The notes beneath the pieces were generated by a model, which did no database searches, was not told the DNA's origin, and saw only the letters and a list, made by a program, of their open reading frames with translations. Of a DNA stretch of 64,000 nt, positions 1-64,000 are shown one piece after another. The translations under genes and the position numbers were made by a program. How positions within the stretch are numbered: the first letter of the stretch is position 1; the number at the start of each line of letters is the position of its first letter. The stretch covers positions 62,001 to 126,000 of the forward strand of contig NZ_JH994110.1 of assembly GCF_000316195.1 (NCBI RefSeq). Reading direction: 5' to 3'. This DNA is from Brachyspira hampsonii 30446. Its GTDB lineage: Bacteria; Spirochaetota; Brachyspiria; Brachyspirales; Brachyspiraceae.

Positions 1-23
1 ATTTATATTTTATAATTTCGTTT

Positions 24-1940
24 ACCGTGCGGTGAATGGGCTATAAATTTAAAATATGCTTAGGCGGGTGCTAATAGATGTTGTTTAAATAACAAAATAA
101 TATAAAGCTTAAATTCAAACTAAAGTATTAAACTCTAAGGGGCGTGGAGCGAGAAAAAGTTTTTAATTTTTTTGCTTTATTTTAATTCCCACCCTCTAGG
201 CTTTTTATTTAATACTGTCATTTTTGTACTTTATTTCTTTTTTATTTTATTCTGTAATTTTAGCTGCCCACTCAAGTTTTAATTAGGTTTTGAATCTTTA
301 CAACGCACGCAGAACTTACTTTTAAACATAGAAAAAATTGTATTGTTAATCGTTTTATAGTTTTTAATTCTTTTACCGTGCGGCGGATAGACTATAAATT
401 TAAAATATGCTTGGGCGGGTACTAATAGATGTTGTTTAAATAACAAAACAATATAAAGCTTAAATTCAAAGTAAAGTATTAAACTCTAAGGGGCGTGGAG
501 CGAGAAAAAGTTTTTAATTTTTTTGCTTTATTTTAATTCCCACCCTCTAGGCTTTTTATTTAATACTGTCATTTTTGTACTTTATTTATTTTTAATTTTC
601 ACATGTTATTTTAGCTGCCCACCCAAGTTTTAATTATATTTATGATTTTTTTACCGCACGCAGAACAAATTTTGAAACTTAATAAAAATTGTACTTTTAA
701 TTAATTTATATTTTATAATTTCGTTTACCGTGTGGTGAATGTACTATAAATTTAAATTCGCTTGGGCGGGTGCTAATAGATGTTGTTTAAATAACAAAAT
801 AATATAAAGCTTAAATTCAAAGTAAAGCTATAAAGTTTAAAGGGCGGGGAGCGAGAAAAGTTTTTAATTTTTTTGGCTTTATCCTAATTCCAACCCTATA
901 GGCTTTTTATTTAATACCGTCATTTTTATACTTTATTTCTTCTTTATTTTATTCTGTAATTTTAGCTGCCCACCCAAGTTTTAATTAGGTTTTTGAATCT
1001 TTACAACTCACGCAAAATAGAATTAACAATATAGATTTATTTGTAATTCAAATTTCATTATATTATAAATTTTATTAACCGTGCGTTAAATAGTTTTTCA
1101 ATTTATATAACACTTGGGCGGGTATCTTAATTTTTAATTATACTTAAAATATAATTGAAACTAAAATTCAAAATATAGTAATAAAGAATAAAGGGCGGGA
1201 AGAAAGAAAATGTTTTTAAATTTGTGGTTTTATTTTAATTCCCACCCTATAGGTTTATTATTTAATTCTGAAATTAAGATTTTATTTGTTTTTATACTTT
1301 ATTCTAATTTATTAAATCCCACCCTAGTTTTTATTAGCTTTAAAACCTTCACAGCGCACGCATAACTTATTTTTTAACATAGAAAAAATTGTATTGTTAA
1401 TCGTTTTATAATTTTTAATTCGTTTACCGTGCGGTAGATAGACTAAAAATTTAAATTAGCTTGGGCGGGTGCTAACAGATGTTATTTAAATTACAAAATA
1501 ATATGAAGCTAAAATTCAAAATAAAATAATAAACTTTAAAGGTCGGGGAGCGAGAAAAGTTTTAATTTTTTGGATTTATTCTAATTCCCACCCTATAGGC
1601 TTATTGTTTTATCCTGTAATAAAAATTTTATTTGACTTTTTACTTTATTATGTATTTTAACTCCCACCCAAAATGTAATTAGGTTTAGAACTTCTTTAAC
1701 GCCTCCAGAACAAATTTTGAAACTTAATTAAAATTGTACTGTTAATTAATTTATATTTTATAATTTCATTTACCATGCGGCTGATAGACTATAAATTTAA
1801 ATTAGTTTGGGCGGGTATCTTAATTTTTAATTAGACTCAAAATATAATTGAAACTAAAATTCAAAATATAGTAATAAAGAATAAAGGGAGGGAAGCAAGA
1901 AAAAGTTTTTAAATTTTTGACTTTTACTAATTCCCATCTT
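24..1940. repeat. Tandem array of ~350-bp nested palindromic repeats
   Basis: Six units begin with ACCGTGCGG-like boxes at about 24, 375, 727, 1078, 1426 and 1772, a period of 346-352 bp; the last unit is cut short. Each full unit runs in the same order: CGTGCGG, a TTGGGCGGGT box about 40 bp later, an inner AAGGGCGGGGAGCGAGAAAA-like box, its partner ATTCCCACCCT, the middle partner GCCCACCCAAG and the outer partner CGCACGCAGAAC. The three box pairs are inverted repeats nested inside one another. No credible CDS is present in the array; short ORFs here are chance. Same family as the loci near 13.4, 14.8, 19.8, 25.7, 53.2, 55.3 and 61.6 kb. Function unknown. Confidence 0.9.
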
Positions 1941-1970
1941 AGTTTTATTTACTTAAATAATTTATACTAA

Positions 1971-2000
1971 AATAGGTATCCCAAAAAAGGAATACCTATT
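1971..2000 (-). terminator. Terminator behind tcyP
   Basis: Inverted repeat AATAGGTATCCC / GGAATACCTATT with a 6-nt A-rich loop, 27 bp beyond the tcyP stop codon. The single arm difference is a G-U pair only when read from the minus strand, which fits termination of tcyP. Confidence 0.7.
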
Positions 2001-2026
2001 ATTTGAAATATTGTAAAAAAACTATT

Positions 2027-3427
2027 CTACATAACTTCAGCTTCAGAAGAGTTTCTATCATTAGAATTGAACTTGTCCATATCTACTTCTTTGCATATTT
2101 TACCTGTAGCTGCTGCGGTAATCATTCCATCATTAACATTAAGCATAGTTCTGCCCATATCAATAAGCGGCTCTATTCCCAAGAGTATAGCAACTAATCC
2201 TACAGGAAAACCTAAAGCCGAAAGAGTTATCAAAGCAGCATTGGTAGCACCTCCTCCAACTCCAGCAATACCAAAACTTCCTATAGCAATTATTACAACT
2301 GCTTTTATAAGAAAAGCTGGTTCGAGCGGATTTATTCCCAAAGTAGGGGCTATCATAGCAATAACCATTGCAGGATAAATACCAGCACATCCGTTTTGCC
2401 CTATTGTAACAGCTAGCGAAGCAGACAAATTTGAAACGCCTTCAGATATTCCCATTTTATCTTTTAATGTAGAAACTGTTAGAGGTAAAGTTCCAGCACT
2501 TGTTCTAGATGAAAATGCAAATGCCAAAGTTGTAAATGCTTTAGTATAGTATTTTATAGGGTTATATCCGAATATTATAAGTATTATACTATGTACTATA
2601 AGCATAATTATTATGGCTACATAAGAAGCCAATAAGAATTGTCCTAATTGAGCAAATGCATTCAAATCACTAGTGGCCATAAATTTAGCCATAAGTGCTA
2701 ATACTCCATAAGGAGTCAATTTCATTACAAATGCCACTATCTTCATTACAACATCATGCAAAGCCTGCATAATTTTCAAGAAAAACTCAAAAACATCTGG
2801 TTTTTTCTTTCTAATACCTAAAGCTGCACTTCCTACCAAAGCTGCAAAAAACACAACAGAAAGTGTAGGAGAACCTCCCATACCAGCTAAAGCAGCAAAA
2901 GGATTAGTAGGTATAATCTCCAATAGCTGCTGAGGCACAGGTCTTGAAGAAAACTGCTCTAATTTACCTTCATAGTTAGAGGCACCCTGAGAAATATCTC
3001 CTACTATAGATTGAAGTTTAGAAGCATCTAGCCCAAAACCTTTAGCTGTTAAAAATCCTACCAAAGCAGATATTCCTGTAGTTATCATCAATATGCCTAT
3101 AATTATAATAGTCATTTTACCCAAGTTACTGCTACTGCCTTTTATATTAAGTAGTGCCATAGTAATAGAAACAAAAATTAAAGGCATAACCAGCATTTGA
3201 AGAAGTCTTACATAACCATTACCAACTACATTATACCAAACAATACTTTGATTTACTATTTCCATATTTGAGGAATAAACTGTTCTAAGTATAAATCCTA
3301 AAGCTAATCCTAAAACTAAAGCAGATAATACTCTGATAGTAAAATTCAAATGTTTTTTCTGCATAAAATACAATAGTCCTATTAAAACCAATAGCACTAC
3401 AATGTTAATTACAACATAAAGTCCCAT
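2027..3427 (-). CDS. tcyP: L-cystine / dicarboxylate-type sodium symporter (TcyP-like)
   Basis: A 466-aa polytopic membrane protein of the dicarboxylate/amino acid:cation symporter (DAACS) family. It begins with a hydrophobic helix (residues 2-21) and has the typical ~8-helix pattern with re-entrant loops. The family motif SSRTSAGTLP is at 306-315, GQNGCAGIYPA at 343-353 and DMGRTMLNVNDG at 423-434. The SSRTSAGTLPL and NGCAGIYPA wording is that of TcyP-type cystine importers rather than GltP-type glutamate carriers. The predicted role is uptake of cystine with Na+ or H+ as a sulphur source. AAAGGAAG lies 10 nt before the ATG. The gene stands alone with its own terminator. The substrate is inferred from family motifs. 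Confidence 0.88.
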   Translation of the reverse strand: MGLYVVINIVVLLVLIGLLYFMQKKHLNFTIRVLSALVLGLALGFILRTVYSSNMEIVNQSIVWYNVVGNGYVRLLQMLVMPLIFVSITMALLNIKGSSSNLGKMTIIIIGILMITTGISALVGFLTAKGFGLDASKLQSIVGDISQGASNYEGKLEQFSSRPVPQQLLEIIPTNPFAALAGMGGSPTLSVVFFAALVGSAALGIRKKKPDVFEFFLKIMQALHDVVMKIVAFVMKLTPYGVLALMAKFMATSDLNAFAQLGQFLLASYVAIIIMLIVHSIILIIFGYNPIKYYTKAFTTLAFAFSSRTSAGTLPLTVSTLKDKMGISEGVSNLSASLAVTIGQNGCAGIYPAMVIAMIAPTLGINPLEPAFLIKAVVIIAIGSFGIAGVGGGATNAALITLSALGFPVGLVAILLGIEPLIDMGRTMLNVNDGMITAAATGKICKEVDMDKFNSNDRNSSEAEVM

Positions 3428-3731
3428 ATATGATTACTTCCTTTTAATATTTTAATGCATTCTAATATAATATAGTTTTAAAAAAATTGATAGTATAAAA
3501 CTAACTATGAATATATTTTATTTATTTTTTAATTGATAAAAAATAACAGATGACTTTACTATTAAAGATATAAAAATGCTATAATAAAATTTATAAAGCA
3601 ATATATATAATAAAAAATTAATAGTCAATATTTATAGTAGTTTCATAATTATTTTTTCTATAATCATTATATTTTAATTTAATTATATTAAGTTTATTAC
3701 TGTTAAAAAAATTATTTGGAATGGTATTTTT
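3428..3731. other. AT-rich intergenic stretch, nothing recognised
   Basis: 304 bp between the tcyP start and the end of the nuclease-like gene, both on the minus strand. It should contain the tcyP promoter, but the sequence is almost pure A/T, so no -35/-10 pair stands out. No ORF with a ribosome-binding site was seen. Confidence 0.5.
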
Positions 3732-4238
3732 TTAATATATTTGACTTTGTTTCCAATTATCAATATCATACTTCATCCGTTTTTGCTTTGGAGTAATAAG
3801 TGTTGAAAGATTTTTAGTTAAACTACTGTCATCATAAAAAGAAACATATAAATCTATTTTATTAATATCTAAATGTAATGGAGATAATACTGTCATTATT
3901 CTTAAATATCCATTTATTAACTGATATGCTAATTTATTAATATTATTATCTGTTATAGCAGATTTCATCTCTATTATATCTAGTTTATATCCATTGATAT
4001 TTTTAGAAATTAAAATAATATCCGATGATTTTCTAAATGATAAATGATTAAATTTATTATCTCCTTCAATATTTTTTATTAAAATACATTCATTATAAGG
4101 AATATTAATATTATATCTTACATCAATATTATCAATATTTTCATTATAAATAAACTTCCTACTATCTACAATATCAAAATTAAAAAAATCATTATAATAT
4201 TTCTTTAGCTCTTCTATTTTTTTGTATAGCTCTATCAT
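3732..4238 (-). CDS. Putative PD-(D/E)XK nuclease-like protein paired with AAA ATPase
   Basis: A 168-aa soluble protein I do not recognise by name. A beta-rich centre carries D73 in 'SDIILISKN' and, 17 residues later, E90-M-K92 in 'LDIIEMKSA'. This spacing fits the catalytic D...ExK of the PD-(D/E)XK nuclease fold, and the flanking hydrophobic strands fit too. It starts 3 bp after the stop of the upstream AAA ATPase, so the two are almost certainly co-translated. ATPase plus small nuclease pairs are a frequent layout in anti-phage defence, and that is the working hypothesis. The nuclease call rests only on the motif; there is no signal peptide or membrane segment. Confidence 0.45.
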   Translation of the reverse strand: MIELYKKIEELKKYYNDFFNFDIVDSRKFIYNENIDNIDVRYNINIPYNECILIKNIEGDNKFNHLSFRKSSDIILISKNINGYKLDIIEMKSAITDNNINKLAYQLINGYLRIMTVLSPLHLDINKIDLYVSFYDDSSLTKNLSTLITPKQKRMKYDIDNWKQSQIY

Positions 4239-4241
4239 ATT

Positions 4242-5663
4242 TTAATCGTCCAAATCTTCAATAAAATCCTCAAATTCTTCTGATGACTGCATTAAATATT
4301 TATGAAAGGTAGGAGCTTGAAATCCGTATTTACTTCCTTTTATTTCTGTTATTTCAGTAAATCCATCTTCTTTTACATCAAACTGATACATTCTCACTTT
4401 ATCTTCTGAAATTAAATCATCTTCATCATAATTATATTTTTCCATCAATTCTTTTTTCACATCTTCTTTGTTATTATTTAATTTAATCATATTATTTATA
4501 TGCTGAATAATAATATCGCTATGAGTAGTTATCATTACATTAATGCCAGAATTAATTAACTTTATGAAAAGCCTAGTTAATTGCTGCTGCAGCTTTGGAT
4601 GCAGAGATATTTCAGGCTCTTCCATAAGTAATTTTCTTTTTATAAATCCATATTTCAAAAATAAATATAAAGGTGTCAATTCTGTTACAACAGCCGATGA
4701 TAAATACATTTGAAACTCTAATTCTGTATTATCAGGTTTATAATATATATTCTTAGTTTCTTCATTTATCATTATCTTACCAAAGAGCATATTTTTCTCA
4801 ATGAAATCTAACATTAAATATAACTTTTTTGTCATATGTTCAATATCGTTTTTTTGTTTTGATAATTCATCAAAATTATCTAAAAAGTCCATAATAGGTC
4901 TTGATAAATACTGATTATTTTTTTCAGCATATCTATCATACTTTGAAGCTCTTGCAGAAGCAGATATATCATTTCTTGATAATAAAAAACCAGTTCTTGA
5001 TACAGGTAAAAATGTTTCCCTATTACTAAAAATAAATGGAATAAGACCATTATAAAAATAATTATTTATTATAAAATTAATTATTCCAATAATTATCATA
5101 TTATAATTAATATCATCATTATTAAGCTCAAATCCTACTCCATATTTGACATTATTTTGTATTTGTACATGTATATAAAACTCATTAATTTCTTTATTGT
5201 TCTGAATTTTTTTAGATTTTTCAAATACAAATTTTATTTTATTATTATTAAATACTAATTTTATATTTTCTAATTTTATTTCATTATCAGAATTAAATAT
5301 ATAATTTATTACTTCATTAGAATATTTATTTAAAAGTAAATTGAATAATTCTATAAAAATTTCTATTTCCTCAAATGGCAATTCAACTTCTTTATCAAAA
5401 TCTAAATTCTTAATATAATTTTCTATAATAGATTTTGCTTTTTTATATTCATATAATTCTTCAACATTTTTCTTATCTTTAAATATTATATTAATTATTA
5501 TTGCTGTATATTTTATTAACCCATAAACTAAAGTCATTAAATAACTTTTTCCGCTATTGTTATCACCTATAAATAAAGTAAACGGAGATAATTCAATTTT
5601 AGCTTCTTTGATTTTCGCAAAATTTTTTACATATAGAGTTGGATATTTAATATTTTCAGACAT
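4242..5663 (-). CDS. AAA family ATPase (ABC/SMC-like, OLD-type)
   Basis: A 473-aa ATPase of the AAA_15/AAA_21-like group. Walker A is GDNNSGKS (33-40), directly after an N-terminal 'VKNFAKIKEAKIEL' strand typical of RecF/SMC-like heads. A helical, Asn/Lys-rich insert follows. The C-terminal half has 'LLMEEPEISLHPKLQQQL' (Walker B with catalytic E near 348) and 'MITTHSD' (switch His near 378). This head arrangement is shared by OLD, RloA and PtuA-type defence ATPases and by DUF3696-like proteins. It is the first gene of a two-gene unit with the 168-aa nuclease-like protein. No Toprim domain is fused, unlike classical OLD nucleases, so the partner gene may supply the effector. The defence role is inference. 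Confidence 0.75.
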   Translation of the reverse strand: MSENIKYPTLYVKNFAKIKEAKIELSPFTLFIGDNNSGKSYLMTLVYGLIKYTAIIINIIFKDKKNVEELYEYKKAKSIIENYIKNLDFDKEVELPFEEIEIFIELFNLLLNKYSNEVINYIFNSDNEIKLENIKLVFNNNKIKFVFEKSKKIQNNKEINEFYIHVQIQNNVKYGVGFELNNDDINYNMIIIGIINFIINNYFYNGLIPFIFSNRETFLPVSRTGFLLSRNDISASARASKYDRYAEKNNQYLSRPIMDFLDNFDELSKQKNDIEHMTKKLYLMLDFIEKNMLFGKIMINEETKNIYYKPDNTELEFQMYLSSAVVTELTPLYLFLKYGFIKRKLLMEEPEISLHPKLQQQLTRLFIKLINSGINVMITTHSDIIIQHINNMIKLNNNKEDVKKELMEKYNYDEDDLISEDKVRMYQFDVKEDGFTEITEIKGSKYGFQAPTFHKYLMQSSEEFEDFIEDLDD

Positions 5664-5757
5664 AATTACTTTTAATACATTTTATTATTAATATTTTATA
5701 AAAAATTTTATCATATAATAATACTTTGTCAATGATTGGAATATAAAAAGATAAAAA

Positions 5758-5794
5758 ATAACGGCTGCTAACCTTAAAGATTAACAACCGTTAT
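5758..5794 (-). terminator. Terminator of the 2-oxoacid oxidoreductase operon
   Basis: ATAACGGCTGCTAACC and GATTAACAACCGTTAT form a 16-bp stem with a 5-nt loop. The three arm differences become G-U pairs only in minus-strand RNA, so it terminates the oxidoreductase transcript arriving from the right, 37 bp past the stop codon. Confidence 0.8.
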
Positions 5795-5830
5795 CATATA
5801 TAATCTTATTCTATTTCTAGCTTTTAACTA

Positions 5831-8095
5831 TTATAGAAGAGGACTTTCATGCATAGCTTTTAAGCGATACCATCTTCTATCAACTTCTTTTTGGAATGCT
5901 TCAAGAAGGTCTGGGTGTTTAAGAAGGTGTTTAGTTTTACCCATCATTTTAAGCCATTCGCTAACAGGCTGTTTTTTATCATCAGCTACCATATTAGTAA
6001 TAGTAGTAATACCATGTTCAGATTCATACAATGGGAAGAAACAGCAGTCAACAGCAGCTTTAATAACATCTTTACCCATATCATCAGGAGATTTCCAGTT
6101 TAATGGACAAGCAATAAGAAGTTTAACAAAAGCAGTACCATGATGATTAGCGTACCATTGAGCTTTAGCAGCTTTTTTAACCAAATCTAATGGATAAGCC
6201 TCACATCCAGTAGCAACATAAGGGATATGACATCCAGCAAATATTTGAGCTACATCTTTGTGATTGAATTGTTTACCCACTTCAGCTTTACCAACATTAG
6301 AAGTAGAAGTTCTGTGTCCTATAGGAGTAGAGAAAGATAATTGGTTACCAGTGTTCATATATCCTTCATTATCGTACTCTAATATAATCATTTTGTGATT
6401 TCTAATAGCAGCACCAATAGAAGGTCCCATACCTATGTCATGACCGCCGTCACCAGTAATCATTATGAAAGTAGGATCTTCTGGTCCTTCGATTTCACCT
6501 CTTCTTTTTCTCTCATGATACATTTCTACGATACCAGAAAGAGTAGCAGCACCGTTTTGGAATAAGTTGTGAACATAAGTAGTTCTGTAAGAGCTGTAAG
6601 GATAACCTGTAGTAACAACCATAGAACAGCCTGTATGTACTAAAAGAACAACTTCACCTTCAATACCTTTTAAGAAAGTATTAATACCAGAGAATATACC
6701 GCAGCCGTTACAAGCACCATGACCTTGAGCATAACGATAAGCTTTACCAGTTAATTCTCTAAGAGGCGGAACTTTAACATCAAGTTTATGAGTCTGTTCA
6801 TTCATAGTAACAACGATACCAGATTTTTGGCTTTCCAAAGTAAGAGGTTCATGTATAGGTTTCATTTGAACATTAGGATCACCCATATATTGTTCTAAGT
6901 AAGAGTGTTTTACAACAGAACCAGGATTAGCTAATTCTTGTAAACCTAAATCAAACAATTCTTTAGCTTTTTCTAAAGTAAACTCAGTACCGCCAAGACC
7001 AAATACTCTATCTATAATAGAAGTTTTATTATTAGGATCATTTTTAAGAGCAGCTCTGATTTCAGTAGACATGTTACCGCCCATACCAGAATAAGTATCT
7101 TGTCTATCACCTACTACTACAACTTTAACATTAGTAAGTAATTTTTGTAATTCTTTTTCAGGGAAAGGACGAATTTGAGTAATAGCAAAAGCACCTATTT
7201 TAAGACTAGGATTAGCTTTTTTCATTTCATCAACAGCTAAAGTAAGAGTTTCATAAGCAGATCCGCAGATCATTACAGCTACATCTGCATCTTCCATATT
7301 ATAAGTTTCTATAGGAGAGTATTTTCTTCCAGAGAAAGAAGCAAACTCTTCAAATACATCTAATATAATAGCACGAGAATCTTCTAAAGCCTGAGAAAGT
7401 TGTAATTTACTTCCTGTTAATTCATCTTCGTTCATGTAAGGTCCTATTGTAACAGGATTTTTTCCTGGTTCAATAGAAGTAACTTCAGGAGTATAAGTAC
7501 CTAAGAAGTCTTGAACATCTTTATCATTTTTGAAAAGGTGAATTTTTTTCTTTTGGTGAGAAGTAAAGAAACCGTCAGAAGAAACTATAATAGGTAATTT
7601 AGCTCTTTCAGCGATTTTTAAAGCAAAGATATTGAAGTCATAAACCATCTGAGTAGTATGAGCCATAATGATAATCCAACCAGTGTTAAGAGCCATCATT
7701 ATGTCAGATTGGTCACATTTAATATCTAATGGACCAGAAACTGTTCTGTTTACAACATTTAATACCATAGGGAATCTAGTACCTGATTGTACAGGTAATT
7801 GTTCCATAGCATAAAGAAGACCGTTAGCAGAAGTAGCATTGAATACTCTACCGCCTGCAGTAGTAGCACCATAACATATACCAGCTGCACCATGTTCACC
7901 ATCACCAGGGATCATGCAAACAGTATGTCTTCCATTAGCTTTCATTTCATCCAAATACTCAGCAATCTGAGTAGAAGGAGTAATTGGGTAATAACCCATA
8001 ACGTGATAATTGATTTGAGCGGCTGCAATGGCTGCTAATTCATTACCACTTTCAAGTATATTTTCTTGTTCAGCAAGATTATATTTGTTAGCCAT
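5831..8095 (-). CDS. 2-oxoacid (pyruvate-type):ferredoxin oxidoreductase, fused alpha-beta subunit
   Basis: A 754-aa protein joining two domains that are separate subunits in archaeal enzymes. Residues ~20-420 are the alpha part (pyrimidine-binding domain, 'YYPITPSTQIAEY' at 35-47, then the transketolase-C-like domain). Residues ~440-750 are the beta part, which binds thiamine diphosphate; it has 'HGACNGCGIF' near 457 and 'GDGGHDIGMG' near 545, with a downstream 'NEGYMNTGNQ' segment. It converts a 2-oxoacid, probably pyruvate, to acyl-CoA + CO2 and passes electrons to ferredoxin; these are central steps of anaerobic energy metabolism. Its partner with the gamma domain and Fe-S clusters ends 14 bp upstream in the same operon. 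Substrate not provable from sequence. Confidence 0.85.
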   Translation of the reverse strand: MANKYNLAEQENILESGNELAAIAAAQINYHVMGYYPITPSTQIAEYLDEMKANGRHTVCMIPGDGEHGAAGICYGATTAGGRVFNATSANGLLYAMEQLPVQSGTRFPMVLNVVNRTVSGPLDIKCDQSDIMMALNTGWIIIMAHTTQMVYDFNIFALKIAERAKLPIIVSSDGFFTSHQKKKIHLFKNDKDVQDFLGTYTPEVTSIEPGKNPVTIGPYMNEDELTGSKLQLSQALEDSRAIILDVFEEFASFSGRKYSPIETYNMEDADVAVMICGSAYETLTLAVDEMKKANPSLKIGAFAITQIRPFPEKELQKLLTNVKVVVVGDRQDTYSGMGGNMSTEIRAALKNDPNNKTSIIDRVFGLGGTEFTLEKAKELFDLGLQELANPGSVVKHSYLEQYMGDPNVQMKPIHEPLTLESQKSGIVVTMNEQTHKLDVKVPPLRELTGKAYRYAQGHGACNGCGIFSGINTFLKGIEGEVVLLVHTGCSMVVTTGYPYSSYRTTYVHNLFQNGAATLSGIVEMYHERKRRGEIEGPEDPTFIMITGDGGHDIGMGPSIGAAIRNHKMIILEYDNEGYMNTGNQLSFSTPIGHRTSTSNVGKAEVGKQFNHKDVAQIFAGCHIPYVATGCEAYPLDLVKKAAKAQWYANHHGTAFVKLLIACPLNWKSPDDMGKDVIKAAVDCCFFPLYESEHGITTITNMVADDKKQPVSEWLKMMGKTKHLLKHPDLLEAFQKEVDRRWYRLKAMHESPLL

Positions 8096-8109
8096 TTATT
8101 CGCTCCTTA

Positions 8110-9144
8110 TTATTTATTATAACGACTGTATGTAAGTTCTGGAACATTACATTCTGCTTCTACTTCTATTCTTAAAGCTTGATCTTCTTTAGCTAAAGCT
8201 TTAGGAGCATAAGGTCCTTTAGGGCAAGCTCTAACGCATTTCAAACAGCCTTTACAATATTGATAATCAATACCCATCATGTTCATAGCGATTTTATTAG
8301 GATCTTTTCTGTCTGGACCTTTTTCCCAAACAACACAAAGATCTGGACAAACTAATTCACATTGAGCACAATCAATACAGTTTTTAGGATTGAATACAGG
8401 AATATGACCGGTACGTGTTACTTGTAAATCTTTTAAAGTAGAGTTACCAGCTGCACTTATATAACCGCCTGTTAATTGGTTATTTTTACCGTATACAGGT
8501 TCTGGTTTTTTATAAGGTATATAAGGATATTTTCCGTCTGCAGGGAAATCTTTAACTACAGATTCGCTTCCGCCTTTTCTGAAAGCTTCAATATTAGGTT
8601 CTACTAATTCAGCTTTTTTACCGCCGAATTGTTTTCTAATTTGCTCTTCAAATTTAGCTGAATCTATGAAATCAAGCTGATTAACCATAGCACCCATGAT
8701 GATAGTATTAGCTGCTTGTGAAGGAAGTTTTAAATCATTAGCGATTTTTATAGCATCAACACAAACTACTTTACCGCCATGAAGTTTAGCAAAGTCTCTT
8801 GCTTCATCTGGAGTTTTATTAGTATTGAAAATAACGATAGCATCTTCTTTAACACCTGCTAATGTTAGAGGATTTTTAAGAAGATTCATGTGGAACACTG
8901 CCACAACATGCGGTTCTTCTACTGTAGAGTTTACTCTAACTTCATTCTCAGAAAATCTTACGAAAGATTTTACTGGAGAACCTTTTTTTTCTGAACCATA
9001 ACTAGAGAATGCAGCACCATAGAATCCTTGTGATAAAACGCCTACTTCTGCAAGCATTTTACCGGCACTATTAGCACCCATTCCGCCTATACTTTCGAGA
9101 CGAATCTCGAAAAAGCCTAAATCATTGACTTTTGGGAGTTTCAC
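8110..9144 (-). CDS. 2-oxoacid:ferredoxin oxidoreductase, gamma domain fused to 2x[4Fe-4S] ferredoxin domain
   Basis: A 344-aa partner of the alpha-beta protein. Residues ~11-200 are the gamma (POR_gamma) domain, starting 'IRLESIGGMGANSAGK'. Residues ~250-320 hold two CxxCxxCxxxC clusters: C256/259/262/266 and C297/300/303/307, each with the final Cys followed by Pro, as in delta-type ferredoxin domains. It carries electrons from the thiamine site to free ferredoxin. The start is GTG at 9144, preceded 8 nt upstream by AGGAGAA; no better ATG exists. It is the first gene of the operon. The 376-bp gap to the divergent chemoreceptor gene must hold its promoter; on the minus side I see TTGACA-like boxes but no well-spaced -10. 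Confidence 0.85.
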   Translation of the reverse strand: MKLPKVNDLGFFEIRLESIGGMGANSAGKMLAEVGVLSQGFYGAAFSSYGSEKKGSPVKSFVRFSENEVRVNSTVEEPHVVAVFHMNLLKNPLTLAGVKEDAIVIFNTNKTPDEARDFAKLHGGKVVCVDAIKIANDLKLPSQAANTIIMGAMVNQLDFIDSAKFEEQIRKQFGGKKAELVEPNIEAFRKGGSESVVKDFPADGKYPYIPYKKPEPVYGKNNQLTGGYISAAGNSTLKDLQVTRTGHIPVFNPKNCIDCAQCELVCPDLCVVWEKGPDRKDPNKIAMNMMGIDYQYCKGCLKCVRACPKGPYAPKALAKEDQALRIEVEAECNVPELTYSRYNK

Positions 9145-9374
9145 GATTTTCTTCTCCTTTATTTAATTAAAATGAGATTTTGGGAATAAACATTAAAAGC
9201 ATACTAAAATTTTATTAAATTAATATACTGTCAATGTTTATATATTGTACTATAAATAAGATAAAAGTCAAACTAATTATCATTATTTTAATAAATCATG
9301 TGTATATTTTTATTTAAAAAAGTATGTTCTATTTCTATAAAACTTAATAAACAAATGTATGATTAATAAAACAT

Positions 9375-9403
9375 TTGACATACTATGTTTTAATTACTAT
9401 ACT
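9375..9403 (+). promoter_or_regulatory. Sigma-70-type promoter for the chemoreceptor gene
   Basis: TTGACA (9375-9380), 17-bp spacer, TATACT (9398-9403). Predicted start near 9410 gives a ~110-nt leader. An imperfect palindrome (ACTATACTATATGTAGTATA) overlaps the -10 region and could be an operator. No other feature is seen in the 9145-9520 gap. Confidence 0.65.
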
Positions 9404-9520
9404 ATATGTAGTATAATAATTAATTTCACTATTAGTAATAAGAATTGAGCCTTATCCAAGAATACTATTAAATTTTTATATAAAAAATTAATTTTATAAA
9501 TAATTTTTTGGGGTATATTT

Positions 9521-11368
9521 ATGAAAAAGAAGTTCAATAGTTTAAATGTTCAAATACCAATAGTAGTTAATACATTTATAGCGGTTCTTTTAATTGTCTC
9601 AATATCTACTTTGGTACAAATGTCAAAAAAGGCTATAGATAAAGCCTCTTATGACGGATTTGCAACTACAATAAAGGGATATGCAACTTTTTTCGACTCT
9701 TTAGTTGAAAATCAATTAATATTATCGGACACATATTCATCTTTTACATTTGTTATAAATTATATGCAAAATAGAGATACTGAAGGCGAAGCTAATATGC
9801 TTACTGTATTAAAGCTAATGTCTGCTAAAAATCCGTATGTAAAAAGTTTAGCACTAGTAGAAAAAGACGGTACAATACTAAATAACTCAAACGGAGATAA
9901 TACTGATGTAGGAAAAAATGTAAATCAGCTCTATCAGGATCTTTGGAGAAAATATGATGCTGTTAAAAAACCTACTCTATCTGACTCTATATATAAGACA
10001 ACTGACGGAAAGTGGATTACCGCTATAATTTCACCAATAACTTCAAGAACTGATAATACATATTTGGGAGCATTGCTGGTAGTATTAGATTGGCAGAAAG
10101 TTATAGATGAAGTATCTTCAACTGCAGGCGAAGTTCTTACTCATTGGATAAGATTATGGGTATTTAATAAAGATACTTTACTTGTAATGCATAATGTACC
10201 TAGTGAGGTTGGTAAACTTGCTCCTGCTGAAGTAAAAACGATTGTTAATAATACTGAAGGAAAATTGGAATTCCAAAATGACGGTATGACTAAAGTTTGC
10301 CTATATACAAGCATTAAAAATCAGCCTTGGCATGTAGCTTTTTCTATGCCTTTGAGTTTTATCGAACAGCAAAGCAGTAAAATATTAAAGATTGGAATTA
10401 TGATAGGAGTCATAGGAATAATATTGAGTTCTATTATAGGATTCTTATATATAAAAAATATTATGAGTCCTTTGAAAGTTCTTGTAGAAGAAGCTAAAGA
10501 GATGTCTAAAGGTAAGTTTATACTGAGACAATTCAAGTTTAATAAGTATAATGAAATTGGTGATATAGCATACTCTTTTAAAGATATGAGAAATGCTTTA
10601 TCAAAAATAATTAATGAAGTTAATGAAACTTCAGAAAAAATAAATAATGCCGCTTTGAATCTTACAAATGGCAGCGATGATTTATCAGCTAGAACAGAAG
10701 CTCAGGCATCTAGTTTAGAAGAAACTGCTTCCGCTATAGAGCAAATGGCTTCTACTATAAAATCTTCTGCTTCGCACTCTGTGGAAGGAAATGATATGAT
10801 GATAGCTTCTAAAAAGGCTGTAGAAAACGGAGCGGGAGTAATTTCTGAAACTACTAGAAACATAGAAGAAGTTTATGAATCAAGCGAAAAAATAAAAAGC
10901 ATTACTAAGACAATAGAAGATATAGCTTTTCAGACTAATATACTTGCTTTAAATGCTTCCGTAGAGGCAGCTAGGGCTGGAGATCAGGGAAGAGGTTTTG
11001 CTGTTGTAGCTTCTGAGGTAAGAAACTTGGCTCAAAATTCACAGTCATCTGCTAAAGACATAACATTGCTTATAGAAAATATATATGAAAAAATTAATAA
11101 ATCAGCTGAAACTGCAAGAGAATCACAATCTATATTCAATGATATACAATCAAAAATAGATGGAACAGCAAAAATAATGCAGGAGATAAGTACAACAGCA
11201 GTAGAACAGCAGACAGGTGTAGATCAGGTAAATGTAGCGGTATCTAAAATAGATGGAATAACTCAGCAAAATGCTGCTTTAGTTGATGAAACTGCAAATT
11301 ATGCAAAAGAATTATTAGAACAGTCAGAAAACTTAAAAAGTATTATGACTTTCTTTAAAATGGATTAA
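9521..11368 (+). CDS. Methyl-accepting chemotaxis protein
   Basis: A 615-aa transmembrane chemoreceptor. TM1 is ~12-34, a periplasmic Cache-like sensor domain fills ~35-285, TM2 is ~288-311, HAMP follows to ~365, and the rest is the cytoplasmic signalling coiled coil. The conserved hairpin tip, which contacts CheA/CheW, is at ~466-497 ('EDIAFQTNILALNASVEAAR' then 'GRGFAVVASEVRNLAQ'). The ligand cannot be read from sequence; Cache domains usually bind small metabolites such as amino acids or carboxylates. It has its own promoter and a downstream inverted repeat, so it is probably monocistronic. The RBS is a GGGG run 10 nt before the ATG. Confidence 0.95.
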   Translation: MKKKFNSLNVQIPIVVNTFIAVLLIVSISTLVQMSKKAIDKASYDGFATTIKGYATFFDSLVENQLILSDTYSSFTFVINYMQNRDTEGEANMLTVLKLMSAKNPYVKSLALVEKDGTILNNSNGDNTDVGKNVNQLYQDLWRKYDAVKKPTLSDSIYKTTDGKWITAIISPITSRTDNTYLGALLVVLDWQKVIDEVSSTAGEVLTHWIRLWVFNKDTLLVMHNVPSEVGKLAPAEVKTIVNNTEGKLEFQNDGMTKVCLYTSIKNQPWHVAFSMPLSFIEQQSSKILKIGIMIGVIGIILSSIIGFLYIKNIMSPLKVLVEEAKEMSKGKFILRQFKFNKYNEIGDIAYSFKDMRNALSKIINEVNETSEKINNAALNLTNGSDDLSARTEAQASSLEETASAIEQMASTIKSSASHSVEGNDMMIASKKAVENGAGVISETTRNIEEVYESSEKIKSITKTIEDIAFQTNILALNASVEAARAGDQGRGFAVVASEVRNLAQNSQSSAKDITLLIENIYEKINKSAETARESQSIFNDIQSKIDGTAKIMQEISTTAVEQQTGVDQVNVAVSKIDGITQQNAALVDETANYAKELLEQSENLKSIMTFFKMD

Positions 11369-11380
11369 TATTTATTTTAT

Positions 11381-11447
11381 TATCAGCTATGAAATTTATT
11401 TACGAAATTCTTTACTTTTTGTATAATTTAAATTATCATAGCTGATA
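11381..11447 (+). terminator. Large-loop hairpin after chemoreceptor gene
   Basis: A perfect 12-bp inverted repeat, TATCAGCTATGA ... TCATAGCTGATA, with a 43-nt AT-rich loop and TTTTC after it. It starts 12 bp past the chemoreceptor stop and ends 20 bp before the next start. It may be a terminator or a structured leader of the next gene. Confidence 0.5.
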
Positions 11448-11467
11448 TTTTCATCTTAGGATTATTT

Positions 11468-12580
11468 ATGAAAAACTATATAAAAATAGTAATAACCTCT
11501 ATTACATTCTTACTGCTGCCTTATTTATTAAATGCTCAGGAAAAATATACAAATGCAATAATGCCAGAACTTCCAAATGCATTCGATATGTTTATCGGAA
11601 GAGAAGGAAATAATGAACTTCCGCAATATATAAAACCTGATTACTTTAGAGATGATTATAAAAGAAAACTTCCAAATCCTAATGATACAAATTTAAGTTT
11701 CTTTCAAAAATACCCTATAGAATTTCATTTAACTGCTGCTTTTTCTTATGCTGCTCATACCAATACTTTTAATTTGAGAGATACTTTTGCTACTATTGGA
11801 CAGACATTTCATAATGAATATATACAATTTACAGGATTTATAACAGCATTCGGATATTTTGATACTCATAACCCAGATATACAATATCCATACATAAAAG
11901 GAAATGCAGGACTTTATGACGGAGGAGTACAGGCTATATTTATTGATAGAATACTAGTATCAGCCAGAGGAAGAGCTACTTTTGATATTAATACTACTAC
12001 TTTTATGCTTATGCCGCATTATTATGATACTACATTGAATCCTGCAAATATTGATACACCTGATTATTATATACCTCAAGTATTAAACGGTCCAGGTATC
12101 AGAGTTGGATTTATAGGAAATCATTATGAGATAGCTTATTCTCAAGGAGATTTCAGACACAGTATACCTAAGGCTTTTTTATTCAGATTTAATATACCTA
12201 ATATTGAGTTTAGATTCCTATACGAACATGAAAACAGAATAGAGCCTCAGAATTATCATATAAGTTTATTTGAATCATTGGTTCAGGCTTCTGCAACATT
12301 TAGATTCCCGCTTATGAATGAAACTATTTGGCTTAATGCTATTGCTGAATATACTTGGAGAGAAAATGATGCTCATTATGTCCGTTTAGAGCAGGGATTT
12401 GAATGGTATATGCTAAACATTGCTTTGAGAGAGATGGTTCATATAAAAGATAAAAATGCTAAGTTATATTTAGAATATGCTATATTTGGTAAATTTAAAG
12501 CAGGTCCTGCTGAATTTAATGTTGGTTTCCAAGGTTCTACAGACGGAAGATATTATATTGCAGGAAATGTGAAATTCTAA
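11468..12580 (+). CDS. Exported hypothetical protein, probable outer-envelope protein
   Basis: A 370-aa protein with a clear signal peptide (residues 1-23, 'MKNYIKIV...LLPYLLNAQ', cleavage after A-Q). The mature part is rich in aromatic residues and alternates polar/hydrophobic residues ('EFHLTAAFSYAAHTNTFNLR', 'IEFRFLYEHENRIE', 'IWLNAIAEYTW'). It ends with 'YYIAGNVKF', a terminal aromatic as in many outer-membrane beta barrels. I do not recognise the family. Placement in the outer membrane is inferred from these strand patterns only. It has a weak AGGA ribosome site and sits between a chemoreceptor and a PepSY-like gene with no obvious functional link. Confidence 0.7.
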   Translation: MKNYIKIVITSITFLLLPYLLNAQEKYTNAIMPELPNAFDMFIGREGNNELPQYIKPDYFRDDYKRKLPNPNDTNLSFFQKYPIEFHLTAAFSYAAHTNTFNLRDTFATIGQTFHNEYIQFTGFITAFGYFDTHNPDIQYPYIKGNAGLYDGGVQAIFIDRILVSARGRATFDINTTTFMLMPHYYDTTLNPANIDTPDYYIPQVLNGPGIRVGFIGNHYEIAYSQGDFRHSIPKAFLFRFNIPNIEFRFLYEHENRIEPQNYHISLFESLVQASATFRFPLMNETIWLNAIAEYTWRENDAHYVRLEQGFEWYMLNIALREMVHIKDKNAKLYLEYAIFGKFKAGPAEFNVGFQGSTDGRYYIAGNVKF

Positions 12581-12640
12581 TAACTTGTAGTATTTTCCTT
12601 ATAATATATAATATTAAATAATAATTTAAGGAGGTCTTCT

Positions 12641-13078
12641 ATGAAAATGAAAAGAATTCTAAAAAGAATAATATATACAATCTTAACCTTATCTATATTA
12701 TCAATATATGCATACGGTGGTTCTGTAGCTTTAAGCGAAGTGCCTGATGAGGCTATAGCTTTTGCTGATAAATATTTCTCTGATTATTATTTGTACAGAG
12801 CAACTGAATTGGGCGGTTCTTATACTTTGATATTCAAAGGTGGGCTTAAAATATTTGTTAATTCTTATGGCGAATGGAGAAGTGTAAGCGGAGGTGGTGA
12901 AGAGATACCTATAGCTTATATAGAAGATAAAGTTAAAAATTCAATCAAAAAAGAATTCCCTGATGAAAAAGTTGTGAATATACAAAAAAATAGAAAAGAT
13001 TATAGCATAGAGTTTAAAAGCAGAAGAAAAATAGTTGTAGATTTTGAAGGAAATATAACTAAAAAATGGAGAGATTAA
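12641..13078 (+). CDS. Exported PepSY-like (DUF2874-type) protein
   Basis: A 145-aa protein with an N-terminal hydrophobic signal segment (residues ~6-25). Two PepSY-like repeats follow: 'VPDEAIAFADKYFSDYYLYR ... KIFVNSYGEW' and 'VKNSIKKEFPDEKVVNIQKN ... IVVDFEGNITKKW'. Each is a helix followed by strands ending in a 'xxVxxxGxx' turn, the pattern of the periplasmic DUF2874 family. Family members are exported and are thought to inhibit or bind other proteins; no activity can be assigned here. Strong RBS AAGGAGG 8 nt before the ATG. A terminator follows directly. A second protein with the same kind of domain at its C-terminus is at 17563-18552. Confidence 0.75.
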   Translation: MKMKRILKRIIYTILTLSILSIYAYGGSVALSEVPDEAIAFADKYFSDYYLYRATELGGSYTLIFKGGLKIFVNSYGEWRSVSGGGEEIPIAYIEDKVKNSIKKEFPDEKVVNIQKNRKDYSIEFKSRRKIVVDFEGNITKKWRD

Positions 13079-13095
13079 CTTTGTAATAAACATAT

Positions 13096-13133
13096 AAAAG
13101 TACAAGCATATAATTATAATGTTTGTACTTTTT
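13096..13133 (+). terminator. Terminator of PepSY-like gene
   Basis: AAAAGTACAAGCAT / ATGTTTGTACTTTT stem, with the one arm difference pairing as G-U in plus-strand RNA, followed by TTTCATTTTT. Confidence 0.8.
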
Positions 13134-13169
13134 CATTTTTACTATTATTATAACTTTACTATTAGAAAT

Positions 13170-13243
13170 TGGAGATAATGGGGCTCGAACCCACGACCCT
13201 CACAATGCCATTGTGATGCTCTCCCAAGCTGAGCTATATCCCC
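13170..13243 (-). tRNA. tRNA-Ala (anticodon GGC)
   Basis: Read on the minus strand it forms a full cloverleaf. The acceptor stem is GGGGATA/TATCTCC with one G-U pair. The D arm contains GCTCAGCTTGGGAGAGC. The anticodon stem TCACA/TGTGA encloses loop ATGGCAT (anticodon GGC). The T arm contains GTGGGTTCGAGCCCC. Discriminator base A; CCA is not encoded. Confidence 0.95.
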
Positions 13244-13259
13244 TTAATTAATATTGCAC

Positions 13260-13288
13260 ATTCTAAATTATTTTTAATGAAAAGTCAA
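13260..13288 (-). promoter_or_regulatory. Promoter of tRNA-Ala
   Basis: On the minus strand: TTGACT, 17-bp spacer, TAGAAT, ending 16 bp before the tRNA 5' end. Spacing and distance are as expected for a stable-RNA promoter. Confidence 0.7.
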
Positions 13289-13404
13289 TCGTATTGTTTT
13301 ACTCTTTAAAATAATCTTTTATAATAATATTTAATGCTTGCTAATAAAAACAATAAATTTAAAAATCTAAAAAATATTTAAACTTTTTTATATATAATCT
13401 ATCA

Positions 13405-13620
13405 ACCGCACGGTGAATAAATTTAAAACATAATTATAATAGAAATTTAATTTTTACTATGTTAAAAGATGAATTCTTCGTGCGTTATAAAGATTCAAAA
13501 TCTAATCAAAACTTGGGCGGGCAATAAAAATAACAGATTAAAGCAGAAAAGAAAAATAATACAGAAATTACAAAATAATACTAAAAATTTAGTGGGTGGG
13601 CAAATGTAATTAATTTTTTA
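13405..13620. repeat. Partial nested-palindrome repeat (left half)
   Basis: ACCGCACGG at 13405 and CGTGCG at ~13479 form a small terminal hairpin. The middle box ACTTGGGCGGGC follows near 13510 and the inner box AGTGGGTGGGCAAATGTAAT near 13590. The right-hand partner boxes are missing, so this copy is truncated. It lies in the 490-bp gap between tRNA-Ala and the decayed methyltransferase; nothing else is recognised there. Confidence 0.75.
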
Positions 13621-13734
13621 AAATAAATAAAAAATATTTAAATACATATACTAAAAATCTAATATATATTATTAAAAATAAATTACTATTACTATAGACA
13701 TTCATACATTTATAACTATAAATACATAAATATT

Positions 13735-14552
13735 TTAAACAAGTCTTATATGAAGAGTATTAAAATTTATAATCTTTTTTACAAAAGGTAAATGTCTTAA
13801 TATTCCTATGAATCCCCATCTATTTTTAAAATAATCAGAATAATTGTAACTGTTTATAAATCTTATATGACTGCTTAATTTTTCTATATCAGATGGTATA
13901 TCTAATCCCCATCTAAATACCGCATTTGTTTCTTTTACAGTTTCATGAAGTTTTGTATTTTTAGCTGAAATTGTAGGTATAGTATCAAATATAAAATGAC
14001 AGTTAATAAAATTGGCAGATAGTTTTTCAATTAATTCTTTTATATAACTTTCTTCTATATACATCAATACACCCTCAGATATTATTATAATAGTACCTCT
14101 TACTTTAATATTTTTTATCCACCTATAATCTAGTATAGATGATGATATGCATTCATAATTTTTATTATTTTCAAGTTCTTTAAAAAATTGTCTTCTTAAA
14201 AAAATAACATCTTCAAAATCTATATCATACCAATAAATATTATCTTTTATAAATCTGCTTACTCTTGTATCAAGACCTGCTCCTAAATTTATAATGGTAA
14301 AAAATTCTGTTGCACTTTTTTCAATAATATCTTTTATTATATCATTATATCATCTATTATTTTTGTTCTTACACAGGTTCCTACTTGAGTTCCATTAGAA
14401 TTTTTAAACTTTGAAAAATCATAATTTATTTCTTTTAATATTTCTATAGATTTATAATCTTTGATGATTGAATCTTCTCTTTTACTTTCTTCTGCTTTCG
14501 CCCATAGTGTAATTAATAAAGTCTCAGATACTCCATTTAAATTAATATTCAT
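13735..14552 (-). pseudogene. Class I SAM methyltransferase (LCM/PPM1 type), broken by an 8-bp duplication
   Basis: The 5' part (14552-14337) encodes 'NGVSETLLITLWAKAEESKR ... VGTCVRTKIIDD' and then hits a stop. A different frame continues without interruption from ~14336 to 13735 with 'INLGAGLDTRVSR' (SAM-binding motif I) and 'IISEGVLMYIEE'. The two parts together match the leucine carboxyl methyltransferase/TcmP-like family over its whole length. At 14336-14351 the 8-mer GATATAAT occurs twice in tandem; removing one copy restores a single 269-codon frame reading ...IIDDIIKDIIEK.... So one small duplication inactivates an otherwise intact gene. A sequencing error is possible but less natural than tandem slippage. 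Confidence 0.85.
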
Positions 14553-14782
14553 AATATAGCCTCTTTAAATGTTAGATTATTCTAATATTTGGTATTATAT
14601 ATGTTTTATATTTTTTGTCAAATTCCTAAAATATATTTATACTTCCATACATTTAAGATTGTGTTTATACATACAAATAAATCATCAGTTAAATTTTTAA
14701 TTTATTTAAAGCACTGTTATAAATTTTTAATAATAAAATGAAATTTAAATAACAAATTAAATAAGAAGAATTAAATTAATTC

Positions 14783-15143
14783 TAAGTGCGGTAATAAAAA
14801 ACAATAAATTTAAAAAAATATTGGGCAGGAAATAAAAATAACAAATTAAAGCAGAAAAGAAAAATAATACAGAAATTGCAAAATAATACTAAAAATTTAG
14901 TGGGCGGGCAGATGTAATTAATTTTTAAAACTTTTATTACATACCCCACCCTTTATTCCTTATAAATATATTTTGATTTTTCATATTAACTATCTTTATA
15001 GCTTAATCTGAAATTTCAGCACCCACCCAAGTTTTTATTAGGTATTTCATGCATACAACCGCACGGTTAGAATATTTTTAATTATTAACAAAGTTTTAAT
15101 TTATAAGTGAAATATTATATTTTTAATACTGCTCTGCGTGCGG
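14783..15143. repeat. Nested-palindrome repeat, full copy
   Basis: Boxes in order: GTGCGG (14786), TTGGGCAGG (~14821), GTGGGCGGGCAGATGTAAT (~14900), ATTACATACCCCACCCT (~14938), CACCCACCCAAG (~15020), ACCGCACGG (~15058) and TGCGTGCGG (~15135). This is the form with TGTAATT/AATTACA next to the inner boxes, unlike the AGCGAGAAAA form in the 1-1960 array. It is followed after 35 bp by a decayed gene lacking its 5' end. Confidence 0.85.
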
Positions 15144-15178
15144 AATGATTTTTTAAAAAAAATTACAAAAATTAATAG

Positions 15179-15673
15179 TGTCTTTCGGAAGACATAGAAA
15201 ATTATTTTGAAAATGAAAATAAATTCAAATCCATTTTAAATTAGGGACATCATTATGTTAGTTTAATTCTAAATAATTATGATTTTCTCAAATTTTTATG
15301 CTCATTTATAAGGTTTAGAACTGATTATGATATTGTTGAAAATGGAGAAGATATTGTATTTTCTAATATAAAAAGTAAAGAGTACGGCAATAAAAAAATG
15401 CATAATATAGATTCTATTATAGATGATATAAATACATTTTTCTATATAGCAGAGAGCATGTACTTTTTTAATCCTTATACGTTAAAAAGCTACAAAGATA
15501 TACTTGATTCTTTGCTTTCATCTTTAATGTATTTATACCGCTCAGCAGAAGAAAATAAAAAAGACTATAAACTTTTAAATGAATTAAAAAATCTTGATTT
15601 TAGAGATGTCAAAAGTATGAGGATATATTTATTAATAATGCCTTATTCTTTTAATGCGGTTCTGGTACTTTAA
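15179..15673 (+). pseudogene. Decayed gene of unknown function, 5'-truncated with an in-frame TAG
   Basis: One reading frame carries protein-like sequence from 15179 to the stop at 15673. It is interrupted once, by TAG at 15242-15244. Upstream of the TAG it reads 'SEDIENYFENENKFKSILN', and downstream 'GHHYVSLILNNYDFLKFL ...' through to '...YLLIMPYSFNAVLVL'. Only the last 91 codons follow an ATG (15398), and that ATG has no ribosome-binding site. The frame has no start at its left end, which abuts the palindromic repeat, so the 5' part was probably lost there. The product family is not recognised. A terminator follows at 15719. Confidence 0.6.
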
Positions 15674-15718
15674 AAAGACAATAAAAATAGCTTTTTTTTA
15701 ATTAAAGATTAATCAATA

Positions 15719-15748
15719 AAAACATCATGCTTAAATAGTATGATGTTT
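15719..15748 (+). terminator. Rho-independent terminator
   Basis: AAAACATCATGC / GTATGATGTTTT stem with a 6-nt loop and T-run; the arm difference is G-U in plus RNA. It still marks the end of the decayed gene upstream. Confidence 0.75.
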
Positions 15749-15866
15749 TTTATATATTTTATTGAGGTATTTAAAAAACTACATACTTCAAATGCATTTT
15801 TTATATTCTTTAGTATACTTAATCATATTCTTAAATAAACATTATTACAATTTAAAGGAGTAAAAT

Positions 15867-15998
15867 ATGAGTAATAAAAGAAATAATCATGAAGCAGACA
15901 TAAGCAATGCCAATAAAGGCAGCAAAGGAACTAATATTACTTATGATAAAAATCAAGGTAATAGAGGAAAACAATTAAATCCTAATCAAAAAAAATAA
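15867..15998 (+). CDS. Small basic Asn/Gly/Lys-rich protein (43 aa)
   Basis: ATG at 15867 is preceded by a strong AAAGGAG site (7-nt spacing) and opens a 43-codon frame. The product is highly polar: 'MSNKRNNHEADISNANKGS' then 'NITYDKNQGNRGKQLNPNQ'. It has no hydrophobic core and is probably disordered. The 'NQGNRGKQLNPNQ' ending resembles a group of tiny conserved hypothetical proteins I have the impression of seeing in other bacteria, but I cannot name it. It may be co-transcribed with the lipoprotein gene 46 bp downstream. Being below 60 codons it is easily missed by gene callers. Confidence 0.65.
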   Translation: MSNKRNNHEADISNANKGSKGTNITYDKNQGNRGKQLNPNQKK

Positions 15999-16044
15999 CT
16001 TAAAGTATAAATAACATTTTAGTTAAATAAAAAATGGGGAAAAA

Positions 16045-16347
16045 ATGAAAAAAATAATCGGTGTTATTATAATATCAATATTTGCCGTGGTGGGCTGTTC
16101 TACTATAGCAACAGTTGAAAGTATTCCACAAAGTTTGCAGCTTACAGGAGATGATATTGAAGTGGGAGAAGTTTTAACTGCAGAACTTCCTTATAATTCA
16201 AAAGATGAAACTTTAAAAGAGCAGTTAATAGCTGAGGCTTTAAAAGATACAAATTATGATTTTATTATTATGCCTAGATATGAAATAGTAAAAACAGGTT
16301 TTTCTACAAAAATGAAAATAAGAGGAAAAGGAGCCAGAGTAAAATAA
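16045..16347 (+). CDS. Small lipoprotein
   Basis: A 100-aa precursor. It has a signal peptide with lipobox 'FAVVGC' (Cys18), so it is likely lipid-anchored. The mature part ends with 'YDFIIMPRYEIVKTGFSTKM', a short alpha/beta segment resembling small envelope lipoproteins of spirochaetes that combine an 'ALKDTNYDFIIMPRYE' helix-strand unit. No enzymatic motif. RBS is a GGGG tract 8 nt before the ATG. A bidirectional terminator separates it from the convergent DJ-1 family gene. Confidence 0.75.
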   Translation: MKKIIGVIIISIFAVVGCSTIATVESIPQSLQLTGDDIEVGEVLTAELPYNSKDETLKEQLIAEALKDTNYDFIIMPRYEIVKTGFSTKMKIRGKGARVK

Positions 16348-16357
16348 TTATTATAAA

Positions 16358-16387
16358 AAACCTCATGTTTTTTAAGCATGAGGTTTA
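16358..16387. terminator. Bidirectional terminator between convergent genes
   Basis: AAACCTCATG / CATGAGGTTT perfect stem flanked by A-run and T-run, midway between the lipoprotein stop (16347) and the DJ-1 family stop (16405). Confidence 0.85.
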
Positions 16388-16404
16388 TTTATAATATAAA
16401 AATA

Positions 16405-16914
16405 TTATTTCAATTTCTTTATTATCTCTTTAGCAAAATAAGGCAAATCGTCTGGGCATCTTGAAGTTACAATATTACCGCATACCACTACTTTTTCATC
16501 TTTATAATTAGCTTTAGCATTTATCAAATCATCTTTTATACTTATATAGCATGTAGCATCTTTGCCTTCCAAAACTTTAGCTGATATCAAAGTCTGCTGT
16601 CCATGGCATATTGCACCTATAGTGAGGTTATTATCAACGAAATATTTTATGATTCTTTTTACATCGTCATTACCTCTTATAGCTTCAGGTGCTCTTCCTC
16701 CGGGTATTATTAATGCTTTATAATTTGAAGGATCAACCTCTGAGAAATTTAATTTTGCTTCTACTTTGAAAAAATATTCTCCTTTAATCTCTCCTTTGTT
16801 TAAAGCCGCTATATCAACATCAATGCCCTCTTCTATAAGTCTGAAATATGGATAAAACAATTCTGAATCTTCAAATAAATTGTCTGTAATAATTAATGCT
16901 TTCATTTTATACTC
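16405..16914 (-). CDS. DJ-1/PfpI (ThiJ) family protein
   Basis: A 169-aa single-domain protein of the DJ-1/PfpI superfamily (YhbO/YraA-type). The nucleophile elbow is 'GAICHGQQTLISA', with Cys followed by His. An earlier conserved 'ALIIPGGRAPE' turn and a late 'VVCGNIVTSRCPDDLP' segment match family members that act as stress-protective deglycase/protease-like proteins. The frame is open upstream to 17055, but the true start is the ATG at 16914: it has AAAGGAG 6 nt upstream and gives the normal family N-terminus 'MKALIITDNLFEDSEL'. The extra 47 codons upstream are low-complexity and rejected. Confidence 0.88.
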   Translation of the reverse strand, partial: EYKMKALIITDNLFEDSELFYPYFRLIEEGIDVDIAALNKGEIKGEYFFKVEAKLNFSEVDPSNYKALIIPGGRAPEAIRGNDDVKRIIKYFVDNNLTIGAICHGQQTLISAKVLEGKDATCYISIKDDLINAKANYKDEKVVVCGNIVTSRCPDDLPYFAKEIIKKLK

Positions 16915-17015
16915 CTTTATATTATAAATTTCTATATATAAATATAATATTTTTTTTGATATTATATATTTTTTGTTATCTTTATAAAGATCAAATAAAA
17001 AATATAGGATAAGAA

Positions 17016-17441
17016 ATGAAAACTTTTTTAAAAACAATCTATTATATCTCTGCAATTATATTCTGCATGTTATCTATATCTTGATCAAATGATGTAACAA
17101 AAACAGGAGATGGTATAGATACAAAATATGCAGGAAAATATTCGGCAGAAATAAATAGAAAATACCAAAACGGTAATATAGAGCTAGCAAAAGCTGCATT
17201 TACAATTAATAATGACGGCTCTTTAACAGGATTAATAACTTACTATGGAGGCTCTCCGTCAGAAAATATTGAATTATCAAAAGGAAATATCACTAAAATT
17301 TCAGATAACAGTTATAGTGCCGAACAAAATTTTATCGGCTTAAAAAAATATACATTTACATTTAAAGATAATATATTATAACTTAATATAGTTAATGAGG
17401 ACAATTCAGTAACATCTGGTCAATTAATCAAGTACAATTAA
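17016..17441 (+). pseudogene. Decayed lipoprotein gene with stop at the lipobox Cys
   Basis: A start with AGGATAA just upstream opens a signal peptide 'MKTFLKTIYYISAIIFCM LSIS', and then codon 23 is TGA (17082-17084). That is exactly where a lipobox Cys (TGT or TGC) is expected. The same frame continues as plausible mature lipoprotein ('NDVTKTGDGIDTKYAGKYSA ... AAFTINNDGSLTGLITYYGG'). It meets a second stop, TAA, at 17379-17381, and finishes at TAA 17439-17441. The 'KYAGKYSA' and 'TINNDGSLTG' pattern resembles small beta-sandwich lipoproteins. With two stops in one frame it is a pseudogene, not a recoded gene. Confidence 0.75.
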
Positions 17442-17483
17442 ATTTAAAAATGTAAATTTATTTAAATTTTCTTGTAAAAAAAA

Positions 17484-17512
17484 TTGACATTAAATCATAA
17501 ATGTATTATAAT
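17484..17512 (+). promoter_or_regulatory. Consensus sigma-70 promoter for the Tyr/Asn-rich protein
   Basis: TTGACA (17484-17489), 17-bp spacer, TATAAT (17507-17512): a perfect consensus. The downstream leader contains several GTAAAT/ATTTAC half-sites (17514-17545) that could bind a regulator. The product is probably made in large amounts. Confidence 0.8.
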
Positions 17513-17562
17513 GTAAATACAGTAAATAATAAATTTACAATATATTTACAAAGGATATGTTT

Positions 17563-18552
17563 ATGAGTAAAATACTTTTTAAAGCAATACCTGCCTTGAT
17601 AATATCTTCAGGTATGTTGTTTGCTCAATATTATGATTCCTATAATTATCAGAACAATTATAATTATCAAAATAATTATAATGCATATCAAAACTATAAT
17701 GTTCCAGCAAACAATTACTATAATAATTATTATCAGGAGTTTATGAGAACTTTATCTCAGGAGGCAAATAATCCTAATAGTATTTATTACAATCCGGGAT
17801 TTTACGAACAATATAACAATTATAATGCTATGCAGGGAAATCCGTATCAGGATACTATGAATGCTATGAATTGGGCTTCTCAAAGCTATAATAATGATCC
17901 TTATTACAATAACAGCTATAATAATTATAATAATCAAGGATATAATGATACTGTAAATTACACAAATCCGTATGAAGAATTAATGAAAATGTTGGAAACA
18001 GAATCTCAAAACCCTAATAGTCCTTATTATAGCCCTAATGCAAATCAAAATGGATATTATGAAAATTATAATAATTATGATAATACTGCTCAAAATGCTT
18101 ATCAAAATGACTATTATAATGCTTATGATATGCCAAGTGAATACTACAATAATAATGCTTCTCAAAATTATAATCAGACAAATAATAATAATATCTCAGA
18201 TAATCCTTATCAGCTAGCTGCTGAAGCTTTAATAAAAGCAGCAGAAGAATTAACTAAAAAAGCAAATGGTATGCAAGACTCAAATAATGCTTATACTCCT
18301 AATGCTAATTTAAATAATAATAATGCCACCGCAGAAAATACTCAAAATGCACCATTATATATTCAAAACTTTTATACTCCTTTCAAAGTGCCTCAAATAG
18401 TTTTAGATACAGCTGCTTCAAAATATCCAAATGTTCAGATATTGGATGTAGAAATGAAAGAGATAGGTACTTATGAGGTTAGAATGGCAAATAATATGAG
18501 GCTTTATATAGATAGAAACGGCAACTTCCTTCAAGAAAAAGCAGATTATTAA
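17563..18552 (+). CDS. Exported Tyr/Asn-rich low-complexity protein with C-terminal PepSY-like domain
   Basis: A 329-aa protein. The signal peptide is 'MSKILFKAIPALIISSGMLF' ending A-Q. Residues ~23-240 are extremely rich in Asn, Tyr and Gln ('YNYQNNYN' runs). Two related segments, 'EFMRTLSQEANNPNSIYYNP' and 'ELMKMLETESQNPNSPYYSP', are spaced ~80 residues apart. The last ~60 residues ('VPQIVLDTAASKYPNVQILD ... LYIDRNGNFLQEKADY') look like one PepSY/DUF2874 unit. ATG 17563 is chosen over the ATG at 17557 because AAAGGA is 7 nt away from it rather than 1. The composition suggests a surface or matrix-like, aggregation-prone protein. The perfect promoter implies high expression. Function unknown. 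Confidence 0.75.
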   Translation: MSKILFKAIPALIISSGMLFAQYYDSYNYQNNYNYQNNYNAYQNYNVPANNYYNNYYQEFMRTLSQEANNPNSIYYNPGFYEQYNNYNAMQGNPYQDTMNAMNWASQSYNNDPYYNNSYNNYNNQGYNDTVNYTNPYEELMKMLETESQNPNSPYYSPNANQNGYYENYNNYDNTAQNAYQNDYYNAYDMPSEYYNNNASQNYNQTNNNNISDNPYQLAAEALIKAAEELTKKANGMQDSNNAYTPNANLNNNNATAENTQNAPLYIQNFYTPFKVPQIVLDTAASKYPNVQILDVEMKEIGTYEVRMANNMRLYIDRNGNFLQEKADY

Positions 18553-18570
18553 ACATATTTTATATTTATT

Positions 18571-18602
18571 AAGAGTCCCAATTATTTGGGGCTCTTTTTT
18601 TT
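18571..18602 (+). terminator. Terminator
   Basis: AAGAGTCCCAA / TTGGGGCTCTT stem, TTAT loop and a T8 run, 18 bp past the stop of the Tyr/Asn-rich gene. Confidence 0.9.
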
Positions 18603-18691
18603 ATATAATTTATATAAAAATTACATAAAAATAATTTACTTTAAATAAAATTTTTATATAATATCTTAAAAGTAATAAATGAGGATTTTTT

Positions 18692-19603
18692 ATGTCAGTA
18701 AAAATACCATACGAGAAAATAGTAAATGAAGATTTTATTGGAAAAGAAGTAAATCCTATTAATCAGCAGGAGATTTATAAAATAGCAGAAGAATATAGCA
18801 ACAAAGTTATCAAAGAGTTTAAAGATGAAAGCATCAATCTTCTTATAGTAGATCCTCAAAGAGACTTTATAGATATGGAGAAAGGTGCTTTGCCTGTAAA
18901 TGGTGCTGTTAATGATATTAAAAATATAATAAGATTTATATATGATAATATGGAAAGTATTTCAAGTATTTATGTTACTTTAGATACTCATAGATATGAT
19001 TCTATATTTCATTCTATTATGTGGAATGATTATAATGATAAGCCTGTAGCTCCTTTTACAGAAATCACTTTAGAAAAGATAGAGAATGATGAAATAATAC
19101 CAACCTATGATGAAGATATACAAATCAATTATGTGAAGGCATTAAAAGAAAAGAATGCTCAAAATTTAATGATATGGCCTTATCATTGTATATATGCTAC
19201 AGACGGCTGGCTTATAGATAAACAGCTTGCAAATATGCTTTTATTCTTTGAAGCTTCAAGAAAAGTCTATATAAATAAAATATTAAAAGGTCAGGATTCT
19301 TTCAGTGAGATGTATGGTGTAATAAGACCGGAAGTGCCTACAGAATATACAAAAAATTATGATACTTCTTGGGTTTATGATATTACAAATGCTGATAAGA
19401 TATATATATGCGGAGAAGCTAAAGACTACTGCGTTTATGAAAGCGTGAAGCAGTTTTGTGAGATATACAATAATGATAAAAGTATAACCGAAACTATTAA
19501 TATAATGATGAATTGCAGCAGTGCTATAGGTGATAATAAAGAATGTGAAAAAAAATATGAAGATCTTTCTAATGAATACGGAATAAAACTGCTTAATATT
19601 TAA
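18692..19603 (+). CDS. Isochorismatase/nicotinamidase-like cysteine hydrolase
   Basis: A 303-aa protein of the cysteine hydrolase (isochorismatase-like) superfamily. The catalytic triad is visible: Asp in 'LLIVDPQRDFID', Lys in 'INKILKGQDSFSEMYG', and Cys in 'IYICGEAKDYCVYESV'. 'VTLDTHRYDSIFHSIMWND' and 'WPYHCIYATDGW' resemble the metal-binding and substrate regions of nicotinamidases (D-x-H, H). It is longer than the usual ~200 aa, with an N-terminal helical extension of ~40 residues and an insert around 130. The most likely reaction is amide hydrolysis of nicotinamide or a related compound in NAD salvage. GAGG lies 8 nt before the ATG. Monocistronic. Confidence 0.8.
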   Translation: MSVKIPYEKIVNEDFIGKEVNPINQQEIYKIAEEYSNKVIKEFKDESINLLIVDPQRDFIDMEKGALPVNGAVNDIKNIIRFIYDNMESISSIYVTLDTHRYDSIFHSIMWNDYNDKPVAPFTEITLEKIENDEIIPTYDEDIQINYVKALKEKNAQNLMIWPYHCIYATDGWLIDKQLANMLLFFEASRKVYINKILKGQDSFSEMYGVIRPEVPTEYTKNYDTSWVYDITNADKIYICGEAKDYCVYESVKQFCEIYNNDKSITETINIMMNCSSAIGDNKECEKKYEDLSNEYGIKLLNI

Positions 19604-19627
19604 TAAACAAAAAAAATAATATAGCTA

Positions 19628-19656
19628 TTGATTTTTTTATTTTATTATGCTATAAT
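19628..19656 (+). promoter_or_regulatory. Promoter of tRNA-Gly
   Basis: TTGATT (19628-19633), 17-bp spacer, TATAAT (19651-19656); predicted start near 19663, 26 nt before the tRNA. Confidence 0.75.
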
Positions 19657-19688
19657 TCTAACACTTAAAAAGTAAGTTCTTTTCAATC

Positions 19689-19763
19689 GCGGGCGTCGTA
19701 TAATGGTTATTACCTTAGACTTCCAATCTAAAGATGACGGTTCGATTCCGTTCGCCCGCTCCA
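19689..19763 (+). tRNA. tRNA-Gly (anticodon TCC)
   Basis: Acceptor GCGGGCG/CGCCCGC, D arm with TATAATGGTTATTA, anticodon stem TTAGA/TCTAA around loop CTTCCAA (anticodon TCC), T arm with ACGGTTCGATTCCGT. Discriminator T and encoded CCA. Confidence 0.97.
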
Positions 19764-19790
19764 TTTTATTTTCTAAAGATATTCCTCTAT

Positions 19791-20016
19791 ACGCACGGTT
19801 AGATAATTCATATAATATATGATACACTTTTTTATTTCAAAGATATTATTATATTTAACTTCATTTAGCGTGCGGAGAAATAAACAGTAAATTTGAAAAA
19901 ATCTTGGGTGGGCTGCTGAAATAACTTAATAAAATAAAAAAGAAAAATAAAATTTGATTAACAGAAAATATTAAAAAACCTAAAGGGCGGGGAATGTAAT
20001 TAAATTTTTAAAATCA
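19791..20016. repeat. Partial nested-palindrome repeat between tRNA-Gly and trmD
   Basis: ACGCACGGTTAG begins 27 bp after the tRNA, followed by AGCGTGCGG (~19867), TTGGGTGGGC (~19903) and AAAGGGCGGGGAATGTAATT (~19982). The right-hand partner boxes are absent; the sequence instead runs straight into the trmD promoter. Confidence 0.8.
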
Positions 20017-20017
20017 C

Positions 20018-20045
20018 TTGATATATAGTTTTTATAAAGTATAAT
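20018..20045 (+). promoter_or_regulatory. Promoter of trmD, apparently giving a leaderless mRNA
   Basis: TTGATA (20018-20023), 16-bp spacer, TATAAT (20040-20045). The usual start distance puts +1 at or next to the A of the trmD ATG (20052). No Shine-Dalgarno sequence precedes that ATG. Confidence 0.6.
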
Positions 20046-20051
20046 GCTAAA

Positions 20052-20786
20052 ATGATAATAGATATTCTTACACTTTTTCCCAAATTCTATGAAAGCACAA
20101 TTTCTTTTGGTGTTATATCAATGGCAGTCAATAATAAAAAAATAGATTTAAATATTGAAGATATGAGAGTATACGGAGAAGGCAATTATAAAAAATGCGA
20201 TGACTATCCTTACGGAGGAGGCCCTGGAATGATTATGACTTATAATATATTTAAAAAATATTTTGACAGTCATAAAAAAGGATATACGATTATTTTCTCA
20301 CCATCAGGAAAAACTCTTACTCAGAAAAAAATAAAAGAATTATCAAATAAAGAACATATAACAATGATACTAGGGCATTATGAGGGAATAGATTATAGAG
20401 TTGAAGAAAAATATGCAGATGAGGCTTTGAGTATAGGTGATTATGTATTAAGCGGAGGAGAGATACCTGCCCTTTTATTATTAGATGCTATTTCAAGATA
20501 TAAAGATGTTATGAATAATAAAGAATCTGTAATAAGCGACACATTTGAAGAAAACAGCAGCGGACTTTTAGAATATGAGCAATATACAAGACCTCCTGAA
20601 ATAGATAATATGAAAGTTCCTGAAATACTCCTTTCCGGAAATCATAAAAATATTAATGAATATAGAAGAAAAAGAAGCATTATAAAAACTTTTAAAAATA
20701 GAGAAGATTTATTTTCAAAAATCAATCTTAATAAAAAAGATGTAGAAAATATTTTTGAATATTTAAAAGAAAATAATAAAGAATAA
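20052..20786 (+). CDS. trmD: tRNA (guanine-37-N1) methyltransferase
   Basis: A 244-aa SPOUT-class methyltransferase, normal length. It forms m1G37 next to the anticodon in tRNAs reading CNN codons and so prevents +1 frameshifts. Diagnostic segments: 'DILTLFPKFYESTISFGVI' at the N-terminus, 'DYPYGGGPGM' (51-60), 'GHYEGIDYR' and 'SIGDYVLSGGE' (the knotted SAM site), and 'PEILLSGNHKNINEYRRK' in the tRNA-binding C-terminal domain. It usually sits in an rpsP-rimM-trmD-rplS operon; here it stands alone between a palindromic repeat and a convergent lipoprotein gene. The gap after it (20787-20990) holds no gene. Confidence 0.97.
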   Translation: MIIDILTLFPKFYESTISFGVISMAVNNKKIDLNIEDMRVYGEGNYKKCDDYPYGGGPGMIMTYNIFKKYFDSHKKGYTIIFSPSGKTLTQKKIKELSNKEHITMILGHYEGIDYRVEEKYADEALSIGDYVLSGGEIPALLLLDAISRYKDVMNNKESVISDTFEENSSGLLEYEQYTRPPEIDNMKVPEILLSGNHKNINEYRRKRSIIKTFKNREDLFSKINLNKKDVENIFEYLKENNKE

Positions 20787-20990
20787 TAAAATAGAGTTTA
20801 TACTTGTTTTAAAACTAAATTTTTTATTTATTAACTATGAGTACACACCAAACTTATTTTGTTATTGTTTCAGTGATACAGGCTTTATATCTATAATGCT
20901 AATGTAATCATATTTCAAAAATAATGTTTTAAATAGTTCAGCATTTAATTAAAAATTGCCGCACTACAAATACTAGTATTTCTAAAAAGT

Positions 20991-22145
20991 TTAATAATTA
21001 TGAAATTTAATAACTCCGTTTTCTACCATAAATCCATAAACAGAATCATCAAACATATGTATTCCTCTTAATTTATTAAAACCATCTGTACCTAAATACT
21101 CTTTAATATGATTTTGTGATAAAAAAGGATTAGTCCTTATAAAAAAATACATTCCATTGTCCATGCCTGTATATGTAACTCCTCCCGTACTAGATATGCC
21201 AACCGCCAAAGAATTATCCCGGCATGGTATTTTATAAGATTCTTTCAATTCAAAATTATCAAGTTTTGAAGTATATACAATATCTTCCTGATGCTTGCCA
21301 TCAACTATATTCATAGTAAGTATAGCAAGAACCTCTCTCTCAGCAACATAAACACAATCAACTATCTCTCTGTATGACATTTTACCCGCATCCATATACT
21401 CAACTTCTTTAAGTGAATATCTATTTTCCATTTTTCCGCTGTTCATATCATATATATCAAGCAAAGGTATTCTATCTTTATCTCTCTTAAGTACAGCAAA
21501 TTTATGATTAGTTAATGTTAATAATTTTACTAAAGACTCATACTCATTATCTATAATTGTATCTATACTATAAAGCGTATTTCCTTCAGGAGATATTTTA
21601 TTTAAAGATACTAATCCCACTTTAGTATAATTAGTATTTGTTACTTTAACCGTATATGTCTCTATTTGAGGTGCATCATCTCCTTCAGTGGAAGGACTTT
21701 CAGAAGGTAAAGACATCATCACATTGCTTACTACAACATCGCCTACATATCTTAAATTATATCCTGTTATGTATATATTGGAGTTGGAATCTATAAGAGA
21801 TATTTTTGAAGTTTCAAGATTCTTATATTCTAATGGAAAATATCTTACATTACTGCCTGAAGCTATTACCATTCTGGAATTATATAAATCTAATGCATAA
21901 ACAGTATCATTCTTTACCCTATAAAATTCTCCGAAATAATATTCATTATCAACTTTATATATTTTAGGGCTATCCAAATCTACAAATTCATTGCTGTAAA
22001 TTCCTATATCATTACCAAGAGAAAGCTCTGTAACCACCTTAGCAGGAACTATTAAAGGCTTTGGCAGACAGGAAATTAAAAACATCAATATAAATAATAA
22101 CAAAAATATTTTTCTCTTCATAACAGTTTCTAAAATTTTAGACAT
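20991..22145 (-). CDS. Hypothetical lipoprotein with beta-propeller-like body
   Basis: A 384-aa precursor. A lipobox 'FLISC' follows a hydrophobic stretch 'IFLLLFILM', so the protein is exported and lipidated. The mature part consists of short repeating strand units with D/N turns ('NSNIYITGYNLRYVGDVVVS', 'VYALDLYNSRMVIASGSN', 'GKMSYREIVDCVYVAE'). This looks like a WD/NHL-type propeller with no enzymatic motif. ATG 22145 gives an 8-residue tail before 'MKRKIFLLLF'; the internal ATG at 22121 gives a more ordinary signal peptide and could be the real start. Neither has a good Shine-Dalgarno. It follows rfaE1 by 20 bp and is probably co-transcribed with it. Function unknown. Confidence 0.7.
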   Translation of the reverse strand: MSKILETVMKRKIFLLLFILMFLISCLPKPLIVPAKVVTELSLGNDIGIYSNEFVDLDSPKIYKVDNEYYFGEFYRVKNDTVYALDLYNSRMVIASGSNVRYFPLEYKNLETSKISLIDSNSNIYITGYNLRYVGDVVVSNVMMSLPSESPSTEGDDAPQIETYTVKVTNTNYTKVGLVSLNKISPEGNTLYSIDTIIDNEYESLVKLLTLTNHKFAVLKRDKDRIPLLDIYDMNSGKMENRYSLKEVEYMDAGKMSYREIVDCVYVAEREVLAILTMNIVDGKHQEDIVYTSKLDNFELKESYKIPCRDNSLAVGISSTGGVTYTGMDNGMYFFIRTNPFLSQNHIKEYLGTDGFNKLRGIHMFDDSVYGFMVENGVIKFHNY

Positions 22146-22165
22146 ATATAAAACACTTACCTATT

Positions 22166-23173
22166 TTATAATACTTCAATTAATTCTTTCAAAGTTAAAG
22201 TAGAAGTTCCTCTTTTACCGACAACAACACCAGCAGCTGCATTAGCAATCTCAGAAGAATCTTTAAAAGATAATCCCACCGATAAACACATAGCAAGTAC
22301 AGATATAACAGTGTCCCCAGCACCTGAAACATCAAATACACTTTTTGCTTTTGTAGGTATTATATAAGGGGAATTTTTATACTTGTTTTTTATTTCATTA
22401 TCAAATAAAGCCATTCCATTAGCACCTAAAGTTATCATTAATTTTGATAAACTTAATTTTTTTATAATGTTTTCTCCTAAAATATTTATAGCCTTTGCAT
22501 CAAATTCATAAAAAGGAGATTTACTTTCAGCACCTTCTACAGCCTCCTTCAAATTTGGAGTCATAAGTGTAGCTTTTTTATAAAATGAAAAATGCTTTAT
22601 AGCAGGATCAACTAATACAAGCCTATTTTTTTTATTGCAAGTATCTATTATTTTTTTTGATAACTGCTTTGTAATTATACCTTTTGCATAATCGCTTATT
22701 ATAACAACATTATAATTATCTACATTATCAATAAATACTTTTTCTATATTTTTTACAATAGCAGAAGAAAAAGGACTAGTATTTTCTTCATCTATTCTAA
22801 CTATCTGCTGAGTACCTGCTACTATTCTTGTTTTTGTTATAGTCGATCTTGTATCATCTGTTATTATTCCTTTAACAGATATATTAGAATGATTCATACT
22901 ATCAATTATAATATCTGCAGACTTATCTTTTCCTATAACGCCTATCATAAATATGTTATCATTATTGTTTTTTCCAAGTAAAGCTGATATATTTCTCGCA
23001 ACATTTCCAGCTCCACCTAAATAATTTTCCTCATGATTTACATGAAGTACGGGAACAGGAGCTTCAGGAGATATTCTTATAACATCTCCATAAGTAAACC
23101 TATCAAGCATTAAATCGCCTATAACAAGAACTTTAGCATCTATTATTTTTTTGGCTTTATCTTTTAAGTCCAT
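22166..23173 (-). CDS. rfaE1: D-glycero-beta-D-manno-heptose-7-phosphate kinase (RfaE domain I)
   Basis: A 335-aa PfkB-family sugar kinase. The N-terminus 'VLVIGDLMLDRFTYGDVIRI' followed by SPEAPVPVL is the signature of RfaE/HldE kinase domains. 'GGAGNVARNISALL' follows. The PfkB anion hole and catalytic base are in 'DVSGAGDTVISVLA', and the C-terminus 'AAAGVVVGKRGTSTLT' is also typical. It phosphorylates heptose-7-phosphate at C1 in ADP-heptose synthesis for LPS/LOS-type glycolipid. The C-terminal adenylyltransferase domain of bifunctional HldE is absent, so a separate RfaE2 must exist elsewhere. First gene of a likely two-gene unit. Confidence 0.92.
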   Translation of the reverse strand: MDLKDKAKKIIDAKVLVIGDLMLDRFTYGDVIRISPEAPVPVLHVNHEENYLGGAGNVARNISALLGKNNNDNIFMIGVIGKDKSADIIIDSMNHSNISVKGIITDDTRSTITKTRIVAGTQQIVRIDEENTSPFSSAIVKNIEKVFIDNVDNYNVVIISDYAKGIITKQLSKKIIDTCNKKNRLVLVDPAIKHFSFYKKATLMTPNLKEAVEGAESKSPFYEFDAKAINILGENIIKKLSLSKLMITLGANGMALFDNEIKNKYKNSPYIIPTKAKSVFDVSGAGDTVISVLAMCLSVGLSFKDSSEIANAAAGVVVGKRGTSTLTLKELIEVL

Positions 23174-23362
23174 ATAACTTTTAATTCCTATAAACTAAAA
23201 TTTACTTAATTATAACATAAATTATAAAAAAAAGTAAATATATTAAATTACATACTATTAGAATATTAAAATAGCTTGTAATTTTTACGAATATAAATTA
23301 TTATTATTTTTTATGAAACTCAAAAGATGCAAACTTATTATATATAACAATTAATTTAAAAG

Positions 23363-23944
23363 ATGAAAATAAATATGATAAAATTAAAAAAAATTAAAGA
23401 AGAAATTAAACAAAAAAAAATATATTTTTTAATAGCTCTATTAATTTTTATAGCAGATACAGTATCTAAATATTTTATAGATAAATATTTGCAGGAGACT
23501 ATTATTAAAAGAGTAATAGGAGATATATTAATATTTATATATACAAGAAATTACGGTGTATCTTTCGGATTCCTAAATAATGTACCGGAAACAATTCAGC
23601 ATATAATACCGGAATTATTAAAAGTTATAGTATTTATTGCTATGATTGTCATTTTCTTTATAATGATTTCTATCAATGTAAAAAAACAAAGATTATCTAT
23701 GATAGGTTTTACTATGGTTCTAGGAGGGGCTATGGGAAACTTAGTTGATAGAATTATGAGAGGATATGTTACTGATTTTATAAGCATGGGATTTAATGAA
23801 ACTATAAGATTTCCATATAATTATAATATTGCTGATGCTTCTATTACAATAGGTATATGTATCATAGCAATAGGTGTATTCTTTTTTAAAGAAGATTTCG
23901 ACAAAAAGAAAAATATAGAATCAAATAATGATGAAAATAATTAA
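23363..23944 (+). CDS. lspA: Lipoprotein signal peptidase (signal peptidase II)
   Basis: A 193-aa inner-membrane aspartyl protease with four hydrophobic helices (~20-38, 53-70, 84-104, 157-176). The catalytic aspartates are D129 in 'GNLVDRIMRG' and D158 in 'NIADASI'. 'TRNYGVSFGF' is the conserved first-box Asn/Gly region. It cleaves lipoprotein precursors before the lipidated Cys; many such precursors are visible in this window. A charged N-terminal extension precedes helix 1; the second ATG (residue 5) is an alternative start, and neither has a clear Shine-Dalgarno. rluD-type gene starts 2 bp after its stop, so the pair is one transcription unit. Confidence 0.93.
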   Translation: MKINMIKLKKIKEEIKQKKIYFLIALLIFIADTVSKYFIDKYLQETIIKRVIGDILIFIYTRNYGVSFGFLNNVPETIQHIIPELLKVIVFIAMIVIFFIMISINVKKQRLSMIGFTMVLGGAMGNLVDRIMRGYVTDFISMGFNETIRFPYNYNIADASITIGICIIAIGVFFFKEDFDKKKNIESNNDENN

Positions 23945-23946
23945 TT

Positions 23947-24936
23947 ATGAACTTAGATAATAAAAATATTGATACAGAAGAAATAGAAGATGATGAAATA
24001 GATTTAGAAAGCTCTGATAATAATTCAAACAATAAAAAATCATTCATTATATCTGAAGATGATATAGGAAAAAGATTAGATACATTTATAAGTGATAAAT
24101 TAAATATCACTAGAAGCCAAGTAAAAAATTATTTAACTTCTATAATAGTTAATAATGCTGAAAAAAAATTATCATATTCGCTTAAATTAAATGACAATAT
24201 AATAATAAATTTAGATAATATTTTTAAAGAAAAAAAAGATACATCAAACCCTCTGCCTGAAAATATTGATTTAGATATAATTTATGAAGATAAATATTTA
24301 CTTGTAATAAACAAACCTGCCGGTATGAGTGTGCATTGTTCTCCTTCTGAAATGAGTGGCACTTTAGTTAATGCACTTCTATACAAAATAAAAGATTTTG
24401 ATTTTGTTGGTAATAAAGAGAGAGCAGGAATTATACATAGACTTGATAAAGATACTTCCGGACTTATCATTATTGGTAAAAATGCAAATATAGTATCAAG
24501 CATTCAAGAGCAATTTAAAAACAGAAGCATAAAAAAGATTTATCATGCCATCGTTATAGGAGTTTTAAAGGATAATTATTTAGAGATAAATCTTCCTATA
24601 GGACGGCATCATACATACAGAAAAAAAATGACCGTAAGAGATGATGGTAAAGAAGCTCTTACTCATATAAAAGTGTTAAAAAGATTCAATAATCATACTC
24701 TTATAGAAATTAATCTCAAAACAGGAAGAACTCATCAAATAAGAGTTCACTCATCATATAAAGGTTTTCCTGTAGCAGGAGATAAAATATATTCTAAAAG
24801 TTTCAATAAATATTCTGGTCTTATGTTAGCAGCAAAAAAAATAGAGTTTTTACATCCAATCACTAAAGAAATATTAGATTTTGAAATAGATTATCCTGAT
24901 TATTTCAAAAATTTCTTATATTCTAAAAATATATAA
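23947..24936 (+). CDS. rluD: RluA-family 23S rRNA pseudouridine synthase (RluD-like)
   Basis: A 329-aa protein. After an acidic ~30-residue tail comes an S4 RNA-binding domain (~36-92, 'GKRLDTFISDKLNITRSQVK'). The RluA catalytic domain follows, with 'HRLDKDTSGLIIIGKN' (catalytic Asp167) and 'GRTHQIRVHSSYKGFPVAGD'. It isomerises uridines in 23S rRNA. The exact site is inferred from overall RluD-type architecture; RluC is the alternative. It is translationally coupled to lspA, a pairing also common in other bacteria. Confidence 0.88.
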   Translation: MNLDNKNIDTEEIEDDEIDLESSDNNSNNKKSFIISEDDIGKRLDTFISDKLNITRSQVKNYLTSIIVNNAEKKLSYSLKLNDNIIINLDNIFKEKKDTSNPLPENIDLDIIYEDKYLLVINKPAGMSVHCSPSEMSGTLVNALLYKIKDFDFVGNKERAGIIHRLDKDTSGLIIIGKNANIVSSIQEQFKNRSIKKIYHAIVIGVLKDNYLEINLPIGRHHTYRKKMTVRDDGKEALTHIKVLKRFNNHTLIEINLKTGRTHQIRVHSSYKGFPVAGDKIYSKSFNKYSGLMLAAKKIEFLHPITKEILDFEIDYPDYFKNFLYSKNI

Positions 24937-25031
24937 TAATATGCAAATATATATATAAAAATACATACAAATGTCAGTTTTTGTCATCATTATATATTAA
25001 TATATTGTTATGATGATAGAGGATATAAGAA

Positions 25032-25631
25032 ATGACTGATAATGATTTTGATAAATTAATTAAATGGGCTAAAAAAAATGATGCATATCATATAGCAAGT
25101 ATGAATAAAAAACAAATAACTTCAATAAAAGAATTGAATTTAAGCAACTTGGATATTGAAAAAGTTCCTTTAGAAATTTTCAAACTTACAAATATAGAAA
25201 AACTTTATTTATCTTTGAATTACATAGAAAAAATACCAAAACAAATAAAAAACTTAAAAAAATTAAAAGTTCTTGATATATCTGCTAATAATATAAAACT
25301 TATACCTAAAGAAATATTTGATTTAGAAATGCTTGAATATTTAAATATGTCCAATAATTATATTGATAAAATTAATAATGATATAGAAAAACTTATAAAC
25401 TTAAAAGAATTAGATATAAGCAGTTGTAATATATCATCTCTTCCTAAGGGAATATTTAAATTATATAATATTCAATTTCTTGATATATCAGTAAATAAAA
25501 TAAAAAGTATAGATAAAAAAATAAAGAATTTAGAAAATTTAGAGGAGTTAATTATTGATTCAAATAAATTAAAAAGAATCCCTAAAGAAATAAATGATTT
25601 GAAAAAATTAAAAATATTATCAATTTTTTAA
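25032..25631 (+). CDS. Leucine-rich repeat protein
   Basis: A 199-aa cytoplasmic-type protein. After ~35 residues it consists of about seven LRR units of 22-24 residues with the pattern LxxLxLSxNxIxxIPKxI ('LKVLDISANNIKLIPKEIFD' is one). There is no signal peptide. The C-terminus stops inside a repeat ('LKKLKILSIF') with no capping domain, so it may be a shortened form of a longer LRR protein; a palindromic intergenic repeat begins ~50 bp beyond the stop. GAGG lies 8 nt before the ATG. LRR proteins of this kind are numerous in Brachyspira and bind proteins; the partner is unknown. Confidence 0.85.
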   Translation: MTDNDFDKLIKWAKKNDAYHIASMNKKQITSIKELNLSNLDIEKVPLEIFKLTNIEKLYLSLNYIEKIPKQIKNLKKLKVLDISANNIKLIPKEIFDLEMLEYLNMSNNYIDKINNDIEKLINLKELDISSCNISSLPKGIFKLYNIQFLDISVNKIKSIDKKIKNLENLEELIIDSNKLKRIPKEINDLKKLKILSIF

Positions 25632-25680
25632 ATCCCACACTTTTATGTTTAAATCTGTATCTCTATTCTTACATCTTAGC

Positions 25681-25930
25681 TATGTAGGCAGTGAATGCAT
25701 TATAAATTAAAAAAATCCTGGGTGGGCAGTAAAAATAACTGATTACAGCTAAAAAGAAAATCAGCATAAAAATGACAAATTATATAAAAAAGATAAAGGG
25801 TGGGAAAATGTAATCAAAGTTTTAAAATTTAATTACATACCCCGCCCTTTTATATTTAAAGCTATATCTGCATTAAAAATTTTATTTATATAGTATGCTG
25901 AATTAGAAAAAGCATACCCACCCTAGCGTT
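25681..25930. repeat. Nested-palindrome repeat between convergent genes
   Basis: Degenerate outer box near 25683, CCTGGGTGGGCAG (~25713), AAAGGGTGGGAAAATGTAAT (~25795), ATTACATACCCCGCCCTTT (~25838) and ACCCACCCTAGC (~25916). The right edge covers the stop codon of the pseudouridine synthase gene on the minus strand. Confidence 0.8.
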
Positions 25931-26963
25931 TTTTAGGTTTAAAGTCTGATTTCCTAATACTTTTTTTACCTGCAGATTTTTTAGACAATTCAGACTTACT
26001 ATTTTTTTTCTGTATTTTAGCTTTATATGAAGAAGACTTTTTTGTAACTAATCTTTTTTTCTTAGGCTTAGCTTTAGCCCATTTAGATTTATCATGAACC
26101 TTAGTTTCCTTTTTATCACTATTTAAAATATTATCTTCATAACTTTCACTAGATATTTCATCTTCTATATCATCAGGAATATTTTCAAATATAGTTTCAA
26201 TATCTTTTAATTTTTTATCTTTTTGCTTAAAGAAGAAATCTATTTCTTTTTTGGTTAAATCTCTTATATGACCAGCCTCTAAAGTTCCTGAAACTTCATC
26301 ATATTTGCTCACACATCCTACAGATATTCTCTCCAAATCTATAACTTTGTATCCAAGATAATCGAATATTTTTCTTATCTCTCTGTTTTTTCCTTCATTG
26401 ATAGTTAATCGTATTTTGCTTTGTATTCTTCCTTTTGATAATATTTTAAATTTAAAAGGCGAATATGAAACATTTTTAATAGTAATACCCTTGCTTGCAT
26501 TCAAAAGAGCTTCAGAATCTATTTTTCCATTAACAGTAACATCATAAACTTTTAAAATCTCATAAGAAGGATGCGTAATAATATTAGCGAACTCTCCGTC
26601 ATTAGTAATTATCATTATGCCTCTTGATTCAGAATCAAGCCTTCCAGCATAAAAAAGTCTTTCCTTAATGCCCTTGAAAAACTCTGTAATTATTCGCCTT
26701 CCCGGTAAATATTTTGTAGTGCTTACAACGCCTATAGGTTTATATAATGCCATATACCTTTTAGTCTGTCTTTTTATTAATTCTCTGTCTATGGAAACAG
26801 AATCATCTTCTTTAACCCTATAAGCAGGATCAAGTATAACCTGATTATTCACCCTAACTCTGCCTGACATTATAGCCTTCTCGCAGTTTCTCCTGCTTGC
26901 AAAACCAGATTCTAATATCACTTTTACAAGCCTAACAGCTTCTTCATTTTGTTGCTTCTTCAT
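25923..26963 (-). CDS. RsuA/RluB-family rRNA pseudouridine synthase with long basic tail
   Basis: A 346-aa protein. An S4 domain (~10-57, 'VKVILESGFASRRNCEKAIM') is followed by an RsuA-type catalytic domain with 'AGRLDSESRGIMIITNDG' (catalytic Asp110) and 'EGKNREIRKIFDYLGYKVI'. Residues ~253-346 are an acidic then Lys/Arg/Ser-rich tail of low complexity, which probably adds non-specific RNA binding. It makes pseudouridine in 23S rRNA (RluB/RluE type) or 16S (RsuA). The stop codon TAG lies within the right-hand box of a palindromic repeat. Confidence 0.87.
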   Translation of the reverse strand: MKKQQNEEAVRLVKVILESGFASRRNCEKAIMSGRVRVNNQVILDPAYRVKEDDSVSIDRELIKRQTKRYMALYKPIGVVSTTKYLPGRRIITEFFKGIKERLFYAGRLDSESRGIMIITNDGEFANIITHPSYEILKVYDVTVNGKIDSEALLNASKGITIKNVSYSPFKFKILSKGRIQSKIRLTINEGKNREIRKIFDYLGYKVIDLERISVGCVSKYDEVSGTLEAGHIRDLTKKEIDFFFKQKDKKLKDIETIFENIPDDIEDEISSESYEDNILNSDKKETKVHDKSKWAKAKPKKKRLVTKKSSSYKAKIQKKNSKSELSKKSAGKKSIRKSDFKPKKR

Positions 26964-27102
26964 AGTTTAATACTAGCCTTTGAATTTTATAAGTTTTATA
27001 CTATACTGAAAATTTCTAAGTTTGTCAACCGCATATTATTTATTAGTATATTTATGCATATAATTATTTACTATATACAAAAATGATAAATTCTATTAAA
27101 AA

Positions 27103-28686
27103 TTATAAGGAACTTTCATCTACCTCTGTAGCCTGCAGTTTGCTCTTTAATTTATCTATCATGTTTCCTTCAACTGCTTTCTGAAACTGTATAGCCACAT
27201 CTTTATTTTTAGTAAAATGAGGTATAGCCTTAGCCACCAAATCATTTATCCTTTTATCTGTCTGTGTCATATCATATATATGATCAGGAAGTGCAACTAT
27301 TAAAACAGCTCCTTTGCTTTCTATAGGATTTCCCTGAGATAATAAAGAGTATATAGTAGGACTTTCTGACTCTATAAATGAAAGTATTTTATTGTAGAAT
27401 ATGCGTCTTTTATCATTAGGATTTAAAGGCACATCATACTGAGGTTTAGTCTGATTTACGGAAATATTATTATTGGTATTATTACTAGTTATATTGTTAT
27501 TAGCTGCACTTTCAAAACCATAATCATCATTTACAGAAGAAACAGCCTGCATATTGGAAGCTATTATATCAACAGGACGAATCAAATTGTCAGTATTAAG
27601 TAAAAGAAGCATACGCATTTCAAATATAGTTCTAGGATTAGAAGCATTTCTTATACGCTCTTCTGTAAGTAATACATAATCAAGTATTCTCTCTATCTCA
27701 TCATCACTGTAATGATTAGCAAAAATTTTTAAATCATCTCTCTCATTTTCAGTAATCTCTAATAGTTTTGTATCATCAATACCGCTTTTTATCATAAGAA
27801 CAACACGCATATACTCTATTACGCTGTTTATAAATGTTCTAGGGTCTACTGCATCTTCAAATAATTTCTTTACAAACTCAAAATAAGATTTTTTATTTTC
27901 AGACATTATAATATCAAAAAACTCTTTAACAAAAGAAAAATTATTTCCGCCAACAACCGCATTAACATCAGCACTAGTTATATACTTTTTATCGGTAGTG
28001 TAAGCTATCATCTTTTCTAATATAGTTTCACTGTCTCTTACAGAACCCCTAGCCTGCTTTGCTATTAAAAATATTGCCTCTTCATCATATTTAATATTTT
28101 CTTTATCAAGTATTCCTTTTAATATTTTCTCCAAATCTTCTATACCTAAAGATTTAAAAGTATACTGCTGGCATCGGCTTCTTATAGTAGGAAGTACCCT
28201 GTCAGCCTCAGTGGTAGCAAGTATAAACACAACATGTGCAGGAGGCTCTTCCAAAGTTTTAAGAAGTGCATTAAAAGCCTCATTAGTTATCTGATGCACC
28301 TCATCTATAATATATACCTTGTATTTTCCAGCTACAGGAGATATACGCACATTTTCTATAATGCTTCTAATATTTTCTATACCTCTATTGCTTGCACCGT
28401 CAATTTCTATAACATCAAGAGGAGTTCCGTTTTCTATTTGAGTGCATGACGGACAAACTCCGCAAGGCTTATCAGTAGGACCATTAACACAGTTTAAGGC
28501 TTTGGCTATAATTCTAGCAAGAGAAGTTTTACCCACACCATGAGCCCCAGAAAATAGATATGCATGTGCTATCTTTTTTTGGGCTATACTTTTTGATATA
28601 GTTTTAGTGATATGCTCCTGACCTATAACCTCTTCAAAGGTTTGAGGGCGGTATTTTCTTGCTATTACTTTATAGTTTTCTGCCAT
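27103..28686 (-). CDS. dnaX: DNA polymerase III subunit gamma/tau
   Basis: A 527-aa clamp-loader ATPase. N-terminal 'YRPQTFEEVIGQEHITKTI', Walker A 'GAHGVGKTS' (48-56), zinc-binding cysteines C66/C75/C78/C81, Walker B 'VYIIDEVHQ', and sensor/arginine-finger segments 'LATTEADRVLPTIRSRCQQY'. Domain III ends near 370. An Asn/Ser-rich linker (~385-420) then leads to a short C-terminal domain, shorter than E. coli tau (643 aa). It loads the beta clamp onto DNA. No clear slippery A-run for a gamma frameshift product was noticed. It stands alone on the minus strand. Confidence 0.95.
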   Translation of the reverse strand: MAENYKVIARKYRPQTFEEVIGQEHITKTISKSIAQKKIAHAYLFSGAHGVGKTSLARIIAKALNCVNGPTDKPCGVCPSCTQIENGTPLDVIEIDGASNRGIENIRSIIENVRISPVAGKYKVYIIDEVHQITNEAFNALLKTLEEPPAHVVFILATTEADRVLPTIRSRCQQYTFKSLGIEDLEKILKGILDKENIKYDEEAIFLIAKQARGSVRDSETILEKMIAYTTDKKYITSADVNAVVGGNNFSFVKEFFDIIMSENKKSYFEFVKKLFEDAVDPRTFINSVIEYMRVVLMIKSGIDDTKLLEITENERDDLKIFANHYSDDEIERILDYVLLTEERIRNASNPRTIFEMRMLLLLNTDNLIRPVDIIASNMQAVSSVNDDYGFESAANNNITSNNTNNNISVNQTKPQYDVPLNPNDKRRIFYNKILSFIESESPTIYSLLSQGNPIESKGAVLIVALPDHIYDMTQTDKRINDLVAKAIPHFTKNKDVAIQFQKAVEGNMIDKLKSKLQATEVDESSL

Positions 28687-28764
28687 ATTTATAGTGTTCC
28701 ATTATATTTATTTTTATTATTTTTAACTAATTTATTTTAACAGACTATATTTATTTGTCAATTT

Positions 28765-29358
28765 TTATTTATGCTCCTGCCATTTGCACTCTGTTATATA
28801 CATATTGGTAAATACAGCCTTAAAAGATGAATCTTCTGGACTGCAGGCATATATTCCAAATAGGATTTCATCATCAGCTTTAAATAAATGAAATATTCTC
28901 ATTTGCTTGAAATTTTCTCCGTCTTCGCTGTATTCTATTAAAAAATCACTTTCTCTTCTGCTTAATCTATAATACATCTCTTTTATAGAAGCCGATATAT
29001 CCTGAGTAGCCCAATCAGAATATCCGTTATTTGTAACAACACTTCCCAAACGCTGATAATTTTCATTCTCATATTCTATAGAAGCCTTAAACCAATTTTC
29101 ACTGTCTATATAAATAGCTACTCCGCATTGGTCAAAACGGCGTTTGCTTTCAAATATAGTTTTTACTGTGAAAGAAAAATATTTATCTTTTATTTTTATC
29201 TGAAGTATTGGTGCATTATCGTTTCTAAAACCGTAATATGTTCTCTGCCATAAATCTGTATTAGGCTCTGTATATATTTCTACTTTTTTATCATCAATTA
29301 ATATATTCTTAGGTTCTCTAATCCAAAATAACTTTTCTTTTAAAAATTCTTTATACAT
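28765..29358 (-). CDS. DUF1349 family protein (concanavalin A-like fold)
   Basis: A 197-aa soluble protein matching the DUF1349 pattern: 'LFWIREPKNILIDDKKVEIY', 'TDLWQRTYYGF', 'FDQCGVAIYIDSENWFKASI', 'SDWATQ' and 'GIYACSPEDSSFKAVFTN'. The family has a jelly-roll lectin/glucanase-like fold and is often annotated as a regulator of enolase or as carbohydrate-binding; no real activity is established. No signal peptide, so it is cytoplasmic. Single gene; beyond its start at 29358 there is AT-rich spacer before the terminator of the toxin operon. Confidence 0.82.
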   Translation of the reverse strand: MYKEFLKEKLFWIREPKNILIDDKKVEIYTEPNTDLWQRTYYGFRNDNAPILQIKIKDKYFSFTVKTIFESKRRFDQCGVAIYIDSENWFKASIEYENENYQRLGSVVTNNGYSDWATQDISASIKEMYYRLSRRESDFLIEYSEDGENFKQMRIFHLFKADDEILFGIYACSPEDSSFKAVFTNMYITECKWQEHK

Positions 29359-29589
29359 GATTTATACTCTAAATAAAAATAAAATATAGAACTATTATAT
29401 ATCTTATTTTATTAGAATTCAATAATTAATAACTATCAGATATTTTTCGTTTTTACTATTTTAATATAGCTTTATAATCTCATAAATACATTGTGCATAA
29501 ATTTATGTTTTTTAAATACTAAAAAATTTACATACATTAAAAAAAATAATAGATTTACTTAAAAAATAAATTAAACAATTAAAATAAAA

Positions 29590-29619
29590 ATCCGTAAGAG
29601 TATCATCACTCCTACGGAT
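29590..29619 (-). terminator. Terminator at the left edge of the toxin/dynamin operon (copy of 40737-40766)
   Basis: ATCCGTAAGAGT / ACTCCTACGGAT stem with a 6-nt loop, A-run on the left and T-run on the right. The single arm difference pairs (G-U) only in minus RNA. The whole 30-bp hairpin recurs with one base change at 40737-40766, at the other edge of the operon. The rest of the 29359-29894 gap is AT-rich; only the coding remnant at 29637 stands out. Confidence 0.85.
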
Positions 29620-29636
29620 TTTATAAAACAAATTAA

Positions 29637-29768
29637 TTATTTAGAAAAATCTTTATAATATTTATCTAATAATTTTTCATCTTCTTTAATACCATATTGA
29701 ATATTTTTAATGAGAAATAAATAATTAAATATTATAAAAAATATAAACAATAATTCTACAAAATAAAT
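29637..29768 (-). pseudogene. Remnant of a small membrane-protein gene
   Basis: A 43-codon open frame without an ATG. It reads a hydrophobic helix 'VELLFIFFIIFNYLFLI' and then a charged tail 'KNIQYGIKEDEKLLDKYYKD' and FSK-stop. The stop is 18 bp from the operon terminator, where a last gene of the operon should end. No ribosome-binding site and no start are visible, so this looks like the 3' end of a lost gene, possibly a second immunity or accessory gene. It could also be a chance frame. Confidence 0.35.
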
Positions 29769-29894
29769 TTATACTTATTAATACTATAATATACTAGAAT
29801 AATTTTTATTAATTATTCTAGTATAGAAATAATAAAAATAATTTTTATTAGATATTTCATCTAATAAAAAAGTATATAAATTAGAAAAACATAA

Positions 29895-30173
29895 TTATTT
29901 TAATATAATATTATATTTATTAAGACCTTCTTTATTAAAATCAGGTAACTTTCTAGCATAATTTGCAATATCTTTTGAAAATTTATTGAAATCTTCTTCT
30001 GTGAATAAACCATCATCTATCATCTGAAAACATTGATTTTTTTTACCATTTACTGTAGCAAAAAACTCCACAGATAAACTTGATGAAGTTACAGTTGCCT
30101 TTAAATCAATAATATCATAATGTGGAACAAGTTTCTTTATATTTTCCGATATAAAATTTTCTAAATCTTTCAT
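29895..30173 (-). CDS. Probable immunity protein for the adjacent nuclease toxin (YezG-like)
   Basis: A 92-aa soluble acidic/neutral protein. N-terminal helix 'MKDLENFISENIKKLVP', central strands 'IIDLKATVTSSSLSVEFFAT', and C-terminal helix 'EEDFNKFSKDIANYARKLPD'. Order and length resemble YezG/DUF600 immunity proteins, which in Bacillus pair with the LXG nuclease toxin YeeF; that toxin has the same nuclease class as the upstream gene. It starts 14 bp after the toxin stop with a strong AAGGAG site, the classic toxin-immunity order. The family match is by layout, not by a decisive motif, so the role rests mostly on position. Confidence 0.55.
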   Translation of the reverse strand: MKDLENFISENIKKLVPHYDIIDLKATVTSSSLSVEFFATVNGKKNQCFQMIDDGLFTEEDFNKFSKDIANYARKLPDFNKEGLNKYNIILK

Positions 30174-30187
30174 TATATATTTACTCC

Positions 30188-31186
30188 TTACTTATTCTCT
30201 ATAATAACGCTAGCTTTATTATTATTTCCATTTTCATCTTTATATGTTATATAAACTGTAGTTTCTACAAGATTACCTTTTTCATCATATTTTTCTTTAA
30301 TGGAAGAAATTTCTCCTCCTGTTTCATTTGCCTTATCTTGAACTATGTCTTTTCCATTTTCAGGAACTTCTTTCATAAGCGACCCATCAATGTTATTATC
30401 AAACTTCCATACTGTATCCTTTTTACCATCTACTTCAATAGTTGTAATAATTTCATCTGGTCTACTAGAATCTCCGTTATAGATAACTTTTGTATTTGTA
30501 GTTACATCTTCTCCATTTTCTAATTTTTTCTTGACTTCATTTTCCATACGCTTATAATCGCTTTGATTAATTGTACCATCCATTGGCAATAGATTACCAA
30601 TACCTCCATCTCCATTCATATCGCGTCCAATTATATGCCCTCCTTGATCATTAGGTCTTCTATCTTTTCCGCCAACTTGAGTCTGTTCACTGTTATTACG
30701 AGCATTTTCAGGATTAATAATAGGTTTAGCTTCTACACTTATAATCCTGCCATTATGATCAGTAGTATATTTATTGCCATTAATAATGTAAGTATTATTT
30801 GGTTTTAATTTTCCATCTTTACAATATACATCACCATTATCGTCAGTCTTATGAGTTATATCATTTATACCATAGGGACTATTTTTATTTTCATCTTTAG
30901 TAAGATATTCATTCATATCTGTAAAAGGAGCTAAACCTTTATCTTTAGATGATCTGCCATCATACTCAGTATTAGGACCTAAACCTTTATCTTCAGATGA
31001 TCTTCTATCATACTCAGCATTAGGACCTAAACCTTTATCTTCAGATGATCTTCTATCATACTCAGCATTAGGACCCAAACCTTTATCTTTAGATGATCTG
31101 CCATCATACTCAGTATTAGGACCCAAACCTTTATCTTCAAATGATTTTTTATCATATAATTCTGGTTTAGAAGTTTCATTAATCAT
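30188..31186 (-). CDS. Non-specific HNH-type DNA/RNA endonuclease toxin with N-terminal 16-aa repeats
   Basis: A 332-aa protein. Residues 17-85 are four near-perfect 16-residue repeats (EDKGLGPNTEYDGRSS type) and a decaying fifth. A linker follows. Residues ~155-265 are an Endonuclea_NS_2-type nuclease domain: 'NDQGGHIIGRDMNGDGGIGN' with catalytic His184, then 'LLPMDGTINQSDYKRMENEV' (metal-binding Asn198, conserved INQ..Y). This domain is the C-terminal effector of many polymorphic toxins. The remaining ~65 residues are a beta-rich tail, unusual because the nuclease is normally terminal. No signal peptide, LXG or PAAR domain. Its ATG overlaps the stop of the HerA-like gene (ATGA), and a small probable immunity gene follows. 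Confidence 0.75.
   Translation of the reverse strand: MINETSKPELYDKKSFEDKGLGPNTEYDGRSSKDKGLGPNAEYDRRSSEDKGLGPNAEYDRRSSEDKGLGPNTEYDGRSSKDKGLAPFTDMNEYLTKDENKNSPYGINDITHKTDDNGDVYCKDGKLKPNNTYIINGNKYTTDHNGRIISVEAKPIINPENARNNSEQTQVGGKDRRPNDQGGHIIGRDMNGDGGIGNLLPMDGTINQSDYKRMENEVKKKLENGEDVTTNTKVIYNGDSSRPDEIITTIEVDGKKDTVWKFDNNIDGSLMKEVPENGKDIVQDKANETGGEISSIKEKYDEKGNLVETTVYITYKDENGNNNKASVIIENK
30932..31138 (-). repeat. In-frame 48-bp tandem repeats in toxin gene
   Basis: Four complete 48-bp units and a partial fifth, encoding 16-residue repeats. Units alternate between two versions (NTEYDG and NAEYDR), which suggests recent expansion or contraction by unequal exchange. Unit number is likely to vary between strains. 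Confidence 0.9.
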
Positions 31187-34100
31187 AATATATTTCCTAT
31201 TTTATAGAAATTATTTTTCCAATCAGTATATACACTATCATTAAATAATCTATGATTAATTGCATGCATAAAAACTAAATTCATAGTTTCTAACAAATAT
31301 TTATCATCAAGTTCATTATATATACTATAAATATCTTTTTTTATATTATTGTTCCAAATATCCAAATTCTCACCTCTATGAGTTTCTAATATGTTCATAC
31401 CATTTATCATATCAAATATAACAGATGATATTTCTGCATTATCTACACTTTTATCATTAAAAATATCTCTAATCTTAATTTTTGTAGATTCGGCAACATT
31501 AACATCATTTAAAGAATCAATAATATTCTTATCAAAATTTTCATTCAATGATTTTTGTAATAAACACTTGAGTATATTACCATTACTAGATTTATTTTCT
31601 ATAAAGTTTTTATCTTCTCTTTTATATAATTTTCCATCTTCAATAACATTATAATAACCAACCTTACACAAAACACTATCAGTCCAATTATTCTGATAAA
31701 CTGCCGCAACTCCTGTATGAAGTCTGGATAACTCATCTATCTTATCCTCATCTAATCCGGCAGCTCTTCCTACAGCTTCTCTATCTGAATATTCAGGAAG
31801 TCTTAGAATAATTTTTGTATTAGTGTTTCTTATGGCTGATATATCCACTGCTGAAGGTGATTGATCCGCTATAATAAATCCTTCTCCATAAGTACGCATT
31901 TCGGCAATAGAGTTTGAAAGCATCTCAACTGATTTTCCTACTAAATTAGCACCCTCACTAACTTGTTCAGTAGAAGTTCTTTTCAAGATATTATGAGCCT
32001 CTTCTAATATAGTAACATGTTTTAATTCCTGATTCATTTTCTGAGATGATGTTCTGTATTCAGAAAGCTTCATTATTAATATACCCATTATCATTGATTT
32101 AGTTTCTAATGAACCTATTCTGCTTAAATCAACTATAACATTCTCATCAAACAATATTTCATTTTCTATTTCTTTAGATGAAAATATTCTTCCTATTATA
32201 CCATTAGTAAGAGATTTTACCCTTGTAACCAATGAACCAGTATAATTACTTTTTACTTCCTGAGAATAATCAGAAGAGTCTATAACATTTCTTAAATTAT
32301 TCAAAACATCTACAAAATTAGGAAATATATTATCTCCATATTTATTGACAGACATATCTAAATCCCAGCCAGTATCAATATAAGATTTTTCAACAGCTTC
32401 TTTTAAAACTGCAGGCATAGCCGCATACATAGGCCAGCAAACATTAAATATATCTATAAGTCTGTCTATATGCTCAAGCACATGTATGCTTTTGTGAAAA
32501 CTAAAAGGATTAATTCTTAAAAGCTCAGTATAGTAAGGGTTCGTACCAAATACATGAACATCTTTTCTATGACCGAATACATTTTTATATTCACCCTTAG
32601 CAGGTTCTATTACAAGAAATTTAACATTTTTAGCATAGAAACCTTCTATGATTTTATAAACAGCATTACTCTTTCCAGCACCTGTTGAACCTGTTATGAA
32701 TGTATGCGAAGCTAAACTTTTTACATTAAGATTAACTTCTGTATTTTCTTCTTCTCCCAAATGAAATACTTTTCCTAAATTGATGCTGTTAGAATTATCA
32801 ATATTATCATAAGAAACTATTTCTCTAGCAAAAGGAGTATATTTAATAACAGGAACACCAGCAACACTTTTTTGAGGAAGTCCTGCCTGTATAGCCATTT
32901 CAAGACTGCTTACTGTAACCGCAGGAGAAATTAGAGGCAAATCATTTGTAAGCTGAAAAAGAGGATGATGCATCTTTGCTACATAATTTAAAACCTCTTT
33001 TTTATTAGTATTATCATTATTCCATAAATTAATTGCTCCTGTTTCAACAGAAGAACCCTCACCTCTTACTAAAGACTGATACATACTTGAAACAACTCTG
33101 TTAGTCTGAGCATTTCCTGTAATAAAATAAGCAGAACTTTTCCAAACACCTACATCTTCGCATTCATTAAGACGCTCTAATTGTTTGTCTATCTCTGCTA
33201 AGATATTAGTTATCATCTTATTTTCAGAAGTAATCTGTAAAGTTTTACCAGAGCCTATAGTTTTTGTAGTACCTTCGGAAGTAGAAGAACTTGTAGTGTT
33301 AGTATCGCTATGTCCTGTAGTATCAGATTTAGATTTTCCGAAAGACTGCGCCAATCCAAAATTCAAAGCACCAAATAAACCCGCACTTAATCCGCCTGAT
33401 AAAAAAGTGCTGGCAGTAACAAAGGCACTTATACCAGCACTGACACCTGCACTAATAAAAGCTCCCACATTGGCTCCAATAGAAGTACCTGCAGAAAAAG
33501 TTGTTGTTCTTGATTTAGTTTCTGTATGCGACACACTTTCTGATACAGAATGAGAAATACCCTCTGTAAGAGTTTTTGTTACAGCATCGCTTTCATTGCT
33601 TGAAAAACTTAATTGCGTTGTTCTAAAAGGAGATAGCTGACTGTAAATACTTTCATATCCGTTTCTTATAACAGATATTTCATTAGGGCTTACAGGGTCT
33701 GATATAATGATAACAGAATATTTCTCCCCTTTCATAGAATCTATGAGCTTTTCTATACCTTGAGCAAAATCATTTTTTCCGTCTTCATAATCACTCTTTT
33801 TTACACCTGCAATAGATGAACATGAAGAAATTATTTTATTATCCCCGTAATATTTATCAGTTAATTCTTTTATCCTAGTATTGTCAAGATTTTCTATATC
33901 ACTTCCAAAGAAATTTCCTTTTATGGATCTTTCTAGCACTTTGCTTGAACTAGATAAAGTTTTTTCAAATGATTTTACCCCTATATAAAAATCTGTTTTC
34001 TCACCGTCACTTTCTATAATAGTAATAACAGATGAATTTGTATTATAAATAGAATGAAATACTGAAGATAATTTTACTTGATTATTCTCTTTATTTTCAA

Positions 34101-34311
34101 ATACAATGCTGTTAATTTTATAGAATCTTAAATACTCCCCTGCTTCTTTTCTGCTTATATTGTTATCCAAAGGAACAACATTTAAAGCAGTCAAATTAGG
34201 TAGATACTTTTTCATTACAACGGTATCAACCTTTGCTAAAGCCTCTATTAATTCCGATTGATTTCTATTATCAAGCATCTCTGTTTTATTTTGAGTTATT
34301 ATATCAGACAT
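31183..34311 (-). CDS. HerA/DUF87-type ATPase with internal glycine-rich membrane-like segment
   Basis: A 1042-aa protein. Residues 1-~250 are an alpha/beta domain I do not recognise. Residues ~250-330 contain a Ser/Thr-rich stretch around a Gly/Ala-rich hydrophobic segment ('GANVGAFISAGVSAGISAF') that could insert in or line a membrane. The ATPase core has Walker A 'GSTGAGKSN' (~541), 'VIEPAKGEYK', Walker B 'VTILEEAHNIL' (~762) and 'FIIADQSPSAVD'. This is the HerA/VirB4/FtsK-like hexameric pump family, as used in DNA translocation, conjugation and secretion. A helical C-terminal domain follows. It overlaps the nuclease toxin start by 4 bp, so toxin and ATPase are made together. It may export the toxin or translocate DNA for cleavage; neither is shown. 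Confidence 0.75.
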   Translation of the reverse strand: MSDIITQNKTEMLDNRNQSELIEALAKVDTVVMKKYLPNLTALNVVPLDNNISRKEAGEYLRFYKINSIVFENKENNQVKLSSVFHSIYNTNSSVITIIESDGEKTDFYIGVKSFEKTLSSSSKVLERSIKGNFFGSDIENLDNTRIKELTDKYYGDNKIISSCSSIAGVKKSDYEDGKNDFAQGIEKLIDSMKGEKYSVIIISDPVSPNEISVIRNGYESIYSQLSPFRTTQLSFSSNESDAVTKTLTEGISHSVSESVSHTETKSRTTTFSAGTSIGANVGAFISAGVSAGISAFVTASTFLSGGLSAGLFGALNFGLAQSFGKSKSDTTGHSDTNTTSSSTSEGTTKTIGSGKTLQITSENKMITNILAEIDKQLERLNECEDVGVWKSSAYFITGNAQTNRVVSSMYQSLVRGEGSSVETGAINLWNNDNTNKKEVLNYVAKMHHPLFQLTNDLPLISPAVTVSSLEMAIQAGLPQKSVAGVPVIKYTPFAREIVSYDNIDNSNSINLGKVFHLGEEENTEVNLNVKSLASHTFITGSTGAGKSNAVYKIIEGFYAKNVKFLVIEPAKGEYKNVFGHRKDVHVFGTNPYYTELLRINPFSFHKSIHVLEHIDRLIDIFNVCWPMYAAMPAVLKEAVEKSYIDTGWDLDMSVNKYGDNIFPNFVDVLNNLRNVIDSSDYSQEVKSNYTGSLVTRVKSLTNGIIGRIFSSKEIENEILFDENVIVDLSRIGSLETKSMIMGILIMKLSEYRTSSQKMNQELKHVTILEEAHNILKRTSTEQVSEGANLVGKSVEMLSNSIAEMRTYGEGFIIADQSPSAVDISAIRNTNTKIILRLPEYSDREAVGRAAGLDEDKIDELSRLHTGVAAVYQNNWTDSVLCKVGYYNVIEDGKLYKREDKNFIENKSSNGNILKCLLQKSLNENFDKNIIDSLNDVNVAESTKIKIRDIFNDKSVDNAEISSVIFDMINGMNILETHRGENLDIWNNNIKKDIYSIYNELDDKYLLETMNLVFMHAINHRLFNDSVYTDWKNNFYKIGNIL

Positions 34312-34313
34312 TA

Positions 34314-34490
34314 TTAATCCTTTTTACTAAAACTATTTTTGCGGATTTCATTCACCTCATGAATATATTTTCCTGTGGCTTTAACAAACCCTTTTCCAAA
34401 TTCTTCAAGCCCTTCAAAAAAATCACCAAATGAATTGAAAACATTTTCTACTGCCGACTTTCCTTTTTTCTCATAATCTTCCATGTTCAT
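34314..34490 (-). CDS. 58-aa small protein between membrane anchor and ATPase genes
   Basis: ATG at 34490 overlaps the TGA of the upstream tail-anchored protein gene (AATGA), and its TAA ends 2 bp before the ATPase start. So it sits in perfect operon register. Product: 'MNMEDYEKKGKSAVENVFNS', then a Phe/Gly-rich amphipathic helix 'FGDFFEGLEEFGKGFVKATG' and a basic end. The helix could bind membranes or the dynamin-like partners. Too short for most gene callers. I do not recognise the family; the coupling on both sides is the main evidence that it is real. Confidence 0.75.
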   Translation of the reverse strand: MNMEDYEKKGKSAVENVFNSFGDFFEGLEEFGKGFVKATGKYIHEVNEIRKNSFSKKD

Positions 34491-34957
34491 TTTCCAGCGG
34501 CTATTGCTATTATTATTATACCTATCACCACTGCCGCCCCCACTGCTATAGCGATAGGATTGATCTTTGGGGATTCACTGCTTCCTCCTGATGATTGATT
34601 TCCTCTAGTAAATGTACTTTCATCTCTATAATGTTGTGTATTTCTAGGAGGATAAAGTTTAGCACTCATCTTCTTTAATTGTCTTACTTTTTCCATAGTA
34701 AATTCATTTCTTAAACTTACAGCCAATTCTGTCCAATAGTTTTCAGTCCATTCACTTTCAGGTTTAAATGTTTCGCCTTTATCTGCTGATATAAATTCAG
34801 GCACTCTTTCTTTAGCATAATTTAATATATTATCAAAATTATCTATAGAAAAAGATCTATCTGTATTTAATGCTATATACAATGCATTCTTTATTCCTTC
34901 TACATCCCTTTTTGCTATAAATTCATTTAAAGTATCACTAGGTTTAAAATTACTCAT
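34487..34957 (-). CDS. Tail-anchored small membrane protein
   Basis: A 156-aa protein with a soluble helical N-terminal domain (~1-105: 'DTLNEFIAKRDVEGIKNALY', 'ENYWTELAVSLRNEFTMEKV'). A Ser/Gly/Arg-rich linker (~106-128) leads to a single C-terminal membrane helix 'INPIAIAVGAAVVIGIIIIA'. It should face the cytoplasm with its tail in the inner membrane. Strong AAGGAGG ribosome site. Its place between the dynamin-like GTPases and the ATPase suggests an adaptor that holds the complex at the membrane. Family not recognised. Confidence 0.7.
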   Translation of the reverse strand: MSNFKPSDTLNEFIAKRDVEGIKNALYIALNTDRSFSIDNFDNILNYAKERVPEFISADKGETFKPESEWTENYWTELAVSLRNEFTMEKVRQLKKMSAKLYPPRNTQHYRDESTFTRGNQSSGGSSESPKINPIAIAVGAAVVIGIIIIAIAAGK

Positions 34958-34978
34958 ATTTATTTCCTCCTTAATTTT

Positions 34979-37375
34979 TTATAATTCTATTACAGAATTT
35001 AATTTATTAATAAAATCTTCAAGCCATAATTTATTCTTCTTGTTTTCAGCTATAAATTTTTCTACCTGTTCCTTTGAAGAAGTCATATTTTTCAAAGAAT
35101 CAATCTTTTTTGAAACTACAATTTCAAGCTCATCAATCTGTGATAAAAACTTCTGCTTTATTTCATTTACAAGTTCTTCATTTGCATATTTCTCTATTCT
35201 AACACATTCTTTCTGTACATTATCAAATATTTTTGTTAATATATCATTATTATACTCTAATATATCAAATTTATCAGTAATACTTATATTAATAAAAGGA
35301 ATTATACCAATTTTTTTGAAACTTACACCCTTGCCTTTGATATGCTTATCCATACCAGAACGAATATCATTAATTGAAGAATCAAATAAATCATTAAACT
35401 GGAAATCAGATTTATCTCTTTCAAATCCATCTATATCGATTTCTTCTAATAAAGAATTTATTTCTTTTCTGTATTCATCTATCATAGTATTTGAAAACTC
35501 TATTATATCAGAATATATTTGAGATTCAATTTCCGCAGAAAAGCTTATTAATATCTCTTTTACTATTTCTTCAAATCTTCTCACATATTCTTCACCTTTT
35601 GACTTACTTACAATATATGGATCATTATTTCCTGCCAAAGCCCCAAAAATACCGCCTATACCTAATGCTGCTCCCACTGCTGCTAATGGAGCGAAAGCAA
35701 GTGCAGCAGGTATAGCAGCTAAAGCCGGTATGGCAGCTGCTGCTTTAGCTAAAGTAGGTAAAGGTTTACCAACAATAGATTCAACAATATAATTCACTTC
35801 ATTATACAATCTATCTCCAACATCTCCAACTATTCTATTTAATTCATTATTTATTTTTTTAGATATATCAAGTTCCTCTATCCTTTTTTTATATTCTTTT
35901 CCTCTATTGCCGTCTGCAATCTGCTTACTTACATAAGCTATTTTTTCATTAAACTCTTTAAGTTTAGCCTCATTGCCTGCAAGAACATCAGCAATATTAT
36001 TTTCCATATTTCTTTCTCTAATATAACCAATGAAAGTATTTACACCTTTTGATATTTTCTCAGCCATTGCATACTTTTCTAAATAATCATTTATAGCAAT
36101 CTCAACAGCAGGTATTCCTGAATGAACTAATAAAGTATCAAACTCATCTTCGGCATGATTTAACATTGCATTTATTTTATCATGTCCGCTCTTTGAAAGT
36201 GCCGCATATTTGGAAAGATGAAGTTCATCAAATTCTTCACAAGATTCTTTAAATTCATATAAGTACCTTTCTTGTTTTGATGTAGGTTTATAATTATTTT
36301 TTATAAGCCTTGCAGTTAAAGCAGTTCTAGCAGATACTAAATATATATTAGGATTTACTATTCCATGACTTTTTAAATATGAAACAACATCATTATATAC
36401 TTTTTTTATGGACTCTCCAGCTTCTAAATCAAATGTATCTAATTTATTTACTACAAATAAAAATCTGTCTTTTGCCTGTTTGCCCGCCTTCTCCATTGCC
36501 TTTGAAACTGAAGATAAAAGTAAATTATCATCATTGGTAGAAAGCTGTGTAGCATTAAGTACATATAATACTAAAGGATCTGCTTCATTTATAACTTTAT
36601 ATGTTTTTTCTTTATGCCTTTCATCTCTTGAATTATTTGGTCCAGGTGTGTCAAGAAGAACAAGCTCCAAATTATGAGATGATACAAATGGAATATCTGT
36701 TTTTATATCTATATATGATACTTTTTCATTATCATTAAACTCACTCATATCATTCACTGTAACATTAGAAACTTCATCAATTATAATATTTTCATCAGCA
36801 TCTCTACATATAACAGAAGTACCTTCCATACCGTCTACATCTCTAATTCTTGCTATTGTAGCAGTACAGGCCAAATTCTTTGAAGGCATTAATTCTCTGC
36901 CCAAAAATGCATTTAAAAGGGTAGATTTTCCGCTGCTCATAGTAGCTATTACAGCAAGTTCAAATTCCTTTCCTATAGCTTCATTGAACTGCTCAGTAAC
37001 TTTTTCTTCTTTTAATTCTTCAAAAGGACTAGTAGTTATCATGTAGCCAAATAGCTCTTTTAACTCTTTTAATCTGTCATCTACAGAACGCACTTGTTCA
37101 TGTACTAAATTAATATTTGTATTATTAACTTTGTTAAAATTATCAACCTCAAGCTGTAAATCCTCATAATCTAGTATACTACCTTTAAAAGTTAAATTAA
37201 AGTTATCATTAATCTCTTCATAAAGTATAGCAATTAATTGATCAAGCCAAAACTGAAGTCTCTTCTTGTTGTTTATATATTCATAAATTTTAGATTCAGG
37301 ATCAAATTTTTCTCCGTTCTCTTTTACTATAAACTCCAATGTGAAAGGATTATACTCAAAATAAATTTCTTTCAT
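34979..37375 (-). CDS. Dynamin-like GTPase A, full length with membrane segment
   Basis: A 798-aa bacterial dynamin-like protein. After a ~140-residue helical N-terminus the GTPase domain has G1 'ATMSSGKST' (144-152), G2 Thr in 'LACTATIARIRD', G3 'DTPGPNNSRDERH' (242-) and G4 'VVNKLD'. Helical stalk regions follow. Residues ~537-585 are an Ala/Gly/Leu/Ile-rich hydrophobic hairpin ('AAIPALAAIPAALAFAPLAA'), the paddle-like membrane insertion element of BDLPs. A coiled coil ends the protein. Such proteins bend or fuse membranes; examples are implicated in vesicle release (LeoABC) and phage tolerance (Bacillus DynA). Its ATG overlaps the upstream GTPase stop (TAATG). A shortened, nearly identical paralogue is at 39035-40645. 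Confidence 0.88.
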   Translation of the reverse strand: MKEIYFEYNPFTLEFIVKENGEKFDPESKIYEYINNKKRLQFWLDQLIAILYEEINDNFNLTFKGSILDYEDLQLEVDNFNKVNNTNINLVHEQVRSVDDRLKELKELFGYMITTSPFEELKEEKVTEQFNEAIGKEFELAVIATMSSGKSTLLNAFLGRELMPSKNLACTATIARIRDVDGMEGTSVICRDADENIIIDEVSNVTVNDMSEFNDNEKVSYIDIKTDIPFVSSHNLELVLLDTPGPNNSRDERHKEKTYKVINEADPLVLYVLNATQLSTNDDNLLLSSVSKAMEKAGKQAKDRFLFVVNKLDTFDLEAGESIKKVYNDVVSYLKSHGIVNPNIYLVSARTALTARLIKNNYKPTSKQERYLYEFKESCEEFDELHLSKYAALSKSGHDKINAMLNHAEDEFDTLLVHSGIPAVEIAINDYLEKYAMAEKISKGVNTFIGYIRERNMENNIADVLAGNEAKLKEFNEKIAYVSKQIADGNRGKEYKKRIEELDISKKINNELNRIVGDVGDRLYNEVNYIVESIVGKPLPTLAKAAAAIPALAAIPAALAFAPLAAVGAALGIGGIFGALAGNNDPYIVSKSKGEEYVRRFEEIVKEILISFSAEIESQIYSDIIEFSNTMIDEYRKEINSLLEEIDIDGFERDKSDFQFNDLFDSSINDIRSGMDKHIKGKGVSFKKIGIIPFINISITDKFDILEYNNDILTKIFDNVQKECVRIEKYANEELVNEIKQKFLSQIDELEIVVSKKIDSLKNMTSSKEQVEKFIAENKKNKLWLEDFINKLNSVIEL

Positions 37376-38949
37376 TATTCACTCCCATTTATTTCTTTAT
37401 TTATTATATTCCTAATTAAATTAATAGATGTCTTATTAAGCATATCATTTATTTTTTTAGTGCTGTATTTATTATTCTTTATGATAATATGTTCTTCTTC
37501 AGTGTTTATACTATTATCAATATTATAATGTAATTTATAATCCTTATAATATGAAGGAAGATTCATTTTCTCATCTTCAAAAATATTATAAAATGTATTA
37601 AAAGCTCCTCTCTCTTTAATAGTAAGCTCTTCAGATTTCAATATTTTTCTAAATACTCTTGCAGCATCAGCTGATAAAGGTATTATTATAGGAGAATCAA
37701 AACCAACATTTTCAATATCTTTTTTTACAGTATCCATTATTTCTTCTATAGTTTCTCCACTGTCAAAATCACAATCATCAATTTTATTTATCAAAAATAA
37801 TATTTTAGTGTTCTTGTTTTTATTATATGCTTCATACACATTATTCATCATAGCATAATTATCATTTGTAGTAGGATTATGAGCATTAATTAAATATATA
37901 AATAAATCTATTTTACTGCTTTCTAAAAACTGATTTGTTATATTTCCATGTTTTTCATTTCTTGAATTATTGGCTCCGGGTGTATCATGAATAACTAATA
38001 TTCCTTTTTTTGAATGTATATACTTAATATCAGTTTCTAAAAATATATGATCTATATCATCATTATTATTCCACTCTTCTATTACTTGTTTTGTGATTTC
38101 ATTTGAGAATATATAAGACTTATTATCATCTAATGAACAGCCTCCGAATATTTTATCTTCCATACTGTCATTATCACTTATAGAAGTAATTTTAGCAGTA
38201 CATGCTTCATTTTTTGAAGGTATAAAATCTTTATTTAATAATGCATTGATAAAAGTCGATTTTCCTGCACTCATAGTTGCAAATACGCCTACATTATAAA
38301 CCGGAAGAGAGATATAGTTAGTTATTATCTTCACATTCTTAAGCAAATCATCAGACAATTCTATTAGATTTTTATTATTAGAGTTTACTATCAAATTTTC
38401 TAACTGTGTTCCTAGTTCTTTAAAATTACATGTACATAAAATATCTTTTAGTTTTTCAAATAATATATTTTCTTCTTTATTTAATTTAAAATAAGTGATA
38501 AGTTTATTAATATCTTCATTTATAATATGAGTTTTAATATTTTTTCTGTCATCAATAGCTATAATCAAATACCTTATAAATAATAATTCAAATAAAAAAA
38601 ATATTCTAAAATCATATTTTTTAATACCTAAAAATGGAATTATATCAATAAGGAAATTACCAGTTTTTAATTTCTCTTTATAACCATTCAAAATGGTATT
38701 TAAATAATTATCAATCTGATTATTATTAGGAAAATTATAATCTTTAAAATTTAAATGATTAGCATAAGAATGAAGAAACAAATATAATGAACTATTTTCT
38801 GAAATATCCATGTCTTTTAAATAGTATGAGAGTAAATTAATAAAAGAAAATCTTATATTATCATTGAAATATAATAATTTTAAATTTCTAAGCGATATTC
38901 TAAAGAGCATCAACTTATTATTGAGCATAATTGAATTGATTATATTCAT
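37375..38949 (-). CDS. Dynamin-like GTPase B, divergent and without membrane segment
   Basis: A 524-aa GTPase of the dynamin_N type. Its helical N-terminal region is longer (~215 residues). The GTPase follows with G1 'ATMSAGKSTFINALLN' (~224), G2 'ACTAKITSI', G3 'HDTPGANNSRNEKHG' and G4 'INKIDDCD'. It stops ~170 residues after G4, without stalk or hydrophobic paddle. The motifs are those of its two neighbours but overall identity is low, so it is an old paralogue. Bacterial dynamins often come as unlike pairs encoded side by side, where one partner lacks its own membrane-binding part; a complex with GTPase A is therefore likely. AAGGTGG precedes the ATG. Confidence 0.82.
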   Translation of the reverse strand: MNIINSIMLNNKLMLFRISLRNLKLLYFNDNIRFSFINLLSYYLKDMDISENSSLYLFLHSYANHLNFKDYNFPNNNQIDNYLNTILNGYKEKLKTGNFLIDIIPFLGIKKYDFRIFFLFELLFIRYLIIAIDDRKNIKTHIINEDINKLITYFKLNKEENILFEKLKDILCTCNFKELGTQLENLIVNSNNKNLIELSDDLLKNVKIITNYISLPVYNVGVFATMSAGKSTFINALLNKDFIPSKNEACTAKITSISDNDSMEDKIFGGCSLDDNKSYIFSNEITKQVIEEWNNNDDIDHIFLETDIKYIHSKKGILVIHDTPGANNSRNEKHGNITNQFLESSKIDLFIYLINAHNPTTNDNYAMMNNVYEAYNKNKNTKILFLINKIDDCDFDSGETIEEIMDTVKKDIENVGFDSPIIIPLSADAARVFRKILKSEELTIKERGAFNTFYNIFEDEKMNLPSYYKDYKLHYNIDNSINTEEEHIIIKNNKYSTKKINDMLNKTSINLIRNIINKEINGSE

Positions 38950-39034
38950 AAACCACCTTAAAATAAATATCCATTATAATAACATAAAAATATAAATAAT
39001 ACAAGCTATTTTATACATTTTTACATACAAAAAA

Positions 39035-40645
39035 TTATAATTCTATTATATGTATAACTTTATTAATAAAATCATCAAGCCAAATTTTATTAATTTTAAT
39101 TTCTTTTATACGGTTTTCTATACTTTCTGCATTTCTGATAATACCTCTAAGTACATTAAGTTTTTCATAAATATCATCATATTTGTCTACTAACTTAACT
39201 TCATCTGATATTCTTCTATTAAACTCTTTAAGTTTAATCTCATTTTCTAGAAGAGATGCAGCAATATTATTTTCAATATTTCTTTCTTTAATATAACCAA
39301 TCAAAGTATTTACACCTTTTCTTATTTTATCAACCATTATATACTTTTCTAAATAATCATTTATAGCAATTTCTACTGCAGGTACGCCTGAATGAACTAA
39401 TAATATATCTAATTCATCTTCTGCATTTTTTAGCATAACATTTATTTTATCATGTCCGCTCTTTGAAAGTGACGCATATTTGGAGAGATGAAGTTCATCA
39501 AATTCTTCACAAGATTCTTTAAATTCATATAAGTACCTTTCTTGTCTTGATGTAGGTTTATAATTATTTTTTATAAGCCTTGCAGCTAAAGCAGTTCTAG
39601 CAGATACTAAATATATATTAGGATTTACTATTCCATGACTTCTTAAATAGTCTTTTACATCTATTAATACTCTCTCTACACTTTCACCTTCAGAAGGATC
39701 AAAATTATCTAATTTATTTACTACAAACAAAAATCTGTCTTTTGCCTGTTTACCTGCCTTTTCCATTGCTCTTAAAACTGAAGATAAAAGCAAATTATCA
39801 TCATTGGTAGAAAGCTGTGTAGCATTAAGTACATATAATACTAAAGGATCTGCTTCATTTATAACTTTATATGTTTTTTCTTTATGCCTTTCATCTCTTG
39901 AGTTATTTGGTCCTGGGGTATCAATTAAAACAACATCAAAATTATGTGATGATACAAATGGAATATCTGTTTTTATATCTATATATGATACTTTTTCATT
40001 ATCATTAAACTCACTCATATCATTCACTGTAACATTAGAAACTTCATCAATTATAATATTTTCATCAGCATCTCTACATATAACAGAAGCCCCTTCCATA
40101 CCGTCTACATCTCTAATTCTTACTATTGTAGCAGTGCAGGCCAAATTCTTTGAAGGCATTAATTCTCTGCCCAAAAATGCATTTAAAAGTGTAGATTTTC
40201 CGCTGCTCATAGTAGCTACTACAGCAAGTTCAAATTCCTTTCCTATATCTTCATTGAACTGCTCAATAATTTTTTCTTCTTTTAATTCTTCAAAAGGAGT
40301 TGTATCTATCATATAGCTAAATAAATATTTTAATTCCTTTAATCTGTTACCTACAGAACGCACTTGTTCATGTACTAAATTAATATTTGTATTATTAACT
40401 TTATTAAAATTATTAACTTCAAGCAGTAAATCCTCATAATCTAGTATAGTACCTTTAAAAGTTAAATTAAAGTTATCATTAATCTCTTCATAAAGTATAG
40501 CAATTAATTGATCAAGCCAAAACTGAAGTCTCTTCTTATTGTTTATATATTCATAAATTTTAGATTCAGGATCAAATTTTTCTCCGTTCTCTTTTACTAT
40601 AAACTCCAATGTGAAAGGATTATACTCAAAATAAATTTCTTTCAT
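39035..40645 (-). CDS. Dynamin-like GTPase A', internal-deletion paralogue
   Basis: A 536-aa near-copy of the 798-aa GTPase A. The first ~470 residues match almost residue for residue, including 'ATMSSGKST', 'DTPGPNNSRDERH' and 'VVNKLD'. The match includes DNA-level identity over long stretches. The hydrophobic paddle and following ~260 residues are missing, and the protein ends with a short coiled coil and 'KIWLDDFINKVIHIIEL', matching the last residues of A ('KLWLEDFINKLNSVIEL'). So it arose by duplication and internal deletion rather than simple truncation. It keeps the full GTPase and may act as a soluble or dominant partner of A. First gene of the operon. Confidence 0.85.
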   Translation of the reverse strand: MKEIYFEYNPFTLEFIVKENGEKFDPESKIYEYINNKKRLQFWLDQLIAILYEEINDNFNLTFKGTILDYEDLLLEVNNFNKVNNTNINLVHEQVRSVGNRLKELKYLFSYMIDTTPFEELKEEKIIEQFNEDIGKEFELAVVATMSSGKSTLLNAFLGRELMPSKNLACTATIVRIRDVDGMEGASVICRDADENIIIDEVSNVTVNDMSEFNDNEKVSYIDIKTDIPFVSSHNFDVVLIDTPGPNNSRDERHKEKTYKVINEADPLVLYVLNATQLSTNDDNLLLSSVLRAMEKAGKQAKDRFLFVVNKLDNFDPSEGESVERVLIDVKDYLRSHGIVNPNIYLVSARTALAARLIKNNYKPTSRQERYLYEFKESCEEFDELHLSKYASLSKSGHDKINVMLKNAEDELDILLVHSGVPAVEIAINDYLEKYIMVDKIRKGVNTLIGYIKERNIENNIAASLLENEIKLKEFNRRISDEVKLVDKYDDIYEKLNVLRGIIRNAESIENRIKEIKINKIWLDDFINKVIHIIEL

Positions 40646-40686
40646 TATTAATACTCACAATTAAACAGTCAAAATATAGTTCAAAT

Positions 40687-40714
40687 ATTATACAATATAT
40701 ACATAAAAAATCAA
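40687..40714 (-). promoter_or_regulatory. Promoter of the dynamin/ATPase/toxin operon
   Basis: On the minus strand: TTGATT, 16-bp spacer, TATAAT. Predicted start near 40680, ~35 nt before the first GTPase gene. It lies just inside the V-ATPase terminator, so the cassette is transcribed independently. Confidence 0.7.
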
Positions 40715-40736
40715 ATAAAAAAACTCAAAATAAAAA

Positions 40737-40766
40737 ATCCGTAAGAGTATTATCACTCCTACGGAT
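40737..40766 (-). terminator. Terminator of the V-ATPase operon (copy of 29590-29619)
   Basis: 30-bp hairpin with arms ATCCGTAAGAGT / ACTCCTACGGAT, 31 bp after the atpK stop. Same as the hairpin at 29590-29619 except for one loop base, with similar A-rich DNA to its left. Confidence 0.88.
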
Positions 40767-40796
40767 TTATATTTATTTACTTTTATTAATTATTAA

Positions 40797-41285
<489 letters not shown>

Positions 41286-41322
41286 TTATTTTCTTTTTTA
41301 ATTTTATTTTTTATATAAACTA

Positions 41323-43191
41323 TTAAGCCGCTTTTTTAAGAGGCTTATACTCTTTACCGCCGCCCTCAAAACCAACATTGTTATAGAACTCTACAAATGT
41401 CAATCTCAAAGGGTGTACCAAAGCACCAAGTATGTTTAGTAAGAATATAGCAATATGACCTACTACAAGGAATACTACCATTATCACTACGCCAACACCA
41501 GGTATAGCTTTGAAACTCATACCTATTTGGTTTATTACCAATGCCAATATAGAACCAGATGCACCTAAAGCAAACAAACGAATATAAGAAAGCGTATCAC
41601 CCATTATACCAGTTGCCGCAAAGTACACACCAAGTATAGAGTTTAGTACATCAGGTTTTTTGCCTACATTAGAAAGTATTACTAAGAATACTAAACCAAC
41701 AACTATTAAAGCATAATATACAGTGCTGAATTGTTTAATCACTTCCATTTTCTGCATATCGCCCAAGAACCATAAAACAAGTCCCGGTATAAATAGAAGT
41801 TTACCAATAGCACCAAGTATATCTCCTATAGGGCTAGTTTTGATTCTGTCTATAACGCCTACTAATAAAGCAAAGCATATATGAAGAACCCCTATAAGCA
41901 ATGCTGTATTAAACGGAGTTAAGAACCAATTTTCTTTGATATCAGTAATTATCAAATACTTGCTTAAAGTTGCAAATATAGGTATTTGAGTGTTGGAAGG
42001 TATGCTTACACCGAAGAAACTTCCTCCGTTAATAATACCCATAATAACAGTACATATACCCAATGTTAGGGCAAGTATGCCGACACCTCTTAATTGTCCT
42101 TTTAATACAGTAAATAAACCAATTAGAGCCACTATAGTTAATACTATACCATAACCCGCATCACCGAAACAATAAGCAAAGAATATAGGATAGAAAACTG
42201 CTATCATAGGAGTTAAATCTATCTCAAAATAATTCGGTAATTGGAATAATTTAGTAATAAGCTCATAAGCACCTGAATATTTATTGTTTTTAAGTTCAAC
42301 AGGTACTTTATCATCTCTTGAAGGATCTTCTAATATATAAGCTATTTTTTTGCTGTCTAATAAAGATTTTACTTCGCTTTCTTTATCTTTAGGCAAATAT
42401 GCTTCTACATAAAGTATTTTACCTTCAGTACCTTCGCTAGCTATAAAACTCTCTTTAGCCTCTTCAAAATTATTTTCTATATTGAGATTATCTATTTCTT
42501 TATTAATAGCTTCTATATATACTTGATTTTTAATAATCGCTGTTTCATTATTTTCGATTTTCTTATCAAGTTCAGCTATTTTTTCATTTATCTCATCATA
42601 AGATTGACTAGGCATATTAATAATATCAAAAGGAATAGTCTCTTCACTTCCGTCTTTCTTGAAAGCAACAAAATAAAGTTTTCCAGCTTCCTCTTTAATA
42701 GGATAAGTGAATATATCTTTAACTTCAGAAAAATTAAAGTCATTATATTCTTTAGCATTAGCACTATAGAATACAACATCATATCCGATTTTTTCTTTTA
42801 AGCTATGAACTTTATCAAAACTGAAATTACCGAAAGGAGCAACTATAGCCAATTCTTTTTTACAATTATCTCTTTCAGCTCTTAACTTATCAGAAGCCTG
42901 AGAAATATTAATAACATCTTCTATTACTTCATATGCTTTTTTAGAAGTATTTTCAGCTTTAACATTGGAAACATCTTTTTTAGCCTTTTTAGCATCAGCT
43001 AGAGCATTATTAATAATAGTTTTAGCTCTTGAAGCATCATTCTTTTTAGCGGATATATTATCTATATTTTCACTAGAAACACCGCTTGCAATTTCTATAT
43101 GCACAAGCCCAAGAGATGCTAAATCATTTAAAGTTTTTTCCTTATCCTCATGAAAGACAAAGAGAGAGAGTTTCTTCATTTTTCTAATCAT
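41323..43191 (-). CDS. atpI: V-type ATP synthase subunit I (stator membrane subunit)
   Basis: A 622-aa subunit. The N-terminal ~320 residues are a soluble coiled-coil arm that links the peripheral stalks. The C-terminal ~300 residues contain about seven to eight membrane helices starting at 'MIAVFYPIFFAYCFGDAGYG'. The essential Arg facing the rotor Glu is R538 in 'LSYIRLFALGASGSILA'. It forms the ion half-channels at the ring. Its ATG overlaps the stop of subunit D by 4 bp (ATGA). Confidence 0.94.
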   Translation of the reverse strand: MIRKMKKLSLFVFHEDKEKTLNDLASLGLVHIEIASGVSSENIDNISAKKNDASRAKTIINNALADAKKAKKDVSNVKAENTSKKAYEVIEDVINISQASDKLRAERDNCKKELAIVAPFGNFSFDKVHSLKEKIGYDVVFYSANAKEYNDFNFSEVKDIFTYPIKEEAGKLYFVAFKKDGSEETIPFDIINMPSQSYDEINEKIAELDKKIENNETAIIKNQVYIEAINKEIDNLNIENNFEEAKESFIASEGTEGKILYVEAYLPKDKESEVKSLLDSKKIAYILEDPSRDDKVPVELKNNKYSGAYELITKLFQLPNYFEIDLTPMIAVFYPIFFAYCFGDAGYGIVLTIVALIGLFTVLKGQLRGVGILALTLGICTVIMGIINGGSFFGVSIPSNTQIPIFATLSKYLIITDIKENWFLTPFNTALLIGVLHICFALLVGVIDRIKTSPIGDILGAIGKLLFIPGLVLWFLGDMQKMEVIKQFSTVYYALIVVGLVFLVILSNVGKKPDVLNSILGVYFAATGIMGDTLSYIRLFALGASGSILALVINQIGMSFKAIPGVGVVIMVVFLVVGHIAIFLLNILGALVHPLRLTFVEFYNNVGFEGGGKEYKPLKKAA

Positions 43192-43787
43192 AAAGACGCC
43201 TCCTTAGCTCTGTTTCTTTCTTTAACTATTTTTTGAGAAGACTTACTTAAATTATCTTCGTCTTCCATATACCTTTTAATCTTGATTATAGCAGTTTTAT
43301 ATTCTGGGATTTGAACTTTCTCATAAAGGTTAACTTTCTGAGTAGTTTTTTTCCTAGCATAAGCTAAAGCATTAAGTCTAGCCTCAGTCATTTCAATTTT
43401 TACCTGAATAGTCATAAGGCGTTCAAACATGCTGATAGCAAGTCTAATCCAAGAAGGCATATTAAAAAGGCTGACATTTTCGATAGCGAAGTCTATATCA
43501 GATAGTATAGAAACTTTAACACCCGCAATGTTTTTTAATTCTGAATTGATTTTTTTGATTTTTACTATCTCTGGGAAATCAGTCCAAAATCCATTGTAGT
43601 TTTGATTTTCTTTAACTAATTTTTGATATTCTTCTTTAAGTAATTCAATCTCAGCGGTAATCTTTCTCACCTCAAGACGAAGAGCTGCCTCTTTACTTTT
43701 CAAAGTAGGCAATGCTTTCTCACGAATAGTAAGCTGACGTCTTAGGTTTTGAAGAGCCGTTTTATTGTATTGAAACTTTAATGCCAT
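43188..43787 (-). CDS. atpD: V-type ATP synthase subunit D (central shaft)
   Basis: A 199-aa, mostly helical coiled-coil protein of normal length. 'KFQYNKTALQNLRRQLTIRE' at the N-terminus and 'EMTEARLNALAYARKKTTQK' near the C-terminal helix are typical of the V-ATPase D shaft that turns inside the A3B3 head. It starts 20 bp after subunit B. No subunit F gene, the usual partner of D, is seen in the operon. Confidence 0.93.
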   Translation of the reverse strand: MALKFQYNKTALQNLRRQLTIREKALPTLKSKEAALRLEVRKITAEIELLKEEYQKLVKENQNYNGFWTDFPEIVKIKKINSELKNIAGVKVSILSDIDFAIENVSLFNMPSWIRLAISMFERLMTIQVKIEMTEARLNALAYARKKTTQKVNLYEKVQIPEYKTAIIKIKRYMEDEDNLSKSSQKIVKERNRAKEASL

Positions 43788-43807
43788 ATTTTTACCTACT
43801 TTTTAAA

Positions 43808-45130
43808 TTAGTTTTTCCATTTTCCAAATTGTTCTACTAAAGAATCTTTAATACCAACTTCTGCTTTACTAAAATATTTACCCATTAATTCCCAGCCTGT
43901 TTCTAACATCTCATCAATTTTGATGTTAATATCTATAGCAAGAAGTCTTTCAGAATATTCAGCAGCATATTTCAAACATCTTTCATCGTATTCTGTTAAG
44001 TCGAAACCGTTTTCTTTTTTCATTTTAGCATTAGCAGCATCAGAATAAAGACGAACCAAAGTGTTCATTACAGCAGGGTGATCTTCTCTAGTTTTCTTAC
44101 CTATAACAAGCTGTTTCAAACGAGAAAGGCTTCTGAATGGGTCGATGATTGTTTTACCTATATCAGAGTCTCTTCTTAAATAAAGCTGACCTTCAGTGAT
44201 GTAACCAGTGTTGTCCGGTACAGCATGAGTAATATCACCTTCGTTAAGAGTAGTAACAGCAATAATAGTAATAGAACCTCCGTCTGGGAACTGAGCTGCT
44301 TTTTCGTATATTTTAGCAAGGTCAGAATATAAAGAACCAGGCATAGAGTCTTTAGAAGGAATTTGGTCCATTTTGTTGGATACTATAGCCAAAGCATCGG
44401 CATAAAGAGTCATGTCTGTAAGAAGAACAAGCACTTTCTCTTTTTTCTCAACTGCGAAATATTCAGCAGCTGTACAAGCCATATCAGGAACCAAAAGTCT
44501 TTCTACAGGAGGGTCATCAGTAGTATTGATGAAACATATAATTTTATCTAAAGCTCCGGCTTCAGTAAATGTATTTTTAAATGATAAATAGTCATCGTTA
44601 GAAAGTCCCATACCGCCAAGTATGATTTTATCAGCTTCAGCTCTCAATGCTACCTGAGCAAGAACTGCGTTATAAGGCTGGTCTGGGTCTGCGAAGAACG
44701 GTATTTTCTGTCCAGTTACAAGAGTATTGTTAAGGTCAATACCAGCAATACCAGTAGCAATAAGTTCAGAAGGCTGTTTTCTTCTAACAGGGTTTACAGA
44801 AGGTCCTCCGATTTCTACCTCTTTACCTTCAACTTCAGCACCGCCGTCAATAGGCTCGCCGTAAGCATTAAAGAATCTTCCAGCAAGAAGTTCGCTTACT
44901 TTAAGTCTAGGAGGTCTTCCCAAAAATACTACTTCAGCATTAGTAGGTATGCCTTCAGTACCTTGGAAAACCTGAAGTGTAACAATATCTCCAATCATTT
45001 TTACAACCTGAGCAGGTCTTCCTGCTACAAGAGCCATCTCATCGTTACCGACATTTTCTGCTCTTAAAGATACAGTTGCTTTAGTAATCTGTACCAATTT
45101 TGTATATACTTTTTGAAATGCTTTAGGCAT
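43808..45130 (-). CDS. atpB: V-type ATP synthase subunit B (non-catalytic head subunit)
   Basis: A 440-aa regulatory head subunit. 'KLVQITKATVSLRAENVGND' opens the beta-barrel domain. 'ATGIAGIDLNNTLVTGQKIP' and 'FFADPDQPYN' are in the nucleotide domain, where a Walker A Lys is absent, as expected for a non-catalytic subunit. 'GSLYSDLAKIYEKAAQFPDG' and 'DNTGYITEGQLYLRRD' are further family blocks. Together with A it makes the hexameric head. It overlaps the end of atpA by 8 bp. Confidence 0.96.
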   Translation of the reverse strand: MPKAFQKVYTKLVQITKATVSLRAENVGNDEMALVAGRPAQVVKMIGDIVTLQVFQGTEGIPTNAEVVFLGRPPRLKVSELLAGRFFNAYGEPIDGGAEVEGKEVEIGGPSVNPVRRKQPSELIATGIAGIDLNNTLVTGQKIPFFADPDQPYNAVLAQVALRAEADKIILGGMGLSNDDYLSFKNTFTEAGALDKIICFINTTDDPPVERLLVPDMACTAAEYFAVEKKEKVLVLLTDMTLYADALAIVSNKMDQIPSKDSMPGSLYSDLAKIYEKAAQFPDGGSITIIAVTTLNEGDITHAVPDNTGYITEGQLYLRRDSDIGKTIIDPFRSLSRLKQLVIGKKTREDHPAVMNTLVRLYSDAANAKMKKENGFDLTEYDERCLKYAAEYSERLLAIDINIKIDEMLETGWELMGKYFSKAEVGIKDSLVEQFGKWKN

Positions 45131-46886
45131 GTGTTATACTCCTTTCAGCAAATATTGATTCCATCTCAGCTGTGTATTTTTTATGATCATCAGACTGATA
45201 TACAGAATAGTTCATCTGTTTGAAAGCGTTGATAAGTCTTTTGAAATAAGTACCTACTTCGCTGTAATCATCAAATCTGTAATCAGCTTCTACAACTTTC
45301 ATAACTTGATTTAATAATTCTTTTTGTCTTTCTATAGGACAGTTTTTATCTACTTTATCGAAAGCATCTTGCTGTAATAATACAAAGTCTATAAGCTCAG
45401 CTTTCCATAAACGCTGATGGTATTCAAGAGGTACTGCGTCATCACCAAGAATGCTTATTTGGTCATTAGCTTCCTGTCCTCTTCTGGCAATATCTTTAGC
45501 TCTGATAACTTTTTCTGACCAGCCTTTTTCTATATTAGTATCTGAGAATTCTATGAACTCTGGATATTCAATATATTTAGAATAAGAATCTAATGGGTCA
45601 ACAGCAGGATATCTTTTACTGTCTGCGCGTTTTTGTGATAAAGCGTAGAAACATCTAGCTGCTTTGCGAGTAGATTCTGTTACAGGCTCTTTCAAGTTAC
45701 CGCCTGCAGGAGATACTGTACCTATGAATGTAATAGAACCTGTTTCTCCGTTATTTAAGTATACGAAACCTGCTCTAGCATAGAAACTAGAAATAATAGC
45801 AGGCAAGTCAATAGGGAACGCGTCCGGACCAGGTAATTCTTCAAGACGGTTAGACATCTCTCTTAAAGCCTGAGCCCAACGAGAAGTAGAGTCAGCAAGA
45901 AGAAGAACTTTAAGTCCCATTGATCTGTAATATTCAGCAATAGTCATACCTACATAAACTGAAGCTTCACGGGCAGCTACCGGCATGTTTGAAGTGTTAC
46001 ATATGATAGTAGTTCTTTCCATCAAACTTCTTCCAGTTCTTGGGTCTATAAGTTCTGGGAACTCAGTAAATATTTCTACTACCTCATTAGCTCTTTCACC
46101 GCATGCTGTCATTATAATCAAGTCAGCGTTTGCGTTAGTAGCCAAAGCGTGCTGTAATACTGTTTTACCTGCACCGAATGGTCCCGGAATAAATCCTGTA
46201 CCGCCTTCAGTTATAGGGTTGAATGTATCTATAGTTCTAACACCTGTTTCCAATAATTTAAATGGTCTTGGTTTTTCTTTATATGCTTTAATAGTAAGTT
46301 TTACAGGCCAAGTTTGCACCATAGTTACATTAACTTTTTCACCGTTAGCTGATTTTATTACAGCAAGTGTATCCTGTAAATGATAAGTTCCTGCTGAAGC
46401 TACGCTTTCAACAGTGCCTTTTCCTTGAAACTTGAAAGGAACCATTATTTTATGGTCAATCCAACCTTCCTTAACAGCACCTATCCAATCTCCAGCTTGT
46501 ACTTCATCTCCAACTTTAGCTATCGGAGTAAAGTCATAAGCTGATTCTTTATCTTCAGAAAGATCATTATATTTACCTCTTTCTAAGAATACGCCTTGTA
46601 ATTTGTCAAGGTCATTTTGAAGTCCGTCAAAGTTTTTACCTAAAAGTCCAGGTCCTAATTCAATTTCTAACATTGAACCAGTAAACTCTACGGCATCACC
46701 TAATTTTACACCCCTAGTAGATTCAAATACCTGAGCACTAGCACTAGTACCAGATATTTTAATAACCTCAGCCATAAGTTTCGCATTACCGCAAGATACA
46801 TAACATATCTCGTTTTGTGAAACAGGACCGTCTACCTCTATTGAAATTAGGTTTGATATAATAGCAGTTACTTTACCTTTAGTCAT
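45123..46886 (-). CDS. atpA: V-type ATP synthase subunit A (catalytic)
   Basis: A 587-aa catalytic subunit. It contains the extra bulge domain characteristic of V-type A subunits (~110-190, 'ESAYDFTPIAKVGDEVQAGD'). The P-loop is 'GPFGAGKTVLQ' (~235). 'CGERANEVVEIFTEFPEL' and 'LADSTSRWAQALREMSNRLE' follow, as in the family. It hydrolyses or makes ATP, coupled to ion flow through I and K. Confidence 0.97.
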   Translation of the reverse strand: MTKGKVTAIISNLISIEVDGPVSQNEICYVSCGNAKLMAEVIKISGTSASAQVFESTRGVKLGDAVEFTGSMLEIELGPGLLGKNFDGLQNDLDKLQGVFLERGKYNDLSEDKESAYDFTPIAKVGDEVQAGDWIGAVKEGWIDHKIMVPFKFQGKGTVESVASAGTYHLQDTLAVIKSANGEKVNVTMVQTWPVKLTIKAYKEKPRPFKLLETGVRTIDTFNPITEGGTGFIPGPFGAGKTVLQHALATNANADLIIMTACGERANEVVEIFTEFPELIDPRTGRSLMERTTIICNTSNMPVAAREASVYVGMTIAEYYRSMGLKVLLLADSTSRWAQALREMSNRLEELPGPDAFPIDLPAIISSFYARAGFVYLNNGETGSITFIGTVSPAGGNLKEPVTESTRKAARCFYALSQKRADSKRYPAVDPLDSYSKYIEYPEFIEFSDTNIEKGWSEKVIRAKDIARRGQEANDQISILGDDAVPLEYHQRLWKAELIDFVLLQQDAFDKVDKNCPIERQKELLNQVMKVVEADYRFDDYSEVGTYFKRLINAFKQMNYSVYQSDDHKKYTAEMESIFAERSITHA

Positions 46887-46899
46887 TTCTATCTCCTAA

Positions 46900-47745
46900 T
46901 TAATTATACACAGACGCCTTTTCTTTCAAAGAACCTATTAGCGTCTCTAAATGTTTCTTACCTTCCTCTTCATTCCTTCCGTTTATACTAACAGCATAAG
47001 TGAGATTTATATAATAAGCAAAAACATTATCTGTTGTGAAAGATTTTATAGAAGTTAATCTGTCTAAAAATTCTCTTACCAAAGAGCATTCTATGTTTTC
47101 CATATTATACGGATCTGCTTTATCTGATGAATTGAATGTTTCAATAATAGTATTGATATATGGTATCTCTCTGCCTACTCCGAAATCTGAAGCTGTAGAT
47201 TTTGTCAATGCTGATATCAAAGAATAATCGCCTATAAGCTCTTTTGCTATAGCATCGCTTGAGAAACCTAAAGCTCTTCCATTTAAAGCAGCAAGAACAT
47301 TTTTCATATCTCTCATAAATAAAGCATAATTTTTTATAAATGAATTACCATTTTGTATCATCTCTTCATAATACAAATTTAAAAGTGTATTTTCTATATG
47401 TCTGGCATTTTCCCATTCAATATTCTTACTGTCTTCTAAAAACTTACTCATATACAATGGTAAATTTGATATGCTTGCATACTTCTGCATCTCTTCTTTA
47501 GAGAATATTGATGGTTCTATATGTCCTATATAAGGAGTAAATAATCCCTTTTGCTTTGCTATAGCACTTACTAAATTTTTATTATCATTTTGATAAATAA
47601 GATACTTAAAAAATTTAGAATCTTTAGCATTTAAACTAGATAATATGCTTTGAGTAATTTCATTAATATCATACTTAGCCTTAGCATCAGAAAGTTTCAC
47701 TTCTGGAAGACCTGAGATAAGATAATAATATGATCCCATACTCAC
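46900..47745 (-). CDS. DUF2764 protein of the V-type ATPase operon (subunit C-like)
   Basis: A 281-aa mostly helical soluble protein between subunits E and A. It opens 'MGSYYYLISGLPEVKLSDAK', the hallmark of DUF2764, a family found in V-ATPase operons of spirochaetes and Bacteroidetes. In other bacteria this operon slot is taken by subunit C, which joins the rotor shaft to the membrane ring. It is therefore the likely C-subunit equivalent. That is inference from position, size and helical character. It lies 5 bp from subunit E and 13 bp from A. Confidence 0.8.
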   Translation of the reverse strand: MSMGSYYYLISGLPEVKLSDAKAKYDINEITQSILSSLNAKDSKFFKYLIYQNDNKNLVSAIAKQKGLFTPYIGHIEPSIFSKEEMQKYASISNLPLYMSKFLEDSKNIEWENARHIENTLLNLYYEEMIQNGNSFIKNYALFMRDMKNVLAALNGRALGFSSDAIAKELIGDYSLISALTKSTASDFGVGREIPYINTIIETFNSSDKADPYNMENIECSLVREFLDRLTSIKSFTTDNVFAYYINLTYAVSINGRNEEEGKKHLETLIGSLKEKASVYN

Positions 47746-47750
47746 CCCTC

Positions 47751-48365
47751 TTATTTACTAAAAATCACTTCTTCCGTTTTTGCTTTTATATAATCACTGA
47801 AAAACTCTACGAAATCCTCATCTGTAAACTGTAATTGATAATTACCACCTTCAGGAACAATTTTAAAACCATTAGATAATTTTTTATCAAAGTTTATATC
47901 AGCATTTTTTATAGCTGCTTTTATAGATTTCTCAAATGAGGCATCTATATCAGATTTCTTTGATTCTGGGAAATATACTGTTACATCTGAATCAGTTGAA
48001 TTAATATCCCATTTTTTTACCACTTCAAGAATTAAATCTTTTAAGAATGAAGTATCTGCAAAAGCTCCTTTCAAGCCGTCTTCTAATACCTTAGCAGTTA
48101 CTAATTCTTTTATTCTTTGCTTTAAAACACTGATTGACTGCTCGCCTGCCATACGAACATCTGTTATTGTATTTTTCTTTAGCTCTTCTGACTTTCTTTC
48201 TGCTTCTTTTATAATTTCTTCCGATTTTGCTTCTGCTTCTTTTATAATTCTGTCAGCTTCGCTTTTAGCATTTGAGATTATTTCATCAGCTTTTTTGTTG
48301 GATTTTTCAACACCGTCTTGATATATGCGTTCAAGAAGGGAGTCTAATTTTTTCTCTTCAGCCAT
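47751..48365 (-). CDS. atpE: V-type ATP synthase subunit E (peripheral stalk)
   Basis: A 204-aa protein. Residues ~15-75 form a Lys/Glu/Ala-rich coiled coil ('ISNAKSEADRIIKEAEAKSE'), followed by a compact alpha/beta C-terminal domain ending 'EDFVEFFSDYIKAKTEEV'. It acts as the stator stalk between head and subunit I. First gene of the operon, with AAGGAG 5 nt before the ATG. Confidence 0.88.
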   Translation of the reverse strand: MAEEKKLDSLLERIYQDGVEKSNKKADEIISNAKSEADRIIKEAEAKSEEIIKEAERKSEELKKNTITDVRMAGEQSISVLKQRIKELVTAKVLEDGLKGAFADTSFLKDLILEVVKKWDINSTDSDVTVYFPESKKSDIDASFEKSIKAAIKNADINFDKKLSNGFKIVPEGGNYQLQFTDEDFVEFFSDYIKAKTEEVIFSK

Positions 48366-49239
48366 AATAACTCCTTGACTTTTTTATAAATTGATTTATA
48401 GAAATTTTAAAATTTTCTCCAAAAACACTATCTTTATAGTCTATCAGTATTTTTAAAAAAATCAAGTAAAATAAATATAAATATACCACAATATCTTATT
48501 CTTGGCATATAGGATATATAGGTACTATTTTTTTTAGTTAAAATACATTTATAAACATATTTTAACAATAACTAATAATAAAATAATACTGCAAATAACA
48601 TTAAAAACTATTACTAAAACTTAAAATACATCAATAGTATAATTTTACAAAAATTTCTTTATTATATTATTACCTTGTTTATACAACATCTTTTTAACAA
48701 TTTATAAAAAAATTAATTTTTTTAATAGAAATATTTCAAATGTATAAAATATTTGTAAAATTAAATACAAAACTATTTAAAAATAATGAATCATAAAAAA
48801 TATTAAAACCCAATTGGAAATACTTAGTATATTATTTATTATTTTTATAATAAATCTATTATAAAAATAAAAATTTATTCTCAGCTGCAATGAAACAATA
48901 TTATACAAAAACTATTTTATAATATTATAAGCAACACTATAAAGTTTAATTATCACTTAAAATTATATATATTAAAATATATTGTATAAAAAACATATAA
49001 AAATAACTTCATAAGTATATCAAACTGTTCAAATTTAATAATCTATATATAATTCTATATATAAAAAAGTTCTATAACTTTCTTAAATCTTGGATTAGTA
49101 TTATAAAAAACTTATAAAAACTTGATAAATATAACTCTGCAAGAATACATTATTTAGCAATTTTTTGTATTTTTAGTTTTAATATTAAAGAAAAAGTTAT
49201 TTTTTATCATATTATATCTTATTATATTATGTTTATGAT
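48366..49239. other. Long AT-only divergent intergenic region
   Basis: About 870 bp between the divergent V-ATPase and acyl-CoA dehydrogenase genes, nearly all A/T. It must contain the V-ATPase promoter; TTGATT and TATAAA boxes occur near 48440-48463 on the minus strand but at a poor spacing (21 bp). One slightly richer patch (CTTGGCATATAGGATATATA, 48502-48521) stands out. No ORF with a ribosome-binding site, no repeat of the palindromic family. Confidence 0.5.
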
Positions 49240-49268
49240 TTGATTTTTAGTAAAAAATATATTATATT
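49240..49268 (+). promoter_or_regulatory. Promoter of acyl-CoA dehydrogenase-etfBA operon
   Basis: TTGATT (49240-49245), 17-bp spacer, TATATT (49263-49268). The AGGAGG of the first gene follows near 49290. Confidence 0.6.
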
Positions 49269-49303
49269 TTACTTAAAGATTATTAGTAGGAGGATTTTAG
49301 AGA

Positions 49304-50452
49304 ATGGAATTTAATTTGTCTAAAACACATCAACTTTTCAGACAAATGATCAGAGAATTTGCTGAAAAAGAAGTAAAACCTTTAGCTGCAGAAGTTGACG
49401 AGGAAGAAAGATTCCCTGTTGAAACTGTAAAAAAAATGTCTGAAATCGGACTTATGGGAATACCTATTCCTAAAGAATACGGTGGTGCAGGTGGAGACAA
49501 TATAATGTATGCTATGGCTGTTGAAGAATTATCAAGAGTGTGCGGTACTACTGGTGTTATACTTTCTGCTCACACTTCACTTGGTACTTGGCCTATATTA
49601 CAATTTGGTACTGATGCTCAAAAACAAAAATATCTGCCTAAACTAGCCAGCGGAGAATGGTTAGGTGCTTTCGGTCTTACTGAACCAAATGCTGGTACTG
49701 ATGCTGCAGGTCAGCAAACAACTGCTGTATTAGACGAAGCTAGTCAAGAATGGATTATTAACGGTTCTAAAATATTCATAACAAACTCTGGATATGCTAA
49801 TGTATATATTGTATTTGCTATGACTGATAAATCAAAAGGATTAAAAGGTATTTCTGCTTTCATCGTAGAATCAACTGCTCCTGGATTTTCTATCGGTAAA
49901 AAAGAGAAGAAATTAGGTATTAGAGGTTCTGCTACTTGCGAATTAATATTTGAAAATGCAAGAATACCAAAAGACAACTTACTAGGAGAATTAGGCAAAG
50001 GATTTAAAATTGCTATGATGACTCTTGACGGAGGAAGAATAGGTATTGCTTCTCAGGCTTTAGGTATTGCTCAAGGTGCTCTTGATGAAACTGTAGCTTA
50101 TGTAAAAGAAAGAAAACAATTCGGAAGAGCTATAGCTAATTTCCAAAACACTCAATTCCAATTAGCTAACCTTGAAGTAAAAGTAGAAGCTTCAAGACTT
50201 CTAGTATATAAAGCAGCTTGGAAAGAAAGCAATCATCTTCCATACTCTGTAGATGCTGCAAGAGCTAAACTATTTGCTTCTGAAACTGCTATGGAAGTTA
50301 CAACTAAAGCTGTTCAGCTTCATGGCGGATACGGATATACTAGAGAATATCCTGTTGAAAGAATGATGAGAGATGCTAAGATTACAGAAATCTATGAAGG
50401 TACTTCAGAAGTTCAAAGAATGGTAATAGCAGGAAGCCTTTTTAAAAAATAA
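49304..50452 (+). CDS. bcd: Acyl-CoA dehydrogenase (butyryl-CoA dehydrogenase type)
   Basis: A 382-aa flavoprotein of the short-chain acyl-CoA dehydrogenase family. Diagnostic blocks: 'GAFGLTEPNAGTDAAGQQTT' (FAD/substrate motif), 'GIASQALGIAQGALDETVAY', 'LHGGYGYTREYPVERMMRDA', and 'AKITEIYEGTSEVQRMVIAG', which contains the catalytic Glu. With EtfAB just downstream it probably reduces crotonyl-CoA to butyryl-CoA, the last redox step of butyrate formation; ETF-linked bifurcation to ferredoxin is possible. Strong AGGAGG site. bcd is the usual name for this context; the chain-length preference is not proven. Confidence 0.9.
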   Translation: MEFNLSKTHQLFRQMIREFAEKEVKPLAAEVDEEERFPVETVKKMSEIGLMGIPIPKEYGGAGGDNIMYAMAVEELSRVCGTTGVILSAHTSLGTWPILQFGTDAQKQKYLPKLASGEWLGAFGLTEPNAGTDAAGQQTTAVLDEASQEWIINGSKIFITNSGYANVYIVFAMTDKSKGLKGISAFIVESTAPGFSIGKKEKKLGIRGSATCELIFENARIPKDNLLGELGKGFKIAMMTLDGGRIGIASQALGIAQGALDETVAYVKERKQFGRAIANFQNTQFQLANLEVKVEASRLLVYKAAWKESNHLPYSVDAARAKLFASETAMEVTTKAVQLHGGYGYTREYPVERMMRDAKITEIYEGTSEVQRMVIAGSLFKK

Positions 50453-50487
50453 TTAATTAGCAAATAAATATTTATGGAGGAATAGAA

Positions 50488-51273
50488 ATGAAAATAGTAG
50501 TTTGTGTAAAACAGGTTCCAGATACAACTGAAATTAGACTTGACCCTGTTAAAGGTACATTAATAAGAGAGGGTGTTCCTAGTATAATGAACCCTGACGA
50601 TAAAGGTGGATTAGAAGAAGCTTTAAAATTAAAAGATAAATATGGTGCTCATGTTACAGTAATAACAATGGGTCCCCCTCAAGCTGAAGCTATCTTAAGA
50701 GAGGCTTTTGCTATGGGTGCTGACAGAGCTATTCTTATAACTGATAGAAAATTCGGAGGTGCTGATACTCTAGCTACTTCTAATACATTAGCAGCTGCTT
50801 TAAGAACTTTAGAATATGATCTTATTATCTCTGGAAGACAAGCTATAGACGGTGATACTGCTCAAGTTGGTCCGCAAACAGCTGAACACTTACAAATACC
50901 TCAGATTTCTTATGCTAAAGAAATACAATACAACGAAGCTGATAAATCATTAACTGTAAAAAGAATGGTAGAAGACGGATATTATCTATTAAATGTTCAA
51001 TTACCTGCTTTAGTTACTGTATTATCAGAAGCTAACAGCCCTAGATACATGAGAGTTAAAGGAATAGTAGAAGCTTATGATAAAGAAATTGAAATATGGT
51101 CTTCTGAAACTATAAAAATTGATCCTTCATTGATAGGACTTCCTGGATCTCCTACTAAAGTAAAAAAATCATTTACTAAAGGAGCTAAACAAGCTGGTAA
51201 AGTATTTGAAGTTGATACAAAAGAAGCTGTTAATATCATAATTGAAAAATTAAAAGAAAAATTTGTTATTTAA
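50488..51273 (+). CDS. etfB: Electron transfer flavoprotein beta subunit
   Basis: A 261-aa ETF beta protein. 'MKIVVCVKQVPDTTEIRLDP', 'MNPDDKGGLEEALKLKDKYG', 'SGRQAIDGDTAQVGPQTAEH' and 'LPALVTVLSEANSPRYMR' are family blocks, including the AMP/FAD site. It accepts or donates electrons with the acyl-CoA dehydrogenase upstream, together with EtfA. GGAGG 8 nt before the ATG; 35 bp after bcd. Confidence 0.95.
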   Translation: MKIVVCVKQVPDTTEIRLDPVKGTLIREGVPSIMNPDDKGGLEEALKLKDKYGAHVTVITMGPPQAEAILREAFAMGADRAILITDRKFGGADTLATSNTLAAALRTLEYDLIISGRQAIDGDTAQVGPQTAEHLQIPQISYAKEIQYNEADKSLTVKRMVEDGYYLLNVQLPALVTVLSEANSPRYMRVKGIVEAYDKEIEIWSSETIKIDPSLIGLPGSPTKVKKSFTKGAKQAGKVFEVDTKEAVNIIIEKLKEKFVI

Positions 51274-51313
51274 TTTTAATTAACAAAGAACCTTAGAAAA
51301 AAGGAGATAGATA

Positions 51314-52333
51314 ATGAATTTAAGTGATTATAAAGGAATATTAGTATTTGCTGAGCAAAGAGACGGTGTACTTCAAAATGTAGGTTTGGAATTAATCGGA
51401 GAAGCAAAAAAACTTGCAGCACAATTAAAAACACCTGTAACAGTAGTTTTAATGGGATATAATATACAAAATTTAGCTCAAACTTTAATAGACTATGGTG
51501 CTGATATCGTAGTAGTAATAGATAATGAACATCTAAAACAATATGATACTGAAGCTTATGCTCAGGCATTTAAAGTAGTAATAGAAGCTAAAAAACCTGA
51601 AATCGTACTATTGGGAGCAACTACTTTAGGAAGAGACTTAGCTCCTAGAGTATCTTCAAGAATGAATACAGGACTTACTGCTGACTGTACAAAACTAGAT
51701 ATAGATGAAACTACAAATGTTTTCGGTATGACTAGACCTGCTTTCGGCGGTAACTTAATGGCTACAATCGTATGTCCTGATCACAGACCGCAAATGGCTA
51801 CTGTAAGACCTGGGGTTATGCAGAAACTACCTAAAGAAGAAGGAAGAAAAGGTGAAATTGAAGTACTTCCTGTAAATATAGATACTTCTAAAATGAAAGT
51901 AAAAATCCTAGATATAGTAAAAGAAACTTCTAAAAAAGTTGATATTACAGAAGCTAAAATCTTAGTATCTGGAGGAAGAGGCGTAGGTTCTAAAGAAAAC
52001 TTCAAAAATCTTGAGGCTGTAGCTTCAAAAATAGGTGCTGAAGTTTCTGCTTCAAGGGCTGCTGTAGATGCTGGATTTATAGAACAATCAAGACAAGTTG
52101 GACAAACTGGTAAAACTGTAAGACCTGATATATACTTCGCTTGCGGTATATCTGGGGCTATTCAGCACATGGCTGGTATGGAAGAATCAGAGTTCATAAT
52201 TGCAATAAATAAAGATAAAGATGCTCCTATGTTTGGCATTGCTGATTTGGGAATAGTAGGCGATGTAAATAAAATACTTCCTCTATTAGCTGAAGAATTA
52301 GCTAAAGCAATAGAAGCTAAAAAATCTAATTAA
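51314..52333 (+). CDS. etfA: Electron transfer flavoprotein alpha subunit
   Basis: A 339-aa ETF alpha protein without an N-terminal ferredoxin domain. The C-terminal FAD domain is clear: 'LVSGGRGVGSKENFKNLEAV', 'GAEVSASRAAVDAGFIEQSR', 'QVGQTGKTVRPDIYFACGIS' and 'GAIQHMAGMEESEFIIAINK'. It binds the FAD that exchanges electrons with the dehydrogenase. AAGGAGA precedes the ATG. A terminator closes the three-gene operon 30 bp on. Confidence 0.95.
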   Translation: MNLSDYKGILVFAEQRDGVLQNVGLELIGEAKKLAAQLKTPVTVVLMGYNIQNLAQTLIDYGADIVVVIDNEHLKQYDTEAYAQAFKVVIEAKKPEIVLLGATTLGRDLAPRVSSRMNTGLTADCTKLDIDETTNVFGMTRPAFGGNLMATIVCPDHRPQMATVRPGVMQKLPKEEGRKGEIEVLPVNIDTSKMKVKILDIVKETSKKVDITEAKILVSGGRGVGSKENFKNLEAVASKIGAEVSASRAAVDAGFIEQSRQVGQTGKTVRPDIYFACGISGAIQHMAGMEESEFIIAINKDKDAPMFGIADLGIVGDVNKILPLLAEELAKAIEAKKSN

Positions 52334-52363
52334 TTTAAAAACTTAGATTATTTTTTATAAGAA

Positions 52364-52402
52364 TAGAGCCAATGGATAAAAATCGCTTATCTATTGGCTC
52401 TA
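52364..52402 (+). terminator. Terminator of bcd-etfBA operon
   Basis: TAGAGCCAATGGATAA / TTATCTATTGGCTCTA, 16-bp stem; the one arm difference is G-U in plus RNA. Confidence 0.9.
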
Positions 52403-52607
52403 TAATTATATATACATTTTTTCTATTTATCAAGTTATAAACTATATCAAATAACATAATTTTTAACAAACAATATAAATTAAAAAATCATCATTAATGC
52501 ATATAAATTATAATTATTAAAAAATGCATAGTAATAGTATAAATATATTTTTAATTAAATCCTTATTTATATACGATAATATATAAAAAATTAATAAGGA
52601 ATAATTC

Positions 52608-53138
52608 ATGAAAAAAGATGATCATATAGCAAAGATACTTATCTCAGAAGAAGATATAAATAATAAAGTTAAGGAATTAGCAGAACAAATTTCTAATGAT
52701 CTTAAAAATAAAGAAAATATACCATGCATTATAGGACTTCTTAAAGGTTCATTTATATTCATTGCTGATTTATCTAGGTATATTGATGTACCTGTAGAGA
52801 TTGATTTTATGATAGTATCAAGTTACGGAAACAATAAAATAGGTTCTGAAATTAAAATACTCAAAGATGTTGATATACCTCTCACCGGAAGAGATGTTAT
52901 CATAGTAGAAGACATCATAGATACAGGATATACTTTAGAAAAAATATGTGAAATATTAAAAACAAGAAATATTGCTTCGCTAAAAATATGCACACTTTTA
53001 AATAAGCCTTCAAGAAGAAAAGTTGATATAAAAATAGATTATAACGGTTTTGATATAGAAGATGAGTTCGTTGTAGGCTACGGAATTGATTATGCTCAGA
53101 AATATAGAAATCTTCCATACATTGGAGTAGTTGAATAA
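52608..53138 (+). CDS. hpt: Hypoxanthine phosphoribosyltransferase
   Basis: A 176-aa purine salvage enzyme, normal length. The PRPP-binding loop is 'IVEDIIDTGYTL' (99-110). 'GLLKGSFIFIADL' (43-55) is the PPi loop, and 'DEFVVGYGIDYAQKYRNLPY' is the flexible C-terminal purine site. It makes IMP/GMP from hypoxanthine/guanine. AAGGA 7 nt before the ATG. The last base of its TAA is the first base of a palindromic repeat box (ACCGCACGC), so the repeat abuts the coding region exactly. Confidence 0.94.
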   Translation: MKKDDHIAKILISEEDINNKVKELAEQISNDLKNKENIPCIIGLLKGSFIFIADLSRYIDVPVEIDFMIVSSYGNNKIGSEIKILKDVDIPLTGRDVIIVEDIIDTGYTLEKICEILKTRNIASLKICTLLNKPSRRKVDIKIDYNGFDIEDEFVVGYGIDYAQKYRNLPYIGVVE

Positions 53139-53612
53139 CCGCACGCAGAATAAAACTAAAAATATAAACTTATTTGCAATTCAAATTTTTATTATATTAT
53201 AAATTTTGCTTACCGTGCGTTAAATAAATTTTAAATATAATAAAAACTTGGGCGGGGGCTAATAGATGTTATTTAAATCTTAAAACAGTATCAAACTAAA
53301 ATCCAAAGTAAAATAACAAACTCTAAAGGGTGGGGAATGAGAATAAATTTTTTGACTTTTACTAATTCCCACCCTCTAGGATTTTTAATTTATTTTTAGA
53401 TTTAAATTTTTTTAATTCTTTATAATCTAATGATAATTTTTAGATGCCCACCCTAGTATTATTTAAATTTAATGTCTAATTACCGCACGCATAATGAAAT
53501 TAAAAATATGAAGTTATTTTGCAAAGCAAACTTTATTATATTATAAATTTTGCTTACCGTGCGTTAAAGAGATTTTAAATATAACAAAAACTTTGGCAGG
53601 TGCTATAAATTC
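53138..53612. repeat. Nested-palindrome repeat, one full and one partial copy
   Basis: ACCGCACGC (53138), TACCGTGCG (~53210), ACTTGGGCGGGGG (~53248), AAAGGGTGGGGAATGAG (~53323), ATTCCCACCCT (~53366), GCCCACCCTAG (~53444), ACCGCACGC (~53482), TACCGTGCG (~53554) and a decayed ACTTTGGCAGGTG (~53589). The second copy lacks its right half. The rest of the gap to 53781 is AT-rich. Confidence 0.85.
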
Positions 53613-53781
53613 TAATATAAACTTACAAATCTTAAATAAATTAAAATTCAGAAATAATTTATAAAATCTAAATGGCTGAAATGAAAATAAAAATATAAAA
53701 AATAAAATCCTTGTATAATAAATAAAAAAAATATATACTATAGCCCTATTTATATATGTTATGTATTTTAGGTTTTAAGTA

Positions 53782-55230
53782 ATGAACAAAAAAAATATAG
53801 TTATAATAGGAGCAGGAAATGCCGGTGAGACTCTTGCCTCTGAAATACTCACTTCTGATGATAATAATGAATATAATATACTTTGCTTTTTAGATGATGA
53901 TGAAAATAAGATACAAGTAAATATTAAAAATCATTCTATAGATGTAAAAGGAAAAATTAAAGACATAGAAAATATAATAGAAGAATACAAAAATAATAAT
54001 ACCGATATAGAAGAAATTATTATAGCAATACCTACGCTCAAACAAAAAGAACTTCTTGAAATACTTGATATAATATATCCTACTGGAATAAGATATAAAA
54101 TACTTCCCGGATTTTTTGAAATAATAAAGGGAAATGCCTCTATAAAAGATATAAGAAACATTGAACCTTCTGACTTGCTTGGAAGAGAGGAAATCGGTTT
54201 TGATGAAAAAGAAATATCAGCATACTATAAAGATAAAACAATATTAGTTACAGGAGGCGGAGGCTCTATCGGAAGCGAACTTGTAAGGCAGTTAATTACA
54301 CTTCCTGTAAAAAAAGTTATGGCTTTAGATAATTCTGAAAGTGCTGTTCATAATCTCATAATGTCTTTAAATGACAGAAACAATGAAAAACATAAACACA
54401 AATTCATGTATATAATATCAAATGTACGAGACTATGTTAAAGTTGATAAAATTTTAAAAGAAGAAAAGCCAGATATAATTTTTCATGCGGCCGCTCATAA
54501 GCATCTTCCTTTTATGGAAAGCTACCCTGAAGAAGCCATTAAAAATAATATACTAGCCACAGAAAATATAGCAACCCTTGCAATTAAAAATAATATAAAA
54601 AACTTTGTATTCATATCAACAGATAAAGCAGTTCGTCCTACTTCTCTAATGGGAGCAAGCAAAAGAATATGCGAAAGAATGATAATGTCTCTTTCTCATG
54701 AACAAAACAGCACAGCATTTAAAATAACAAGATTTGGAAATGTTTTAGGCAGCAGCGGAAGCGTCATACCTGTATTTGAAAAGCAGATAAGAGAAGGAAA
54801 GGCATTAACTGTTACGCACCCTGAGATGGTAAGATTTTTTATGTCTATAAGGGAAGCTGCAAGGCTTGTGATTAAAGCTTGTACTTTGAATGACGGAATA
54901 ATATTTACTTTGGATATGGGAAAGCCTGTAAAAATTTTAGACTTGGCAAAAAATATGCTTAAAATGTACGGACTTACAGAAAAAGAGATTCCAATAATTT
55001 TTACAGGTATAAGAGAAGGTGAAAAACTTTATGAAGAAATTTTAATGGACGATGAGACATTAATACCTTCTCAATATAAAAAATTATTCATAGCAAAAGA
55101 TCCTGTTAAATGTTTAACTCCGGAAGAGAGAAAAATTATGATAGATGCATTCGATATAGCATCTCTTGATGCAGACAAAGAAACAATAAAAATGCTTATG
55201 CATAAATATATAGAAGAATATACAGGATAA
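53782..55230 (+). CDS. CapD-like nucleotide-sugar 4,6-dehydratase (soluble form)
   Basis: A 482-aa protein. The N-terminal Rossmann-type CoA/NAD-binding domain has 'VIIGAGNAGETLA' (7-19). The catalytic SDR domain has 'VTGGGGSIGSELVRQ' (156-170), 'HAAAHKHLPFMES', 'FISTDKAVRPTSLMGASKRI' (Met replaces the usual catalytic Tyr, as in the FlaA1/PglF/WbpM group) and 'TRFGNVLGSSGSVIP'. It lacks the N-terminal membrane helices of WbpM/PglF. It probably converts UDP-GlcNAc to a 4-keto-6-deoxy sugar for surface glycan or glycoprotein synthesis. A single gene flanked on both sides by palindromic repeats; no sugar-pathway neighbours are in view. Confidence 0.87.
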   Translation: MNKKNIVIIGAGNAGETLASEILTSDDNNEYNILCFLDDDENKIQVNIKNHSIDVKGKIKDIENIIEEYKNNNTDIEEIIIAIPTLKQKELLEILDIIYPTGIRYKILPGFFEIIKGNASIKDIRNIEPSDLLGREEIGFDEKEISAYYKDKTILVTGGGGSIGSELVRQLITLPVKKVMALDNSESAVHNLIMSLNDRNNEKHKHKFMYIISNVRDYVKVDKILKEEKPDIIFHAAAHKHLPFMESYPEEAIKNNILATENIATLAIKNNIKNFVFISTDKAVRPTSLMGASKRICERMIMSLSHEQNSTAFKITRFGNVLGSSGSVIPVFEKQIREGKALTVTHPEMVRFFMSIREAARLVIKACTLNDGIIFTLDMGKPVKILDLAKNMLKMYGLTEKEIPIIFTGIREGEKLYEEILMDDETLIPSQYKKLFIAKDPVKCLTPEERKIMIDAFDIASLDADKETIKMLMHKYIEEYTG

Positions 55231-55270
55231 TTTTATTTACTAATAAATTAGATGCTTCATATATTAAAAT

Positions 55271-56018
55271 ACCGCACGGTTAGAAAAATTTAAAATATAA
55301 AAAAATTTAAATTGCAATTTAAACAGTAAACAAAAAATCATATACCGTGCGTTAAATAGATTATAAATTTAATTATCACTTGGGCGGGCATTAACTTTTC
55401 AGTATTAGTTTAAAAAAAATAAAAATATAAATTTCATAAGAAAATTTAAAAATATAAAGGGTGGGGTATGTAATTCAAGTTTTAAATTTATTTACACTCC
55501 CACCCTATAGACTTATTATTTTATTATGAAATTAAAATTTTATTTGCCATTTTACTTTACTCTAATTTATTAAACCCCACCCAAGTTTTTATTAGATTTA
55601 AAACCATTACAACGCACGAAAAATATGTTTTAAAATAAAATAGTATAAAATATTATTGTCAATTAATTTATAATTTTGTTTCATTTACCGTGCGGAGTAT
55701 AGACTGTAAATTTAAAATACACTCGGACGGATACTAATAATGTAGTTTAAATAAAAAAATAAATTATAAAGTGCGTGGAGAGAGAAAAATTTTTTAATTT
55801 TTTTACTTTATTTTAATCCCCACCCTATATACTTTATAATTTTTATTTGAAATTTGTATTTTTTATGTTCTTATTGTTGTATTAGAAATTACAGCACCCA
55901 CCCAAATGCTTTTTTAATTTTTGAATTTTATTCACCGCACGGTTTATGAAATCTAAAATATAGAAAATATTAAAATAATAACTTAAACAATAAATAAGAA
56001 TCTATCTACCGTGCGTTA
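55271..56018. repeat. Nested-palindrome repeat, two copies
   Basis: Copy 1 runs from ACCGCACGG (55271) and TACCGTGCG (~55343) through CACTTGGGCGGGC (~55378), AAAGGGTGGGG (~55457), CTCCCACCCT (~55497) and CCCCACCCAAG (~55575) to AACGCACG (~55611). Copy 2 runs from TACCGTGCGG (~55687) through decayed ACTCGGACGG, AAAGTGCGTGGAGAGAG (~55768), CCCCACCCT (~55819) and CACCCACCCAAA (~55893) to ACCGCACGG (~55934). A last TACCGTGCG is at ~56007. They fill the whole gap between the convergent CapD-like gene and lepA. Confidence 0.85.
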
Positions 56019-56048
56019 TAAATAACATCGAATAAATTTATTCAAAAA

Positions 56049-57860
56049 TTATTTATTATTGTCATCAGTTTTAAGTACACTTATGAATGCGTCCTGAGGT
56101 ATCTCTACACTTCCAATAGCTTTCATTCGCTTTTTACCTTCTTTCTGCTTTTCAAGAAGTTTTCTTTTTCTAGTGATATCTCCGCCGTAACATTTAGCTG
56201 TAACATTTTTCCTTAAAGCACTAATATTTTCTCGTGCTATAATACGCCCGCCTATTGCAGCCTGTAATGGAATCTGAAACATATGCTTTGGAATGAGATG
56301 TTTTAATTTTTCTATGATTTGTCTTCCGCGGCTTTCTGCATTGCTTCTATGTGCCATAAATGATAAAGCATCTACCACTTCTCCATGAACAAGTATATCT
56401 ATTTTTTCTATTTGGCTTTCTCTGAAGTCTGAAAAATCATAGTCGAATGAAGCATATCCTCTTGATATGGATTTTAATTTATCATAAAAGTCATAAACTA
56501 CTTCTATTAAAGGCAAATCAAATTTAATTTCTGCTCTTTTATCATCTAAATAATTTAATGATGTCTGAGTACCTCTTCTGTCTATGCAAAGAGAAATAAT
56601 ATTACCTAAATAATCTGTAGGCACTATTATAAGAGCATTTATAAAAGGCTCATAACATTTTTCTATGTATTGTGCTGTAGGAAAATCTGCAGGATTATCG
56701 ATAATTTTCTCTTCGCCGTTTGTGAGTTTTAATTTTACCTCTACCGATGGGCTAGTTATTACAAGATTGAGATTAAACTCTCTTTCAAGTCTCTCCTGAA
56801 CAATCTCTAAATGTAAAAGTCCTAAAAATCCGCATCTGTATCCGAAACCCAAAGCTATAGAACGTTCTGGTTCATACACTAAAGAAGCGTCATTTAATTT
56901 TAATTTTTCTAATGCCTTCTGTAGACTAGTATAATCTTCATCTTCAGCTGGAAATATACCAGCAAATACCATAGGAAGAACTTCTTTATATCCTATTAAA
57001 GGTTCATTAGATGGATTTTCTTCAAGTGTTATAGTATCTCCTATCTTTATGTCGGATATATTTTTAATGCCTGCAATGATGTATCCTACCTCTCCGCTTT
57101 TAAGTTCATTAGCTGATTTAAGTCCAAGCAAAAGTGTACCGCATTCTTCAACTTCGTACTCTGCTTTAGTTTCCATTAAAAGAAGTTTATCATTTTTTTT
57201 GATAGAGCCGTCAAATATTCTCACTATCATAACAGCACCGCGGAAAGGATCATAATAAGAATCAAATATCAATGCCCTAGTTTTTTTATTAGTATTATCT
57301 TTTGGGGCTGGTATAATCTTCACAACTGCTTCAAGTATTTCATCAATACCTATATCATTTTTAGCACTTGCAAGTACAACATCATCTTTATTAACGCCGA
57401 ACTCTTTTTCCATTTGTTCTTTACAAAGCTCAATATTAGCAGCAGGCAAATCTATTTTATTAATAACAGGTACAATCTCCAAATTATTTTCAAAGGCAAG
57501 ATAAAAGTTAGAAATAGTCTGAGCCTCCACTCCCTGAGCAGCGTCAACTACTAATATAGCACCCTCGCATGCGGCAAGTGAACGGGAAACCTCGTAATTA
57601 AAGTCAACATGACCTGGGGTATCTATCAAATTAAGAGTATATACTTCTCCGTCTTTAGACTCATAAGAAAGTTTTACAGCTTGGCTTTTTATAGTTATTC
57701 CTCTCTCTCTTTCTATATCCATAGAATCTAATATTTGAGCTTTCATCTCTCTGCTTGATACTGCTTTTGTATGCTCGATAATTCTATCGGCTAATGTGCT
57801 TTTGCCATGGTCAACATGTGCTATGATACAGAAATTTCTAATTTTTTCAGCGTATGACAT
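56049..57860 (-). CDS. lepA: Elongation factor 4 (LepA)
   Basis: A 603-aa translational GTPase, full length. G1 'AHVDHGKST' (14-22), G2 '[12 protein letters not shown]', G3 'DTPGHVDF', G4 'NKIDLP'. The LepA-specific C-terminal domain has '[20 protein letters not shown]' and '[20 protein letters not shown]'. It works on the ribosome, back-translocating or rescuing stalled complexes under ionic stress. Monocistronic on the minus strand. Confidence 0.97.
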
Positions 57861-58286
57861 TTATAAAATATATCCTTATTATTAAAATTGATTGATATTA
57901 AAAATATTAAGCTTTTCTATTGATGATATATTATAATATAGGGAGTTTGTTTTTGCAAATAATTTTCTTTATTAGTTTTATATACAAAATGCATATTTAC
58001 TTTTTAATTATTTTTTATATTGTTTTATATAATTTATTTTTTAGCCTTCTATAATAATTCAAATATAAATAAAAATAATTATTATAATAAAAACTCAATT
58101 TTCTAAACTCATATCTCATTTGTAGAATAATATGATAAGAGATATTATATTTCTAGAATTTGATATAGCTTTGCATCATTATAATAAAACATCTGAAATA
58201 ATGTTGCTTAATAATAACTGCTTGACTTTTTATATATAAATATTAATTTATATATATCAATCTATATTTAATATTAGGAAATAAAA
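57861..58286. other. AT-rich divergent intergenic region
   Basis: 426 bp between lepA and the binding-protein gene. TTGACT at 58222-58227 on the plus strand could be the -35 of the downstream gene, but no -10 stands out at 16-18 bp. No ORF with a ribosome-binding site and no repeat seen. Confidence 0.5.
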
Positions 58287-59045
58287 GTGAAAAAAATCAT
58301 ATTAATTATATTAATAATTTTATCATTATCATGTAAAAAATCTAATGAAAACATTTATTTTAAAAAAGCTCCTTCTGCAAACCAATACATTAATGTAGGA
58401 ATATATGTTTATGATTATCCTTTCGGATATATATCTAATGGCAATATAGGCGGATTTGATTATGATTTAGTTAATGAAATATCAAAAATATCAGGCTCAA
58501 ATATGATTTTTTTTCCCATGCGTTTTGAAGAACTTATACCCGCTTTAGAAACTAAAAAAATAGATATGATTGCAGCTGGAATGAGTGTAACAGAAGAAAG
58601 AAAAAAATATCTTACATTTTCTGATAAATATTATACATCAAGTCAGGCTGTATTGGTAAGTATAGATAATGAATCAATACAAACAGAAGAAGATTTGATA
58701 GGCAAAAAAGTAGGGGTTATAAGAGACACTGTAGCTGATAATATGATTTCGGAAAAAGAAGGAATAGAAATAGAAAGATTCGACACAGGAAGCAGTATAA
58801 TCCTTTCATTAAAGGTTGGAAATATTGATGCCGCCATTTTTGACAAAGAAACATGCAATCATTTTCTTAGATATGATAAAAGTATAAAACTTGTCAATAC
58901 TATAGAATACCCTCAGGAAGATTATGCTATAGCATTTAGAAAAGAAGAAAATGTCTTTATAAATGAAGTAAACAAAGCCATATCACAGATAATGACTAAT
59001 GGATTTTATGAGCTATTAATACAAAAGCATTTAGGCACCAATTAA
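58287..59045 (+). CDS. Amino acid ABC transporter substrate-binding lipoprotein
   Basis: A 252-aa precursor. A short signal peptide ends in the lipobox 'LSLSC' (Cys16). The mature protein is an SBP_bac_3 type periplasmic binding protein: 'VGIYVYDYPFGYISNGNIGG' and 'FDYDLVNEISKI', then 'MIAAGMSVTEERKKYLTFSD' with the typical Arg for the ligand carboxylate, 'LIGKKVGVIRDTVADNMI' and 'DYAIAFRKEENVFINEVNKA'. It captures a polar amino acid. Start is GTG at 58287, with AGGAA upstream and no nearer ATG. No permease or ATPase gene follows, so it is an orphan binding protein. Confidence 0.87.
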   Translation: MKKIILIILIILSLSCKKSNENIYFKKAPSANQYINVGIYVYDYPFGYISNGNIGGFDYDLVNEISKISGSNMIFFPMRFEELIPALETKKIDMIAAGMSVTEERKKYLTFSDKYYTSSQAVLVSIDNESIQTEEDLIGKKVGVIRDTVADNMISEKEGIEIERFDTGSSIILSLKVGNIDAAIFDKETCNHFLRYDKSIKLVNTIEYPQEDYAIAFRKEENVFINEVNKAISQIMTNGFYELLIQKHLGTN

Positions 59046-59052
59046 TACACAA

Positions 59053-59306
59053 TACTTGTTTTAAAACTACTTAATAAGATTATATATAATATTTTCATAA
59101 TTTATCAATTATAAAAACAATATTTGTTATATAGATTAACATTTTAGTATACGAACATGCAGTCATTTATACTGATACCATATACCTACCGTCATAACTC
59201 AGAGTGAACCAGCACATATTGCACAAACGAAATTAGTTTACCACCCTACTGCTACGATTAGAAAGGCTAGCCGGCAATATAAATAGCAATAGTTTTTAAA
59301 CAAGTA
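59053..59306. mobile_element. MITE-like element with terminal inverted repeats
   Basis: TACTTGTTTTAAAACT (59053-59068) and AGTTTTTAAACAAGTA (59291-59306) are near-perfect inverted ends of a 254-bp segment. The middle (about 59152-59278) is clearly richer in G+C than its surroundings. It contains ATATTGC ... GCAATAT arms around a ~50-nt loop. On the minus strand the richer part reads as a broken frame ('ILPASLSNRSSRVVN', stop, 'FRLCNMCWFTLSYDGRYMVS'), perhaps a transposon remnant or a structured RNA. A single left-end-like TACTTGTTTTAAAACT also occurs at 20807-20822. Together with this element, the 59046-59452 gap holds no gene. Confidence 0.5.
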
Positions 59307-59452
59307 TATAAAAAATATTTAATCTCTATGTAAAATTACTATATACAAAATGTTTTATAAGTAAATTTTTTTCTAATTAAACTTGAATAATATAAAACAA
59401 TTATTATATTTATAATATATAAAATAATAAACTGTGAATGGGAGTATTGATT

Positions 59453-59875
59453 ATGAAACCTAATTTAATATTAATGGGTCATGGCAATTTAGCATCCACA
59501 TTTATTGAATCAGCAAAGATGATATTAGGTAATTTATCAGATTATGATGTAATAAATTTGCAGGCAGATAATACCTTCGATCATATAGAAAATCAGTTAA
59601 AAGAATTATTAGAAAAATACAAAAATAATCAAGTTTTAATAATGACAGATCTATATGGAGGAACCCCTTTTAATATAGCGAGCAGGTTTTATAGAAAAAA
59701 TGACAATATCTGTTTAATAAGCGGAATGAACTTAGACATGGTATTGGAATATTTTTCTTCAGATCTTGATTATAATATGAAAAAATTTATAGATGAAATT
59801 ATAAGTGTTTCAAAAGATTCAATAGCATTGTATTCCAAAAATGAATATGAAATATATGCCGATATAGATTTATAA
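59453..59875 (+). CDS. PTS EIIA component, mannose/fructose family (stand-alone)
   Basis: A 140-aa EIIA-Man domain. 'ILMGHGNLASTFIESAKMIL' carries the phosphorylated His (residue 10). 'VLIMTDLYGGTPFNIASRFY' is the second hallmark block, and 'LISGMNLDMVLEYF' the third. It receives phosphate from HPr and passes it to an EIIB, or acts as a regulator when alone. The ATG at 59453 is chosen because GGGAG lies 8 nt upstream; the ATG at 59438 has no site and would add only five residues. No EIIB/C/D genes are nearby, so a regulatory role is likely. Confidence 0.88.
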   Translation: MKPNLILMGHGNLASTFIESAKMILGNLSDYDVINLQADNTFDHIENQLKELLEKYKNNQVLIMTDLYGGTPFNIASRFYRKNDNICLISGMNLDMVLEYFSSDLDYNMKKFIDEIISVSKDSIALYSKNEYEIYADIDL

Positions 59876-59934
59876 ACTTTAATTATTAATATTTTTTTCG
59901 ATAATATTAATGTTTATTATTTGGATATTATTTT

Positions 59935-60720
59935 ATGTTTACAGAATATATTAAGCATGCATTAGGAAACTTTAGCATTTTAGAAATAACAACAAGAATA
60001 TTAGTAGCGTATATTATGGGGATTTTTATAGGCTGGGAAAGAGAACAGCATAAAAAACCTATAGGAAGCCGAACTACAAGTATAGTTTGTATGGGAGCAG
60101 CACTTTTATCCTGCTATGAAGATGTATTTGCAAGTGCTATAATTTTAGAAAATACTGAACTAGCTAAATTAGGAACAGCAGTCTTAAGCAAAGTACCAGA
60201 TTATAACAGAATATCAGCACAAATAGTTTCAGGAATCGGTTTTTTAGGGGCTGGAATGATCATACAAAATAGAGGAAAACTTCATGGTATAACAACTGCC
60301 GCCATAGTTTGGGTTACTGCATGTATAGGAATAGTAATAGGATCAGGACAATGGGTACTATCTACTATAGGATGTATATGTATATTTTTAAGCACTTCCA
60401 TATATAGATTTTTTATACCATATTATATATCAAATAAAAAAAGAGCTATAGTATATTTAATAGAGCATTCTTCGAAAATAGATTTTGAAACTGAATTAGG
60501 CGAATTTGGAATTAGACTTATTAATTTAGAGATAGTTGGATGGAAAGAAAATACTAATAAAAGTACACCTAATATTATTAGTAAAATAAATATATTTGTG
60601 CCTCAATTAGATTATAAAAATATAGAAAATATTTTTGTAAGTTTAAATATAAAGCCTTTAAAAATGCTGCATAATATGAGAGAAAAGATTGACTTTAATA
60701 GTATTGAAAAATTATTATGA
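59935..60720 (+). CDS. MgtC/SapB family membrane protein
   Basis: A 261-aa inner-membrane protein. The N-terminal ~165 residues have four to five helices with MgtC blocks 'MGIFIGWEREQHKKPIGSRT', 'QIVSGIGFLGAGMIIQNRGK' and 'GITTAAIVWVTACIGIVIGS'. A soluble ACT-like C-terminal domain (~170-261) follows. In pathogens MgtC is linked to Mg2+ starvation and ATPase control; the general family function is uncertain. It has a longer loop than usual after helix 2 ('YEDVFASAIILENTELAKLG'). Its stop overlaps the next start (ATGA), so the two are coupled. Confidence 0.87.
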   Translation: MFTEYIKHALGNFSILEITTRILVAYIMGIFIGWEREQHKKPIGSRTTSIVCMGAALLSCYEDVFASAIILENTELAKLGTAVLSKVPDYNRISAQIVSGIGFLGAGMIIQNRGKLHGITTAAIVWVTACIGIVIGSGQWVLSTIGCICIFLSTSIYRFFIPYYISNKKRAIVYLIEHSSKIDFETELGEFGIRLINLEIVGWKENTNKSTPNIISKINIFVPQLDYKNIENIFVSLNIKPLKMLHNMREKIDFNSIEKLL

Positions 60721-61580
60721 ATATAGATGTATGTATAGAAAATCTAAAAATAGATAATTATCATGTAAAAGAAAAAATAGTACGAATATCACCTATAACC
60801 ATATTTTCTAATAAAGATATTAATTTAGTAAATTTAATTTGGTATATAAATAATTTCCATTTTTTCGATTTCTATAAAATAAATGACTATGAATTATTAT
60901 CCATAAGTAAAATAATAAGTGCAGTAATGGAAAATTATAAATATAATGGAAGTATTGATAATGATACTATATTAGAATGTATTGACTTTCTAAATATAAT
61001 ATTAGAATATTCAAAAAAAGAAGTCATTTCCAAAATATTTAAAAAACACAGTAATGCTGATATAGAAAAAATTTATTTAAAACTAAATGATGATGCTGAA
61101 ATTAATATTAATTCACACTTTGAGTCAGACAATATAATTCATATTATTTTTACATACAAACAAAGAAGTTTTTCATCAAAAGTTTTTTTCAGCAGAAAGA
61201 TCGATATTTTTTTTATGGTTCTTGAAAATATATTTAAGATATTGATTAATAATAACATATTAAATACTTTATATGTACATGATTTTAATAATATTGATTT
61301 AGTAAATGCTGATAAAAAAAATATGCCTGAAATGGATTTTATATTTAAATTAAATGAAATATCTCAAAAAGAGGATATTAAAAAAATAAATAATAAATTG
61401 GATTTAATAAAAACATTTATAAAGTATTATAATCATAATATTATAATAAATTATTTTGATGATAATGAGATTTTAGATATAATTTTAAATAATTTTAATA
61501 AAAGAAATTTTATATTAGTAACTGATAATGAAGAAAGATTATATAGTTTAATTCAAAAACCAGAATTAACGCACGGTTAA
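60717..61580 (+). CDS. Hypothetical protein coupled to MgtC
   Basis: A 287-aa soluble protein, very rich in Ile, Asn and Lys, that I do not recognise. There is no signal peptide, membrane helix or catalytic motif. It has mixed helix/strand character ('NIIHIIFTYKQRSFSSKVFF', 'MVLENIFKILINNNILNTLY'). Its ATG overlaps the MgtC stop by 4 bp, so it is translated together with MgtC and may regulate it. The last codons (T-H-G-stop) are read from the ACGCACGGTTAA box of a palindromic repeat, so the repeat has replaced or extended its natural C-terminus. Confidence 0.7.
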   Translation: MNIDVCIENLKIDNYHVKEKIVRISPITIFSNKDINLVNLIWYINNFHFFDFYKINDYELLSISKIISAVMENYKYNGSIDNDTILECIDFLNIILEYSKKEVISKIFKKHSNADIEKIYLKLNDDAEININSHFESDNIIHIIFTYKQRSFSSKVFFSRKIDIFFMVLENIFKILINNNILNTLYVHDFNNIDLVNADKKNMPEMDFIFKLNEISQKEDIKKINNKLDLIKTFIKYYNHNIIINYFDDNEILDIILNNFNKRNFILVTDNEERLYSLIQKPELTHG

Positions 61581-61992
61581 CAAAATTTATAATATAATAA
61601 AATTTGAATTGCAAATATATTTATATTTTTAGCTTAATTTTGCGTGCGGAGTTAAAAGCAATAAATTTAAAAAAAACTTGGGCGGGCAGCTAAAAATTCT
61701 AATTAAGCAAAAAAGAAAATAAAAACAACAATTACAAATAAAAATTATAAGACTAGAGGGTGGGAAAATGTAATTAGTTTTTAAACTTAAATTACATCTC
61801 CCGCCCTCTAAATTTAAAGCTATATTTTGAATTTCAGTATTAGTTACATTTAAAGCCGAATTAGAATTATTAACACCCACCCAAGTGATTATTAAGTTTT
61901 AAGTTTACATACCGCACGGATAACTTAATTTAATTTATAGATAAGTTTATAACTTTAATTAAGCTATATTATAAAGTATTACTTTGCGTGCG
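61568..61992. repeat. Nested-palindrome repeat, one complete copy with both terminal hairpins
   Basis: The clearest copy. Order: AACGCACGG (61568), GCGTGCGG (~61642), ACTTGGGCGGGC (~61676), AGAGGGTGGGAAAATGTAAT (~61755), ATTACATCTCCCGCCCTCT (~61790), CACCCACCCAAG (~61875), ACCGCACGG (~61911) and TGCGTGCG (~61985). The inner stem extends over ~18 bp (GAGGGTGGGA..ATGTAAT with ATTACAT..TCCCGCCCTC). It lies between convergent genes. Confidence 0.88.
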
Positions 61993-62109
61993 ATTTATAT
62001 TTTTCATTCCATTAGCTTATAAAAATATATCAACTTTTTTGTACCAACGCTAAAATATACTTCGTCAAAGTTTCAAAAATATAAACAGTATTTATTAAAT
62101 TTATGTTTA

Positions 62110-62406
62110 TTATTTTTTGATAATATTAAATTTATCCAGCTTAGAACCTGCATTTCCAATTTCTATTGAACCTTCGATATCAGAAATAAATAATATTTTT
62201 ATTATAATAGCTGGATCTTCTGGTCCTATATATGTAACAGTATATGAATTTCCTTCACCTTCAACCTTTTTATCAATAGGATTCGCCTCTTCTATAATCG
62301 GTACAGAAACATCTCCATCATCATTTATTATCATATACGGTTCATTTTGTATATAGTCTAAATACCAATTACCTTTATATATAGGGTCTATTTTTACATT
62401 ATTCAT
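62110..62406 (-). CDS. Hypothetical protein (98 aa)
   Basis: A small soluble protein, beta-rich by appearance ('DPIYKGNWYLDYIQNEPYMI', 'YTVTYIGPEDPAIIIKILFI'). No signal peptide, membrane segment or known motif. A strong AAGGAG site 6 nt before the ATG and a well-formed frame support it as real. It reads like a small lipocalin-like or beta-sandwich protein, but no family is recognised. Neighbours are a palindromic repeat downstream and smc divergent upstream. Confidence 0.65.
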   Translation of the reverse strand: MNNVKIDPIYKGNWYLDYIQNEPYMIINDDGDVSVPIIEEANPIDKKVEGEGNSYTVTYIGPEDPAIIIKILFISDIEGSIEIGNAGSKLDKFNIIKK

Positions 62407-62710
62407 ATTTAAACTCCTTTTTCATAATTTTTATATAAAAATTGTATAATATAAAATTTATTCTGTCAATTTTGTTAGTCATAGATATATATGTTACTAA
62501 TTTGTTAATAGATAAATTAATATTTTATTATAACAAAATTATGATAATCTTCATATTTACTATGCATTATACCGAAAATGATAAAGGATATTAACATACA
62601 AAACAAATAAATTTACAGTATTTTTATATATTATAGATTATTAAATTTAATTGATTATTTTTTAATAGAATTGTATAATTATTAAATATACACTTAACAT
62701 AGGAAAAGAG
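62407..62710. other. Divergent intergenic region upstream of smc
   Basis: 304 bp of AT-rich DNA between the 98-aa gene and smc. It must carry both promoters; no convincing -35/-10 pair can be chosen. No repeat or ORF seen. Confidence 0.5.
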
Positions 62711-64000
62711 ATGTACATAAAGAATCTTAATTTGCACGGATTCAAATCATTTGCCATAGAAACGAATATAGAGTTTAATGAAGGCGTTACCGTAGTGCTT
62801 GGACCAAACGGAATAGGTAAAAGCAATATAGTAGAGGCTTTCCTATGGGTTATGGGCGAACAGTCAGCAAGCAGATTAAGAATAGACAGCTCAAAAGGGC
62901 TTGAAAGCGTTATATTTCATGGTACTGATACTAGAAAACCATCATCTCTCGCACAAGTTGCTCTCACTTTAGATAATAAATCAAGATGGATAAAAAAATA
63001 CGATACAGATGAAGTTATAGTTACAAGAAAGTACTATAGAAAAGGATTATCAGAATACTATATCAATGATGAACAGGTAAGATTAAAAGATATAGTTGAT
63101 ATGTTTTTGGATACCGGACTTGGTAAAAATGCATATTCTGTTATTAAGCAGGGTACAGTTTCCGAAATAGCAAAACAGAGACCTGAAGAGAGAAGAAGTA
63201 TTATAGAAAATGCTGCAGGGATAAGCAAATATCTCGAAAGAAGAAGGGAAGCTGCTAAAAAGTTAGAAGAATCCGAAAGAAACCTTGATAATGTTAAAAT
63301 AGAAATAAAGAATGCTGAAAAACATTATAAATCGCTAAAAGAGCAGGCAGCAAGAACTGAAAAATATTATAATCTTAAAGATGAGCAGAAAAAAATAAAT
63401 ATAAGTTTAAATGTTAATCAAGTAAAAAAATTAAAAATCACTTTAGAAGATCAAAATAAAAGCCTTGAAGAACATACAAATAAAAAATTAGAATTAGAAA
63501 AAGAACTTCAGGATTTAGATAAACAAAAACAGCAAGAGCTTTTAAAATTTGAAGAAACAAGAACATTATCTATAGAACTTGATAAACAGGTTTCACTCAT
63601 AATGACAGAACTTACTCATATAGAAAAGATGTCAAATCAATTAAAAAATCAGCTTGATAATGCCGGCAAAGAAAAAGATGAAACTATTAACAGAAAAAAC
63701 TCTCTTTTAAAAAGAATAGAAGAAGATAAAAATCAAATAGCCGAACTTGAAGAAGAAGTAAAAACTATAGCTGAAAATATAGAAAAATCTCTTAAGGAAC
63801 AAGAAGCAGAAGAAACTAATATTGCAAATGAACAAAATAAAATAGCTGCTCTAAATGATAAAATATCTGCCTTAACAAATGAAAATCAAAATGCTGCATT
63901 AAAAATTGCTGATGCAAGAGAAATACAATTAGAAGTTATAAATAAAATAATTACAGAGATAGATGAAAAGAAAAAAGATGTAATGGGCAATAGTTTTTAT
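62711..64000 (+). CDS. smc: Chromosome segregation protein SMC (5' part, runs off window)
   Basis: The frame opens at ATG 62711 with AGGA 7 nt upstream and is still open at base 64000 (430 codons seen). The N-terminal head has 'MYIKNLNLHGFKSFA', Walker A 'GPNGIGKSN' (31-39; Ile in place of the usual Ser), 'WVMGEQSASRLR', and the Q-loop region 'VIKQGTVSEIAKQRPEERRS'. A long coiled coil starts near residue 165 and continues to the end. A full SMC has ~1150-1200 residues with a hinge and a C-terminal head beyond this window. It compacts and resolves chromosomes together with ScpAB. Confidence 0.93.
   Translation, partial: MYIKNLNLHGFKSFAIETNIEFNEGVTVVLGPNGIGKSNIVEAFLWVMGEQSASRLRIDSSKGLESVIFHGTDTRKPSSLAQVALTLDNKSRWIKKYDTDEVIVTRKYYRKGLSEYYINDEQVRLKDIVDMFLDTGLGKNAYSVIKQGTVSEIAKQRPEERRSIIENAAGISKYLERRREAAKKLEESERNLDNVKIEIKNAEKHYKSLKEQAARTEKYYNLKDEQKKINISLNVNQVKKLKITLEDQNKSLEEHTNKKLELEKELQDLDKQKQQELLKFEETRTLSIELDKQVSLIMTELTHIEKMSNQLKNQLDNAGKEKDETINRKNSLLKRIEEDKNQIAELEEEVKTIAENIEKSLKEQEAEETNIANEQNKIAALNDKISALTNENQNAALKIADAREIQLEVINKIITEIDEKKKDVMGNSFY

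Follow-up and report, generated by a model that had tools for sequence, protein, structure and literature searches.

The stretch of Brachyspira hampsonii 30446 DNA analysed here (64,000 nucleotides; hereafter the window) contains a short element with inverted ends which, judged from its sequence, is very probably a non-autonomous MITE of IS5 type, present here as an old copy. Taken by itself, the window feature is an ordinary old MITE copy; the unusual part is the modular double-hairpin cores of the family to which it belongs. Comparisons were made within the genome that carries the window (G000; A+T-rich, 3.04 Mb) and with 26 congeneric genomes, which are given numbered G-handles.

The element in the window

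The limits and parts of the element and its neighbouring genes are listed in Table 1. The inverted ends described by an earlier, sequence-only reading are borne out, as ends of 18 nt that are 94% complementary and bound an element of 256 bp. At E values up to 0.1, a profile of the family's left arm matches the window at a single place (59054–59164, E 6e-16), and no match was found at this threshold in the reversed window. The left arm of this copy ranks 85th of 96 copies in its identity to the consensus, at 83% compared with a family median of 89%.

Table 1. Features of the MITE copy and of its surroundings in the window.
Feature	Positions	Strand	Remarks
Whole MITE copy, 256 bp	59052–59307	+	Inverted ends, left-arm profile match, flanks continuous in six empty relatives
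Left terminal inverted repeat	59052–59069	+	Family form AGACTTGTTTCAAAACTA; window copy ATACTTGTTTTAAAACTA
Right terminal inverted repeat	59290–59307	-	
A+T-rich left arm, conserved in the family	59054–59164	+	83% identical to consensus
G+C-richer core, decayed	59163–59285	.	
Left flank triplet ACA	59049–59051	+	AWT target copy expected here, not intact
Right flank triplet ATA	59308–59310	+	Differs from left triplet
Lone element end	20800–20817	+	Exact to left end over all 18 bases
Upstream gene, solute-binding protein family 3	58287–59045	+	
Downstream gene, PTS EIIA (PF03610)	59438–59875	+	

The core had been described as richer in G+C than its surroundings. This is correct in relation to the left arm (38.7% compared with 16.1%) and to 200-nt windows just downstream of the element (18–20%), but some nearby coding stretches reach 39.5%, so the core is G+C-rich for intergenic DNA and not for the region. 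Across the family, median G+C is 44% for 94 cores and 16% for 96 left arms. When the window core was compared with 101 other elements the best core match scored 47, against a mean of 33 for shuffled sequences, one of 200 of which scored as high. The half-unit GGYGKACTTCGTM, which is common in the family and is discussed below, is absent from the window within one mismatch, and the core of this copy is too decayed to show a double-hairpin unit. The flanking triplets also differ from one another, which indicates that the target duplication of this copy is no longer intact.

The element starts 7 bp past the last base of the stop codon of the upstream gene, and both flanking genes lie on the same strand. 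It contains no open reading frame (ORF) of at least 40 aa, and stop codons are frequent in each of the three minus frames; the broken protein-like frame proposed for the minus strand is therefore not supported. Nor is the long hairpin suggested for the plus strand; this strand folds no better than its shuffled versions, 21 of 200 of which did as well (z = -1.49). The minus strand does fold better than shuffles (z = -3.47), in a fold that takes in the paired inverted ends. A search of the whole window against Rfam at the gathering score returned two tRNAs and nothing else; six sister loci gave no match at that score, and the window element gave none at E values up to 1. The lone end noted earlier near position 20807 is present, matching over all 18 bases, and no partner end was found for it. 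With up to three mismatches the end pattern occurs three times in the window, two of these being the element's own ends, compared with a mean of 0.61 in shuffles.

The MITE family, its mobility and its probable source

When the own genome was searched with the element, at least 56 matches came from the 40 scored of 297 candidates. The best 39 listed matches besides the element itself have 63–130 nt in common with it, mostly within the first 115, at 74–87% identity. The end pattern TAGACTTGTTTYAAAACTA was found in the 3.04 Mb 147 times on the forward and 145 times on the reverse strand with up to three mismatches (backward control, 4 and 7), and 130 and 122 times with up to two (control, 0 and 0). 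Since an intact element gives one end match per strand, these counts correspond to roughly 120–145 copies, and we infer that the genome carries roughly 130. The description of the element as MITE-like is thus upheld, also by the target duplications, empty sites and IS5-family ends described below, but it is not isolated. The expectation of at least one more copy was correct and understated, and the condition that the sequence-only reading had named as refuting it, no other copies anywhere, does not hold. We delimited 96 copies (86, then ten more). They were sampled from the listed places and are not the whole set, may include a few spurious ones whose ends are weak, and are 137–428 bp long with a median of 274 bp.

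Over the 26 congeneric genomes the load of end matches ranges from 1 to 252, with the own genome highest. Outside the genus we found short A+T-rich matches to the element (best E 8e-7), which probably reflect composition. The MITE had no match in plasmid and phage collections, a 27-nt left-end pattern had none in viral contigs, and an orthologue search in a contig collection returned four distant relatives, none of them useful.

Evidence for transposition comes from the flanks of the copies. With the elements parsed as AG...CT, an identical triplet flanks 68 of 86 copies, compared with a mean of 36.4 and a maximum of 51 in 2000 random re-pairings of the flanks. These triplets are ATT (36), AAT (31) and AGT (1), so that 67 of the 68 are AAT or ATT; in the window copy and 17 others the two triplets differ. 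A T before the triplet and an A after it are preferred (66 and 64 of 86, respectively), a preference that gives rise to apparent TA or 5-bp duplications. A 3-bp ANT target duplication is characteristic of ISL2-group members of the IS5 family, and the AAT or ATT duplication of 67 of the 86 copies fits this signature. The existence of an ISL2 group within IS5 is stated in the part of the literature consulted (PMC3196728).

An origin from IS630/Tc1 had been suspected from the TA at both ends. The corresponding domain (PF13358) occurs in one of the 26 congeneric genomes, as a dead remnant with no element end nearby within five mismatches. A 3-bp AWT duplication also accounts for the flanks of more copies (68 of 86) than does one of 5 bp (40 of 86). 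The TA on both sides (79 of 86) follows from a T-AWT-A target, and an explanation by TA leaves the match of the third base unexplained. We rejected this origin.

Empty sites were sought by comparing the 15 closest of 30 loci fetched with the upstream gene. The site is filled in G000 and G023, in which the distance between the stop codon and a fixed motif in the downstream gene is 434 and 307 bp, respectively, and empty in G013, G019, G008, G003, G012 and G004, in which it is 167–178 bp. The distance could not be counted in G020 (stop motif not found) or in G007, G017, G024, G010, G016 and G011 (no EIIA motif in the stretch). The G023 copy has kept both ends and has a much shorter interior. The insertion probably dates to the common ancestor of G000 and G023, after the split from G019 and others. 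In a second, cleaner case two tandem elements in G000 correspond to one in G023, and the extra element is flanked by an exact ATT duplication where G023 has a single ATT. Of 18 flank matches between these two genomes six pairs were aligned, two of which (L226/L248 and L239/L259) were too divergent to be read.

A candidate source of the transposase is found in genome G041. Here, the MITE ends recur at contig ends, a sign of a longer identical repeat, which begins TAGACTTGTTTCAAAAGTACTTGACAAAT and ends ...ACTTTTGAAACAAGTCTA, and AAT or ATT stands beside each of the seven end pieces printed. The C-terminal 148 aa encoded beside one end are an IS5-type DDE domain (NF033581, 4e-28; PF01609, 1e-19; PF13359, 1e-18, the latter two above the Pfam cut-off); the truncated protein scores below the NCBIfam curated cut-off, at 98.6 compared with 140 bits. 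Its top row in the plasmid collection is a Spiroplasma IS5 family transposase, 50.7% identical over 97% of the query. The transposase was located at 13 places in G041, 12 of them 37-aa pieces, and this insertion sequence (IS) is seen in pieces, as its copies break at contig ends and in the sole copy that lies within a contig (C74) the left part is missing. The C74 copy (L139, positions 14500–17800) adjoins two ORFs of about 300 aa which by eye look like another transposase family. Elsewhere among the 26 genomes, fragments occur in G022, G019 and G017, and G009 gives one weak match; nothing in G000 matches the IS5-type transposase. The first 29 nt are identical to the IS left end in three of the 96 MITEs. 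Since the MITE ends match those of this IS5-family element, the MITEs were probably moved by a transposase supplied in trans. We note that at one place in the own genome (L018, C4 ~476380–477060) a MITE adjoins a fragment of the left end of this IS5-like element; by eye, no other trace of the IS was noticed in that genome.

An autonomous element was also considered for G012, G004 and G013, in which gene-bearing stretches lie between two MITE remnants about 1.4 kb apart from outer end to outer end (L125–L127). The 1.4 kb between the ends holds a leucine-rich-repeat-like gene by eye and no transposase-like ORF (ORFs listed for G012 and G004), and we rejected this reading; the gene is possibly cargo.

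In our view, a transposase from a full IS5-family element would have recognized the roughly 18-bp inverted ends in trans. The MITE would then have been cut out or copied and inserted at an A+T-rich T-AWT-A target, with duplication of the central AWT. The window copy would since have gathered mutations, and the IS5-type element would have been lost from the own genome. The mobilization in trans, its cut-and-paste or copy mode, the timing and the lack of a function at the window site are all what we infer. The suggestion that the feature is the deleted remnant of an IS is supported in this sense by the copy number, the target duplications, the empty sites and the ends common to an IS5-family element.

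As the element lies just past a stop codon between two same-strand genes and its family has strong hairpins, it could be a site-specific regulator or transcription terminator kept by selection at this locus. We consider this very unlikely, because the locus is empty in six relatives, the window copy is more diverged than the median and the family shows no bias in placement: 75 of the 84 copies with enough flank have an ORF on both sides, 46 of these pairs being tandem, 14 convergent and 15 divergent, and among the tandem cases the element runs with the genes in 23 and against them in 23. Only one of the 84 copies overlaps an ORF of at least 80 aa that reaches beyond the element. The placement is that of tolerated intergenic insertions and does not point to action as a terminator or regulator.

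The same equal division argues against a structured RNA gene, such as a TnpB/IscB-type guide RNA with incidental inverted ends, which had been offered earlier as an alternative. The fold of the minus strand would suit such a gene, as would a family core hairpin that keeps its pairing through two-sided changes (see below). However, neither the element nor six sister loci matched Rfam, conservation within the family is lowest in the core, which varies from copy to copy, and the partner found by its ends codes for a DDE transposase of IS5 type; an RNA gene is in our estimate extremely improbable. We regard as equally remote a palindrome of REP/BIME type that is mobilized by a tyrosine transposase of the RAYT type. 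It would account for short G+C-rich palindromic units in many copies, mostly in non-coding repeats and in one case within a gene, but long inverted ends bound the whole element, its target duplication is of 3 bp, and the units lack by eye a constant GTAG or CGTC end tag, although some happen to end in CGTC.

Double-hairpin units in the cores and elsewhere

Young copies of the MITE have a common base core with two hairpins. In the first of these, pairing is kept through substitutions: 110 of 111 cells are standard pairs among 12 distinct sequences, and three of ten pairs have changed on both sides. This count uses a hand-placed gap between the short and long forms, which automatic alignment places otherwise. 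The cores differ from one another mainly by clean insertions, as seen in alignments of 101 distinct elements (from 96 of this family and six of a second family). The second family, observed in the own genome (L227, L231, L233, L234, L237 and L241), has different ends (TAGACCTGTTGCAATTTTGTA...) and the same G+C-rich core and units; it had no match in the phage collection either.

We collected 71 insertion cases of 14–32 nt with ten exact bases on each side. Among the distinct inserts of 18–22 nt, 15 of 33 parse completely as two adjacent Watson–Crick hairpins (stems of at least 3, loops of 3–6, at most 2 nt left over), compared with 0.24 expected from shuffles, and none of 14 inserts of other lengths does so. 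The 15 fall into about six kinds and are therefore not 15 independent events. Examples are CGCC-GAA-GGCG/TAC-TTC-GTA, CAC-GACT-GTG/TAC-TTC-GTA, TGC-GAA-GCA/CGC-AGA-GCG and ACC-GAGTA-GGT/GCC-TAAAC-GGC, in which the stroke separates the two hairpins. Several of the inserts that do not parse look one base short of doing so, and in longer MITE copies units appear by eye to be nested inside units. Within the MITEs, the short forms may instead be deletions, or the variants may have been spread by gene conversion between copies. Entry of the units into hairpin loops was tried as an explanation and is not supported: three of 20 insertion points map to predicted loops and 17 to stems, compared with 41% loop and 48% stem for random points, in a crude test that folded 90-nt pieces as RNA.

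The 13-nt half-unit GGYGKACTTCGTM is matched 82 times in the own genome (control, 1). Of these matches 60 lie in delimited MITEs of the family, six in the second family and the other 16 outside both, some of them probably in MITEs that lack one end. At least one half-unit is carried by 39 of the 96 MITEs. Over the 26 genomes there are 447 matches (control, 23), and the number of units does not track the MITE load: G008 has 31 units and four end matches, G012 has 46 and 16, and G023 has six and 66.

Units of this type also occur in an unrelated repeat, CAACTTTTTCCCGCCGC-AA-AAAGTTG, which has either no insert or 20-nt inserts at one fixed point. Of the seven distinct inserts, five have by eye a 4-bp first stem which covaries (CGCC/GGCG, CACC/GGTG, CACT/AGTG), and all seven have a second stem GAC/GTC or GGC/GCC, likewise judged by eye. 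In the form CAACTTTTTCCCGCC...AAAGTTG, the scaffold was seen both carrying and lacking 20-nt units at L226, L228, L229 and L232 and in several relatives, and a sequence resembling AAAAAGTGCAA often follows it. The second MITE family has its core in common with the first and so does not count as a scaffold of its own; the two scaffolds that we recognize are the core common to both MITE families and this separate repeat hairpin.

Presence and absence of a unit outside its host repeat was seen at one site, a prophage terminase gene compared in ten genomes. A unit is present in four (G000, G011, G004 and G017), half a unit in one (G013) and none in five (G016, G003, G022, G009 and G019). The insertion is in frame; NAKGGLRQ replaces one K, a net gain of seven residues. 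The unit of G011 is one base off (NAKGGLHQ) and the G000 gene is rearranged upstream of the unit. Since the most divergent genome, G009, is without the unit, gain seems likelier than loss. Close to a double-hairpin unit on a 25-kb contig of the own genome (L224, C2 9600–10700), we observed that portal-like and terminase-like genes meet which are apart in relatives, a rearrangement beside the unit (gene names by eye).

Two unit patterns matched 11 and three viral contigs. Two of these are low in G+C (26–27%) and carry the terminase insertion; of the other 12, eight are at 59–69% G+C, in which the matches are probably chance, two at 34–35% and two at 40–41%. At 34–35% (L339 and L341), a viral sequence from another source shows similar G+C-rich hairpins, GGCTCCGCCTACGGCGGACTTCGTC; such units are perhaps not confined to Brachyspira. 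One unit match in a relative (L320) lies inside a 666-aa frame and is probably coding sequence matched by chance, as other listed unit matches may be.

Relation to known elements

The family resembles IS5-family insertion sequences and IS-derived MITEs in its inverted ends of about 18 bp, the DDE transposase of the partner element, the 3-bp ANT-like duplication at an A+T-rich target and the short non-coding interior. It differs from IS-derived MITEs in that the interior is a patchwork of G+C-rich hairpins and not a recognizable deleted transposase gene, and in that no relative of the transposase was found in its own genome. In B. pilosicoli, three strains have 0, 15 and 17 insertion-sequence elements, and one transposase cluster has many copies in two strains (PMC3532143); the part of that account consulted mentions no MITE family. 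Among the papers listed from an open-access library, titles and the opening lines of abstracts contain no report of this MITE family or of double-hairpin units in bacteria.

REP/BIME sequences with RAYT likewise are palindromes of about 20–40 nt, high in copy number and mostly extragenic. Most REPs, according to the part of the source consulted, are sorted by a constant GTAG or CGTC end tag (PMC3733652). The Brachyspira units, in contrast, have no constant end tag, comprise two hairpins each and lie inside transposon ends.

The units have a closer counterpart in form in the double-hairpin elements of fungal mitochondria (Allomyces, Schizosaccharomyces). In the sections consulted, these are described as potentially mobile, G+C-rich and mostly intergenic, although also found in genes, and as known from the mitochondria of chytrids and fission yeast (PMC10085805); for those of Allomyces, flanking duplications are said to be lacking and movement via RNA is suggested (PMC2800124). 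Both are G+C-rich two-hairpin units in an A+T-rich genome, occur also within a gene, are present or absent between relatives and have no target duplication apparent by eye. The Brachyspira units differ in that they reside on a bacterial chromosome, are 18–22 nt long with 3–4-bp stems (the 15 that parse) and are concentrated at a few fixed points of the MITE cores and of another repeat. In our analysis the two appear closely alike in form, and because the genome is bacterial and not that of an organelle we claim likeness, not membership or common descent. We tentatively suggest, giving it somewhat less than even weight, that the units are a bacterial counterpart of the mitochondrial elements: units of 18–22 nt that move or are copied alone, enter fixed points of at least two unrelated scaffolds, nest in one another and enter a gene in frame, with the IS5-type MITE as a main carrier.

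In appearance, the core hairpins are modular insertions, defined by their structure, that pass from one sequence to another, unrelated one. For annotation this is a warning, since a unit inserted in frame adds a short peptide to a protein. If the units are mobile, they would be very small self-spreading bacterial DNA whose identity is structural, and the movement of the mitochondrial double-hairpin elements would become testable in a bacterium.
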